Position numbers and translations under genes: made by a program. A model generated the notes under the pieces. The model was given only the letters and a program-made list of their open reading frames with translations. It had not been told where the DNA came from and searched no databases. Shown piece after piece: positions 1 through 64,000 of a stretch of 64,000 nucleotides of DNA. Source of the stretch: Enchytraeus crypticus (Eukaryota > Annelida > Clitellata > Enchytraeida > Enchytraeidae). Every line of letters begins with the position of its first letter. Position 1 is the stretch's first letter. Location: contig CAJHZI010000815.1 of the NCBI GenBank assembly GCA_905160935.1, positions 329,751 through 393,750 on the forward strand, written 5' to 3'.

Positions 1-130
1 CTTTACTAGTTCGATCTTTGGTCGTCGAGTTGCAGCCATTGCAAGCTGATTTCCCATTCAAGAACTGTATAATATGTGAAGAACATGTGAAGTATTAATT
101 CAATTTACGAGTATTAATTTAGAATATATT

Positions 131-421
131 TTCCCCGTGTTGTGTCCGGGTTGTTTGAAGAATTGATCAACCGGTGACTGCACGTGTCGTAGAAAGGCGA
201 CTTAAGCACTAAGATCCATACCTAAGTCAGAAAGGGCATTCGGTTGGTGAACGCCTATGCTCCAGAAATCGCTACAAAAATTTAAACAAATGGAAAAGTC
301 TCAAATAGAGGATTGACTAATGGTGTTGTTTAGGACAGAGAGGATTTGAGACAGTCTATTTGTATCCCGATCCTAGTTAAATTGGGATTTAAGGAAGTAT
401 GATGATGATGATGATGATGAA
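131..421 (+). mobile_element. Short dispersed element, family B, (GAT)n tail
   Basis: A unit of about 290 bp starts CCCCGTGTTGTGTCCGGGTT and ends in a GATGATGAT run. A close second copy lies at 48810-49094, and end fragments occur elsewhere in the window. There is no ORF. A (TGA/GAT)n tail is typical of elements mobilised by RTE-type machinery (family knowledge); that partner is inferred. Confidence 0.7.
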
Positions 422-465
422 TTTAGAATATATGAAGAATAAGTGAAGTATTAAATGTAAATGTT

Positions 466-805
466 AGTCGAAGATGAGGAAGGCACAGGGGTCCACCTCG
501 TCATAAGTAGAAACCCTAGTAATAAAGGTATGTAAAAAATAACGTTATAGAGGATCCACTCGTATGTGGACATGTGGCGGTGTGGCTAGAACCAGTGGCG
601 ATGTCGGTAAGATACTCGACCGAGGATCAGTATGTGCGGGGTTCAAATCCTGGGCTCGCCCGTCACTGACATCGTTTTCGAGTGAGGAAACTGACCTTAA
701 CCTTAGCTTTACCAGCTTTACATGAAGAGGAAACGGAAGATATAGATGAGTGGAGTCGTTATATACTAGACCTGCCAGTAGTCAGTGCACTATGAGAGAG
801 AGAGA
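466..805 (+). mobile_element. Short RTE-tailed element, interrupted by a SINE
   Basis: Matches the intact copy at 54620-54855: a head with GTTAGTCGAAG and a 3' half ending in CTGCCAGTAG-type sequence and a (GA)n tail. It is split at about 574-719 by a tRNA-derived SINE; the uninterrupted copy runs straight across this point. The 3' half is the same as the 3' end of the RTE-like LINE at 38368-40910. Confidence 0.65.
574..719 (+). mobile_element. tRNA-derived SINE, family A
   Basis: Contains a pol III A-box-like stretch (GTGGCGATGTCGG) and a perfect B box GGTTCAAATCC at 640-650, followed by a tRNA-unrelated tail ending GAGGAAACTGACCTTAACC. Further copies lie at 3273-3402, 11993-12121, 33775-33895 (-), 35044-35178, 50668-50802 (-) and 62846-62985. 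Inserted in an older repeat. Confidence 0.8.
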
Positions 806-1212
806 TAGAGATGTGAAGTATTAATTAAATTTTCAACTGTTAAAAAACGTTAGTTATCAAGAACTTTGGCTGTTATTGGCTGGTTCAATTTTAAAACCAA
901 ACCGGTCCCTCAAATATTCCCTTAATAGAATTTCTTGCTTAGCATTACTTCAATCTAGTGACAGAAATGCATATTATTGTATATGAAATAAAAAAGCTTT
1001 ACAAAAAAAGCTTTAACCGTAAGTTAAATGTCATAATTGGAGGCGTGATGGCTTCAATATAAAGCGCTCGGAAGATTCAATATTCGCTCCCGCTACCGAA
1101 AATATATTAGCTAGCAAATGCCTTCCCACCCAGACAGCAGTAATTAACAGTAGCCTTTTCAACAATATTATTAATACTAGTAGAAAGTACGATTATTAAC
1201 ATATCTCTCTTT

Positions 1213-1437
1213 CTTAGTGCACTGCCTACTGGCAGGTCCATGGTTTATAACGTCTCCACTCTTCTCTGTCTCCCTCTTTCCTCTTCATTTCCATATATGC
1301 ATGTGTCTTTAAAACATCGAACATACCTAATATCGGCCTGTCTCTGCCTATTTTCCTTTCCATTATACCTTCTATGACCTCTATTAATAGACCTTCCCTA
1401 ATTAGGATGTGTCCTATCGAACTCTTCTTCCAGTTTC
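1213..1437 (-). mobile_element. RTE-like LINE 3' end fragment
   Basis: Reverse complement of the 3' untranslated end of the LINE at 38368-40910; on the + strand it begins AGTGCACTGCCTACTGGCAG. It lies just upstream of exon 1 of the membrane-protein gene. No intact ORF. Confidence 0.7.
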
Positions 1438-1581
1438 TTTATACATTTTTAATTATGAACATGTTTTTAATACATTTTTAATTAACATATATTTTTTAAT
1501 AATATGATATACTTAATAGTAACTGTAGATATTTCTTTTTAAAAATCTACTCTCAACTTGGTGCTATTTCTTACTGCACAG

Positions 1582-4500
1582 ATGCTGGTCCTCGGTTGTT
1601 TGGGGTTCTGGCATAATAAAGACTACTTTAGTAAATTAAAAGTGAGTAAAATTTTAATACCTTTTATTATGTTTTCACTTAGCACTAATAATGAATAATA
1701 AAAAGCTTCACCTACTAAATAGTGTACTTCTATTTTATTTCATAATACTTCTAGCAAGGCTGTACAGCTAGAACCAATTATACTTATTTGCCGTTGTATG
1801 CTAAATCGTGAACGTGCTGCTTTAAACTCATTCACTTTGACTTATTAAGACAACTACAATTAGTTGCAAGTCACAGATCTGAATACCTCTAAAAATTCTT
1901 GATTTTCTATTCTAGACTCGGAGGCATTTTTTGTTCTCCTACATTTACAAATGCCATTGCGCACGTATTGACTGAGTTCCCCTGCTTAGTCACAGTTCTT
2001 GTAGTTTTCATTATTTCTTCCTTCTTCTCTGTGATACATAGAATCGTTGCTTTTTGACAGAGCAATTGCAGCTAGCGCGGATTTAAGAGTAATCTTTCAA
2101 CACTCTAGAAACAGCTGTTTAATCTCTAGGCAAATTGCAAATTCAAATTACAAATCAATAACTAACTACTAATTCATTCCTGAATTGAAAATAATTGTTT
2201 ATGATTTGGTGATGTTTGCAGAATACGCTGTACATAATAACGGGTTGCTTAGCATCAATATCTGTATTGGTCGCCCATGGATTCAGTCTGTTAGTTCTAG
2301 TCCCAACAATCCACACTCTCATCCATACAGGGCCTGTCTCAGATAACACAACTCTGAGGCAGTATCTTCTAGGCAATGCTTCCTTCAGTCTAAAGAAGTC
2401 TACCTATGAGCCAGTGTGAGTTCTAATATCTTAGATTTTACTGAGTTCATTAGGAATTAATTATATAAATAATTAACTTTATAATGTTTAATTCCTAACT
2501 TATTAGCTCCGCTAATAAAGAGTGTATAGCTCTGCGATAAATTGATATATCGAATGTGTTAAATGATCGGTTGATTTCAACCTTCGATGTTATTACTTTA
2601 TTCTGGTTGTGAGATTAAGCTGTAATAATACATGTATATTAATAATTTATTGCTTGTCTTATAAACCCCCGCTCTTAACTTAAGCAGTGTGAATTCACTG
2701 AAGTTAGTCCACGAGATAAAAATTGAAGAATGAAACAAATGAAGGACTGGTTCATTAAGGTCCATGTAAATTTTCAGTAGTTGTCCAAAGACACTTTCCT
2801 ATCGAAGATCTCTACAACTCAAGAATATTGACGAGCTATTGAACACAAATCAGAGCACTTCTACAAGATAACTCGCGGCTTGTGGCGAGGAACCGGACGT
2901 TAAATTCTTATTGATTGATTGATTGATCGATAACTCCTCAAGTTTCCAGTTCAGTCTTTGTTAGACGATTATTGAACTAGAACAGCTCTCGATGGCGTCA
3001 CTGTTAGTGAATTTAGTTATAATTAAATTTGTAACTAAAGCAATTTAAAACTACTGCCCAATTTCTTTCAGCTGGCGGCAGATCTGTATTTCCTTTGTGA
3101 TTTCTACACTAAAATAATGACAAAATTGGACTTTGGAGTCTTTTTACAAATTATTTTTATTCTACCATTTCTTTCAGCTTCCAAGGCGGTTGGCGGCGAA
3201 TCTGAAAATACTTGAATCTCTCTAACTGTAGACTAAGCCAGAGTGGTAAAATCGCTTACCGACTTCACCACTAGCTGGAGCCAGTCGGTAAGACATTCGA
3301 CCGCGAATCAGTATGTGCGGGGATCAAATCCTGGGCTCGCCCGTCACTGATCGCGCTTTCGAGTGAGAAAATTGACGTTAACCTTAGCTATTTTAGCTTT
3401 TTAGGTTCTGACTTATTTTCAGTAGGGTCAAGGTAAAATCAAATGTTAGTTCCGTCACTTACATACTTTCTGGAACTGACGAGTAAGCTTTAATGTAGTT
3501 ATTCGTATTGATGTTACAACAGATCTGTAGATTTGAACCTGGTGCGGCTTAACCTCGCTCTGGATGTCATATCACTTGTACTACTCGCCGTGTCTCTGCA
3601 TTCTCAAACATCCACTCTCGTCGCTCTAGACAACCACTGGGAGGCGGTGTACGACATGACCGCTAAGGTATGAATACACCGTAATATAAGACATTTCAAA
3701 AACAATAACACAATTAAACCTTCAAAAGCTGAATACCTTCTCATCAGCACTCCACAGCAGCGTAATAAAATGTCCAGTCAACCCGTAACATTAAAAAATG
3801 TCCCCATAATACCTACAGATTCTGCACGTAACCTTTGTGTAATTTTAAAAAAAATCTAAACTTTAAAACAAATATTTTAGTAGTCTGTCGTTCTTCTTTT
3901 TTCCATATCCGTCAATTACGTAAAATTTGTAAGTCCCTTGATATCAATTCTGCCACTGTATTAACTAATGCTCTTGTCTATTCTAAACTTAATTATTGTA
4001 ACTCTCTACTGATTGATCTCCCGAAGACCTCTCTAATTTGTCTCCAACACGTCCAGTATTCTCTTTCTCTAGTCGTCTGTAATTTTAAAATGTTCAAAAC
4101 CCACACTTCTTTTCTTCGTAAGAAACTGCACTGGCTTGCAGTCTCTGAACGAATAAAATTCAATATAGCTTCCTTGACTTTCAAAGATTTAAATTATGCT
4201 AGACCATCATATCTGTCTGATCGCTTATCAATCTATCAACCCTCTCGTAGTCTTCGTTCCTCTAGTAAAAATCTTCTCACTGTACCAAACATTAAACATT
4301 AAATCTGCCATTTGCAGATTTGATGTTTTCTGTTTCCTTCATATTTTCTGGTCCGACATTATGAAACTCTCTGCCGCAAGATCTTGGTACTGGTACTTTC
4401 CGTGGCAAGCTAAAAACAATCTCTTTCCGCCATAGGTTTAAATTTGACGCGCTTGCCTTGGATCTTGGACTTGCACTGTTTTTATCTCGCTTTCTCTTGT

Positions 4501-7500
4501 GGTCTCTCTGTACACAGTCGTCATCGTGTGGTGCTTTGGCGCCTCATTGTGTAGAGTCTGCAAGAGACGTTCCTGACATTGCCTTATGGTGAGGAACCGG
4601 ACTTTAAGTTCTTATTGATTGATTGATTATTGATGGTTTGATTGATTGTAATAGTATTGAATAACCTGCTTCCTATGTTCTTCTTTAGTTGCGAATCACT
4701 TTGTGCAGTCAATGAATTAATTGATATATATTAGTTGCCCATTAGTATCCCGACCCTAGTAAAACTGAGATTAAAGGGAAGATGATGATGATGATGATGA
4801 TATTAGTTACTCATAATGTGCATGTACTGCAGTAAGTGTGTTGAAATTTTAGAATAGCTCATCACATTAAATATCCTAGGACTTTATGATGTGCATGCTA
4901 ACATATTTGTACAATCTGTCATCATGCTAACATATTTGTACAATTCCTGCCTCCGACTAAAATATGTACCTGTATGCTTCAAAATTGCAAAAATTATCAT
5001 GTTAAAGAAACCTGATAAGCCAGCTGAACTAGTAACGTCATATAGACCCATCTCGTTGTTACCTGCAATCTCTAAATTGTTTGAAAAGTTATTGTTGAAA
5101 CGACTCAAACCACTGGTCAACATTCCAGATTTTCAATGTGGGTTCAGAGCCCATCACTCGACAATCGATCAACCAAATCGGTTTGGTTACATCGCGTAAT
5201 CAAAGTAATCGAATGCGCGTTAGAGGAAAAAAATACTGCTCTGCAGTTTTTCTGGATGTCTCCCAGGCGTTTGACAGAGTCTGGCATCAAGGCCTCATTC
5301 ATAAAATGAACAAATTATTACCACAAAACTATTGCCAACTCTTGGAATCGTTTCTATCAAATCGTAAATTCACAGTATCACATGAAGAAGCATATTCTAA
5401 CCTATATGAAATTCAAGCAGGAGTGCCGCAAGGAAGTGTAATTGGTCCTCTACTGTACCTCCTCTATACAGCAGATATTCCAACAACAGAGGGTACGTTT
5501 ATGGGAACTTTTGCAGACGACACTGTAATAATGGTAACTGATGCTTGTCAGTTGAAGGCTGTCAGGAATTTGCAACTTGCTCCCGATGAAGTAAGCAGAT
5601 GGACAAAAGATTGGAAAATCAAACTCAATGAGACAAAATCGGTTCATGTAACATTTGCATTGGGCCATAGGAGCAACAATATTTACACTTACCTCAATGA
5701 CCTACAAGTTCCTCAGGCAGATTCAGCTAAATACCTTGGCCTACACTTGGATGCGAGATTGAACTGGAGATACCATGTCAAACAAAAAGCTGAGCAAATC
5801 CGGCACAAACAGCGAGAAATGTATTGGCTAATTGGACGCTACTCTAAACTCAGCCTGAGCAGTAAAAGGTTGATATATCAATCAATCATCAAGCCAATTT
5901 GGACATATGGTATTCAGCTTTGGGGTTGTACAAAGCAATCAAACCGGGACATTATTCAAAGAACTCAAAATAACTTCCTTAGAATGATTACTAATGCTTA
6001 CCGCTTTGTAACCAATCAGGAGATACATAGCGACCTGAGTATCAAAGGAATCGATGGCGTAATCCGAGAATACTCAGCAAAACATGAGAAACGTCTGCTA
6101 AATCATACTAACGTTGAAGCCATTCAGCTGCTAGATACTACCTGTGAATTGAGACGATTGAAAGAATCAAACCTCAAGAACTCGTTTCCTAGCCACTGGG
6201 GACTGCATATCATGCAAAGACGCTTGGGAGCTGTACGCTGGTTCAGCAAACCCGCACACGACTGGCTTAAACTAATTATGTCCACTTCAAAAATAGTGAT
6301 AAATTAACAAACGTTAAGATTGCCCTAAGCATATCCGATTAAGGATGTTTAAAAAAAAATTCTGTAATTTCTGTAATTTTCGAATTGCTAGAATAATATT
6401 TACTTTAAGCAATTGGATTGCAAAAGGAAGATACCGACTACGGTTTAGTTGTGCAGTGAAAAGTGCATTATAAAAAGCTAACACTAATACCTCGTTTAAC
6501 ATCAGTTTCCTGCTCGATATCGCATCAGTGACAGAAAGATAAAGCGTAATATAACGAATAATCTCGTTTCGTTTTTCTGTAAGATAAAGAAAGATATCTT
6601 ACAGAAAAAATTCTCTTCCAAAATCCTTTGAGAATTGATGTATTTAAGACCATCGTGGAATTTTGCTGACATTTTATATTTCACTTGTATCTCTTCTTTT
6701 CGTTTATGATTCTGCCGTTTTGCTGCTGGAGTAAATATCACTGTTCGCATGGTGTCGTGAGAAGGCTGGCTAAGGTGAGTAGGCTATAAGTCTGCTTACG
6801 CTATGATTACGGAAGCAGCTCTTCCACAGATATATCCCAGCTCTTCCACAGATATATCCCAGCTCTTCCACAGATATATCCCAGCTCTTCCACAGATAAA
6901 TCCCAGCTCTTCCACAGATATATCCCAGCAAAATCTCTTTTTCCAATTTCGCAGTTGCTTCAGTTACGTAATCTTTCATCGAGGGCTTAATGATCTGGAA
7001 GATGACTAGCACAAATTTACCATTCGTTTTTCAGATGCCCTATATATTTCTGTGGATGAGATGATGTAGGACAGAGAGAATTAGACACAGTCTATTTGTA
7101 TCCTGACCCTAGCTAAACTGTGATTCAAGGGAAGATGATGATGATTTGGCCCCTATTTATTTCTATGTTTTGATGTTGTCTTAACCTCAGAGCTTTCAGT
7201 TGCTTTTATGTGCCCACGCTTGCAGTGCGACCACAGAGGTAACCCAGCCTACTTCAACCCACTCGAGCAGATGACTCTAGGTCAGGTCGCTACGTACGTG
7301 GGGATAGTTCAGGTGATCACGTGGGATCAGGTCAGACTACATCCGAGCAACGTCCTCAACGACTGGCATCATCGTGGCTCTCCCATATGGTCCGGAGCTC
7401 TGGTATGTGCCTCTACCTTAGGGCAGGGGATATGGCGTAACTGTTAGAGTGTTCGCCTCGGATACAAGTGGCCTGGGTTCAAAGCTCAGGTCGTGTCACG

Positions 7501-9571
7501 TAATGATGGATATCCCCTTCGGCCCATGGAAGGTTAATCTTGTATCGGAGCTTGCTGCCGATTGGCGCTATCAATAGCAAAGATATGATTAACCGTGGAA
7601 AGGATTAATAATAACATGCCAGGAACCTGTAAAAATGACACGAGTTGCCTAACGGCTTAAATATGTGGCATTAAAATTGATAGATATCAGCATGGCTGAT
7701 CATTTCACAAAGATGTGTGCTATTATGATTTTGTTTTTGCTAGAAAAATATAATTTTAACTCAGTTTCAAAATATGCACTTGATGTAGGTGCTGACACAG
7801 CTGAGCTTCAGCTTAATGGTTACTAAAGGCTGTAAATTTTGCACCAGTTGCCAAGAGCCCTGTTGATAGCACTCTTGCTCAATAGTTAAGAAGCCATGGC
7901 TTCCAAATCTTGCATATAATCTCTGGCAGTACGGATACTGAAACGAACGTTAACTAGAGTTTGTCTTAAGTATATTTATATATTTATATATTTATATATT
8001 TAGTTGTCTAGTTGTTTTAGCTTGTAGAAAACTACTTGAAAATCAGTTTAAGTTTGTTTAAAAGTTTTATTTAGCCCGATAGAAAATCTGAATCGAAACC
8101 TTCTGTTAAATAATTCATGTTGGTAGATTGCGTATTGTAAATAATGCAGTGATCATTGTACCCGGTGCAAGCAGTTAATAGTTCAAAACTAAAAGATAGT
8201 TTCTTCACTGAACGAGATTTGACTTTACCTTTCACAATTTAAATTCTAATATCGTGCTTGTACAAGTGTGAGTTGGCTAAAGCTATTAGACAATTATGTT
8301 TAGTCAACTTATAAAAAATGTTACTCGGTTTCACAAACGTCAGCTTCTCATTAAAGTTTCTTGGTTCGTCTGACCTTTGTCCATTCTAAAGACATATGTC
8401 AAAAATTTGAAGTCTGATGTTATATTAAGATTTCAATTTTCTATTTCTTTTATATTCTCAATGTCATAGTACATGTAATTCAACAAAATATGATACTATC
8501 AAACTAAATAACATGTTTTTAAATATTTTATAATAAATTTTTAAATATCAAAGATTTTCATATTGTATCATCCATATTCCATATTGGTAGTTTAATATTC
8601 TATTTTATAGAATGTTTTTAAACAATTCTTTGAAATCAAAGAATAAATAAGACATTTTAAGACATGACAATATTCTCGTTGAGATTGAACGTGCTGGTGT
8701 TCGCACACGTTGCAGACGATCCTCGCCGGGCTGACGAGCACGCTGTACGGCAAGAGATCAGACCTGCAGCTCCTGGGGGTGATCGCTATAGTCCTGGAGG
8801 TTCTCTCTCTCGTCGCCAGCATCGTGGCTGTTGTCTTCAGCACCGCCAGTCTCGCCGCAGCCCTACGTGAGTGATATAATACTTCCATCATACTTCTTGT
8901 TTAACCCTCATACGTGTGGTTCAACCCATCATACTTCTGGTTTAACATATCATACTTCTGATTCAACCCATCATTCTTCTGGTTTAACCCAGCATACTTC
9001 TGGTTCAACCCATCATTCTTCTGGTTCAATCCAGCATACTTCTGGTTCAGCCCATCATACTTCTGCTTCAGCCCATTATACTTATGGTTCAACCCATCAT
9101 TCTTCTGGTTCAACCCATCATACTTGTGGTTCAATCCATCATTCTTCTGGTTCAGCCCATCATACTTCTGATTCAACCCATCATTCTTCTGGTTTAACCC
9201 AGCATACTTCTGGTTCAAACCATCATATTTCTGGTTCAACCCATCATACTTCTGGTTCAGCCAATCATACTTCTTCTTCAACTCATCATACTTTTGGTTC
9301 AACCCATCATACTTCTTCTTCAACCCATCATACTTCTGTTTTGCTAGAGTTAAAACTAAGGCCTATAAAAATTGCGGTATTTAATTTGCTCTATATAAAC
9401 TTGGATTTTGCAGAGAACAAGGCCCAGATAGAGAAGGATGACGTTGGAGTTCTTTGCTTCTTTCACTTGACTTTCATCATCATTTCTATCGTAGGCGTGG
9501 TGTATGTGGTGGGCATTGTGTTTCGTCAAATCAAGCAGATGCTCTTTTCATCCTCTGATAGCAGGGCTTAG
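1582..9571 (+). CDS. Multi-pass membrane protein, six exons, CD20/MS4A-like C-terminal half
   Basis: Seen: exons 1582-1641, 2222-2415, 3523-3667, 7226-7402, 8716-8866 and 9414-9571 join with matching phases (0,2,0,0,1) into 294 codons ending in TAG; every junction has AG before and GT after. Strong hydrophobic segments lie near residues 22-50, 91-110, 209-240 and 255-279, with weaker ones near 149-166 and 187-204. NTT (62-64) and NAS (72-74) are possible N-glycosylation sites. The motif P186-x-W188-x-G190 followed by G197, then two long helices, resembles the start of the second helix in CD20/MS4A and sarcospan-like proteins (family knowledge, recalled). Inference: an integral membrane protein of unknown function. 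Exon 1 is the least certain: its ATG directly follows an AG, so it may be internal to a longer gene whose 5' part lies outside the window. The later five exons are well supported. Introns carry LINE fragments and minisatellites. Confidence 0.72.
2860..2935 (+). mobile_element. L2-like LINE 3' end fragment with GATT tail
   Basis: Shares GTGGCGAGGAACCGGACGTT and the GATTGATTGATT tail with the larger L2-like pieces at 3835-4640 and 49170-49790. Lies in intron 2 of the membrane-protein gene. Confidence 0.55.
3273..3402 (+). mobile_element. tRNA-derived SINE, family A
   Basis: Has the same tRNA-like head as the copy at 574-719 and the tail GTGAGAAAATTGACGTTAACC. The B box is changed (GGATCAAATCC). 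Ends about 120 bases upstream of exon 3 of the membrane-protein gene. Confidence 0.7.
3835..4640 (+). pseudogene. L2/CR1-like LINE, 3' part of reverse transcriptase ORF
   Basis: The frame at 3835-4302 reads FFHIRQLRKICKSL, then LVYSKLNYCNSLL and KLHWLAVSERIKFNI, which are stretches typical of the C-terminal region of L2/CR1-group RT proteins. A frameshift follows, since 4196-4435 continues the similarity in another frame. A 3' UTR with GAGGAACCGGACTTTAAG and a GATT repeat tail closes it near 4640. It is 5'-truncated, lacks the catalytic RT core, and sits in intron 3 of the membrane-protein gene. Sister copies are at 41130-42130 (-) and 49170-49790. Confidence 0.75.
4738..4801 (+). mobile_element. 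Family B element, 3' end
   Basis: Reads TATCCCGACCCTAGTAAAAC and then a GATGATGATG run, as at the ends of the full copies at 131-421 and 48810-49094. Confidence 0.55.
4880..6360 (+). pseudogene. Jockey-like non-LTR retrotransposon, reverse transcriptase part
   Basis: 4891-5199 carries YRPISLLPAISKLFEKLLL (RT motif 2 region). After a frameshift near 5165-5200 the frame at 5138-6307 continues with AVFLDVSQAFDRVWH, AGVPQGSVIGPLLYLLY and the catalytic box FADDT. It then has the thumb region KPIWTYGIQLWGC, a characteristic segment of the Jockey clade (family knowledge). The stop TAA at 6305-6307 and an A-run at 6351-6359 mark the 3' end. The endonuclease and ORF1 are missing, so this is a 5'-truncated, frameshifted insertion in intron 3 of the membrane-protein gene. 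The long open 3' frame suggests it is younger than its neighbours. Confidence 0.85.
6828..6928. repeat. 22-bp minisatellite, about 5 copies
   Basis: The unit is AGCTCTTCCACAGATATATCC plus one C, nearly identical in each copy. It lies in intron 3 of the membrane-protein gene and makes spurious open frames on both strands. Confidence 0.9.
7055..7146 (+). mobile_element. Family B element, 3' end
   Basis: Reads GTAGGACAGAGAG and TATCCTGACCCTAGCTAAAC, then GATGATGAT, matching the last third of family B. It ends about 80 bases before exon 4 of the membrane-protein gene. Confidence 0.6.
7432..7725 (+). mobile_element. tRNA-derived SINE followed by SINE family E fragment
   Basis: 7432-7500 has a tRNA-like head (GATATGGCGTAACTGTTAGAG, B-box-like GGGTTCAAAGC). 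Its 3' end, ATGATTAACCGTGGAAAGG, recurs at 59496-59533. The next 100 bases (TTGCCTAACGG, TGATAGATATC, CTGATCATTTCAC) match family E copies at 14090-14280, 16030-16260 and 42845-43000. Lies at the start of intron 4. Confidence 0.5.
8885..9342. repeat. 21-bp minisatellite, about 20 copies
   Basis: The unit is approximately CCCATCATACTTCTGGTTCA plus A, with substitutions but no length change, so long frames stay open on both strands (Ser/Thr/His-rich forward, Lys/Asn/Tyr-rich reverse). It fills most of intron 5 of the membrane-protein gene (8867-9413). Confidence 0.92.
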
Positions 9572-10189
9572 CGCTTCTTCTGTATTATTATGTTGTGATG
9601 TTCTGCTAATATATGTAATCAGACGTTAAATTCAAGTCGGTTTCGAATGTATTTGTCAGTGCTCGAGCTTTTTGTCAAGAGCTAGTCTTTGTATGTTTTC
9701 CATAACGAGCTCTGCATGACTTCAACATCAAAATTTCTTGATAATTAAATTTAGTGAGATTTTTAAATAAGATTTTTAACCAGATTTTTAATGATAATTA
9801 AATTTAATAATAAGTAAATTAAATAAGATTTAAAATATGACTTTCGCGCTTATTGTATCGGTCTAGATGGCTGCGTTACTTTGTAACATTGCTTGAAGAT
9901 GTCATTGGTATAAGTTTGATCCGCACTCTAATAGTCTCTGATGGGTGCTGTAGCCATTCTTGCAAGTAACAGAACTCAAACATAGCTCTTTCGAGACAAA
10001 TTAAAATTCTCTGTGAGTATTCCGAGGTCATTCTGAATCTATGCTTATCTGCTTTACGCGAATATTTCGTCACACTTGTCGTTCTCGATGAATCTATTTT
10101 CAAGTTTTCCATGGTCGACAGTATAGCAGTATCAAACTCTAAGTCTTAATTTCTTTAACTTTGTACTCAAAATTTAATTTTACATACCG

Positions 10190-10265
10190 CTAAGGAAACT
10201 CTTAGAGAAGTTCTGACAGGGTTTCAAGCCGATGACTTTCTTCCTATCAGGCAAGCGTTCTAGCT
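10190..10265 (-). mobile_element. tRNA-like SINE head remnant
   Basis: On the - strand it has a B-box-like element preceded by an A-box-like stretch (GGTTTCAAGCCGATGACTTT on +). A related piece lies at 10695-10765 (GGAATTCGAGCCGTTGGCTT), and another at 62300-62375. It is too degraded to be a tRNA gene. Confidence 0.35.
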
Positions 10266-10990
10266 TGTAACAGCATTTACAGTGATGAAACACGAATTAA
10301 TTGATGCCAGTAATTGTTGTAGCAATTGATGATGTTAGTGCTTCAATTATTATCTCGTCACTGTAATAGATTATTAAATGTTGTGAGCGCATAACTGATA
10401 ATAGTATTTAGGTCAGAAGATACCTTGTTCAACTGCTAAATTATGTTTGACTGATATTAAATGAGAGATTAGTTAATTGCTATTTGGTAATGTTGAATTG
10501 CCATTTACTCTTTTAATAATTTTTCATTAATAAATTATAATTAACATTTTAAAATTTGTCATTTGTTTGTGACTTGTGTCAAGTTAATTTAATTTACTGT
10601 GTAACTTCTATGACCTTAAAACTTTGATAAGATAATGAGGCCATAGAAATACAGGTTTAAAGTCTGTTAGCGCAGAGTTAATAATTTTCTCAGAGATGAT
10701 ATGGAATGGAATTCGAGCCGTTGGCTTGCTTCATATCAGGCAAGCCTGCTATCGTGCAATTTAGTTGTGCAATGTGAGATATTACGGCTAGGTTAACTTT
10801 AATATGTTCTTTACTTCTCAAAATTTTTAATATTATTCAAATCAATACTACTGTAATTCTTAGTTTAATGTACGTTTAATTATTGTACTATCAGATACAA
10901 TAATGTATTTAATACATTATTGAATCTGATAATACATGATTGTATATGATAACTGAGATAGTGATTAACTACAGCTGATTGATTAGATAC

Positions 10991-11021
<31 letters not shown>

Positions 11022-11048
11022 CCCTCTCCCTCTCTCTCTCTCTCTCTA
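10991..11048. repeat. (CT)n microsatellite
   Basis: Dinucleotide run with CCC interruptions. Confidence 0.9.
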
Positions 11049-11180
11049 GCTCTCTGTTGTTCTACCATGTTGCAGGTCCAAGGTATTCAATATGTTATCA
11101 CGCTCCGTACTGAACACTCCATAGATTAATAAGTTAATACAGCCTTTATTGAAGAGAAAAATTGTCAATCGAGTTTCCCA

Positions 11181-11219
11181 AGCTATAGGCTAAAAGGCTA
11201 CACTCTTTAGCCTATAGCT
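11181..11219. repeat. Perfect 14-bp inverted repeat
   Basis: AGCTATAGGCTAAA at 11181-11194 and its exact reverse complement at 11206-11219, with an 11-base spacer. It could be a MITE remnant or chance. There is no U-tract or gene to support a terminator role. Confidence 0.6.
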
Positions 11220-11992
11220 AGGAAAATTTCAGATTCTGAGATGTTTTTGTCTTTAACTATATAATTATAACCCACGCAGTATAAGGTTGGTCTAGTCTTA
11301 ACTTTCTCGGACACAACACGTGAGCATTGATTTGATAATGAAAGCATTATATTTTGATCTCGATGATCTTAGATATCAACAAAAATCTCAACAAGCAAGG
11401 AAAAGGATTCATCTTCCAGGCACCTGCATAACCTCCGATCGCACAGTCTTTTACTAGGTGTCCATAGACTTACTACATGACCTACATTGTTGAATGGACA
11501 TTGATTTCTACTCATAAATAACGTAATCAGATCAAATTAAATCAGCTAATTTGAAGGTGTTTAAGCAAAGTAATTAAATAGTCGTGTCTCATCCATGATA
11601 ATATCATAAATATACATCTCTACAAATCATCTTTAAATTAAAGGCAATCCTCTTTTCCATAAACTTGCTAAATATCTAAGAGATACTATTAGACCTGTTT
11701 GAGAAATCATTAGTCGCCGATATGACATTTTCATGTCATATGATCGCCCGTACAAAAGTAAACCTGCCAGGGTTTATTGAACCGTAGACGGGGACACCTA
11801 ACAGCCCCCCCTGATTTGAACACGATTTACTATTCGATCGTTTAATAATGTCTTCAGCAATTAGTCTATCGTGAACCAATTCAAGACGTTGAACATTTGA
11901 GACGAGTCATTGTCCTTCTTTTTGTCTGAGGTCAGTCTGACATTCATGGACTCGGCAATTGATCAGTGGTTCCAGCGGGTGAATGCATTTAA

Positions 11993-12121
11993 AGGCTGGA
12001 GCCAGTGGCGAAGTCGGTAAGATACTCGACCGCGGATCAGTTGATGCGGGTTCAAATCCTGGGCTCCCACGTCACTGACATCCCTTTCGAGTGAGGAAAC
12101 TGACGTTAGCCTTAGCTTTTT
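11993..12121 (+). mobile_element. tRNA-derived SINE, family A
   Basis: Head GGAGCCAGTGGCGAAGTCGG, B box GGTTCAAATCC, tail GTGAGGAAACTGACGTTAGCC. One of the best preserved copies. Confidence 0.8.
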
Positions 12122-12470
12122 TTATTCGGACACATGGTGGACACATTGAACATTTTTTAAATTAAATCTCAATTCATTTAGGACATCGATAGAAACTGCA
12201 ATGCGCTTTTTGAAATTGTTAAGGCCCAATGTATAATCTTGAATTCTTGATTTTTAGATTTTGATTTTTCACGCAATTTCATTGAAAATGACATATCGGC
12301 GACTAATGATTATTTTTCAGACATGTGTAATAGTATCTCTTAGATATTTAGCTAAGTTAGTTAATAGAAAAGAGAGAATTGTCTTGAATTTATTGTATCA
12401 AGTAGGACGTTTGGATAAAAAATTTCTAAGTTATTATCCTTCAAAGTAGTTTTATTTATTCCGGACCACC

Positions 12471-12583
<113 letters not shown>

Positions 12584-13487
12584 GGAATGTTAAAAAATTT
12601 ACATAAAAGTCCAATAGCTCTTATATATGACCACTAGATTATTTAAAAAATATAAAAAGAAAAATACTCAAATTTAAGTAAACCCATTAAAAACGAAACA
12701 GATCGTTTTTTTAAAAACGAAACTGATTTTTTCAGAAAAAATATATAGTAGATAAGCTGATTAACTGTTACACAATTTGTCATTAGAAATTACATTATAC
12801 AAGCGTAGGCCTATACAGTAGAGAGAGAGAGAGAACTATGTTTATTGAAGTACATATACAAGTATACATACAATCACAAGGTCATCAAAGAGGGCATATA
12901 TACCCTATCTAGTTGACAGCCAGCAAACACGCAAAAAACAGTCAAACATACATGTACATTTAAAATTAGCAAAAGTTACTAGCGAAAAAGCAGTAACGAT
13001 TAACCGGCGTGCAAGTTCGAAAAACTGTTGTACAACAATTGATGGCATAAAAATGAAATCACAATTATTGAAGCAAGCAACCTAAGTAAAGACAGAAATA
13101 GCACGATAATTGTCAACATTAAGATATATTTATCATTACAAAATACTAATTAAATGGCTTTTGCATCTCTTATTGAATAAATTCAAAGATTTACTATTAC
13201 GAATTTCTAAGGGATATACTGTATATCGCACATACGTTATATTTGATAACCAACAGGTACAACATTTGATACCTTACAATGCAACTATCATCGTTGCAAG
13301 TTAGTTTGCAGTAGACCTCTAAATAAATATAATATTAGAGCTTTAATGAGCAATAGTATTGATCCTGTACTAGTTCAACCCGGAACTCATGGGGAACTTC
13401 TTTAAATTAAACATAAGAACTTATTAAAATCAGCGTGGGTTGCTGGATGATTTGATAACAAATTCTTATATAGAGATTAATAATAAT

Positions 13488-13965
13488 AAATAAATAAAGG
13501 TTTAACGTCCTTTTCCTCATCCAAGGATGATGTCAGGGACGTCGACATTAAGGAAAGACTGAGGATGGAATTGGTTGGAGAAGTTCTGTGCCATGGACCT
13601 GCCGTTGGGCGGTGCTTTAGAAGGAGAAAATTAACATTAAGAAGTTGTCATTTAAAAGCTTTAGCATTATTACTTAAAACCATATAATCAGGAACCATAT
13701 AATCAGGCAATGAGTTCCAAGGCTCACATATTCTAGAAGCAAATTTATAGCGTTACTTCTCGATATGTTTATGATTAATTTAAAGGAATCCCCCGTGATT
13801 TCAGGGTTGACAATAAAAAGGTCGAAATTTTCAATAGAGGCAGCTACGTGGCTATTTAGAAATTTGTAGCAAAGAACTAAACCTGTATGAAGCCCCCTGA
13901 GTTAAAGACTTTTAAGTTCAAGAATTTTAATCTGTCAGGAAATATATCCAACAGCACAAATTCTC
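13488..13965 (-). pseudogene. LINE 3' remnant with (AAT)-type tail, family D
   Basis: On the - strand 13650-13760 reads PWNSLPDYMV, the C-terminal segment common in CR1/L2-group RT proteins (x-WNSLP), followed by the 3' motif GACGTCCCTGACATCATCC-like and a tail of A/T repeats near 13490. Other family D pieces lie at 25055-25210 (+), 45985-46410 (-), 48465-48510 (-), 50434-50500 (+) and 60850-60990 (-). Confidence 0.55.
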
Positions 13966-14089
13966 CTAGTCCCATTCTCTTGGTCTTGGATGCGTACCGG
14001 AGATATTCAATTCACCTCTGGGATCTACTATATAAATTGATCATTTAGGATGTCTAAATAGTTCAGTGTGTAACCGCGTTAGGTCGTGA

Positions 14090-14280
14090 AATGTTAAATG
14101 ACGGTGCCCGAGATCCTGGGATCAATTTCAAGTAGAGCTCAAAAAGTAAACTCTCGGATATTCACAGGTCTGATAGCAAATAGATCTATAAAATATTGAC
14201 TAGACTGCCTGTAATGGTTAATAACGTGATATTAAAAGTGATAAATGTCATTTTAGAAGATCATTTTATTCGCAACAATG
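14090..14280 (+). mobile_element. SINE family E copy, degraded
   Basis: Shares CTCGGATATTCACAGGTCTG, GACTAGACTGCCTGTAATGG and a TGATAAATGTC stretch with family E copies at 16030-16260 (-) and 42845-43000 (+). Confidence 0.45.
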
Positions 14281-15194
14281 GTTTTAACTTTTAACTTTTC
14301 ACTGCATTATTGAGCTTGTTAATAGGACGAGAAAGTTATAGTGCTATTTATTTTAATGGCGCAAAATGAGCCGTTATTTAAATCAAATAACTTTAAGATT
14401 CTAGGAAACATTAGTTTATTTTCTAATTAGTGAACAATAGTAACTTTCTCATTTAGGCTGATGATAGTTTTCTACTATATCGACAAGTTTAACAAGGGCT
14501 TTGATAGCGAAAGTAAAACTAATTAGATTAGTACAGGCGTAAATCGACTTATCTGCTTGTTCGTACCTGTTTATCTTACAATTGGACTGAGCAAGATTTG
14601 AACTACAGACTTTCAGATTTGAACATTAAGCCTAGATCATTCAAAGCTGCGTAAATCTGAGTTATAAGAGACGAGGAGAGAAATGAACGGTTGAGGATTG
14701 TATACAGGGGCGAAACCAGACCATAGTAATTGAGGTTGTTCAAGAAATTTGGATAAATAGTGCTAGTACTACCTGCACCGGTATCAAAACCAGTACAGGC
14801 TCTTCAGAGAACAAATAGGTTTCATAAAGAACCTCTTTGTAAAAAAAACTCTTTTTATTCTTGCACACACTAGTCTACTCTGGATTATGACTCAGGTCGA
14901 ATAAGCATCAACGAGCTACACAACACCTGCATCGAGTGAAAACTAGGCACACCACTCTTCCTCCCTAAAGACCAAGTCTCAGGATTTGCATGAATTGCGT
15001 GGGTCACTTTTTCAGAAGTGGGGTTGTTTGAACAATCCCAAACAACCCCGTGGCTTCGCCCTTGACTGTATAGTAACATTTCTCATAGGATGTTAACAAG
15101 TCAACTTAACAGGATAATGTTATCTATTAATCAATCGATCATTATTTTATTTATCCTGCGTTTCCTCATCCGAAAGCTAAACCAAACCCCTCAA

Positions 15195-15470
15195 GTTGAA
15201 TCTCTCTCTCTCTCTCTCTCTCAGTGTGCACTGCCCGCTGGCAGGTACATCGCATATAACGCCTCCACTCATCTCTGTCTTCCGCTTTCCTATCATTTCC
15301 ACATATGCTATGCGTGTGTCTTTAACATCTTACATACCTAACCTCCACCTGCCCCTGCCTCTTTTCCCTTCCATTATCATTATCAATATTCCCTTCTATG
15401 ACCTCTATTAATAGACCTTCCCACTTAGGATGTGTCCCATCCAACTCCTCTTCCTATTTCTTAATACATT
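15195..15470 (-). mobile_element. RTE-like LINE 3' end fragment with (GA)n tail
   Basis: Reverse complement of the LINE 3' UTR at 38368-40910. The CT tract at 15200-15224 is the LINE's GA tail, next to GTGCACTGCCCGCTGGCAGG. Confidence 0.7.
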
Positions 15471-16029
15471 AGGTATTAAGAAGTATTACTCTTTGTATTC
15501 TTAAAAAAAGTTGAATCGAGTTTACATTAAACTGAAATAAGTTTCTAACGACTAGCGATATCCATATTATATCTGGGAGAGGATATCTACGATGATGACC
15601 TATACTTGAGAGATGGTCTTTTGAAAAGTGCCTCCCGACCTCCACATGGCTCGAATATGCTACAGTATTATACATAATATATAATATACATTATATATAA
15701 TATATAATATATGGTCAGAAAACTGGCGATTGTTTAGTTCTAAAACAATATTTACATTCACAAATAAATTAGATGCCAATCGAACACAAAACTGAGGGGA
15801 ATAAGAATTTAACAAATTGCTAGATGGTATCTACAGTCCACCAATTGACTGTCCTAAATCATATGTGTAACTTATGGATGAAAGTTTAATTACACAGAAA
15901 CAACATCACAGACTAATAAGTTGCGAATATTCTAGGCTAGTTTTACAACTGAAACAATGACTTGTTGGCTAAGCATTTAGAGATAATATACAACCTTCAC
16001 AAGCAGTTCAGGTGCAATTTGCGAAAAAG

Positions 16030-16260
16030 TAAAGTAAACACGCATTATAGAGAAATGATCAACTATGTCGATATCTATCACATTTTAACACCACATGTTT
16101 AATCCGTTAGACAAATTAGTCCATTTTCCGTGTAACCAGTCCAGTGAATGTCCGAGATTTTTTTCTCAGATCAGCGCGGCATGGATTCGAACCCACGAGG
16201 ATTCACTTCATCAATTGATCTGTCATTTAAAAGTTCATGACGTTATCCATTGCGCTATTG
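16030..16260 (-). mobile_element. tRNA-derived SINE, family E
   Basis: On the - strand it starts with a tRNA-like head whose B box appears on + as GGATTCGAACCC (about 16180-16192). The body is shared with 42845-43000 (+): CAGTCCAGTGAATGTCCGAG, TTAGTCCATTTTCCGTGTAA. Confidence 0.6.
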
Positions 16261-17069
16261 AGACATTCAATTTAAGTTTTTTTTTCAATTTCAGTGTGAA
16301 ACAGATATAGTATTTTGGAGTTTATTTTACTATTTCCGGTTGCATTTCCTTTATTTCTACATTTATTGATCATTTATTTATGATATTTGCATTGGTGTTA
16401 ATTTTTTTAATATTTTAATATTTTCATTTTCTAGTCATTTATTTATTATTGTATTTATTTGTATATTTTACCATTAAATTGTCTCGTACTCATCGTATTC
16501 CGGATGTTAATTGAGTTTTCTCCTCTAAATGTTGATTTTGATTAGCTCATACTGAATCTAGCGCGAAGTTAGGAAATGTTAAAATCACTTCCGGATCGTC
16601 TATTATGTATGTTAATCAGCAAGTAACTCTTAATTCCAACTCAATGGATAAGCCAACATTTTCTAAACGTTATTTTAGCCTCTCTCGTAGGAACATTTTC
16701 GCTTCTAAAATTCTTCACATTACCTTTTTAATTAAATTCTTGCTTACTCGTCTTTTTAGAAAACCTAAATAAAGTTATTGAGTTGATTTATACTCTTTAA
16801 TTCAGTTATACTCTTTTATACCCATTCATTGACTCTTTTATACTGAATTATTTATAATTTAAAAAAGAAAAAGATGACGTCACGTAAAATGGCGGTTGTT
16901 TATTTTTGAAATATAAATAAATACCGTTACTAATTTATGCTCATTTATTACTATTAACGAACCAGAAGGCTGTTCTATACGTTATCGAGAACTGCATCAT
17001 GACGGACACTACCTGTGTAACTGTTAATGAGCTGTAATGCTTCGTATCTAATAACGTAAATGCCCAAGC

Positions 17070-17905
17070 AAGACAAGCTATAGTTACTCAGCCGATTGGT
17101 TTCTACAACACGGAGGAGATTGCAGAGGCTAAAAATGTGCTCTTTGAGTTTTTAGATAAGTGTAGGAGCAATGACACTATAAAAACCGCTTTGCCTAGGA
17201 ATATAGCTCGGCGTGTTACAGAAAATGAACGATAGCTCGACGCTGAGGATATATTGGACGCATGGATGGCGGCAGATATCAACAAGCTGGATATGCCCAA
17301 GTTCGCTGCCCTTGATCTCGACTCTCTGCGATGATCTTCGAAATGAGGTCTCAAATGGATAGCTTTGTGGTTAAAAAATAAACTCTATGGAGGAGTTTAT
17401 AAAGAAGCCGGCCCCCAGTTCTGATGTTCAGTCTACTCTGGGTGAGAGGTTCGGTATTATAGACTCTAAGATAGACGCCATTCTACATGGGTTGGATAAG
17501 GGTCCTCCGATCTCTCTCTTGCCTTCGTCCAGAACTCAAACTATGGATTCGTATAAGTCGCATGAACCCCCTAACAAGGATCGTATCCGTGCTCCTAATA
17601 GTCGTGATGATGTTGCCGTTCATAAGACAGCTTGGGCAGACATAGTTAATTCGCCCTCCCCGCAGGCCCCTGTGCAACGTTCAATCTCACAAAAGAAGCC
17701 TACTAATCTGGAGAGAACATCTTCACACCCTAGTTCCAACACTGGGGACCAGGATGGCTTTCAGCTCGTCCAGAGGAAGAAGCCTAGGCCTTCACATTTG
17801 ATCGGGGAAAAAACTACAACGAGTGACTCAAAAGTTAAAGCTATTGCCAAAAGAATGACAATTTTTGTTGGGAGTTGGAGAAGGAAACAACTACTGATGT
17901 TATAA
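17070..17905 (+). pseudogene. LINE ORF1-like protein, broken
   Basis: The + frame from about 17070 reads AQARQAIVTQPIGFYNTEEI and then EILFEFLDK-like sequence, followed by an in-frame TAG at 17233-17235 and another stop near 17330. From 17387 a second open stretch starts MEEFIKKPAPSSDVQ and runs 172 residues, rich in Ser, Pro, Lys and Arg. Known: ORF1 proteins of LINEs bind the element RNA, and such low-complexity basic linkers are common. No zinc knuckle is visible. Assignment rests on position directly 5' of the endonuclease. Confidence 0.5.
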
Positions 17906-18124
17906 TGGAGTTGCTAGGAGCCAGTGAAATCCAAGGCTGCGTCTGTAAGAAATTGTCAGGGTTTAGTAAGGATGGTCGTGAATACAAATTCAGTATATTC
18001 ATTGTCACCTGTGATGTTAATACAAAGGTGATATATTAGATGCAAATATATGGCCTGAAATCTCTGTAATTAGGGAGTGGTGGTATAACCAGAAATAAAG
18101 ATAGCCTATATCTTATATTTAACA

Positions 18125-18850
18125 ATGGCAATTAATATTGCGACTTTTAATATGCACGGTTTTAACAATGGTGCAGCTATGCTAAAAGAATTAGCAATAA
18201 AGCATTGTATAATTGCAGTACAAGAACACTGGCTCAGGGAAAACGAATTGCATAAGCTTTTACTCATATGTACTGATTATGAGTTGCGTTCTGTTTCCGC
18301 TATGACTAATAGGCTGGAAGAAGGCATACTGCGAGGTAGGCCTTTCTCTGGTGTGGCTTTATTGTGGCATAAATCAATTGATAAGTTAGTACAATATGTG
18401 GGAGCAGATCCCTCTAATAGATGCTTAGCGGTTAAGATATCGTTAGGTAATCGCATTATTTTATTGATAAATGTTTATTTTCCTTGTAATTCCGAAGCTG
18501 TAACTTATAGAGATGATGTTAATATGATAATAGGTTTTATTGATTATATTGTTGAGAATAATTCCCATACTGATGTTATCATTCTTGGCGACACTAATTT
18601 TGAGTTGGACAGCAAAAATCTAGGCTTTAATATTTTCAATCAATTTCTTACGAGTGTTAAAATGAGCTCTTGTGATGATATTGTTAAGTGTGACACTAAT
18701 GATAAATGTACTTTTGTTAATTCATAATATGGGTATAGTTCATGTATTGATCATTTCTTTGTAACGAATGAATTGAAATCTGACATTAACTCTGTCGAAA
18801 TTATACATTAGATTGCCCTTTAAACCACAGTGATCACCGTCCAGTTAGTA
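18125..18850 (+). pseudogene. LINE apurinic-like endonuclease, broken
   Basis: The first 201 codons are open. Motifs of the exonuclease/endonuclease/phosphatase fold are in order: N9 in TFNMHG, E34 in AVQEHW, VYFPC near residue 118, and the catalytic GDTN in VIILGDTNFELD. A TAA at 18725-18727 interrupts before the final part. The SDHRPV motif (His of the active site) reappears in another frame at about 18829-18846, after a second stop. The enzyme would nick target DNA to prime reverse transcription. It cannot be made intact from this copy. Confidence 0.85.
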
Positions 18851-19589
18851 TGACGTTAAATAGCTGCATTACAATTCCCTTTGGAAGTTTGCAATCCAGT
18901 GAGTCTGGGGTAAATGATAACGCCAATACTAGCAAGTTATTCAAGCGTAGATGGGACAAAGGTGATTTGCGTAAATGTTATAATTATAGTGGCATGTTAC
19001 TCTCTAATTTACACATCTGTACTAGTTTATATAGCTCTACCTGTTCGTGTAACGATCGTTATTCTTGTAAGGGCAACAATGCTAAACTAGCTAAAGATGA
19101 TTTCTATAACAATATTGTTAACGGCTGTTAACAGCAGAGAGCACTTCCATTCCTAAGATACCTTCTTCAGCACTAAAACCATTCTGGAATGACCAACTAA
19201 ATGAACTTAAGGATAAGTCTATTATGTGGCATCGTATTTGGCATGATATGGGTCGACCAAAAACTGGTTTGATCTTCTCCATTAAGAACGATGTAAAGTT
19301 CAAATATAAACTAGCCATTAAAAAGCAGCTGAGAAATATGGAAGTAGGTATGATGAAGCCTCAATTTTGCATATTTCTAATAAAGACAGCATCGAATTTT
19401 GGAATGCTTGGTGTAAGAAAATGCATACCGGTCATACTAATAACAATACGATATGTGTTAATGATTCCAGTTCGGATAAGGTGGTTGCAGATGCCTTCAT
19501 GAATCATTTTCAAACTGTATACTGTGATTCCGGTCTGGCTACCAACGCTAAAACTGAGTGTGAATGCTTGGTGACTAAAAGTTTAACTA

Positions 19590-21133
19590 ATTGCTCGAAT
19601 GTTTATTGCTCCTGATATGTCGTGTTTAACGGTTGAGCTAGTGGATCGCTGTATACGTAAGCTTGCTATAGGTAAGGCTTGTGGTCCTGACAATTTAATG
19701 GCTGAAAATCTAATTATACCACCTAAATCTAATTATGCACACCCTATACTAGTCGTTCAGTTAACTAACTTATTTAAAAGCATTGCTATCCAGGGTTATG
19801 TTCCTCAGGGTTCAGTACAGGTTATATTATCCCTATAATTAAGGACAAACTTGGTGATAAAAACGACGTCAACAACTATAGAGGTATCACATTAATTGCA
19901 CTCATTTCTAAACTGTTTGAGTTAGTCATTCTTGATGTATATGAGGATTATCTTGTTACTAGCAACCTCCAATTTGGTTTCAAGGTAAATTCAGGTTGTA
20001 ATCATGCAATTTTTATGATGACTGAAGTCGTTAAATATTTTCTAGACAATGTTAATAGTGTGTTTATGGCCACACTTGACTTGAAGAAGGCATTCGATAA
20101 AGTTAACCACTTTAAATTATTTACAAATCTTATATTGAAGGGCATTCCTTTATGAATTATAATTGTGCTACAGGACTGGTATTCTAAGTTAAATGTCTGT
20201 GTTCGTTGGAATGGATCCTATTCTCATAATACTTAGGTTAAAAGTGGCGTGAGACAAGGTAACTCTCTATCGCCGGCTTTATTTAATATTTTTATTGATC
20301 CTTGCATTAATGACCTAAAATCTCTTAATGTAGGTTGTACCATTGGTGCACAATTTGTTGGTATGATCTTATACGCTGATGATTTCCTTCTTATTTCACC
20401 AACGGTGCTCGGTTTACAAAAGATGCTAGATAAATGCTCAATTTCGTTTGATAATTTACTATTGGAATTCAATACAGATAAATCTATGTGTGCTGCGATT
20501 GGGTTAGGGTCAGCCTGTGAAATTTCTTCAATGTCTCTAATGAAAAAGCCATTAAACTGGGCAAAACGTTTTAAATACTTAGGTATTACTTTTATAGCAA
20601 GTAAAAATCTAATGGTTGACACCAATTTGATTATTAGAAAATTTTGCTCTAGTTGCAATAATATATTGAGTAAATCAGCTTATATAACTGAGCTGACAAG
20701 ATTGCATCTTTTAGAGTCCTACTGCTTGCCAATTTTAACCTATGCCACTGTTAGTATTTCACTTAGAAACGATCAAATTCATGATTTAAATTTTGCATGG
20801 AACAGTGTTTATAGAAAACTATTTAACTATCATAAATGGGAATCTGCTAAGCCAATTATGATAGGGTTGGGTAAGTTGGATTTTAAGCACATTAGAGTTA
20901 AACTTATGTTTAATTTCTTTAGAAGCAGCCTAAATAGATTCAGTATAAATATAATTTTAAAACACTTTGTAATTAGATATGTTTTGAGGGATCTAGATAA
21001 AATGTGTGATTGTTTTAGATTGCCTATAAATTGTTCGATGGTTCTAGACAATAGAGTGTCTTATGGTAGAAGCGTGTATTTAATTTACGAAGCTTTTAAT
21101 GCTAGTGCTGGAATTAGCAAGAATTCTAGTTAA
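19590..21133 (+). pseudogene. LINE reverse transcriptase, frameshifted
   Basis: Pieces in three frames: 19599-19838 (RKLAIGKACGPDNL), about 19840-20153 (NYRGITLIALISKLFEL, LDLKKAFDKVNH, stop at about 20152) and 20249-21133 (MRQGNSLSPALFNIF, catalytic ILYADDF, then thumb region KRFKYLGITF). The order matches palm motifs 1-6 of non-LTR RTs. The final frame of 294 residues runs to TAA at 21131-21133. The catalytic YADD is kept, but at least two breaks separate the parts. Confidence 0.88.
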
Positions 21134-21263
21134 GTTTCTAGTATTTCATTTTCGATTGTTTTATGATCCTATGTTTTTGTGTGTATGTGTGTGTATATAT
21201 TTATATGTGATGCTTCTTGATCCTGTCTGTTTTTGACGAATAAAGAAATGAATATAATTGTTT

Positions 21264-22960
21264 ATATCTTTTGTACTCATCTACCCGACGCAATACCTGA
21301 TTCGTGTAGTTTTAAAAACCTGTACGAGACTTGTCACAAGACTTAATGTTGGGTTAAATTACGGGCAAAACTAAACTTGAAATTTTACTGGTAGTTAAGC
21401 GTCTGAGACTTTGCTAAGCATGAGTTTCGTGAAGAAAAGCCGTTGATTGATTTATTGAACCGGATGTAGAATGCTCCTGAATTGATCATCAGATGCTTTA
21501 TCAGCTAATCAAATAAACCATTACGAGATGTTTGCGAATTGCTGAAATATGACACATTTGGTGTTTACAATATAAATAATATATTAATCTACGATGTAAA
21601 TGAAATCAGCGCGTTTTGCTTGATTACAGTCACACTACACATAACACAACTCTCATGTTGAACGTAATTTCGCTGCGCCTTTATAAATGAATTTAATAAG
21701 AGTCCTAAATAACAAAGACCGTGTTAAGGATTAGCTTATTAAAAATTAAAATAAACCAAGTTAATATCAAAACACTCATTCACCATGCTATCTATTATTC
21801 GTAGATGTCATTTGTTTTAAACATATGATTTGTATCATATGCTTAAATCATTTGTTAGCAAGTTTAGCCAATCATCTATATTGTCGATCATGTCAATGAT
21901 CGGGAGTTTTCTCTACGATCAGTTCGCCAAGGAATCGAACCTGCAATCGATTGCAATACTCCACCTTTATGCACCGGTACCGGATGGATCATTTAAAATT
22001 TCATGGCACTGTATGCAGCAGGAATAGTGAGAGTTTCCGGTATAGGCTTATTTCCTTCCTTATGTTTGTTGTCGCCTTTTCATAAGCATTAAAATGTTAA
22101 ACTCTTCTCCTCAAGTCTTCCATTGATTAAACTAAGTTTAGTTCTCTTATGTATTCCCTAAAATAATTACTTCAAACGTCTCGATCGTTGAATTTCAAAT
22201 AAGCTTTGAAACGGGTCTATGAAACGGAAATAAAAATGACAGAGCTCATCAAGATAAAGATCTCCTGTCGTAGACTCCTGTTGACCTCTGAGTGTGTGCA
22301 TATGATAACATAACGTATGCCTGTAATTTATTAAGCTAAATTGAATCGAATAGGCTAATAGAGCATACATGTAGATTTTCGCTGCCTGCCTCTAGGTTGC
22401 ACCTGTATCAATATATAACACGTAATTAAGTTTGCCTGTGACTACAAGCCCCTGATATCATTGTTTTATCAACTACTAATATCAACCCACTCCTAATAAG
22501 TAAGACTTTAATCAGCGTCTATTAGTGTTCAGGTGAATGACTAACGCCACAAGACGACATAAATTAGTGTGAATAACTGCTATAGAAGTCTTTGTATAAT
22601 ATTTTTGTATGTTTGCTGTTTCATTGGATTATCTGAATTCCCCTATCTGAGAGAGCGTTAGTTGGCTAAACCATGTTCCAGATTCTCGTGCTCTCAATAT
22701 CTATCGGGCTCAAACTGATCAATCTCTTAAAAATAGAAAACCCCATCACAAATTGTCGCATTCTTGGATGAGGAAGATTTAGTGTGGCTTAGTTGAATAC
22801 GTCATCTTGATATACATGTAGGTCTCTTCTTAGTACACTTGTCTATCAGAAAGAGACGATATAATTAGCTTTATAGTATTTCAAATGATGAACTGCAATG
22901 AGACAAAAATTAATTTAAATTGTTGCATGTTTCAATTGAATCGCCCTCGCTAGCTCTCTC
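21264..22960. other. Intergenic stretch, nothing recognised
   Basis: AT-rich DNA without a conserved open frame, exon chain or clear repeat family member. Short tRNA-like text at 21925-21960 (AAGGAATCGAACCTGCAATC, - strand) may be another decayed SINE head. Confidence 0.5.
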
Positions 22961-23490
22961 TCTCTCTCTCTGTCTCTCTTTGTGCGTTGTCTACTGACAG
23001 GTCCATGGTATATAACGCCTCCACTCTTCTCTGTCTTCCGTTTTTCTCTTTATGTCCACTTAAGAGTGGATCTTTATATCATCTAACATTCCAAATCTCG
23101 GTCTACCTATGTTTCTCTTTCCTTCCATTTTAACTTCTATGATTTTCTTTAGTAAACTATCTCCTCATAGAATGTGTCCTATCCAATTCTTCTTCCTATT
23201 CCGTACAGAATTTATCAACCGTCTATTTGTACCCACTCTCTTCAAGACTTCATCATTTGTAACTTTTTGGGTCCAGCAAATCTTTTCCGTTCTTATCCAT
23301 ATCCACATTTCCAACGCATCTATTTTCCTGATATATTCCTTCCATAATATTTAGGCTTCACATCCATACCAAAGTTTTCACTACCATTATCTTTGTGGTT
23401 TTCTTTAGACAATTTTAGCAGTTCTTTCCTATTACTAAAGGCCTGTCTTGCTTGTGCAATCCTACTACAAAGTTCTGTCTAGCATAGGCC
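22950..23490 (-). pseudogene. RTE-like LINE, 3' end with part of RT
   Basis: The + strand shows the CT tract (22956-22981), GTCTACTGACAGGTCCATGG, and then matches the coding 3' part of the LINE at 38368-40910 up to about 23480. It is strongly diverged. Confidence 0.65.
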
Positions 23491-23781
23491 TATCCCATCG
23501 TCTGTTATATTTTGACTTATTCAATAATTATTCGTCAGAATTGAAAGCCCAGAAACTCTCTGGAATCAAACTCTTTAACTTTTAGAGTCTACTAATAATT
23601 TATTTTAATCGTCTTGAGTAACTGCTATACACAATTGCATTAAATACAGAATTACGCTAAATATTTTACTGAGTAGAACACTACAATTTTGACAAAATCA
23701 AGGCTGTAAAATACTTGATATAAAAGTATTTAAGAACTCGTACACTGCGATAGCAACATAATAATATCTACTAAAGGGACT

Positions 23782-24514
23782 ATGGCAGCAATGCGACTGA
23801 CTACGCTCTTTCTAACCGGTAAGTAGACAAGTATATATTTGTTTGATTGTTTTAATTATTTGGTTTATCACAATATTGACAAGTAATTAATATCCTCACG
23901 ATAACGATTTTACTGTCATCATTGTACCGATTGAATGGCCGAATAGGCTTGCCGGATAAGCAGGAGACCATCGGGTCGAATCCCAGCCAGATAGTCTCTG
24001 TCAGTCCTTGTGATACGAAACTGACGTTCATCTCAGCTCTACAGTTTATTAGCCCATTGGATTTAATTTCAATCACCATTCCTTAGCAGATAAATATGTA
24101 TAATTTCGCATGCAATAATTCAGTACGAAGTAGATTTATACAATATGTTGACCAATACAATAAGCCAGAGTTAAGGCTTATACTAATAAAGGGCACGATT
24201 GCATGCAGACTCCAGTCTTAAGCTTATTTTGAAAATTGAAGAGAGGGAACTCTGATTGTCCAGGATTGACAAGTAGATTTTTCGAACAAATGATTCTGAA
24301 AAGTTTTGAAATGCTTAAAGATCTAGCACGTCTTTGTTCCAAACTGCGAAATTACATTCAAAATAGCAGCATCAGCTGATAGACGTACCTTGCTCCTCGA
24401 TTAAACAGGAACTAGTAAATAGGGGTTCCGAGATATGTATATATATATTATATATACATATATACATGTATAGTATATCCTGTATATATATATATGCATA
24501 TATATGTATATATA

Positions 24515-24579
<65 letters not shown>

Positions 24580-24603
24580 GCCTTTATATATATACATGTA
24601 TAA

Positions 24604-24634
<31 letters not shown>

Positions 24635-27050
24635 TGTTTATATATATGTATATATATATACATGTATATATATATACTAACTATATGCATTGCATGACAT
24701 GCAATTATAAAAAAATTCAGTAATTTACTAATTAACGTACTGTATCTGGAATCATTCAAGTCTTAACTTGCATTAATAAACTACAGAAATATTATGCCAT
24801 AAGCGTTTAGAATTTAACTTTTTTATTCATGCTAAAAATTCTGTTCACCAAAAGTCAACTGAGATCATAACGAAAACTTTGAAACAGGATCCCATGAGAA
24901 GAACAATAAACAGATTTCAAGTCTAATAAACCTACAACCATTCAGAAACAAGTTCAAACCATAGAATACATAAAAGACTTTACAAAATCCAAAGACACTG
25001 GCTTACACCCCGTAACATATGCTCTTTATCTATGCACCGGACCTTGCAATGTCATACTGTGAGATAGGGCCTTTCGTTTAGGACCTTACATCTCTTCAGC
25101 ACAATACTTTTGCAGATTGGCCTGGGTATATTGAGCTGCAGTGATGTGTACTGCGGGGACGTCCCTGACATCATCCCTGGATGGGAGAAACGGACGTTAA
25201 ACCTTTAGTGGTATTATTATAATAATAATTATTATTATAATTAATATAATAATAATTATTATATTATATTAATATAATAATAATTATTATAATTAATATA
25301 ATAATAATTATTATATTATATTAATATAATAATAATTATTATAATTAATATAATAATAATTATTATTATAATTATTATTATTATATAAACTCTTCAATTC
25401 TATTTCTATAGCGCTGGCTGTGGCAAGAGGTCAGGTAAACACTCCAAGCATTCACATGGAGACAGCTGATCTGGTGGTTAACCCTGGCAGTACCGTTAAG
25501 TTCACCTGTCGACTGATGGGCTTTGATGACCACGGCATAACCGTCAACATCCACAAGGAAGTGCACGTTGGTGAGCCCGTTAAGACGGTACGAGAGACCA
25601 TGACGAATTCAGCTGACCTGACAAAGATGTACAGAGACTTGAAACGTTACAGTGTGGAGCGGAACGTTATAGATCGAGAGCTGGAGTATATCCTGACTAT
25701 CAACGGCAAGTCTTGTTCTTTTTAACATGTATTTCATCATTCTCAAGAATTCAAAATTAAAATGATTACTTTTGATAATTGAATTAACAGGCCAAATTGA
25801 TATCTTGCATCGTATATACAATATCATTTAATATATTTTAAAACTATGTTTTATTGTAGCAAATTATTTTTAAATTGATATAGAGGGTGCGCATTAAAAA
25901 TATCCTCCTAGCACAATTGCGATAGCTTAGTCAATTCTTAATATTTCGCCTTTAAATTTCAAAGTTCTCTTGTAGAGGAATTTAGCCACAAGCTGACCAA
26001 ATTTTGTAAAAATATTTTTAAAGGAACCGGAGTTATCGAAGTTTTGCGAAAAATATGATTTTTTTTCATTCAACACGCAACGTAAAACGCCAATTCCTTT
26101 TGAAAATGTGCTCACCCTGAAAAAGGCCGTTAGATGATGACGACTCTGATATTGTGCTACAATGTGTGCTCGAAATAAACACCCTGGGCTTTAATGTCGG
26201 CCAGAACTCTTTTCTTACAGATAAAATTGCGCTGTCAATGGACTGCTGTGGTAGGTCTTTCCGGATCTCTTGAAGAACAGCCTTTAATTCCATTGTGTTT
26301 CTGGGTTTGGGCTTGAAAGCACGATACTTTTCCAACATGGGTCTACAGACAAAGAATCAGGTGGATTAAAATCTGGAGAATTAGGTGGCCAATCATCCAT
26401 TTTTATGAAATCTGGCCTGTATTGTACAAGAAAGTATTGCGCAAGACGTTAAGTGTGAGCCGGCGCGCCGTCCTGTTGAAAATTAAATCATTTGACTTTA
26501 ACTTGTTGCAGTCTTCAATCAGTTTCGGCAGAATAGTGTTAGAGCAATACATTGTAGCAAAATATCAGAGGCGTCGTCATCTAACGGCCCTTTTCAGGGT
26601 CAGCACATTTTCAAAAAGGAATTGATTCTAATTGGCGTTTTACGTTGCGTGTTAAATGAAAAAAAAATCAATTTTTCGCAAAACTTGGATAACTCCGGTT
26701 CCCTTAAAAGTATTTTTACAAAATTTGGTCAGCTTGTGGCTAAATTCCTCGACAAGAGATTCTTAAAATTTCAAGGCGAAATATTAAGAATTGACTAAGC
26801 TATCACAATTGTGCTAGGAGGATATTTTTAATGCGCACCCTGTATACTTGTGCAAAAATGTACACAACTAGGGAAAATGGGCACTTATAACTGAACCTGA
26901 CATCGCTTTCGAGTGAGGAAACTGACGTTAACCTTAGCTTTTGGCTTTTTTTTTAACCTGGATAGAACCCAAACCTCTCAATCCTAAGGCGGACGTTCTA
27001 GAAATAAACTACACGACTCTCAAGAAAGCAATATATTATAGAAATTTCTT

Positions 27051-27106
<56 letters not shown>

Positions 27107-30100
27107 TTTCTTATACATTATATATGCAAATACAATTTCTTATACATGTGCATAAAAAATTTGTTTTAATTATAAATTATAAATATGATGATGCGATGAA
27201 ATTTATACTCGCCAGAAATTTATGGTAGACAAATGACAGGGCTGCAATTAGCGTTAATATTTAGGAATTATAAATATGACGTAGTGATAAAAATTAAATT
27301 TGCACTTGCCATAAATTTAGAATCGTCAAATGACAGAGCTGCAATTATAGTAACAATTAAGGAATGTTATTGTCTGCTTTGTCCCATATATTTGTGCATG
27401 AAGTTTACATATTTCATCTATTATGGTTGCTATAGGTCTACTATATGTACATGTATGTTAAGGACATTGTATTTGCTAATTGACGTTATGGTTGCCATGC
27501 TTGTCAATCTTTGTTATAGTGTTTGTCGAGAAGTAATGAAAAACCAAAGTGCGATGAGATCACAACAAATCAAATAACTGTATTCAACATCATAGCTTCG
27601 GAACTGATTTATTAACACTAAGAAGATAATGCATCGCATTACGTATTATTACGCTCTACTACATTGTATTTGATTGTATTGCAGATGTTAAATTGGAGGA
27701 TAGTGGATTTTATACATGTCAAGCTTACCACAAGGAACATGGAGATTTAGAGGGCACTACACAGTTGGAGGTGTACAGTAAGTAACTTCTACAGTACCAA
27801 TTAAGTTTGATTTAAGTTTTTAACTTTTCCGCAACCTTCGTACCAAGTCTACCCGGGGTTTTATTTACTGCTCCAAAATTGTACCTTTGGAATTATCCCG
27901 TTGGCATTTAAGGAATTTTAAAATACAAATAACGATTCTCAAGTATGTAAGACTCCACTCAATTTAATTATGATGCCTGCAGAGACAAAGAGGAGCATGG
28001 AAAGTTAAGCCTAGGGCCAACGACAATGGCATTTTAAGACGTTTATTGGTAACTTTAAACACGGCAAGACATACATGAAACTATAAAATTAATGCTAAAC
28101 GCATGTTTCAAATCAGTAGCCTAATAGAAATACTAAGAAATAATAAGAAAAATTAAGTCATTGGTAGGCATAAAATAATATTGCAACTATATAGGCTTGC
28201 ATAGACCTAGAGATCTGGTCTTGGTCTCGAGCGACTGGTTTCTGATATTTTCGAGACCACTTCATGTTATTTAAAGTATTTTCGAGAAGTTGTGTTATAC
28301 ATGTATGATGTAGAAAAATGACGTGTTTTAATGTCATTTTCTTTCTCTTTGATTGTTGTACACTAAAAAGTTCAGTCTAAAGATTAATAGATCGAGTAGA
28401 TATTTTCAAATTTGAGCAGTTATATGGGAAACTCAATTGACTCCAAAGTCAAACGGTAGTATATAGAATATAGCTTCCAAAAGTATATAGCTTCCTAAAA
28501 TGTCATATTTATAGGTCTATCATATAGGTTGCGCTAACATAGTATATCTAGTACGCTATGATAGTTTAATAAATTTCTACCAGTAGGATGATAGAATAAT
28601 TTTAAAAGCTCCTGTAGAAGTCAATAGTGGTGTAGTTTAGGCCTATACCCGTGCTACCTCCTCATTTAATTATACTTGGAGCATGTTGCTTCAATGGTCT
28701 TGGTCTTGGTCTCGGTCTCTAGGTGTCTGGTCTTGGTCTTGGTCTCGAGGGGTTTGGATTTGGTCTCGGTCTCCACTACAAGTCTGCAACTATAACTAAC
28801 AAAACATTCTAAGTTGACTACTCCAATATTTTTGTACATTAGCTACCCATAAATTAAATAAATTGTTCTTCTCGTTCTTTTCCTTTTCTCTATATAAAAT
28901 ACTGACTGGTGATCGAGTTGGTCGAATGCTAGTTTGAAAAGCAAAGAAAATCGCGTTTGAAACCCTGCCTAACACTCTCTGGCAGTATTTTTGTGATGAG
29001 GAAACCGATATTCAATTTAGCTTTAACTTAGCCCTGTACATGTACATCCCTATGATCAACGCATAATTAGATGGAATGTCCCTGAAACTTTATCAAACAT
29101 GATAATATGTTACACCAGGACCTCCCACAGTTGAACTCAACTTCAACGACACCTACACAATCACAGAAGGCGAGGTGTTGCCTCTGGAGTGTATCTCACG
29201 AGCAGTCCTGCCCATCCCGCACATGGAGCTGTGGATAACAGACTCTGACAGGCCCTACGTCGACCATCACCCGGGGTTGGCGGATTCCTCCTCGCAGGGG
29301 GGAGTGGAGCCGAGACAGTTCAACCGATTCGGCAATATCATCGACAAGTGGCGCAACTTGACTGATGAGAAATGGCGCGACGTGACCGAAGACTTCCTCT
29401 TGGGAACCATGTCGAATGCTCATTGTAATGAGCTGCCCGGGGTTAGTAATGATCTCACCCAATAATGAGTTTATTCTGTCTGTCTGCTATTTATGTTAAA
29501 TTATATTGCTCATTTTAATTGTAAATTATTTAAGCAAACAGTCAATGTATCAACATTGTTTTAGCATTTATATTACATTTAAATCATTGTTTTAACGAAG
29601 CAGTAATTTTTTTATTAATATTTGCTTCCAAAGAAGGTTAGAACAATTCATACGTATGGATTGATCTCGACTGATCGTGGTTATCATGCAATCACCAGAA
29701 CTCCCTGTGTTTTGTTATTATATGAAGGTATATTTACGGGATTTTAAAACAACCAGAGAGTAAATGAGGACGACTGCAGCTGATTATGTTAAGCTAGTCA
29801 TTAAGTTATGCAATGCATTAGTTAAATCAATTCATCCTGCATTTCAATTCATTACATTTGCAAATTCATCAGGTCTCAAGCAATCCATTAGTTCAAACCA
29901 ATTCAGGCGGATTTTCTGCCTAAATATTGATTGAGTTTGTTGGCCAACCAACTTAAGTATTTCTTAAATATTAAAACCTACACTGTATGTACTGTGTAAA
30001 TTTGGCAATTAAGGTATTTACAATTTACACATACATTGAAATATATTATTACATTATTCACTAATCAGTGTTATACATGTTTTTTATTATATTTATTAAT

Positions 30101-32535
30101 ATAATTCGGACATAATAACCCCATATATCATTTTCTGGTGCATATCGGTGTGCCAGAAAAGGTACAATTAAAAGATAATTATCAGCTAAGAAATTGTACA
30201 AACCAAATTAACAAGAACTATACATCAAAACACTAAATTGACAAGAACTATACATCAAAACACTAAATTAACAAGAACTATACATCAAAACACTAAATTA
30301 ACAGAACTATACATCAAAAACACTAAATTAACAGAACTATACATCAAAACACTAAATTAACAGAACTATACATCAAAACACTAAATTAACAAGAACTATA
30401 CAACAAAACACTAAATTAACATGAACTATACATCAAAACACTAAATTAACAAGAACTATACATCAAAACACTAAATTAACAAGAACTATACATCAAAACA
30501 CTAAATTAACAAGAACTGTACATCAAAACACTGAATTAACAAGAACTATACATTAAAACACTAAATTAACAGAACTATACATCAAAACACTAAATTAACA
30601 GAACTATACATCAAAACACTAAATTAACAGAACTATACATCAAAACACTAAATTAACATGAACTATACATCAAAACACTAAATTAACATGAACTATACAT
30701 CAAAACACTAAATTAACATGAACTATACATCAAAACACTAAATTAACAAGAACTATACATCAAAACACTAAATTAACAGAACTATACATCAAAACACTAA
30801 ATTAACAGAACTATACATCAAAACACTAAATTAACAGAACTATACATCAAAACACTAAATTAACAGAACTATACATCAAAACACTAAATTAACAGAACTA
30901 TACATCAAAACACTAAATTAACAAGAACTATACATCAAAACACTGAATTAACAAGAACTATACATCAAAACACTGAATTAACAAGAACTATACATCAAAA
31001 CACTAAATTAACAAGAACTATACATCAAGACACTAAATTAACAGAACTATACATCAAAACACTAAATTAACAGAACGAAACTTACATCTACTCATTAAAT
31101 CTCTGTAACCAAGATGTAGAGTATTAATAGTTGATACACCAGTGTCCAGCAGAGTCGTTGTCAGACTACTGAATTTTCTGCAATCAAAAAACTATAATTT
31201 TAAAACATTAAGCCACAGGATGGGAAATTATCCATTAAACGTAATCATAACTACTATCATAATGCAATATCATAAGGGCACATACAAAAAAATATATAAG
31301 TTAATTTTTAAAATGAGAGTGACTGTTAGTTAAAATCAATGCAAGCTATCACTAATTCACTTGCTTTTGTTAAAGTATAAAACCGACTGCCCTCTCCACT
31401 ACGACTTTGATTTGTCTGCGACGAGGAGTGCGTTCAAGCCGGACTTTAGACATGATGAGCGGCAGATCACCTGCATTGCCACCATGAAACACATGACTCG
31501 AGATTCCGCCAACGCGTCCTTGCTACTGGATGTGCGCTGTGAGTATCTCTCAATCAATCAGGCAGCTAATTAATCAATCAATCAATCAATCAATCAATGA
31601 ACGAATCAATCAATCAATTGTTCACTCGTTTACTCTCCCGCTCACTCGCTCACTCATTCACTTACTCACTCACTCTTTAAATTAATCAATCACTCAATCA
31701 ATCTATCTATCTAGATTTAGTTATGTAATTATTTTTATTTAATTTAGTTACGTAATTATTTAGTTTATTGTTATGTTCACGTACATTGCTTGAAGATTCA
31801 AAATGACGCTACTATGTCGCAGTGGTCTCTTATAACTGCAGATTGTACAACTTTTATATTACAAAAGTACCAGGCAATAAAATATATATATATATATCCT
31901 CTAAAATAGAGACTAAATAGCTAAAATAGAGACTAAATAGTACAAATAGTACAAATAGTACAAATAGTACAAATAGTACAAATAGTACAAATAGTACAAA
32001 TAGTACAAATAGTACAAATAGTACAAATAGTACAATAGTACAAATAGTACAAATAGTACAAATAGTACTCTATCCTCTAATGTTATTTTCTTATTCGATA
32101 AACTGAACATAGTTTTCTTTTCATATCACATACGACTACGTTATCAAGTCATCTAAAATTAAAAGTATCGGACTTGTATCTCTGTTCACCTGCATTTTCC
32201 CTTATATGACATTGTACTTAGTTATTTATATCAACAGATTCTCCTAAAATTTACTGCGAGGGAGTTGTGAGAGGAAAGTCTCTTGTGCCTAAGAACAGCT
32301 CCACTCATAAGATCACGTGTAGAGTTATATCAAATCCTCCCATGATATCGGCTGAGGACGATATGATATCGGCGACGCTCCAGGATCGATCCTGGAGCGT
32401 CGCCTCCTGTGCTCAACCCGCTTCCCCTCTACCACCAAGCAGCGTCGAATATGGAACAAATGAGATGGTTTGTTTTAGAATGATCGTTTTATTTTCGAAT
32501 GATCCTATTTATATATATATTATATATATATAGAT

Positions 32536-32580
<45 letters not shown>

Positions 32581-33067
32581 TATATATATATAGTAATAGT
32601 TTCACATTGTCCGCGCGAGTATGGAGCAACTGAAATGGTTTGTTTTCGAATGAACCCATTATTTCTGATGTAGGTCATCTTTGCAAAAGATGCGCCAATT
32701 AATTGTAATCTTTATCAGGCTGAATTTCTTATTAATGCTGGTGTCAGCCGATGGTAGGTGCAGCTGTCTTTGTACATTTAAATTTTAAAATTTCGGCAAC
32801 GATAAGAATTGTAAACTGCAGGTGTTATTTATGGCATTATGATAAGCAGCAGTTGATTGTCAAGTAGTTGACCTCCCCTCCCATCCCGGTAACGTCCATG
32901 TTTAATATTCATTCTGAAGGGTTATCCATACCAATATTTTGAGAATATTTATCTTTACGGCATTTCTTTAACTTTATCAAATTTTTATAAGGCCTCTCAT
33001 ACTCGTAAATACAAGCATGACAGGCTTTTTATTTCCGTTTGCCGTTTATATAATATTATAACATAGT

Positions 33068-33138
<71 letters not shown>

Positions 33139-36100
33139 GTGTGTATATATACTGTATAAATTTATTTATTTATATAAGTAATATTTAATAGTAGTTACAT
33201 ATTTTCCGTAATCTGTATAGAATACATATTATATCTTATAGTGCTACTTAAATATTTGAAACGCCTAACTGCTCAATCATTTATTGCGATATTGCCTTCG
33301 CCTCTTTAAATTTTCGCTTTCCTCTGCTATTCCTTGATCATCTGGAAATCTCACATTTGTAAGAGTTTATCTCCTACTTTTTAATTCCTTCTTCAATGTT
33401 CTTTAAGGCTTACTCCATCTTTATTTCAGCGTTAATGTTAAACTACAGAGGCGAAATGCTTCAATCTTGTCTTACTATACGTACTACTTCACGTTCTTTT
33501 GAGTATTCTTTCTGAGTCTTGATCACAGTTCTTCGGTTCAATTACAAGTTAAGAATAAATCGTAATCTTCTATCAATTCCTATTCGTTTCAAAACTTTCA
33601 GCATCCACTGTATCCTCTTAAAGCCTTCTCAAAATCCAATAAATACACAAAGAAATCATTCCGTCGAGGTGTATCAGGGGGCAGGTGCCCCCCAAGATTC
33701 CATTTACAATTGTTTAGTAAACCTAAAATATAAGTGTACAGATCGTTTAAGGTGAAATGTGTGCCTCCCCCAAGTGAAAGCTGGTAAAGCTAAGGATAAC
33801 GTCAGTTTCCTCACTCGAAAGAGATGTCAGTGACGGGCGAGCCCAGGATTTGACCCCGCACCTACTGATCCGAGGTCGAGTATCTGTCGCGGTCAAGTGT
33901 CTTGGGTCCAAAGGGACCACAAGATTCATAAAGTTCACTATCTTTTTAAATTAGTCACACTATAGCTCAATACATTGTAACTTTCGTAGCAAACAATACT
34001 TAAACCTCGTTAAATTAAAATTAGTTTACCTATAACGTCGTTCTCCAGTTGAATACACACTATTAAAGTCATATCGTATGGAAACTATCTTTCTCAAAGT
34101 TGAACTCCTTAGAAAAGCTGAGCTCATATCTAGGCTCAGTTTCTGTTCAAACACTCAGTTATTTACTATTTGACAGATAATCATCATTTTACTTTAGACT
34201 CAGTTCTTGCCATGAACTTTCAGTTACCAGTCGATATATTGCTAGATGCTGATGCTAGATGCTCAAATTGACCCTGAATGCCCGTATTGCACAGTACCTA
34301 GTTGATATGTTGTTAGATGCTGATGCTAGATGAACGTATTTGTACAGCTCGTGAGCGCGAACAAGAAGAACAGAACTCTGGTGCTGGAGTGGAAAAAGCC
34401 GGTCACTGACGAGTACTATCAGAAGCGCTACTGTCTGCGAGCCAGGAATGAAGTGGGTGAAACCAAGCTAGAGATCCAGCTCGTCGGTAAATTGCCTAAT
34501 TATATATATATATATATATATCTCTTAGTGCAATGCCTACTGGCAGATCCATGGTATATGTCGCCTCTACTCATCTCTATCATCTATCTATCTATTATCC
34601 ACACACGAGTGAATCTTTAAATTATTTAAAACATTCCCTTTGATATACCATTATTCTTGGGAGATTCTGCACATGATGAGGTGCCCTATGCTTTCCTCAG
34701 CTTCGACTAGCATTTACTGGGCAGGGGCGTCATTCCCTGAGAAAACTATCCTGTTTACCCAGGTGGAATAATTATAGTTATTAATTAGTTAATGGCACTT
34801 AGTTAAGAATGTGAGTTCAAACTATGATTACTGTGGCGTTTAGAAATGCGGCCAAATACAATCTATTATCATAAGTTTTGAATATTATTTATTATAAGTA
34901 CACTGCAGTGCTAAGAGCATAGGCGTAACCACGACCGAAAATCTGGGGGGACACAAACATTGGCATATCCACGGGGGGGCGGGAGCCTCCCCCCGAGGGA
35001 ACTACGTTTCACTAGCAAACAGAGTAGGCATACAACAATTGGCTGAAGCTAGTGGCGATGCCGGTAAGGTACTCGACCACGGATCAGTATGTGAGGGGTT
35101 CACATTCTGGACTAACCCGTCACTGACATCGCTTTAGAGTGAAGAAACTGACGTTAACATTAGCTTTACCAGCTTTTACCTTTCGAAAATCGATCCACTG
35201 GCAGTGGTCTTGCCCTGCACGGTAGAAGCAGCTCTGTGCGCAAATTCCTCGAAATTTTCTAACAAAACTCTGAATAATACTATGAAATTGCATTTGAAAC
35301 TTTCAGAATTCAAAATCGAAATTAGTAATATATTTCTTCTTACCAAACGTGGCTTCTTGGTCTTTAACAGAAATTTATCCATGATGCAATTATGCAGAAC
35401 TTGGTCTCTTCAGTCTGTGAATTTATATTGTAACAAACTCCATAAGCTAAACTTTTAGGCACATTTTTCAGAGCATTTACCGATGGTTGATAAGTTGACC
35501 TCATAAGATACAATAGGCCTATGCAGCCGCAAACTCTAGGTAGGCCGATATAGTTTCATCCCGCTTAGCTCGGCTAGTTGACACTCTCCCATGTTTCGTC
35601 CCACTCACTTAACATGGGTCGCTCAGCCCTATAGTCTCCTATATACTATTAATTATGTGACAGTATATAGGAGTCTTTGGCCGAGCATGCACTGCACAAC
35701 TACAGCCATGTCATTAATTAATATCATGGAAGGTATCAGTTTACCACTCGATCTACAGCACGGCTCTATAAATGCTATAGTAATACTTACACACGTAGAT
35801 ATTGAGCGACATTGAAAATACGCAAAAATTTCTTACGTAAAGTATATATATTTGAGCCTAAATTCTGGGGAGACAATTTCATGCATGTCCCCCCAGTCTA
35901 AATTCTGGGGGGACGTGTCCCCCTGTCCCCCTAGTGGTTACGCCAATGGCTAATAGAGTGGAATAGTGTCTTGAGTGCAGTATACATGCATTAGGCCTGC
36001 TATAACTTCTAACTTCGAATTAGTAAAGCCATTACCACAAACATCATGGGTTCGGACCCCAGCCATTCATGAATTATAAGTTTAGAATTTCCTTGCAGGG

Positions 36101-36888
36101 AGCCAACGACCGCCAAAAGACTTATTAAGTTCATCGATTATGGGTAATATACTCAAGGACAAGGTACAGTTACAATAGGAAGAATCAGATTCGATTTGAA
36201 ATACGTTTACTTCAGTGTAAACAAGCAATACAACACGTCTGCGGTTGCATAACGAAATTCTTAAAATTCGATATTACTACTTTGAAGTTTAAGTCTCAAA
36301 ACTATGGTGAAACTTTTTGTTCAATTGAGGATGTCACATATTATCAGTCGCTATATTTTCCATTCATCCAGATCATATCTCTTTTCCTGTCATCTTCTTT
36401 GGACAAATTACCAAACATGATCTGCACTTCAATTAATGTATTTGATTAAACAAGATAATCACCGTCATTACTTGCAATCAACGCAATGTTAACTATGAAA
36501 TGTAGCTCAAGTACACAGTGAATATTATCAAATAAAGTTGTTTTAACAGAATCAATTTGCAGCTATGATTGTTTTATTTGTCTCTGTACTGTTATTGGGC
36601 CTAAATGGTTACGGAAATTAAACCCCTTTTCGGTAATATTCTTGTTATAATCAGAAGATTAATTTTGATTAATATTATCTATAATTAATATTATATATTT
36701 TATATATTGACTAATATTATATTCACAATGATTTACTAGGAAATCTGACAAATTTATTGAATTATCTTTGTACAGAACAATTGCAGGATCTGACACAGTC
36801 AGCCAACAGCCAGACCTCCAGCATAGTCATGTGCTTAACTACAGCACTGATCCTCAGTCTGTCCTTCATGTTCGGCTTCTCTAACTAG
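23782..36888 (+). CDS. Three-Ig-domain secreted protein with GPI-anchor-type C-terminus, eight exons
   Basis: Seen: exons 23782-23818, 25412-25705, 27685-27777, 29119-29441, 31376-31538, 32238-32467, 34348-34486 and 36776-36888 join in phase (1,1,1,0,1,0,1) into 463 codons plus TAG. Residues 1-19 form a signal peptide with likely cleavage after ARG. Ig1 has C45 and C122 with DSGFYTC before the second Cys. Ig2 has C166 and C282 with W180 and a long insert carrying an extra Cys pair (C244, C254). Ig3 has C331 and C409 in [10 protein letters not shown]. The last 21 residues are hydrophobic with no cytoplasmic tail, preceded by small residues (SANS, 435-438), as in GPI signals. Inference: an outer-surface adhesion or recognition protein, as in other GPI-anchored Ig-superfamily members; the ligand is unknown. 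Intron 2 uses a GC donor. Exon 6 contains a perfect 34-bp palindrome, so its local peptide is the least secure part. Confidence 0.82.
23925..24045 (+). mobile_element. tRNA-derived SINE, divergent head, shared tail
   Basis: Head ends with B-box-like GGGTCGAATCCC; the tail reads CGAAACTGACGTTCATC, like family A. Lies in intron 1 of the Ig gene, 100 bases after exon 1. Confidence 0.55.
24430..24680. repeat. Compound (TA)n / TATACATG repeat
   Basis: TA runs mixed with CATGTATA and GCATATA units. It produces a spurious Tyr/Ile-rich frame on the - strand. In intron 1 of the Ig gene. Confidence 0.9.
25055..25210 (+). mobile_element. LINE family D 3' end
   Basis: Carries GGGGACGTCCCTGACATCAT, then CGGACGTTAAACC and an ATT-type tail that runs into the AT palindrome block. 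In intron 1 of the Ig gene. Confidence 0.6.
25204..25385. repeat. Tandem AT-only palindromes next to a splice site
   Basis: Repeats of AATATAATAATAATTATTAT and its mirror form, each self-complementary, with a period of roughly 50 bases over about 180 bases, almost no G or C. The block ends about 26 bases before the exon 2 acceptor (AG at 25410-25411) of the Ig gene. Confidence 0.85.
25706..25711 (+). promoter_or_regulatory. Non-canonical GC 5' splice site
   Basis: Exon 2 of the Ig gene ends ...ATCAACG and is followed by GCAAGT. Only this junction joins in phase to exon 3 (AG at 27683-27684), restoring the Ig motif that leads to DSGFYTC. G|GCAAGT fits the known strong consensus of GC-AG introns. 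Confidence 0.8.
25883..26842 (-). mobile_element. Mariner-type transposon with about 285-bp terminal inverted repeats
   Basis: Left arm 25883-26168 and right arm about 26552-26842 are inverted copies (start RGGGTGCGCATTAAAAATAT), flanked by TA, the target of Tc1/mariner elements. The core carries a decayed transposase on the - strand. Lies in intron 2 of the Ig gene. The arms differ by scattered substitutions and small indels. Confidence 0.85.
26066..26500 (-). pseudogene. Mariner transposase C-terminal remnant
   Basis: The - strand from about 26485 reads QQDGAPAHT, an in-frame stop, then [12 protein letters not shown]. After a frameshift the frame ending at 26066 continues [17 protein letters not shown]. 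Known: QDGAPxHx holds the second catalytic Asp and NPxD the third. Here 37 residues separate them, the spacing of DD37D (maT-like) mariners. The N-terminal DNA-binding part is absent. The stop and frameshift make it non-functional. Confidence 0.75.
26895..26950 (+). mobile_element. SINE family A 3' end only
   Basis: ACATCGCTTTCGAGTGAGGA followed by ACTGACGTTAACC; the tRNA-like head is missing. Confidence 0.6.
28905..29035 (+). mobile_element. tRNA-derived SINE, divergent head, shared tail
   Basis: Head GATCGAGTTGGTCGAATGCT, B-box-like CGTTTGAAACCC, tail GATGAGGAAACCGATATTCA. In intron 3 of the Ig gene. Confidence 0.5.
30203..31076. repeat. 29/30-bp minisatellite, about 30 copies
   Basis: The unit is AACAAGAACTATACATCAAA plus ACACTAAATT (30 bp); a 29-bp form lacks one A, and a third form has AACATGAAC. 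Copies are almost identical and contiguous, without spacers. Fills the middle of intron 4 of the Ig gene. Confidence 0.95.
31556..31705. repeat. (AATC)n and (ACTC)n-like simple repeats
   Basis: AATC units, then degenerate CACTCACT text, starting just after exon 5 of the Ig gene. Confidence 0.8.
31930..32067. repeat. 9-bp minisatellite TAGTACAAA, about 15 copies
   Basis: Contiguous units with one 8-bp variant. In intron 5 of the Ig gene. Gives a spurious Tyr/Leu frame on the - strand. Confidence 0.93.
32371..32404. repeat. 34-bp perfect palindrome inside coding exon 6
   Basis: GGCGACGCTCCAGGATC at 32371-32387 followed directly by its exact reverse complement at 32388-32404, no spacer. Lies within exon 6 of the Ig gene and is read in frame. 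Confidence 0.9.
32507..32592. repeat. (TA)n tract with TAGATA interruptions
   Basis: TA run directly after exon 6 of the Ig gene, followed by a copy of the exon 6 end. Confidence 0.9.
33775..33895 (-). mobile_element. tRNA-derived SINE, family A
   Basis: Reverse complement of the family: on + it reads GATAACGTCAGTTTCCTCAC and AGCCCAGGATTTGACCCCGC. In intron 6 of the Ig gene. Confidence 0.7.
34520..34760 (-). mobile_element. Short RTE-tailed element
   Basis: Same composite as 54620-54855 but inverted: the LINE 3' end AGTGCAATGCCTACTGGCAG, followed by the head sequence with CTCAGCTTCGACTAGC. It starts at a TA tract after exon 7 of the Ig gene. Confidence 0.6.
34918..35948. mobile_element. hAT non-autonomous element with nested SINE
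   Basis: Ends CATAGGCGTAACCAC and GTGGTTACGCCAATG form terminal inverted repeats. Flanking 8-bp target copies are GCTAAGAG (34910-34917) and GCTAATAG (35949-35956), one mismatch. G/C runs (GGGGGGA, CCCCC) sit inside each end. No transposase frame. A family A SINE lies inside at 35044-35178. In intron 7 of the Ig gene. Confidence 0.75.
35044..35178 (+). mobile_element. tRNA-derived SINE, family A, inside hAT element
   Basis: Head GAAGCTAGTGGCGATGCCGG, B-box-like GGGTTCACATTC, tail GTGAAGAAACTGACGTTAAC. Confidence 0.7.
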
Positions 36889-36970
36889 CCAGCTCAGTCT
36901 GCTCATCTACGTCTTCATCTACCATACACAGCTTATATACATATATAGTATATACATGTACATATACACG

Positions 36971-37015
<45 letters not shown>

Positions 37016-37094
37016 ATATACAGTATATATATTTATATGTACAGCAGAGTATCTTTTAAACTATGTATATGTTACTTGTTGCAAGTTGTTCAAC

Positions 37095-37215
37095 AACGGA
37101 TCAGTATTGTCGTGCTCAAATTTGAACCCTGCACAGCCGGGTTCAAATTCACTGCTCTCCCCGTCATTGGTATGCTATCGAGCAGAAAACTGACTTTAAA
37201 CATGACTTTATAGTT
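37095..37215 (+). mobile_element. tRNA-like SINE, divergent
   Basis: Contains GGGTTCAAATTC and a tail with CGAGCAGAAAACTGACTTTA, reminiscent of family A. An RTE-like LINE 3' end follows at 37255-37376 (- strand). Confidence 0.45.
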
Positions 37216-37254
37216 ACAATATGATGCAAATTATAGTATATACTATATATCTCT

Positions 37255-37376
37255 CTCTTATTGCACTGCCTACTGGCAGGTCCATGGTACATAACGCCTT
37301 CACTCTTCTCTGTCTTCCGCCTTCCTCTTCATTCCCACATATGAGTGGGTCTTTAAATCATCTAACATACCTAATT
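37255..37376 (-). mobile_element. RTE-like LINE 3' end fragment
   Basis: TTGCACTGCCTACTGGCAGG and on to CACATATGAGTGGGTC, matching the 3' UTR of the LINE at 38368-40910. Confidence 0.7.
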
Positions 37377-38340
37377 GAAGGATAATGACTATTATGACTT
37401 ATAAATATACTTACCATTTATACATGATCTGATATATACGAAAGCAGTAATCCTTCAGTGACAATATCCAATTGATGATGATATAATATATATCCATACA
37501 GATATTATGTTCAGACATTTATATTCCTTTTGTGACTTTGTTAGTTTACATTCATCGTATAATTATCGTTGATAATTTGTTCGCTCTGTTACACAAACAT
37601 GTCATTAAGTTATCCACTTAGTAGTAAAACGAAGTCCGCAGCAACAGCTAATATATATGTTTTTGTGAACTGTGTCGCAGTTTGCTGGTGTAGCTTTCTA
37701 ACTATTGCTGCGTATGTTTCATTCGCAAGTTTACCTACGGTTGTGTCTTCTTGTATCCCTTCTCCCCACCGTCCATACGCTTTCGTTCTTTGTATCTCTT
37801 CTCATATCTCTTCTTGTTACATCATCCATTCGTCTATATTCTTTCACTGCTTGTATCTCTTCTTGCATCTCTTCTTGTATCTCTTCCTCTATCTCTTCCC
37901 ATGGCATTATCCGTCCATTTGAGTTTCTCTCTTTGTCATATTTGTGATACCTCAAAGTTACTTTAAAATGGGGCACCCAACAGGCCCTGAAGTCAGTTTT
38001 TCGGTCCTATTCAGTGTCTTAGTGTCTTGCTAGTTAAAGTCCCAGTATAGTTGCGAGTATTATTTGCCCTGTCTTAGCGACCAAGTCTCTAGCTTAGCCT
38101 TGCAGTAAGCACTCTCGTATTCGATTACCACACGCTATTTGTGATTACTCGATTGATGTATACAAGTAGTGAATCGTTTGGAATATAATAGATGTTGTGC
38201 TTATTCTATTGCGTTCGGGCGAGTTATTCTGAGTCTTAGGCGGTTCATAGGGTATTGTGACGCAAGTCAATCAGCAGCGTGATCATCCGTACCTATCTAC
38301 CAAACGTCCAGTAGTTCCCAGGAATTAGATACCACTCAAT
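37377..38340. other. No gene recognised; CTTCTTGTATCT-type degenerate repeat
   Basis: 37780-37905 is a degenerate 15-bp repeat (TCTTCTTGTATCTCT) that opens frames on both strands, including a Glu-rich frame on the - strand. I see no conserved protein. The rest is unremarkable. Confidence 0.5.
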
Positions 38341-38343
38341 ACA

Positions 38344-38690
38344 CTAAATCATATAAGAACTCTGTAATTGCACACTAATCTCGGCCTGCCCCTGCCTCTT
38401 TTTCCTTCCATTCTACCTTCTATAACCTCTTTTAATAGACCTTCCCCTCTTAGAATGTGTCCTATCCATCTCTTCTTCCTATTTCTTAATACATTTATCA
38501 ACTGTCTATCGGTGCTAAATCATATAAGAACTCTGTCATTGCACACTAATCTCGGCCTGCCCCTGCCTCTTTTTCCTTCCATTCTACCTTCTATAACCTC
38601 TTTAATAGACCTTCCCCTCTTAGAAAGTGTCCTATCCATCTCTTCTTCCTATTTCTTAATACATTTATCAACTGTCTATCTGTGCCAACT
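38344..38690. repeat. 171-bp tandem duplication in LINE 3' region
   Basis: CTAAATCATATAAGAACTCT begins at 38344 and again at 38515; the following 170 bases repeat with a few differences. A local duplication of the LINE end plus flank. Confidence 0.8.
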
Positions 38691-40910
38691 CTCTCCAGGA
38701 CTTCCTCATTTGTAACCTTTTGAGTCCAGCTAATCCTCTCTATTCTTCTCCAAATCCACATTTCCAATGCCTCCAGTTTCCTAATATCTTCCTTTCTTAA
38801 GGTCCATGTTTCACATCCATATAATAGCGAGGTCCAAACCAAAGTTTTCACTATCTTTATCTTTGTGTCTTTCTTTAGACATTTTGTTAATAGTACTTCT
38901 ATATTACCAAAAGCCGCTTTTGCTTTTGCAATCCTGCTGCATATTTCCGTCTCACATTTCCCGTCATGCGTTATAGTATAACCCAAATAGTTGAAACTCC
39001 TTACCTGTTCCAATTTCGTACCATTTATTGTGATACTAACTTCACCTTTATTATTGGACACTCTCATAACCATAGTCTTTTTTATATTAATCTTCATACC
39101 ATATCTTAGGGCCGTATCATTCAGCCTATCCATTATCTTCTGCAATCCAATCTCGCTGCCCGCTACCATTCCTTAGTCATCTGCAAATCGTACATCTTGT
39201 AACAAATTCCCTCCAACTTTTATTCCTTCTTCCAAGTCTTCCATGGCTTCCTCCATCATTGCCTCAGCGTAAATGCTAAACAGCAGCGGCGAAATGCCAC
39301 AACCTTGTCTTACTCCACGTCCTATTTCACCTTCTTCTGAGTATTCTTGTTGGATTTTGATTAGTGCTCTTTGATTCATGTACAAGTTCAAAATTAGTCT
39401 TCTATCTCTCCAGTCAATTCCTATTCATTTTACGATATTCATCATCGTTATCCAATCAATCCTGTCAAAGGCCTTCTCGAAGTCTACAAAGCATACAAAA
39501 ACGTCATTTCCATATTCTAAGCTTCTTTCGCAAGAACCCGCATTACTCATATTGCCTCTCTTGTGCCGTATATTTTCCTAAAACCAAATTGTGTCTTACT
39601 CAGTATCATCTCTGCTTTCGACTGAATGCGATTATTTACTATCTTTAATAGGATCTTCGATGCATAAGGTATTAAGCTGATTGTTCTATAATCCGAACAC
39701 TCCACAGCATTGACTTTTTTGGGAATTGGAATCATCACTGACTTGGTAAAGTCGTCTGGTCAAATACCTGTACTGTACACTTCCATACATACTTCCATTA
39801 ACTTTTTGAGTGTTTCTCCTTCCAACATTTTCAAGAATTCTGGGATTTCATCTATTCCAGCTGCCTTCTAAATAAATTTCCTCCTTCATTAAATTGGGGC
39901 CCCTTTTATCGTCTTCTATGATATTTTCTTATTCTATTTTGAAATCCTCTTGAACTGGTTTCCCAGCCTTATCATACAATTCCTCTACATATTCTCTCCA
40001 TCTCTCTTTTACTTCTTCCAGCTCTGTCTTCAATTCCCCATCTTTACCCATGATACTAATGTTCTTTGCATCTCCTTTCTTTTTCTTATCGGTTCTTGTT
40101 AATATCCTGACTTCCTGGTATAATAGATCCGACCTCCCTCTTCTATCATATTCTGCTAATCATCACACTTTTCACTCCACCAATGATCTTTTGCTTTGTC
40201 TGTAATTCTTCTAGGTTCACTATTTAAGCTTCTATATTTCCTTCGGCCATGACTGGTGTCAATACTTTTTCATTTCCTCCTTTCATCCATTTTGTCTAGC
40301 ATCTCGCTTGTGATCCAAGGTTTTTTTAGCTGTATTTGCTTTAAGAAAGCCACAATCTTCTTTTGCACCTATTTTAATAGCTTCCTTTAGCTGACACCGT
40401 CTTTCATTTACCCCTGTTCTTTCGTAGTCCTTCATTTCCTTAACTTTTCTTTCCACTGCTTCCTCAAAACTGGCTTCTTTTCTCGTTCAATCCGTTCAAA
40501 TTCCATCTCTTACTGCTTTTCTTCTTAGGTATTTTCTTCAGCTGAAGCCCTACTTTTGCCATTACTAGATTGTGGTCTGAATTAATATCGGCTCCTGGAT
40601 AAGCCCTTGAATTCTTCACACTATTCCTGTACCGCTGCTTTATCAGAATATAATCTATCTGGTATCTTCCCTCGTTTCCGGTGCTTCCTGGTTTCTTCCA
40701 TGTGTAACGCCTTCTTTTCTCATGTTTGAACCAAGTGTTGGACACCACTAATCTCATTCTATTGCAAAGTCAACCAATTTCTGTCCTCTCTCATTTCTTT
40801 TTCCTAGACCATATTCCCCAACTACATTTCCATCTCTCCCTTCACCCACCACCGCGTTCTAATCCCCCATAACTATCACTTGATCTGTGGCTTTTTCGCA
40901 TGAAAAGTCA
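38368..40910 (-). pseudogene. RTE-like LINE, endonuclease and RT, broken
   Basis: Read on the - strand from about 40910: VIVMGD, a stop in place of the next residue, then NAVVGEGRDG; then the frame 40757-40464 with YQIDYILIKQRYRNS and the endonuclease motif SDHNLVMAKV. RT pieces follow: SDYRTISLIPYASKILLKIV (39738-39547), GVRQGCGISPLLFSIYAEA ending in FADD at the frame border (39391-39173), and thumb/connection KLEQVRSFNYLGYTIT to KKRWIGHFLRGEG (39169-38591). Known: this endonuclease-RT order with a short C-terminus and a GRGRPRL tail (seen in the 46825-47088 copy) is typical of RTE-like elements. Several stops and frameshifts mean no product. Confidence 0.85.
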
Positions 40911-41129
40911 TGAAAATGCTGAACTATATGAGAAAACTTTAATTCTGTTTTCGATATGCTGAATAGCTTATTTTACGTTTTGCTAGTAACAAAGCTGAAT
41001 GCATACCTGTTCATTGTAGCTTTTTGTTATGTTATCGTCAAATTAATTATTATCAATTTATTTGAATAGGGTTACAGATTGATTAGGCAATCTGTACTGT
41101 ACACCTCTTGCATTCTATACAGCTAGTTA

Positions 41130-42130
41130 CAGGTCAATCAGTTAAAAAGATCTTAACGTCTGGTTTCTCGCCATAAGACAATGTCAGGGACGTCTCTTGC
41201 AGGACTCTGTACATACAGACGCCAAAACACCACATGATGACGCTGAGTATACAATTAGATCTATACATTGATTACAAGAGAAAGTGAGATAAAACAGTCA
41301 AAGTCAAAGATAAAAGAGCCAAGGCAAGAGGGTCAAATTTAGATATATGGAGAAAGGACTGGGATTTTAGCTTGCCCATGAAAGTACAAATAGGCCTACA
41401 GTTAACAGATCGAAGATCTTGTGGAGTGAGTTTCATACTGTCTGAGCAGAAAGCATAGCCTAAACGAGCGTCTGCCAATGGTAAATCTAATGCCCGGAAC
41501 AGTAAGAAATAAGGTTTTACTGAGGAGCGAGCGAAGACTGCGAGAGGGTTAAGAGATTGTTAAATGGTCAGATATAATGCACTTATCATAATTTAATCCT
41601 TTGAAAGCCAAGGAAGTTTTCTTGAGTTTTATTCGTTCGGAGATTGGAAACCACTGTAGTTTCTTAAGAAGATAAGAAGTATGAGATTTGATTATTTCTA
41701 TGTTGCAGACGTCACGAGAAAAAGCATTTTCTATATCTTGGAAACGAATTAGAGACGTTTTTTGGCAAAATGTTTAGCAGGTAGTTACAATAATCAAGTT
41801 TAGAATGGACATGCTCCTTAGATAATACAGTGGTAGAGATGATAAGTGAGCTTCGAATTTGGCGTAATTGTCGGATATTAAAAGAGAAGAACGACAGACT
41901 GAAGAAATATATGTTCCATGTCATTATATAGTTCAGATTTGAATAAGAATTTAGACCAAAGTTAAGTGCAGAATCTGTGGGTACTAAATGAAGAAGCTTG
42001 ATGAAGCCAAAGAGGCGAGTATACAACTCTCTTAAGCACTTTAGAAATGAAGTTAAGATCTGAAATAGGCTGATAGTATGAAAGTTCAGTTTTAGGCAAA
42101 GAAACCAGGTTCACAGTGTAAACTGTAAAC
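41130..42130 (-). pseudogene. L2-like LINE, 3' part
   Basis: On the - strand: NIRQLRQIRSSL and VHSKLDYCNYLLNILPK (42026-41712), equivalent to the + strand copy at 3835. Then decayed C-terminal sequence and 3' UTR with TGCAAGAGACGTCCCTGACA near 41200. Frames are broken. Confidence 0.7.
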
Positions 42131-42844
42131 TAACTCTTCCTCTAACATTTCTTCCTTAAATCATAAAGTAGCCCACCATCAGCTAATTGTCCGTAAAAGT
42201 CATTAAGTCATAGTTCGTGTGACAACGCTCCAGCTGACAGTCGTTTGTTGACAAACAATGCATTGAAGTTGATTGAACGAAATTTTAAATGCACGAAAAA
42301 TTAAAAAAATGCCTTAAATTGAAATTTATATCGGCATTTACCCCTTAGAAGCTGATGATTATATCCGGCTGCCAAACATTTTACCATTTCCTATATCTAC
42401 TAATAAAAATAAACACCTTAATTGAAAACGGTTATATAGTGTGCTTTTAAAATTAATCTGCAAGGATCGACATTGCAAAAACACCATAATTTTGTTTACC
42501 CATAAACTGCGTCCGACCTTTACCTTTTTGTGACTGTTTACTTATTCCTTTGGGCTATATCTTTCAACCTTGACTATTAATGGTCCACTTTTACGAGGAA
42601 TTCGCGGCTTCCATATATCTTTAAATCTGAATAGCGCTGAAATTAGAACTGCATATAGCTGATAAATAGTCAACGTGCAGTATATAGTCCTAGTACTGTT
42701 TCACACTATCTGCTTAAAAAACCTAGCATGAGTTTGTAGAATTCTTTATTCTATGGAGAACGGCATCCAATTTATAAATAAAAGAAATCTAGTCTCGATC
42801 CACTTATTTGAATCCAATATTTTTCAATGTCTTAACGTATATAG

Positions 42845-43000
42845 TTTTCCCTTTCATTTCGATCCCAGCCGCGCTGATCTGATAGTAAAATCTCGGACAT
42901 TCATTGGACTGGTTATACGGAAAATGGACTAAATTGCCTAACGGTGATAGATATCGACTTAGTTGATCATTTCACTATAACGCGTGTTTATTATTTTCCG
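42845..43000 (+). mobile_element. SINE family E copy
   Basis: ATCTCGGACATTCATTGGAC, ACGGAAAATGGACTAAATTG and TGATAGATATCGACTTAGTT match the inverted copy at 16030-16260. Lies about 270 bases upstream of the MED21 ATG. Confidence 0.6.
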
Positions 43001-43272
43001 ATATTAATTTTTCTAACCTAACCCTAACCTTAACCCTGCCCCCCCACCCCCCTTCCCCTTGGTGCCGGACCTTCTTGGCCTTCGAACAGAGTTCTTATTT
43101 ATTTTAGAACAGAGTTACTACGAGCCTCTTTGACATATATCTTTGTTTACAGAAGATATTCTTTGAAGAGATTCAAGAGAACGAAGTTAACTTGTAGGGG
43201 GTTATCATTGCTTACTATTGTATTATTCCAACGTCTTTATAGTTATTTCTTTTTTGTTTACAAACAACAAAT

Positions 43273-43523
43273 ATGGCGGATCGCTTAACTCAACTGCAAG
43301 AAGCCGTCAATCAGGTTATTACTTTTTAAAATTGTTTTTGCTCGGAATTACAGTATTAATTGATAGTACGGTATTGTGTGATAAAATGCGACAATTTCTG
43401 CATAAAATTTAGATGTTTTTGCTCTTAGCTTTATAAGTTATTTATGATTTGCACTGCTTCGCTTGTTTGATTAATCCTTTCTAAAAGACTTTCTATTTGA
43501 TATTTTAAAAATATATTAACGAC

Positions 43524-43605
<82 letters not shown>

Positions 43606-46429
43606 AAATTGTAAATAATATAGGTAGAAATTATAAATAATATATATATTATTTTGAGACAAGTGATCATCTAACCATTAACTTTGTAATTCAGTGCAGT
43701 TGGATCTGTAGGAAAGTCCAAAAATTTGATTATTTTAAAGTAAATTATGAAGAAGTTACAAGAAATATACAGCATAGAAATTTATTTATGGTTTTAAGTG
43801 ATAATGATAATAACGATGATGTAGAGGGCTTATGGAATAATATTAACACAGGTCTCAGGATGATTCGAGATGAGTTCATTAAATTAAAGCCAAAAATAGA
43901 GATAGATGCAAGTGAAAAGGTAAGAAGAAAAAGAAAAGCCAAAAAAGATGCTTGGAACAAGTATAAAAATAGCAATAATGAAGAATCATTGTACTATGAA
44001 TGTAAGAAAAAGCTTAATAAATCGGTTGCAGAAAATAGAAAAGCCAAGTTAGAATTTGAAAAACAGCTAGCTCGTAATATAAAGAATGACGCAGAGTTTT
44101 TTTGCCTATGCTAATGCTAACAAAATGACTATTAAAAAGATTGGTCTTTTAAGAGATGAATATAACAACATTATAGAAGAAAATAAAGATAGTGCAAACT
44201 ATTTTAATAAATATTTTTTGTCTGTATTTGTGGAAGAAGATCTAGTTAATATGCCAGTACCGGCTAGGATCTTCAGAGGTAACTTTGAATGCTCCTTACA
44301 TAATATTGAGTGTGATATTGATGATGTTATAAGTAAATTAAATTTGCTAAATTTCAATAAAAGTCAAGGTCCAGATGAGATTCATGGAAAACTGATTTCG
44401 GAGCTAAGAGATGAATTAGCACCAGCTCTATTAAACCTACTAAAAGCTTCAATGAATACAGGGGTGGTTCCTCAAGATTTCAAGAATGCCAATGTTGTAC
44501 CAATACATAAAAAGGGAAATAGGGATAAAGCAGAAAATTATAGGCCTATAAGCTTAAAAAGTATAATCGGTAAGACATTTGAAAGCATTATTAATGATAA
44601 AATAATTAGTTTCTTGGAAGAATATAACTTAATTAGAAATAGTCAGCATGGTTTTATTAGTGGACATTCTTGTTTAACTAATTTGCTAGATTTTTTAGAA
44701 TATATTACAAAGAAAGTAGATAATAAAAATAGCATTGATATCTTATATCTAGACTTTGCTAAAGCACTTGATAAAGTTCCACATAAAAGATAACTTAGTA
44801 AGTTGGAAGCACATGGAATAATGGGCAAACTTTTAAAGTGGATAGAAAATTGGTTAAGCAATAGAAAACAAAGGGTGTGTGTCGAGGACGAGTTCTCGGA
44901 ATGGGCAGCAGTGAAGAGTGGTGTGCCACAGGGCTCTGTTTTAGGACCTCTATTATTTTTAGTTTACATCAATGACATTGACATAGATATTGTATATAAA
45001 TTTAGTAAATTTGCAGATGATTCTAAAGTAGCAAAGATAGTAAACAAAATTGAAGATGCTGAGATTTTAAAGTATGATATAAAAATGGTACAGGACTGGT
45101 CTAGGGATTGGCTTAATGGAGTTCAATGCTGAGAAATGTAGAGTTATGCATATAGGGAATAATAATTTAGAAATTGAGTATATATTGAACAATATTAAAC
45201 TAAAATCCACAAACAGTGAGAGGGATTTAGGAGTCTTTGTGGATAGCTCTTTTAAATTTAGTGAAATTGCAATAAAGTTGTAAATAGTGCTAATTGTGTA
45301 TTAGGAATGATTAAAAGAACAATTGCATGTAGAAATAAAGATATTGTGGTAAGGCTATATAAGGCTCTTGTACGGCCCAAACTTGAATACTGCATTCAGG
45401 CTTTGTGCCCATATCTAAAGAAAGATATCGATAAATTAGAAAGGGTACAAGCCAGAGCAACAAGGCTGGTATTTGACTGTCAAAAGCTTAGTTATGAGAA
45501 TAGATTAAAATTCGTAGGATTAACCTCTTTAAGTGAGAGAAGAACTAGAGGAGATTTAATAGAAGTTTTTAAGATACTCAAAGGCTTCAGCAAAGTTAAC
45601 CATAGTATTTGGTTTAATTTAGCAAACAACAGAAACACAAGGGAACATATTTATAAACTTAGTAAATTTAGAAGTAGACTAGATTTAAGGAAATCTTTCT
45701 TTAGTCAAAGAGTTATAAATGCTTGGAATAGTTTGCCAAGCGAAGTTGTGGAAGCAGAATCAGTGAATGCTTTTAAAAATAAATATGATAAACATAAGAA
45801 CATGTAAATTAGATGCTAATTGCATGTTCAGTCTTATACATAGGCTACGTATAAATATCACTTGTTGACATGAAGTCTGTATGATTTAATTTATATTAAT
45901 TGGTTTTAGTTAAGAGCCTGATGAGTCTTAAACAAGCATATAATTGCTTCCTGACTCTGTAGTGTTATGTTTATGTTATATATAATAATAATAATAATAA
46001 TAAAGGTTTAACGTCCGTTTCCTCATCCAGGGATGATGTCAGGGACGTCCCCAACAGCACACATCACTACAGATCAATTCATCCAGACCAATCTGTGAAA
46101 GAAATGTGCTGAGGAGAAGTAAGGTCCTAAACGAAAGCCAGTCCAGTGATCAAAAAATGGTCAAGGTAGATTGATTATGTGTATGGTGGGAAAAGGTAAG
46201 TTTTAAGCATGCTAGAGAATGTTGAAAGAGAACAACAAGAGCGAAGATTAGCAGGTAAAGAGTTCCAGATTGTGAGTGCAGCGTAAGAAAATGAACGTCT
46301 GCCCAATGACGTGAGAACATTTGGAACTGAGAGAAGATTGGCATCGGTGGAGCGAAGTGTACGTGAGGGAAGATAGGGAAGAAGAATTTCAGATAAGTAA
46401 GAAGGCTTGCCATTTATATATATATATAT

Positions 46430-46496
<67 letters not shown>

Positions 46497-49400
46497 TAAA
46501 TTTATAAAATAAACATTCTATTCAATTTTTTCCCTCTCTAGTGTTCTGCTATGTGTCAGATCCATTTTACATATTCATACTCTCGAGTTGGCTTTCGCAT
46601 TCCCTATAGAGCACTTCATAGATTGATAAGTTAATCCCTTCGCAAGGCTATGCCTTCCGATACCTTATGTAGCCCATAGATTTAAGCTTAACAACACTTA
46701 TTTTGTGTATGAAACGACTTCCATTTAATCTCAATAACTTCTTATTATTACCAATAATAAATTATTTATTAACTATTAAATTGTGTTTTATACAAAACTA
46801 TCTCTCTCTCTCTTAGTGCACTGCCTACTGGCAGGTCCATGGTATATAACGCCTCCACTCTTCTCTGTCTTCCGCCTTCCTCTTTATTTCCACATATGAG
46901 TGGGTCTTTAATTCATCTAACATACCTAATCTCGGCCTGCCCCTGCCTCTTTTTCCTTCCTTTCTACTTTCTATGACCTCTATTAATAGACCTTCCTCCC
47001 TTAGAATGTGTCCTATCCTACTCTTCTTCCTATTTCTTAATACATTTATCAACTGTCTATCTGTGCCAACTCTCACCAGAACTTCCAAAAACTATATTGA
47101 ATGCTTATCAATTACAAAATCTGACTAAAACATTGTATTGTTGCAGCTGGCAGATCATTTCTGTAATTCTGTTGGAATCATCCAGCAGGTGGCTCCATCT
47201 GGGCAGTTCGTTGGTTTTGAGAAATCACCTCAGAAGCAGCCAGCTGTCACAAATGAAGGTAGATAGAAATACTGCTACTATGGATTGATGTGGATAAATG
47301 TAATTTAATGCATTTAATGCATAAATTGTTTTTAGCTTAAATTCCTGTTCGAACCTTTCAGTTTGTGGAATTATTATCTGACTAACAGGCAGGTTGTTGA
47401 GAACAGAATTTGCTTAAATGGAGCGACGAACACTCAGTTTCTGGTTCGTTGATTGAATAAAATTTATTGGTGTCGGATTGTGGCCAGCTTATTGATTTCT
47501 TCCCAACTGATTGATTGCTTTAGCTAAAACACTGATTGAGGATGGCCAAACGGATAACTTGCTTGCCTGAAAAGCAAGAAGCCATCGGTTCAAATCCCAG
47601 GCTTTCTGTCTCTGACAGTATCCCTTTTGATATAGAAACAGACGTTTAACTTAGCTTTGCAGCTTTTGCATCATCCACTTGAGTAATTTTGTCAGAATAT
47701 GCCACTCTGTTTACTTGCTTATTTCAGCTCTAGTCTTCTAGTTCTATTTGAAAGATTAATTCAGATTGCATGCTTCTCTTACATTGTTTCTGATCACACT
47801 CATCTGCTGATTTATTGTTTCAAACACCTATTTATTAGATTAATTATGTCAGACATTGTTTGATTCTTTTCAAATCCCATCTGTTGATTGATTTTGTAGA
47901 TCAAGTCAATCTATTTGATTGATTGTTTCAGATCGGTCTCATTGTTTGATTGATTGTTTCAGATCTTACCCATCTGTTTGATTGATTGTTTCGAAGCACA
48001 CCCATCTGCTGATTGATTGTTTCGGGTCATGCCCAAATGTTTGATTGATTACTTCAGATTATGCACATCTGTTTGATTGATTGTTTCAGATCACGCCCAG
48101 CTATTTGATTGATTGTTTAAGATCATGCCCAGCTATTTGATTGAATGTTTCAGATCACGCCCAGCTATTTGATTGATTGTTTCAGATCACGCCCAGCAAT
48201 TTGATTGATTGTTTCAGATCACGCCCAGCTATTTGATTGATTGTTTCAGATCATGCCCAAATGTTTGATTGATTGTTTCAGATCACGCCCAACTATTTGC
48301 TCAACAGATTGCTCGCACTGCGAAAGATATTGATGTACTGATTGACTCTCTACCCAGCGAAGATTCTTCATCTGAATTACAGGTGTTTGAGTAATCTTCT
48401 ATCTCCTTTGATTATAAGACTGTATTGTTTAGTTTTTTATTCTTATAATACTAATTTTAATAAGAAAGGTTTAACATCTGTTTTGTAAGGATGATGTCAT
48501 GGACATCAAGCCATGTGATAACTAAGTTATCACTCACATCCCAGTAACATTATAGGATAACTAAGGGTACTTACAAAAGCAAGGTAGAGTAGGTCAATGA
48601 CTTGTTTCTAATATTGCCAAATAACTTATATTATGAATTTTACTGCTGTTGATTTTGTCAAACAAAAAGTTTAAAAGGAATTAATTACTTTATTTAATTA
48701 ATTATTTGATTTAATTTAATTAAATAAAAATTTAATTTAGTTACAGAATTAACCATTTTATTAATTAAACTTAGCAAAATATCTTTGTATTTTTGTGTTG
48801 TATATATTTATCCCCGTGTTGTGTCCGGGTTGTTTGAAGAATTGACCAACCGGAGACTGCACGTGTCGTAGAAGGCGACTAAAGCACTATGATCCATACC
48901 AACGTCAGAAAGGGCATTCGGTTGGTGAGCGCCTAGGCTCCAGAAATTGCTACAAATAGATAAACGAATGGAAAAGTCTCAAATAGGAGATTTGTTGGTG
49001 GTGTGGTGTAGGACAGAGAGGATTTGAGACAGTCCGTTTGTATCCCGACCCTGGTTAAACTGGGATTCAAGGGAGGATGATGATGATGATGTGTTGTATA
49101 TATTTCTTTTGTTATATGACTGATCACACCCATCTATGTAAAATATTTTCTCTCAAGAATTAAGCAGCTATTTAGTCTGACCCGAAAACCTCTCTAATTC
49201 GTCTTCAACACGTATGAAATGCTCTTTCTCGAGTCGTCTGTAATATAAAAATATTCCAATCCCACACTTCTTCTCTTCTTAAGAAATTGCACTGGCTTCC
49301 AGTCTCTGAACGAATAAAATTCAAGATAGGCTTTCAAAGGTTTAAATGATGGTAGACCATCCTGTGTATCTGATCTTTTATCAATCTATCAACCCTCTCA

Positions 49401-50344
49401 TTGTCTGCGCTCCTCTAGTAAAAACCTTACTGTGCCATGCATTAAATCTGCTATGAGCATACGCTCCTATATGTTTTCTGCTCCGACATTATGGAACTCC
49501 TCGCCACAAGATCAAAGATCTTGTAATTGTATTGGTACTTTCCTGTGCAAGCAAAAAACCCATCGATTTCACCATAGGTCTAAATTTAGCCCCTCTTGCC
49601 TGGCATCTTGGTCTTACACCATTTTTATCTCGCTTTCTCTTGTGGTCTTTCCATACTCAGTCGTCATCGTGTGATGTTTTGGCCCCTTTGGGGCCTGTTT
49701 GTGTGGAGTCTGCAAGAGGCTTCCCTGATATTGCCTTATGGCAAGAGCCGGACTTTATATTCTTATTGATTGATGGCTCTCTAAGTTTTTTCAAACAATA
49801 TCTAAAATTTGACTATTAATATTTTTTAACAGTCTTTCTGCTTCTTCATTTATCACAATTCATTGTTTCATTGATTTTTGTGTGATGCTGAATTTGTATT
49901 GTTTATGGGAATTGCGCAACCTTGTCAAACTCGTATTGGTGTTTAAAAAATTTCGTTGAGGACTTCAATGTTGAAATGATTAAGATAATTTTTCAGATGA
50001 TCAATTTCTCTTATTAAATTTATTACCATAGTTATTCTAATTTATCCCGACCTGAAGATAAACTGGAATTCAATGGGAGATGATGATGAGTTATCCAGTT
50101 TATATATAATTGATTGATCGTTCAATGAATTAATTGATTGATTAATGATTGATTGGTTGAGCAGATAGCTAGTTTGAAGAAGTTAGAAATAGAGAATCAG
50201 GAGGCGGCTGAAGCCCTGGAAGCAGTTGTTAGACGAGGGGAGCTGATGCTAGAGAGAGTTCAACAAGCTCTGCATGATATTGCTCAAGCTCTGCTGGAGG
50301 ACCAGCCCCCTCCATCCATCTCTATACCTTCAAGTTCAACATGA
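43273..50344 (+). CDS. MED21: Mediator of RNA polymerase II transcription subunit 21, four exons
   Basis: Seen: exons 43273-43314, 47147-47258, 48282-48382 and 50165-50344 join in phase (0,1,0) into 144 codons plus TGA. The protein starts [14 protein letters not shown] and contains [14 protein letters not shown] and [17 protein letters not shown]. The C-terminal half is an acidic, leucine-rich coiled coil (about residues 86-132) ending in a Pro/Ser tail. Known: these are hallmark segments of MED21 (yeast Srb7), and animal MED21 is about 144 residues long, so the model looks complete. MED21 pairs with MED7 as a long coiled coil at the hinge of the Mediator middle module, in the nucleus, linking regulators to RNA polymerase II. 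Intron 1 holds a CR1-like LINE; intron 2 is largely an array of 3'-splice-site copies. No unusual base use is seen. The start is the first ATG of the conserved N-terminus. Confidence 0.95.
43690..45830 (+). pseudogene. CR1-like LINE reverse transcriptase in MED21 intron 1
   Basis: 43788-44114 is a Lys-rich linker ([13 protein letters not shown]) that shifts frame in a T-run at about 44096-44103. 44086-44793 carries [63 protein letters not shown] and [15 protein letters not shown], then one TAA. 44803-45132 continues in the same frame with [20 protein letters not shown] and the catalytic FADDS. Two further shifts (about 45118 and 45280) lead to the last frame, 45307-45807 ([23 protein letters not shown]). 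The HGF-x-SCLTNLL pattern is typical of CR1-group elements. 5'-truncated; few disabling changes, so relatively young. Confidence 0.88.
45985..46410 (-). pseudogene. LINE family D, 3' end
   Basis: The - strand reads [14 protein letters not shown] and [12 protein letters not shown], a typical LINE C-terminus, followed by the 3' motif (on + GTTTAACGTCCGTTTCCTCA, TCAGGGACGTCCCC) and an (ATT)n tail at 45985-46002. In MED21 intron 1. Confidence 0.7.
46800..47089 (-). pseudogene. RTE-like LINE, C-terminus and 3' end
   Basis: The - strand frame 47088-46825 reads [36 protein letters not shown] and REEWRRY before a stop, then the 3' UTR and (GA)n tail (CT tract at 46801-46813 on +). It ends 57 bases before MED21 exon 2. 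Confidence 0.85.
47540..47665 (+). mobile_element. tRNA-derived SINE, divergent head, shared tail
   Basis: A cloverleaf-like head (GGCCAAACGGATAACTTGCT, CATCGGTTCAAATCCC) with a B box, then a tail GAAACAGACGTTTAACTTAG. In MED21 intron 2. Confidence 0.65.
47920..48299 (+). repeat. 32-bp minisatellite that copies the MED21 exon 3 splice acceptor
   Basis: The unit ATCACGCCCAGCTATTTGAT plus TGATTGTTTCAG repeats about ten times with growing divergence upstream. The last unit is the real exon 3 acceptor and the first codons of exon 3 (48282 on). Most units carry CAG directly before ATCACGCCC. Confidence 0.92.
48465..48510 (-). mobile_element. LINE family D 3' end scrap
   Basis: AAAGGTTTAACATCTGTTTT and GGATGATGTCATGGACATC, diverged. 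In MED21 intron 3. Confidence 0.4.
48810..49094 (+). mobile_element. Short dispersed element, family B, full copy
   Basis: Starts CCCCGTGTTGTGTCCGGGTT, ends GGGAGGATGATGATGATGAT. Closely matches 131-421. In MED21 intron 3. Confidence 0.75.
49170..49790 (+). pseudogene. L2-like LINE, 3' part
   Basis: Similar to 3835-4640: the frame pieces read [15 protein letters not shown]-like text (about 49285) and [11 protein letters not shown] (49486-49518), then 3' UTR GCCTTATGGCAAGAGCCGGA and a GATT tail. Frames are broken. In MED21 intron 3. Confidence 0.7.
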
Positions 50345-50433
50345 TCAAGACAATGCTTGATGATCAACCACTCCTATCTCTATACCTTCAAGTTCAACAT
50401 GATCAAGACAATGCTTGATGATCAACCACTCCA
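50318..50433. repeat. 58-bp tandem duplication across the MED21 stop codon
   Basis: 50318-50375 is repeated at 50376-50433 with one or two changes. The first copy includes the last nine codons and TGA (50342-50344); the second lies in the 3' UTR. Confidence 0.9.
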
Positions 50434-50500
50434 TGACGTCCCTGACATCATCCCTGGATGAGGAAACGGACGTTAAACCATTATTATTATTATTATTATA
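50434..50500 (+). mobile_element. LINE family D 3' end
   Basis: TGACGTCCCTGACATCATCC, GGAAACGGACGTTAAACC and an (ATT)n tail, joined directly to the 58-bp duplication after the MED21 stop. Confidence 0.65.
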
Positions 50501-50667
50501 TATCTCTATACCTCACGCTGCTCCGTGATGTAGGATAACGCTGGATAACTGTACATGATAAGGCTGTGGCACTGGTGGATGGGAACTCTGAACGGATTGC
50601 TAACCGATCCTACCTCCTCCATACAGTGGAATGATCCATTGAGTCTCCGTGTAGATCTGTAGGTGTA

Positions 50668-50802
50668 AAAGCTGGTAAAGCTACGGTTAACGTCAATTTC
50701 CTCACTCGAAAGCGATGTCAGTGACGGTCGAGCCCAGGATCAGCACATACTGATCTGCGGTTGAATATCTTCCCGACTTCGCCACTGGCTCCAGCCAGTA
50801 GA
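50668..50802 (-). mobile_element. tRNA-derived SINE, family A
   Basis: On + it reads GGTTAACGTCAATTTCCTCA and GCCACTGGCTCCAGCC at the head end. 300 bases after MED21. Confidence 0.75.
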
Positions 50803-51188
50803 GTTCAAGTTCAAGGCTCTGACGTCTTTGCGAGAGATTAAACGGTCGGTGATGTTGATACTAAACCTACGTGACTGTAACAATTTAATTCTTATTCAAT
50901 TCCCTGCAGAAGCAATTCTCATGTGATACGTGCAGGTAGTATCGGAGGCAATTAATTTACAATATGCGTGGATATTTCACAAAATATTTGAAGAATTTTG
51001 TAGTGCATAGATTATAATGATAAACTATGCAAGTAATAGTTGTTTTATGTAAATGTTACAGAACATTTATGTTTTTAATTAACAAAATGACTTCTAGAAA
51101 GTAAGTTGTGAAGGAGTTACTTTTTGTGAGCATTTGTAAAAGCGCTTATCGATGAACAGTTTCAATTTGTTTAATGATGTATTTAAGA
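50803..51188. other. Intergenic, nothing recognised
   Basis: AT-rich DNA between the SINE and the hAT element; no open frame or repeat match seen. Confidence 0.5.
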
Positions 51189-51196
51189 ATTACATA

Positions 51197-51935
51197 CAGG
51201 GGCGGATCCAGGAATTTTTTAAGGGGGGGCCGAAAAGTTTTTTGAGAATGTACACTTTCTTTGCTTACGCCCGCCTACTTCGGGACATACGACGCAATCA
51301 GAAAAAATGCTGTGGGGGGCTAAAAATGTTTTCACTACTGTGCTCGGCTAGTAGAGTGAGTGTATCTTACCCCCTCCCCCCCCCCACCACCACTCATACC
51401 CGTACTAAGGTGAGAGGAAAACCTGAAAGGCCTAAAATCCTACATTTGTTTTGGAAAAAAGTAGGTCAATTTTTCACCTCTGAAGAAACTCAGCGGATCT
51501 GGACGAATTGCAAAATTTAAGTGACCTACTTTTGACGGTAGTAGGGGGGAGGGCTTAATCCCCTCTCAGCCAAGGTTGCTTGCACCACTGCTCCGGGAGA
51601 GAGTTCACATTTTTTACTAGCACCCTTTTTCCTCTTATGCAGTGGTTAAAGCGAAAATTGAGAGCTAGTGAAACGGTCAACATTTTTCGAGCCATCTTCC
51701 ATATACAGGGCTCCTAGCATACAAAATATTGGCCCCGAGTCCCATATTTCAAAAATTTTCATCTATGGAACTGAGTTCCCTGTCGTACCCCTCCCCCCTC
51801 CCCCCACCCTAACCACTACCCCTACAAACATACTGACACATCGAAAATGCCATAGAAACAATGAAAATATAGTTTACATTTTTTATCGTCAGGCCTAAGG
51901 GGTGGAGCCCAGGCCCCCCCCTGGATCCGCCACTG
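51197..51935. mobile_element. hAT MITE with perfect 8-bp target duplication
   Basis: Ends CAGGGGCGGATCCAGG and CCTGGATCCGCCACTG form 16-bp terminal inverted repeats with one mismatch, flanked by ATTACATA on both sides (51189-51196 and 51936-51943). CAGNGGCGGATCCAGG ends and 8-bp duplications are typical of hAT elements. No transposase; internal G and C runs explain the odd frames here. Confidence 0.9.
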
Positions 51936-52689
51936 ATTACATACTATTTTAGAATTGTGTCTGTCGTATTAAACTGTGTGTTGTTATCTAATGCAATATA
52001 GCACATATTCACGATGGATCAAAATTAAGAATATAACAAGATTTCTGTTAGTAATCTCTAGTTCTATTTTTTAGTGATTAGTAACGAAAAAACTGGATAA
52101 ACGAACATGATAATTGAAAATATGGGATTATTCCAATAGTTTGCTTCCACCTCTCTTTTTATGTCTAACACAAAACACATCTGCTACTCATTTTATGCAT
52201 AGCAGTTATTGGAAGCTGAAAGAAACCTAAAATTCTTAATTAATTCTTATTCTTGATCTATCTTTATCCCGATCTCAGTTTTACTGGGATTCAAGGGCAG
52301 AGTAAGATGGTGATGATTGTTGATCTACCTTTAATCATAGACAATGATCCATTGATAATTCATCTTGCATAAGCCTAATGATTTTTTTTAATAAACCTGG
52401 ATGAGAGAATTGGTAGTGCATAAAAAACAGGAATAATAAATAAGGAATTGGTATCTGATAAGAAAACGACCACATGTTAAAATTTCAGATCGTCAGTTTC
52501 AGCACCTTTTAATACAGCAAAGGGCATTAAACTTTGCTTTAAATTTTTTACCTGACCAACTCTATCCCCTGCATTTAAGTATATCTTCCTGGATCGTATA
52601 TTTATTTTGTCAGTGATGTTATTGGCTTATTTTTAATCCATTTCATCAAGCCAATTAAAGGCAACGAAAGCAAAACGATCCAGTTTTAA

Positions 52690-52795
52690 CGTTAGTTTCC
52701 TGCTCGAATAGCATATCGGGGAGAGCACTGGAGTTGAACCCTGAGCCTGCTGATACGCTGTCGAATAGCTTGCCAACAGGCCACCGGTTCATAGA
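52690..52795 (-). mobile_element. tRNA-like SINE, divergent
   Basis: On +: AACGTTAGTTTCCTGCTCGA, then GGAGTTGAACCCTGAGCC, an inverted B box. Tail as in family A. Confidence 0.5.
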
Positions 52796-52799
52796 ATAT

Positions 52800-54040
52800 G
52801 TGATAGAATTCTTTTACTAAATACTTACTATTGATTGTGCAATCCTTCACTTACTAAACCTAATCGTCGAAGCATCCTGTGCAGGTTAATCAAAGAAAGA
52901 TAAAACTATTGAACAATAATCCTTTCGGATGATTTTATTACATAGCGCTGGGGCTGCTGCTTATTTCAGAGACCTCCTTGATGCCTTCCTTGTTTGATGA
53001 AAATGAAGTTGAACTACTGTTAATGTTAATATTAAATATTAATAGCTTGCAGTCAAACTTTCCTTCAATGAAACCCTTGTGTCAAGTATTTTAGTTTCTA
53101 TATTATATACTGTAATTATGTAGGCTATATAGGCCAGTAATTACGGTTTCAGAAGGTAGAGTGGCATCTTGCGAATATGACAAAGGCAGCTTCACGTACA
53201 ACAATTAATGATAATTAATTAATTATGAATCTATTTAGCCACACGCGTGTTAGGTCCATTAACAGAATTGTCCTATAGACGGTCCGACGTGATTTCGAAA
53301 CCGTGGCTCGCTTTCTCTCAGACCAGAATGCCTGCGCGCGTTACACGTTCATCCTGTTTCTATTCACCTAGACAACATTTAAGTGATCTGTATTTATAGC
53401 TACTGTAGAATCTATCAGAAGAATTAACATTCAAAAGAAATTTAGCACTCAGTTAACAAAACTAACTCTTAATTCATCAATGGTGAGTTCAGCAGTAACT
53501 AATCTTGATAAGACAATAGAAGAAATCACATCAATTTTTCCATTGTTCTTCTATAGAAAATACATCATTCCGAGCCCTTTGAATTTTTTTTTTTTTTTTA
53601 TATTATTTTGGGTGACCTTTGGACTCTGACTGAAACGTTTGGAATGAGACTGACTATTGAGATCTGTTCAATGTCTTCATTCAACGTGCACCACTTTACA
53701 TCCTCTCAAGTGCTGCTGATATTGAACAGGTTATCAACTTTCACAATTAAGCCTTTCAGCTGATTCATCTGTTTTCGTTTAATGAATTACTGGTGATTAC
53801 ATTTTGCTCCCATGTTGTGTCAGAGCCAAAATGAAATATATCAACCATTGTATGTGCGCGTCGAATTAAGCAAGGATTGAGAAGACAATGAGAAACTACC
53901 TCGGAAGTCTTGTTTTTCCAGCTAAATAAAAGCCATATTAAAGTTTGTGAAAGTCTCTGAGATATAAAAAAAACCTTTAGTTAACTGAGTGCTCCTACTG
54001 AAAGTGAAAGAAATCTTTAATAGGAATATGTACCTTAGTC
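52800..54040. other. Intergenic, nothing recognised
   Basis: No conserved frame, exon chain or repeat family match; a T-run at 53586-53599 is the only low-complexity feature noted. Confidence 0.5.
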
Positions 54041-54047
54041 CTAAGTC

Positions 54048-54231
54048 CAGGGGCGTCCGCACAGTATTAACAATGGCGCGAGTTGCGTCGTTGACAACAC
54101 AGAGGGGGTGAAGTGGAAAGGTACTGAGTTTTAAAAAAGGTGGGAAGTGGAAAACTGCGAATTATGATTTAGGGTGAGGACTGAGGGAAATATGCGTACA
54201 TGCGTCATTTTTTAGGGGGGGGGCGCCACTG
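54048..54231. mobile_element. Possible short hAT MITE
   Basis: Ends CAGGGGCG and CGCCACTG are inverted repeats of the hAT type, with a G run inside the right end. The flanking 8 bases do not match, so the target duplication is lost or the call is wrong. Confidence 0.4.
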
Positions 54232-54250
54232 GTCTAAAAACTTGTCATAC

Positions 54251-54253
<3 letters not shown>

Positions 54254-54309
<56 letters not shown>

Positions 54310-54345
54310 AAGAAAGAAGGAGAGACAGACAGAGACAGAAAGAGA
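54254..54345. repeat. (GA)n microsatellite
   Basis: GA run with AAAG and GACA interruptions; gives a Ser/Leu frame on the - strand. Confidence 0.9.
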
Positions 54346-54619
54346 GTGCTGCGCCTAAAAAATAAGAAAACATCTAAGATAACTGCTGTATCCTCACAGA
54401 TGAGGATAGAGCAGTTTAGGCTTGTGCGAAGCGACTTCCACATATTACGTAATACGGACTTCTACTGAAAACGAGTTGTACAGTACACAATAAAAACACA
54501 GTCGATTTCAATATATCTATAACTACTCATAACGAATACAAATGTCCAATGATTTGTTATGTATACCAGAATATAGCTTTGCTATAGTCATCAAAGAGTT
54601 CATTTAAATATAGTTAAAT

Positions 54620-54855
54620 TTCACCAGGGAATGATGCCCCTGCTCAGTAAAAGTTAGTCGAAGCTGAGGAAGGCATAGGCCGGGGTCCACCTCGTCGTAA
54701 GCAGAATACCCAAGCATAATTGTATATCAAAAGGAACGTTAGATGATTTAAAGATCCACTCGTATGTGGACGTAAAGAGGAAGACGGAAGATAGAGATGA
54801 GCGGAGACGTTATATACCATGGACCTGCCAATAACCAATGCAGTGAGAGATATTT
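54620..54855 (+). mobile_element. Short RTE-tailed element, intact copy
   Basis: Begins near CAGGGAATGATGCCCCTGCT and GTTAGTCGAAGCTGAGGAAG. From GATCCACTCGTATGTGGACG on it is the same as the 3' end of the RTE-like LINE and ends ATGCAGTGAGAGA. About 235 bp, no ORF. A non-autonomous partner of the LINE is inferred. Confidence 0.65.
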
Positions 54856-55328
54856 GTCAATAAGAACTCAATTGTCAAATTAAAAAATCAACAACTAATG
54901 CAAATGAGTTACTAAGTGACTGATTGACTGAGTGAGCGAATGAGTCAGATTCTCCTTTTTAATGAAAAACTATGCTAGTAGACTATTATAAATCCTTACA
55001 ATTATTCGATTTAATAATAACCATTATAAACCCTTACAACTATTTTCGAATCCATTGCCGGGTTTAAAATTTATATTTTAAAACGATGATATCAACTGTG
55101 TTGTAAAAGATTAATAAACGCTCCTATTTACTCACGTATTAACGTCATCATGATTCATGTACTAAACAAATCATGTTCATAAATTCTCTTTAAAAGTTTA
55201 TTCACAACTGGAGTTTTTTGCTCTTTCCTGTTTACAATAAAAAATGTTCCATCTACTCACCGTCAATCAGGGTGGTAGCTTCTTAAATGCAAAGTACAAG
55301 TCTTCTAAAAATAAACCATTTACGCTTC

Positions 55329-55431
55329 ACTCACTCACTCACTCACTCACTCACTCACTCACTCACTCACTCACTCACTCACTCACTCACTCACTCACTC
55401 ACTCACTCACTCACTCACTCACTCACTCACT
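55329..55431. repeat. (CACT)n microsatellite, about 26 units
   Basis: Pure tetranucleotide run; frames across it are Thr/His/Ser/Leu repeats only. Confidence 0.95.
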
Positions 55432-55499
55432 TAATGCAGAGACTACGGGTAGCGAATCTAGAGATAACGCAAGTTTACTAACATAAGCAGTTTACCCAG

Positions 55500-58400
55500 G
55501 TTCAGAACACGTTTTGCCAGGATTTATTGTCTACGGTTTTCTTGTAAAATATTTGCAGCAGCGACGCTTATTCATATTGCCTACAACTACAACTGCGAAG
55601 TAAAAATAAATGCTTCTTTTACATTCCCTATGTATCTGTACGATGCAGGCTTACGTTTGCTATGGTAAGCTGCCTTGCACTGATCCTGCTCTTAAAAATG
55701 AATCTTATGAACGAGATGTCGGTCGGTATCTGAGCTGATTTCAGCTACATGTGACGGGATAATTATTGTTTCGAGATCGGGCGGTTATTCTCACTGGTAG
55801 ATTAAAACAAAAGTTGTCGCCAGGGGCTGATACTCAACCGTCGCAGGTGGCTTCAGCCAATAGGAGAGCGCGAAATCCGCTTAAATGGTTAGAATTCTTG
55901 GAAATGTGACTCAAGATAAAGGTGAGAATAGAAAAGTTTCATAGTATGCAAAAAGCAGATTGGTAGTTATCTCGCGGATAAAGTCAAATGGTAGAGATTG
56001 CTGTCGGCGAGAATATCTTTCCGTTTATAATATTGGGTAAAAGCGACGATATCGCTCTGATCTTCGCTTCATAAGATCAGCGGTAAGTTACTAATTAATC
56101 GAACCAGTTACGCTTAGTATGCAGCCATCAAATCTAATAGGATTAATAATAGGAATAAAAGGAATTGTGAGCTCCACCAACTAAAGCTTAAATGCTGCAA
56201 TAATTCCGTTGCCCTCTCAAATGATAGTAAGCTGTGGGTAATACATCCAGATCATTCAAATCTCAGAATTTTCTAAAATCGTAGGTATCTAAATTTAAAC
56301 TCATCATCACTCTTAAACTCTTACTCTCTGTCCTTCTCTATCTTTAACTTTTATCTCTAGATCTCCCCAGTATTTGGCTCTATCTTTCTCTCCCCTCCCC
56401 CTCTCTCTCTCTTTCTCTCGCTATATTTTCTTTCTTTTCTAGAGATGCATTACAATGTCTAACAGCATATTCCAAGCAGGTGTATGCATGATAATTTAAG
56501 TATCAGATTATTTCTGTAATGTAACACATCAATAACAAAAAGCAACCTAACTGATATGCCATTGACGCCAGTATATGTGCTTTTAATCTAAGTCATTAAA
56601 TACTTGTACATACAGTATGAGCCCTAGTTATAATTCATTCATAATTCACAACTCAATTATGATAGAAAGTCTTTCATTCAATTTCAACTGTTTGATCTTA
56701 TAATCTTATTGCCCCTACAGGCCTACACTTACATAATTTTGAAAACTTTTGAAATCTGAGGAATGTCATGCAACCAGCTAGTCAATTGACTTCTGTTAAG
56801 AGAGCTCGAAAATTGTTCCAAAAACACTTTGGTCCTTCCAATATCAGAACATCAGTGAGAGTTGAAATACTCATAAATATAGTATAGTCGCTACGCTATT
56901 CTCTGTATACTTATATTTAAGCATGCAGACATGTTTATAGAAAACAAACTTGTAGACTCCTACAGAGGTGGGCGTTTCTTCTCCATAGTGCAGCAAGTCT
57001 GGAATGCGGCCTGCGTAGTTTATTCGATAAAAGAAGAGAAAAACTGAAATCTCACGTGCCCTCACTTGATCGTTTACTCTATCTTTCTAACGCACTTGCT
57101 TTCTCTCCTTATTTCTTTAATTTTCTCTCCCTCGTCTTTTCTTATCTGAGCTTCTTGTTTCGATATCTAAATAGTTATCAGTAAGCATTATGTTAATATC
57201 AAATGATCTGATAATCGTGATATTTAATTTTCGTAGTTTGGAAAATAGGCCTATGTACGCCTAGTTCTGTTGTATATTGAAATATGTTAGTACTATTAGT
57301 TAGTTAGTAATATGTTATGTTGTAAATATGTTAATTATGTTATGCTATGCTAGTTGTGTAGGTAAGTTTTTAAGCATTTTTGCGTGGGTCTCAAACAAGC
57401 AATTGTGCTTTTTGACCCAGTGTTTGTTATGCTTTGTTATATTAGGCCTACATGTACATTCCTAACAGTCGAATTTTTTCTTTTATAAATTAATATAGTG
57501 TATTACTATGAAACGAAAATAATTAATTGAGATCCAAGTGAATGAAATAATTCAGAAACTTAAATAAATTAAGAAATTAATGTAAACATTTCATCTACTA
57601 ATGCCATGCGGTAATTAGAGTACAGTGTGTGCGGGGTCTGTATAGTTGATTGCAGAACAATCGTGCAGTGCTTGAGATCTAACAATGTTGAGCTTTTTGG
57701 CCAACCGAACTGCTTCGCGTCAATTAACTTTAGTGAAAATGTTTTTCTGTGTTACAAAACCTTCACCTTTTTCATCTACAGCGTATGCTACATTTTGTAA
57801 AATTTTCAACATGTTTGATTTCGTTATATCATCCAGTCTATCTAAAGGAAACAATTTCATGCAGTGTTATCGGTATTGAAGAATAGACCAAGCGTGTATT
57901 GCGTATCGTAAGAAGTTACTAGGCTGCAAATGAAGAAGGAATACGAAAAATACTTTAAAAGTAATAAATCTTCCCAAGCTTAAGGCTGCATACTTCGGTT
58001 AAATAGAACTTTTTTCTTGTAATAGGATAAACTTGTTGGTTTGTTTACGAATTCCCTTTTCAAGTACAGCTATCCATTTCTATAATAATGCTGATAGAAA
58101 TGTGTAAATCGGATGTGCCTTGAAGTAGAAAACTAGAAAAAGAGTGAGTTAGAGTGAAAGTTAGAGGAACGAATATTACTAATCGCAGCAATCATGTACA
58201 ATTTTGATATCTTTAGCAATTATAAGATACGTCAATCCTTAAACTTAAATTTAAAGTTAGAGATTGAATTTTCAATCTCTCTATCTCAATGTTTCAATCT
58301 TTATGCAACGTTATATGCTGTAAGTAAATTACCATTGATTCTACAGCATTTACTCAAAATATTTAATTCAAAATATAGGTTTCTCTAATCCATAAAATAC

Positions 58401-58620
58401 ATTAATTACAACTTTAGAGACACTTTCCTTGCACTTTTTTATAGCACTTAACTTTCTGTATTTGGAATGCCTTCCTAGCTAAAGGATTTGTCAAAGTGAA
58501 ATTCTGAGAATCTTAAGCTCATATTTACCATATTATGACTTATGAGAGAGAGAGAGAATTTGCCCGTATCTGTATCCTCACTCCAGCGTTACGGCATTAA
58601 TAGTCGTGATCTTTTATATA
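55500..58620. other. Intergenic, nothing recognised
   Basis: AT-rich; a CT tract lies at about 56390-56420. Short open frames (for example 57685-57879 and 58194-58388) have no recognisable motif and no adjoining exon. A CCAATAGG element at 55857-55864 could be a CCAAT box, but no gene follows. Confidence 0.5.
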
Positions 58621-58637
58621 TTATTTTTCAACAATTA

Positions 58638-58720
58638 CCCGTGTTGTGTCCGGGTTGCTGAAGAATAGATCAACCGTGACTTCAAGTGTCGTAAAAGGCT
58701 ACATTAAAAGCCCTAAGATC
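58638..58720 (+). mobile_element. Family B element, 5' end
   Basis: CCCGTGTTGTGTCCGGGTTG, then GATCAACCGTGACTTCAAGT, as at the start of the full copies. 3' part missing. Confidence 0.6.
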
Positions 58721-58806
58721 TAAACTATTTTCACACTGAATTACACATTATTACATAAACTCTTTCACTAGAATGTGTTACGATATTAAATTCTCGGGGT
58801 AATAAG

Positions 58807-58894
58807 TGACATCATGACGTCACTATAGTGTCACCATGACGTCACTATTGTGTCATCATGACATCACTATATTGTCATCATAACGTTACTCATA
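58807..58894. repeat. 22-bp repeat x4 with TGACGTCA motifs
   Basis: Units of the form GTGTCAYCATGACGTCACTAT; two carry the perfect octamer TGACGTCA and two carry changed forms. The octamer is the CRE consensus in animals; a regulatory role here is only a possibility. Confidence 0.75.
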
Positions 58895-59049
58895 AAAGCT
58901 GAGTATGCTTAAGTGATATTACGTATTGTTAATTATTTACGCATGGTTTTACATCCTACTTCTGTAAAGCTGTAATACTAGAGATAACAAGTTCTAGTTA
59001 GAATTTTACATGTAGTCCTAATATCATACTCCGAATGGCTTATTTTATC

Positions 59050-59440
59050 TTCTTCTAATGCACTGCCTAACTGCACGTCCATGGCATATAACTCTTACAT
59101 CAAATTCTATGCTCAGCCTTCCTTTTCATTGCTGTATATGAATTTGTTATCAGATCATCCAGCATCTCATGTCTTGGTCTTCCTCTAACTCTTTCCCTTG
59201 CATTCTTCCTTCTATTACATTCTTTAGCAAACCATCCCCCTTATAATATATCCTATCCAACCTTTCTTTCTATTTCTTATCGCATTTATTAGCTGTCAAT
59301 CTGTACCGAGTCTTTCAATAACTTCTTCATTTGTAATTTTGTCAGTCCAACTAATCTTTTTCATCCTTCTTCATAACTACATTTCCAATGCCTCTAGTTT
59401 TCTGATATCTTCTTTCTTCAATGTCCACGTTTCACATCTT
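59050..59440 (-). pseudogene. RTE-like LINE 3' end, old copy
   Basis: Diverged match to the 3' part of the LINE at 38368-40910 (AATGCACTGCCTAACTGCAC, then CTTTCAATAACTTCTTCATT and on). Confidence 0.6.
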
Positions 59441-59495
59441 TATCAGCGTTTTTAATGTTTTATGTGATGAATAAATAAATAAATACATAAATAAA

Positions 59496-59533
59496 TATGA
59501 TTAACCATGAAAAGGATTAATAACAACCTTTCA
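59496..59533 (+). mobile_element. tRNA-SINE 3' scrap
   Basis: ATGATTAACCATGAAAAGGA matches the 3' end of the SINE at 7432-7620. Confidence 0.4.
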
Positions 59534-59639
59534 AGAATATGCAATCGAAGACCGGACATCAGTCGTGACATCGTTATTGAAATTGTTGGAGGTTATTATT
59601 ATTATTTTTTATCCCGATTGTAAAGAAACCGAGGTTTGA

Positions 59640-60030
59640 TAAAAAAGAATCGAGCAATATGTGCTGAATCGCCACTCGACTACTCAAGGTCATCTAGCGG
59701 CTTAAAGGAATTGCTGAAGCAGACTTTGCCAAAGAAAAGAGGTCTCTCGCTTATCTCCAGTTTGCTCTGCAATAAGTCTAGTCAGCCTGTGACATAAATG
59801 AAGTCAACTCCATCGGGATTCATGGGGTCCATGGTTTCAATGGTCACCGGAACAACTAGGCATACAACTACAACTTCGACAGATCTAGGTATTTATCCAT
59901 TTTCTTAGAGGCGGCTAGTTCAGCAGCTCCACCGGCAGTGACTGAAGTTGTATTCAGGTAAGAGTTTACCATAGTGTCAATGACCTTGACGTCCCATACG
60001 GCACCTTTATCATCGCACCAGGGCACTATT
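59640..60030 (-). pseudogene. Retroelement protein C-terminal remnant
   Basis: The - strand from about 60030 reads KGAVWDVKVIDTMVNSYLN, SVTAGGAAELAASKKMDKYL, then in a second frame VPVTIETMDPMNPDGVDF, then in a third LIAEQTGDKRETSFLWQSLL. Known from memory: this W-D-V-x-V-x-D-T ... A-A-x-x-A-A-x-x-K-x-x-K-Y ... E-x-x-x-P-M pattern is the tail region of many invertebrate retroelement pol-like proteins. Two frameshifts; non-functional. The RT itself is not seen next to it. Confidence 0.6.
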
Positions 60031-60154
60031 ATTATTTTTTATATCATAATTATCATTATTATTATTATTATTATGGTTACTATTAGTTATTATTACTATT
60101 ATTATCATTACTTATTAATATTATTTTCTAAAACCATTGCAAAAGTTTATAGTG

Positions 60155-60256
60155 GATTGACTGATGATACAGTGTGGGGCAGTGAGGATTGGAGAAGGTC
60201 TATTCATATCCCGATCCAATAGCTAAACTGGGATTCAAGGTAGGAAGATGATGATT
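60155..60256 (+). mobile_element. Family B element, 3' end
   Basis: GTGTGGGGCAGTGAGGATTG, TATCCCGATCCAATAGCTAA, then GATGATGAT. Confidence 0.5.
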
Positions 60257-60849
60257 ATTTATTTATATTAAAATTGTGTTTGAGCAACTACACTTTTATA
60301 ATTTATCATAACAATTTATAATTTTATGTTCATATATTAGCTAAACTCGCCTTATATGATTAATGAAAAAGATAGTGTATTATCTTATTACTGAATGCAG
60401 CCTCAAAGAGTCCAAAATCTTAAATAAGATGAAAATAAAATTAAGATCTTAAAATTATCGAAGTTCATCCGTGATGACATTCATCGGTGATGGCGCTTTT
60501 TATATCACATGTTGTACTCGATGTTTCACTCCCTAATTATCGGTTCGGCTTGGGAAAGAATACAGGAGTTAATTTCATTTAATCAATTTATCACAAGACA
60601 AAGAATTAGAAGTCAGACACAGATGGAATGGTACATTACAAAATTGCTTGCATGTGTGAAGCGGTAATAAAGGCAAAAGATTAGCACTTAAATATTCAGC
60701 AATTATTTGGAAATAAAATTAAAAAATAATGATTACTATTTTTAATTTAAAAAGTAGGAAATAAAAATGGAAGTAGGTTAAGTTCGCCTCCTTCGTGGAA
60801 AATTTAACGTCTTATGAGGTCATCTGACACTCTAAAAACAGGTCTAATG

Positions 60850-60990
60850 GATAATAATAATAATAATAATAATAATAAAGGTTTAGTTTCCGTTTCCTCA
60901 TCCAAGGATGATATAAGGGACGTCCTCACAGCACACATCACTACAGATCAATTCACCCAGACCAATCTGCAAAAATGTGCCCTATAGAAA
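60850..60990 (-). mobile_element. LINE family D 3' end
   Basis: (AAT)n at 60850-60877, then AAAGGTTTAGTTTCCGTTTC and GGGACGTCCTCACAGCACAC; close to the 45985-46410 copy. Confidence 0.65.
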
Positions 60991-60999
60991 TGCGCCTTA

Positions 61000-62100
61000 T
61001 TTCATTACCTTTATTTCATTTTTTTCATTGACATTATCATTAAACATTATCTTTTTAAATCAAACGAGATTGAATTGTAAACGCTGCGTGAAAAACTCCT
61101 ATCTTTCTGTATCAGATTTAGACAAGGCTGTTTACGCTTTCTAGAAGCACAGTGACACACTGAGCACAAAATAATTTACGAAAGCGATTCCATCAAAATT
61201 ACGTATTGAAACGCCATCCGGTAGGTGGTAGGGTTGTAGTGTGTTTTAACGTTACGGTTCAGAAGCACAAAGCTTCTTTAAGACGACTCGACACACTAGA
61301 GCTATCGTCACAAAGATAAAGGTAACAGTAAGTTACTGTATTATTTTGGAATACTACAAAACTTCATTTATATTATATATGTTTATCGCCATCCGGTAAG
61401 TAAGGTATAAGATGTTGCAAAAAAACAATTAATATTCAGTTAAAATGGAAATGGGAATAATATCAGCTCAGCGTGTTAACGAAAGTGAACTTTGAGAATA
61501 TGAATGTCATTGAATGACTCAGCGACTTTACTACTATACAGTTTATACGACTGTACTGACGAGTCAAGCTTCAAACAGAATCAGCTTTTTCGTATATAAC
61601 AAAATAACTAATTTAAATAAAACACAACAAACTAAATGAAAGCTGTGGCATTGTTAGTTACATGATAAAGAAACAATATTTTTCTAATTTAGTTTTATAG
61701 TCACTTAACTCCACAATGTAGCTACTTTGTGGAGTTAAGTGACTATAAAACCAAATTAAAAACTAAAACCAAGCCCAGGGCATTAAAAAATAAAAAAGTA
61801 ATAATAATATTAGTATTATTGTTAATTTTAGTAAAATTATTAATAGAGAGAGAACTGTGTTTATAAATTTTTATCATGAATCAACACACAAACATATTAA
61901 TAGACATATTACGATACATTATTAATAGCAATATTAATAATAATAATATTATTATTTATAGTACGAAATCAGCTCTTAAAGAGTTAATATAAAGAGACAC
62001 TATCTGTAAAGATTAAAAAGAAAACATAGTGTTTAGAAATTTCTTTATTTATTCTATTTTTCAAGTGCAAACTTAGTTACAAAGGAGGAACACGCGAAGC
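61000..62100. other. Intergenic; only a strong hairpin noted
   Basis: No gene recognised. Contains the perfect inverted repeat at 61693-61750 and AT-rich simple sequence at 61798-61950. Confidence 0.5.
61693..61750. repeat. 24-bp perfect hairpin
   Basis: TTTTATAGTCACTTAACTCC plus ACAA (61693-61716) pairs exactly with 61727-61750 across a 10-base loop; pairing goes on with one mismatch for about 8 more bases outward. May be a foldback/MITE core. Confidence 0.9.
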
Positions 62101-62170
62101 ACAACCATTATTCGAACTGACAACCATGCCTTGCGTGCCGATCCGCTAACCAACACCACTGACTAGCGAA
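62100..62170 (-). mobile_element. tRNA-like sequence, probable SINE head
   Basis: On + TTCGAACTGACAACCATGCC and CCGATCCGCTAACCAAC read, inverted, as B-box and A-box-like parts in the right order. The B box is imperfect and no clean acceptor stem was found, so not called a tRNA gene. Confidence 0.35.
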
Positions 62171-62657
62171 GCCAAATCCAAATCAACTAAGCCTCAATTA
62201 ATATCAACCTTTAATACTATTAGTTATTATCTATTCTACCTCTTTCTCTTTCTTTTTAAACCACAATATTAATTTCGTACATCAATTGTAGTTGCTAGAT
62301 TCGGTCCAGCTTAGTTTCGAACCGTTGGCCAGTTTGATATCAGACATGCTTGCTAGCAACTAGGCCACCAGCAGTTGCTTAATAACCACAGCATGCAGCA
62401 ACAAGTCTCTACACAGCGTCGTAGGTTCTTAATAGTTGAACTCCGTGCATCACTCATCACTGATCTTGACTTCATACACTAATAGTTATCTCACAGTTTC
62501 TCAAGGATCTTCCTCTCATTTACTGATGGTGCGGTGACTCAACAGTTCGGCATCTGCTAACGCCTTCCGTTCAGGCTCAGCTAATAGTAAGTTTATAACA
62601 ACAATCGTCGCTACCATCTTACAAAACAATTTCGCAAAGTAACATGTACAATTGTAC

Positions 62658-62702
<45 letters not shown>

Positions 62703-62845
62703 TGTATATATATACATGTATATATATATATAATATATATATAATATACTGTATATATAATATAAGTCTTTTAGAATTATGATACATTAGCCTACTTGAT
62801 TCCGCGATCTGGTAGGTCTAAGGTCTGCCAGTGGCGAACGGCATC

Positions 62846-62985
62846 GCCATTGGCTGAAGTCAGTGGCGTTGTCGGTAAGAAATCCGATCGCGGATTAGTA
62901 TGTGAGGGGATCAAATCCTGAGCTGGCCCGTCACTGATATTGCTTTCGACAGATGAAACTGACGTTAACATTGGCTTTACGGCGT
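62846..62985 (+). mobile_element. tRNA-derived SINE, family A
   Basis: Head GGCTGAAGTCAGTGGCGTTG, B-box-like GGGATCAAATCC, tail GATGAAACTGACGTTAACAT. Confidence 0.7.
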
Positions 62986-63109
62986 TACCTAAGAACCCAG
63001 TAATTAATCCATTCTATCTATGCATACCATATAAGAAGCCGCTATCCACACAACTGAATTGAGAAAGTTTAATGTTTAAATTTTCAAGATGCGAACTTAT
63101 ATGTAGTTT

Positions 63110-63340
63110 CTCTCTCTCTATCTTAGTGCACTGCCTACTGGCAGGTCCATGGTACATAACGCCTCCACTCTTCTCTATCTTCCGCCTTCCTCTTCATTTC
63201 CACATATGAGTGGGTCTGTAGTTAAATCATCTAACTTACCTAATCTCGGCCTGCCCCTGAATCTTTTTCCTTCCATTCTACCTTCTATGACCTCTTTTAA
63301 TAGACCTTCCCCCCTTGGAATGTGTCCTATATGTGATCTG
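63110..63340 (-). mobile_element. RTE-like LINE 3' end fragment
   Basis: CT tract then TTAGTGCACTGCCTACTGGC and on to AGACCTTCCCCCCTTGGAAT; inverted 3' UTR of the LINE at 38368-40910. Confidence 0.7.
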
Positions 63341-63504
63341 GTAGTTTGTATGTAGTTTATCTACGCAATATTCCACTATATAAAGAGCACTTCAGTCTTG
63401 ACGGAAGTAGCTAGTGTTTTAAAATATTTAAACTTTCACATTAAATTGGAAATGAGCTTAGGCAATAGCTTAGGAAAAATCTGACTTCTGATGTGGATTC
63501 TCGT

Positions 63505-63600
63505 TGCCTTCCTATATTTTGGCTTAGTCGTCTTTTACGACTCCTGCAATTAACGCTTGATCTATTCATCAATTTTCCGGACACAGCACGGAGAATTTTA
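63505..63600 (-). mobile_element. Family B element, 5' end
   Basis: On + it reads TTAGTCGTCTTTTACGACTC and TTTTCCGGACACAGCACGG, the reverse complement of the family B start. Diverged. Confidence 0.5.
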
Positions 63601-63947
63601 TATGAATTAGATTGTTCTAGTAATATTTTCTTCGAGCCGAGTCAAAGGCGAAATTTGAGAAACTTTAACTTCCAGGCCAAGGTTTAAAAATAAAAGCTTG
63701 GATGCATAACTGAAAATGGTTAATGAATTATTTCACATAGTCCAGAAACGTATTAATCTTACAAAGATAATAACTTTAATATTAGAGAATTATTGTTGGT
63801 TTTCGCCGTATAATAATATCACACTTTAAACATAGAAATACATAGACTGGGTACGCATTACAAGATCATGGGTTAACCTCCCTGGCTAGCCATTGCTGAA
63901 CTTGATTTAATTTATTAATCGCGTTAATTTGTTGAGAGATTCAACAG

Positions 63948-63951
63948 ATAA

Positions 63952-63989
<38 letters not shown>

Positions 63990-64000
63990 TTCTCTCTCTC
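63948..64000. repeat. (CT)n microsatellite at window edge
   Basis: CT run with TTT interruptions; may be the (GA)n tail of an inverted RTE-like LINE copy continuing beyond the window. Confidence 0.85.

Follow-up and report, generated by a model that had tools for sequence, protein, structure and literature searches.

How an intron whose 3' end is occupied by copies of its own splice acceptor might still be spliced correctly at the intact exon is the question raised by MED21 in this annelid, where an earlier note had described a minisatellite in intron 2 made of the exon 3 acceptor and the first coding bases of that exon. Acceptor choice among near-identical neighbours is an old question and has been studied with artificial duplications. 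The window, which is the whole 64,000-nucleotide stretch of DNA that was analysed, is the end of contig C714 (329751-393750) in an assembly of 524 Mb and 802 contigs. In the mitochondrial contig, where TGA encodes tryptophan, the genes nad3-nad2-cox1-cox2-atp8-cox3 share one strand (cox1 was identified by Pfam and the rest from open reading frames), and we take this order to be the annelid pattern.

MED21 is complete on the + strand of the window, where exon joining and translation gave four exons with GT-AG joins and a product of 144 aa (Table 1). This product matches chain 7emf_U, presumably the human MED21 chain, with E 7e-44 over residues 1-133, and it matches Pfam PF11221 (Med21) with 95 bits at a cut-off of 37.3. 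Exon 3 starts at 48282 with DHAQLFA, which is aligned with EYAQLFA of 7emf_U. A search for a MED21 relative in genome_contigs gave 240 pattern matches, with 0 confirmed, and Rfam over the window gave zero matches at gathering scores.

In this gene, the 3' end of intron 2 is a 32-bp array that TRF places at 47876-48299 with 13.4 copies and a score of 491, and that wrap-around alignment resolves, from left to right, into a partial unit, 12 complete units of 31-32 bases before exon 3, and an 18-base exon-homologous half unit at 48282-48299. Tandem copies thus span the intron-exon boundary and include exon bases. In a typical unit, a branch-like TTGATTGATTG and a TTTCAG acceptor are combined with a duplicate of the 18 bases that open exon 3; a core unit reads ATCACGCCCAGCTATTTG, which equals those 18 bases with one silent change, followed by ATTGATTGTTTCAG. 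The minisatellite of the earlier note is therefore confirmed by both TRF and the unit alignment, with its copy number raised from "about ten" to about 13.

Table 1. Features of the MED21 locus and of its inverted partial copy (positions are those of the window unless a contig is named).
Feature	Position	Strand	Basis
MED21 exon 1, coding part, 14 aa	43273..43314	+	
MED21 exon 2	47147..47258	+	
Older degenerate 32-bp units preceding the TRF-reported array	47792..47875	+	glocal scores 42, 26
Acceptor minisatellite, partial + 12 complete units (exon-start copy + TTTGATTGATTGTTTCAG)	47876..48281	+	TRF, alignment
Homogeneous core, five units, 0-2 mismatches to consensus	48090..48249	+	
Last unit, divergent subtype; its CAG is the true acceptor	48250..48281	+	
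MED21 exon 3; copied stretch 48282-48299	48282..48382	+	
TTGA-type microsatellite directly before the exon 4 acceptor	50108..50160	+	
MED21 exon 4 up to the stop codon	50165..50344	+	
Array of the inverted MED21 copy	C714:225317-225851 (L002, L009)	inverted	

It had also been proposed that divergence grows upstream, as if the array had expanded from the exon border. The six distal complete units have 4-7 mismatches to the consensus, but with 4 mismatches the unit adjoining the exon looks like a distal one, so that the pattern is a homogenised core with diverged edges and no plain gradient. Derivation of the unit from the exon, and not the reverse, is well founded, since DHAQLFA falls in a part of MED21 that is conserved; a simple outward gradient is not, as the homogeneous part is internal. 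Further to the left, fainter copies ending at 47823, 47852 and 47727 score 42, 26 and 26 in glocal alignment to a distal-type unit, where the 95% level of 60 simple shuffles is 16, and another at 47873 no more than equals this level. A dispersed repeat family was considered and rejected, as a search of the own genome, which skips very common words and so gives a lower bound, found a single genuine further copy, in the partial MED21 duplicate described below, and other loci that match mainly via TTGATTGATTG. In viral_contigs there was no exact match to a 27-base unit pattern.

When the 18 AGs of the array (47900-48282) were tried as acceptors, 17 ran into a stop in 17 codons or fewer, and 48282 alone stayed in frame and read on into MED21, which upholds the earlier view that the exon-adjoining unit alone has an intact continuation and that the upstream copies would be frame-breaking decoys. 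Ten of the 17 stop-leading AGs are found at a unit boundary, and two complete units have no boundary AG (CGA, CGG). Decoys 47963 and 48090 share the 20 intron bases that precede the true site, and these bases therefore cannot discriminate the sites. In a comparison of 16 arrays with the acceptor placed, the AG was absent from 3 of the 11 MED21 copies tested and retained in 69 of 77 upstream copies overall, so that splice signals lie within the copies here and elsewhere and show no sign of being purged. The spacings of these copies are evenly spread over the three reading phases (29/22/26 of 77), and with no bias toward multiples of three, in-frame insertion is not favoured. To judge from these counts, the decoys appear neither purged nor adjusted to in-frame insertion, which fits copies that are ignored by splicing.

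Selection for retention of the decoy AG was considered as a further claim and dropped. A first count gave mismatches of 15/158 at the AG vs 206/1738 elsewhere (p 0.44; 79 copies, 20 sites), and a revised count, in which three acceptors were moved, four sites (L049 7022, L052 1417, L011 520 and L011 3742) were dropped and the copy threshold was loosened, gave 9/154 vs 218/1694 (p 0.01; 77 copies, 16 arrays), with fewer changes at the AG than elsewhere. The copies of one array are non-independent and the exon half is truncated in some copies, so that no more than the absence of purging is claimed.

A second version of the array is found 152 kb off on the same contig, in a 2.3-kb inverted copy of MED21 exons 2-3. 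Its introns differ from those of the window locus by 1.0-1.4%, and its array by 0.7% and by an additional 28-bp unit, with a unit order common to both copies. Exon 3 of the inverted copy has an 18-base deletion and a stop, and the whole looks like a non-functional fragment that retained the array. Within this one assembly, a length change of one 28-bp unit set against 1.0-1.4% of intron divergence means that the array is not visibly hypermutable.

The explanation that we favour, at a probability of roughly three in four, is that the array is a minisatellite of the type called mirages in amphioxus, formed by tandem duplication across the acceptor and tolerated, with the exon-adjacent copy still giving correct mRNA. 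In this reading, a tandem duplication across the boundary of intron 2 and exon 3 would have copied the branch region and the acceptor together with the first 18 coding bases; slippage at the level of the unit, or unequal exchange, would then have enlarged the array to ~13 copies, with TTGA repeats possibly acting as seeds of slippage. The array would persist where functional mRNA comes solely from the copy beside the intact exon and the spliceosome reaches that copy often enough, the other copies being mostly ignored or giving early-stop transcripts that would be discarded. Splicing at MED21 exon 3 is presumed to be correct.

The earlier note had implied a special tie between the array and an essential Mediator gene, a tie that finds no support, as the same structure is present at chaperonin, SLC6 and other acceptors. 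One SLC6 exon, on contig C125, was found via similarity matches and carries a 37-bp array of 13.1 copies, which the 24-base test described below misses because only ~6 exon bases are copied. At an unassigned gene, whose peptide was read as BRCT-like and has no Pfam match, an array at 59-79-base spacing copies ~38 exon bases, and in CCT genes the units, whose likeness is convincing on inspection, are 83 bp with ~54 exon bases (L055), 109 bp with ~75 (L049) and 46 bp (L052). Among five SLC6 paralogues (SLC6 identity being given by Pfam), the exon at profile position 205 is preceded by a 33-bp array (10 copies) in one and a 28-bp array (8 copies) in another, and the remaining three have the same exon start and no boundary array; in L046, one of them, an unrelated 16-bp repeat lies in the intron directly upstream. 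As these paralogues differ in arrays at one acceptor, arrays are gained and lost, and the original site is the copy next to the exon. An origin as introners (transposon-derived introns), for which introns of unrelated genes would share near-identical sequence, was rejected on a comparison by eye of the array units, since every gene repeats a boundary of its own and the units are unlike from gene to gene.

Several further arrays were observed. The 33-bp SLC6 array (L045 ~5128-5493; L029 367-732) has a unit that is a multiple of three and is open in frame with the exon, so that splicing to a decoy would merely make the protein longer. A 34-bp acceptor-like array of 25.8 copies, ending near 4130 of L010 (contig C111, reverse strand), precedes an SNX-like exon with a PX domain, which we take to be sorting-nexin-like; it was excluded as a boundary array, as the acceptor-like motif is repeated and the exon start is uncopied. 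The window itself holds a 22-bp array at 6816-6929 (5.2 copies), whose unit contains an acceptor-like CTCTTCCACAG and which has no known exon among the surrounding open reading frames, and a 30-bp array at 30205-31076 (29.5 copies, 96% match by TRF).

Acceptor arrays are recurrent in this genome, and their frequency was assessed in exons of nine TCP1/CCT loci, taken from a Pfam search in three batches and unselected for arrays. The sample comprised 49 of 57 matches; those left out were on C373, C259 (two) and C400 (two), which looked like single long frames, and on C372 (two) and C774 (one), which were outside the analysed stretches. A boundary was counted when the 24 bases round the best AG recurred, with no more than 4 mismatches, in the 600 bases upstream, donors being treated as the mirror image; the best AG (GT) was taken within -20/+25 (-25/+20) of the profile edge, so that some flagged AGs lie inside the exon. 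By this test, boundary copies were found at 13/49 acceptors vs 3/49 donors (Fisher p 0.012) and vs 48/540 random intron windows of the same loci (p 0.0006), p values that serve as guides, as exons of one gene are non-independent. The cases are uneven, with 12/29, 1/13 and 0/7 in the three batches, and with 12/29 exons in the first four loci and 1/20 in the next five. A looser count (at most 6 mismatches) gave 17/68 acceptors, 6/68 donors and 8/49 intron AGs near -300, and for exon middles 0/57 upstream and 1/65 downstream. SLC6, where exon starts were placed by hand, showed no acceptor excess in the boundary test (3/36 acceptors, 3/36 donors, 38/300 intron windows), in TRF arrays near the exon matches (6/34 acceptors vs 7/34 donors) or in zones that took in 45 intron bases on each side (2/30 acceptors vs 6/30 donors).

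A second feature of these acceptors is a tract of TTGA repeats, which was found in the sense orientation within 100 bases upstream of 30/81 acceptors and downstream of 1/81 donors, in a set made up of L045-L055, L011 and window 43273-50344, to which L057 and L058 were added for the CCT count. Every other tetranucleotide class was found at 4 acceptors or fewer in the 81-exon set, and antisense tracts at 2/68 of the first acceptors and 0/13 of the next. TCAA, the reverse complement, lies downstream of 8/81 donors, all in the first 68 exons and seven of the eight in SLC6 (L045-L048; also L049), so that some introns have complementary ends; pairing of TCAA and TTGA within one intron was non-significant (6/9 vs 23/58, p 0.16). 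In MED21, no boundary array was found at the exon 4 acceptor, which has such a tract (Table 1). The TTGA tract may seed slippage, serve as an array of branch sites, or do both.

These observations allow a wider reading, which we put forward tentatively and would not yet bet on, in which tandem duplication in this genome occurs by preference at the 3' splice site. Strand-specific TTGA microsatellites, as strings of branch-site motifs, would multiply and seed acceptor copies, and the spliceosome would follow a rule (the last AG, or the AG joined to the intact exon) by which near-identical upstream acceptors are ignored.

An alternative that we regard as unlikely is that the repeated TTGATTGATTG was retained by selection, several branch-like TTGAT motifs and AG-free sequence strengthening a 3' splice site whose polypyrimidine tract is poor, and the copied acceptors being by-products. 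TTGAT resembles the branch-site consensus, and the TTGA tract itself is free of AG. TTGA is the sole tetranucleotide class found strongly at acceptors, as described above, and in the CCT sample it precedes 15/49 acceptors in sense and 0/49 in antisense, vs 60/540 random intron windows in sense; the sense bias is nevertheless intron-wide, with only 2 of the same 540 windows in antisense, and a mutational bias would suffice as well. The acceptor tracts are C-poor, with ~10% C at most positions and T mostly at 35-55% (figures that stand without a comparison genome), and between -45 and -8 of 79 acceptors both CTGAT (16 vs 4.6 expected) and TTGAT (33 vs 15.3 expected) are enriched. At the 51 acceptors that have no TTGA tract, however, CTGAT occurs only 7 times vs 3.0 expected and TTGAT is outside the top words, and many boundary arrays have no TTGA. 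The intron half of the MED21 array is better preserved than the exon half (7/168 vs 36/214 mismatches), a contrast that becomes non-significant without CpG and subtype columns (p 0.24).

It is quite improbable that the array serves as a regulator through poison acceptors, in which partial use of the decoys would adjust the amount of MED21 by exposing its transcripts to nonsense-mediated decay. The ten boundary decoys with AG, the two that match the intron bases of the true site and the early stops described above are what such a switch would use, and the stops would be followed by a further exon junction, a requirement of decay. Nevertheless, similar arrays occur at unrelated genes, for which a general process fits better than a MED21 switch, the non-functional partial copy has the same array, and the AG is gone from some of the MED21 copies. 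An assembly artefact is scarcely credible, as, although tandem repeats are prone to misassembly, the unit differences are ordered, the near-copy keeps the unit order and such arrays are found on several contigs.

Conserved genes of this genome offer natural arrays that number 2 to 12 copies when the true site is counted, with array-less paralogues as controls. They further suggest that mirages originate in animals that are only distantly related, that in some genes they can be common, and that a simple repeat can show a strong preference for a single end and strand of introns. If the reading of the 3' splice site as a preferred place of duplication were true, the genome would amount to a set of natural duplicated-acceptor experiments, and its arrays would be raw material for shifts of exon starts and for intron gain.

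A simple repeat with a strand-specific place at intron ends is reportedly known from fish, where Lin et al. (in Genome Res.) are said to have described complementary (AC)m/(GT)n repeats at both ends of introns. The TTGA tracts are like these in their placement, and unlike them in that the 3' TTGA is common here and the 5' complement is rare outside SLC6, their joint presence being non-significant. In Caenorhabditis elegans, the passages cited link CeRep25B and similar intronic minisatellites to alternative splicing (PMC4039745); these too are intronic minisatellites near splice decisions, but CeRep25B is described there as a clustered repeat family, unlike the MED21 array with its own acceptor and exon start. 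Among the matches listed, in a partial coverage of the literature, there was no report of boundary minisatellites in an annelid, and the nearest case is earthworm metallothionein, with minisatellites in its introns and silent copies of exon 4 that are absent from the final transcript (PMC12783039). It is likewise an annelid gene with intronic minisatellites, and the cited passages describe no arrays across a splice acceptor.

The closest likeness is to the mirages of amphioxus, which are described in the passages cited for Adh3, the globins BflGb6 and BflGb9, PGBD5, troponin C and others, with unit lengths of 10-72 bp (Adh3) and 150-160 bp (globins), with length variation, and as not disturbing splicing (PMC3087553, PMC3902484). 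As in those passages, the arrays described here repeat a boundary in tandem in the manner of a minisatellite, and many of the copies hold AG/GT signals. The name was coined for cephalochordates and marks a lineage, not a mechanism; an amphioxus source for this DNA, which the likeness would suggest, was set aside on the mitochondrial gene order. Amphioxus has mirages at donors as well, and the CCT sample gave 13 acceptor and 3 donor cases. As far as the same passages go, the annelid arrays differ in that the TTGA tract is often within the unit, and in that mirages were described gene by gene in amphioxus whereas acceptor arrays recur here across a sample of conserved genes. The MED21 array is thus a known kind of structure, the mirage, in an apparently new lineage, the annelids, where it is recurrent at several genes and is accompanied by a striking TTGA signature at acceptors.
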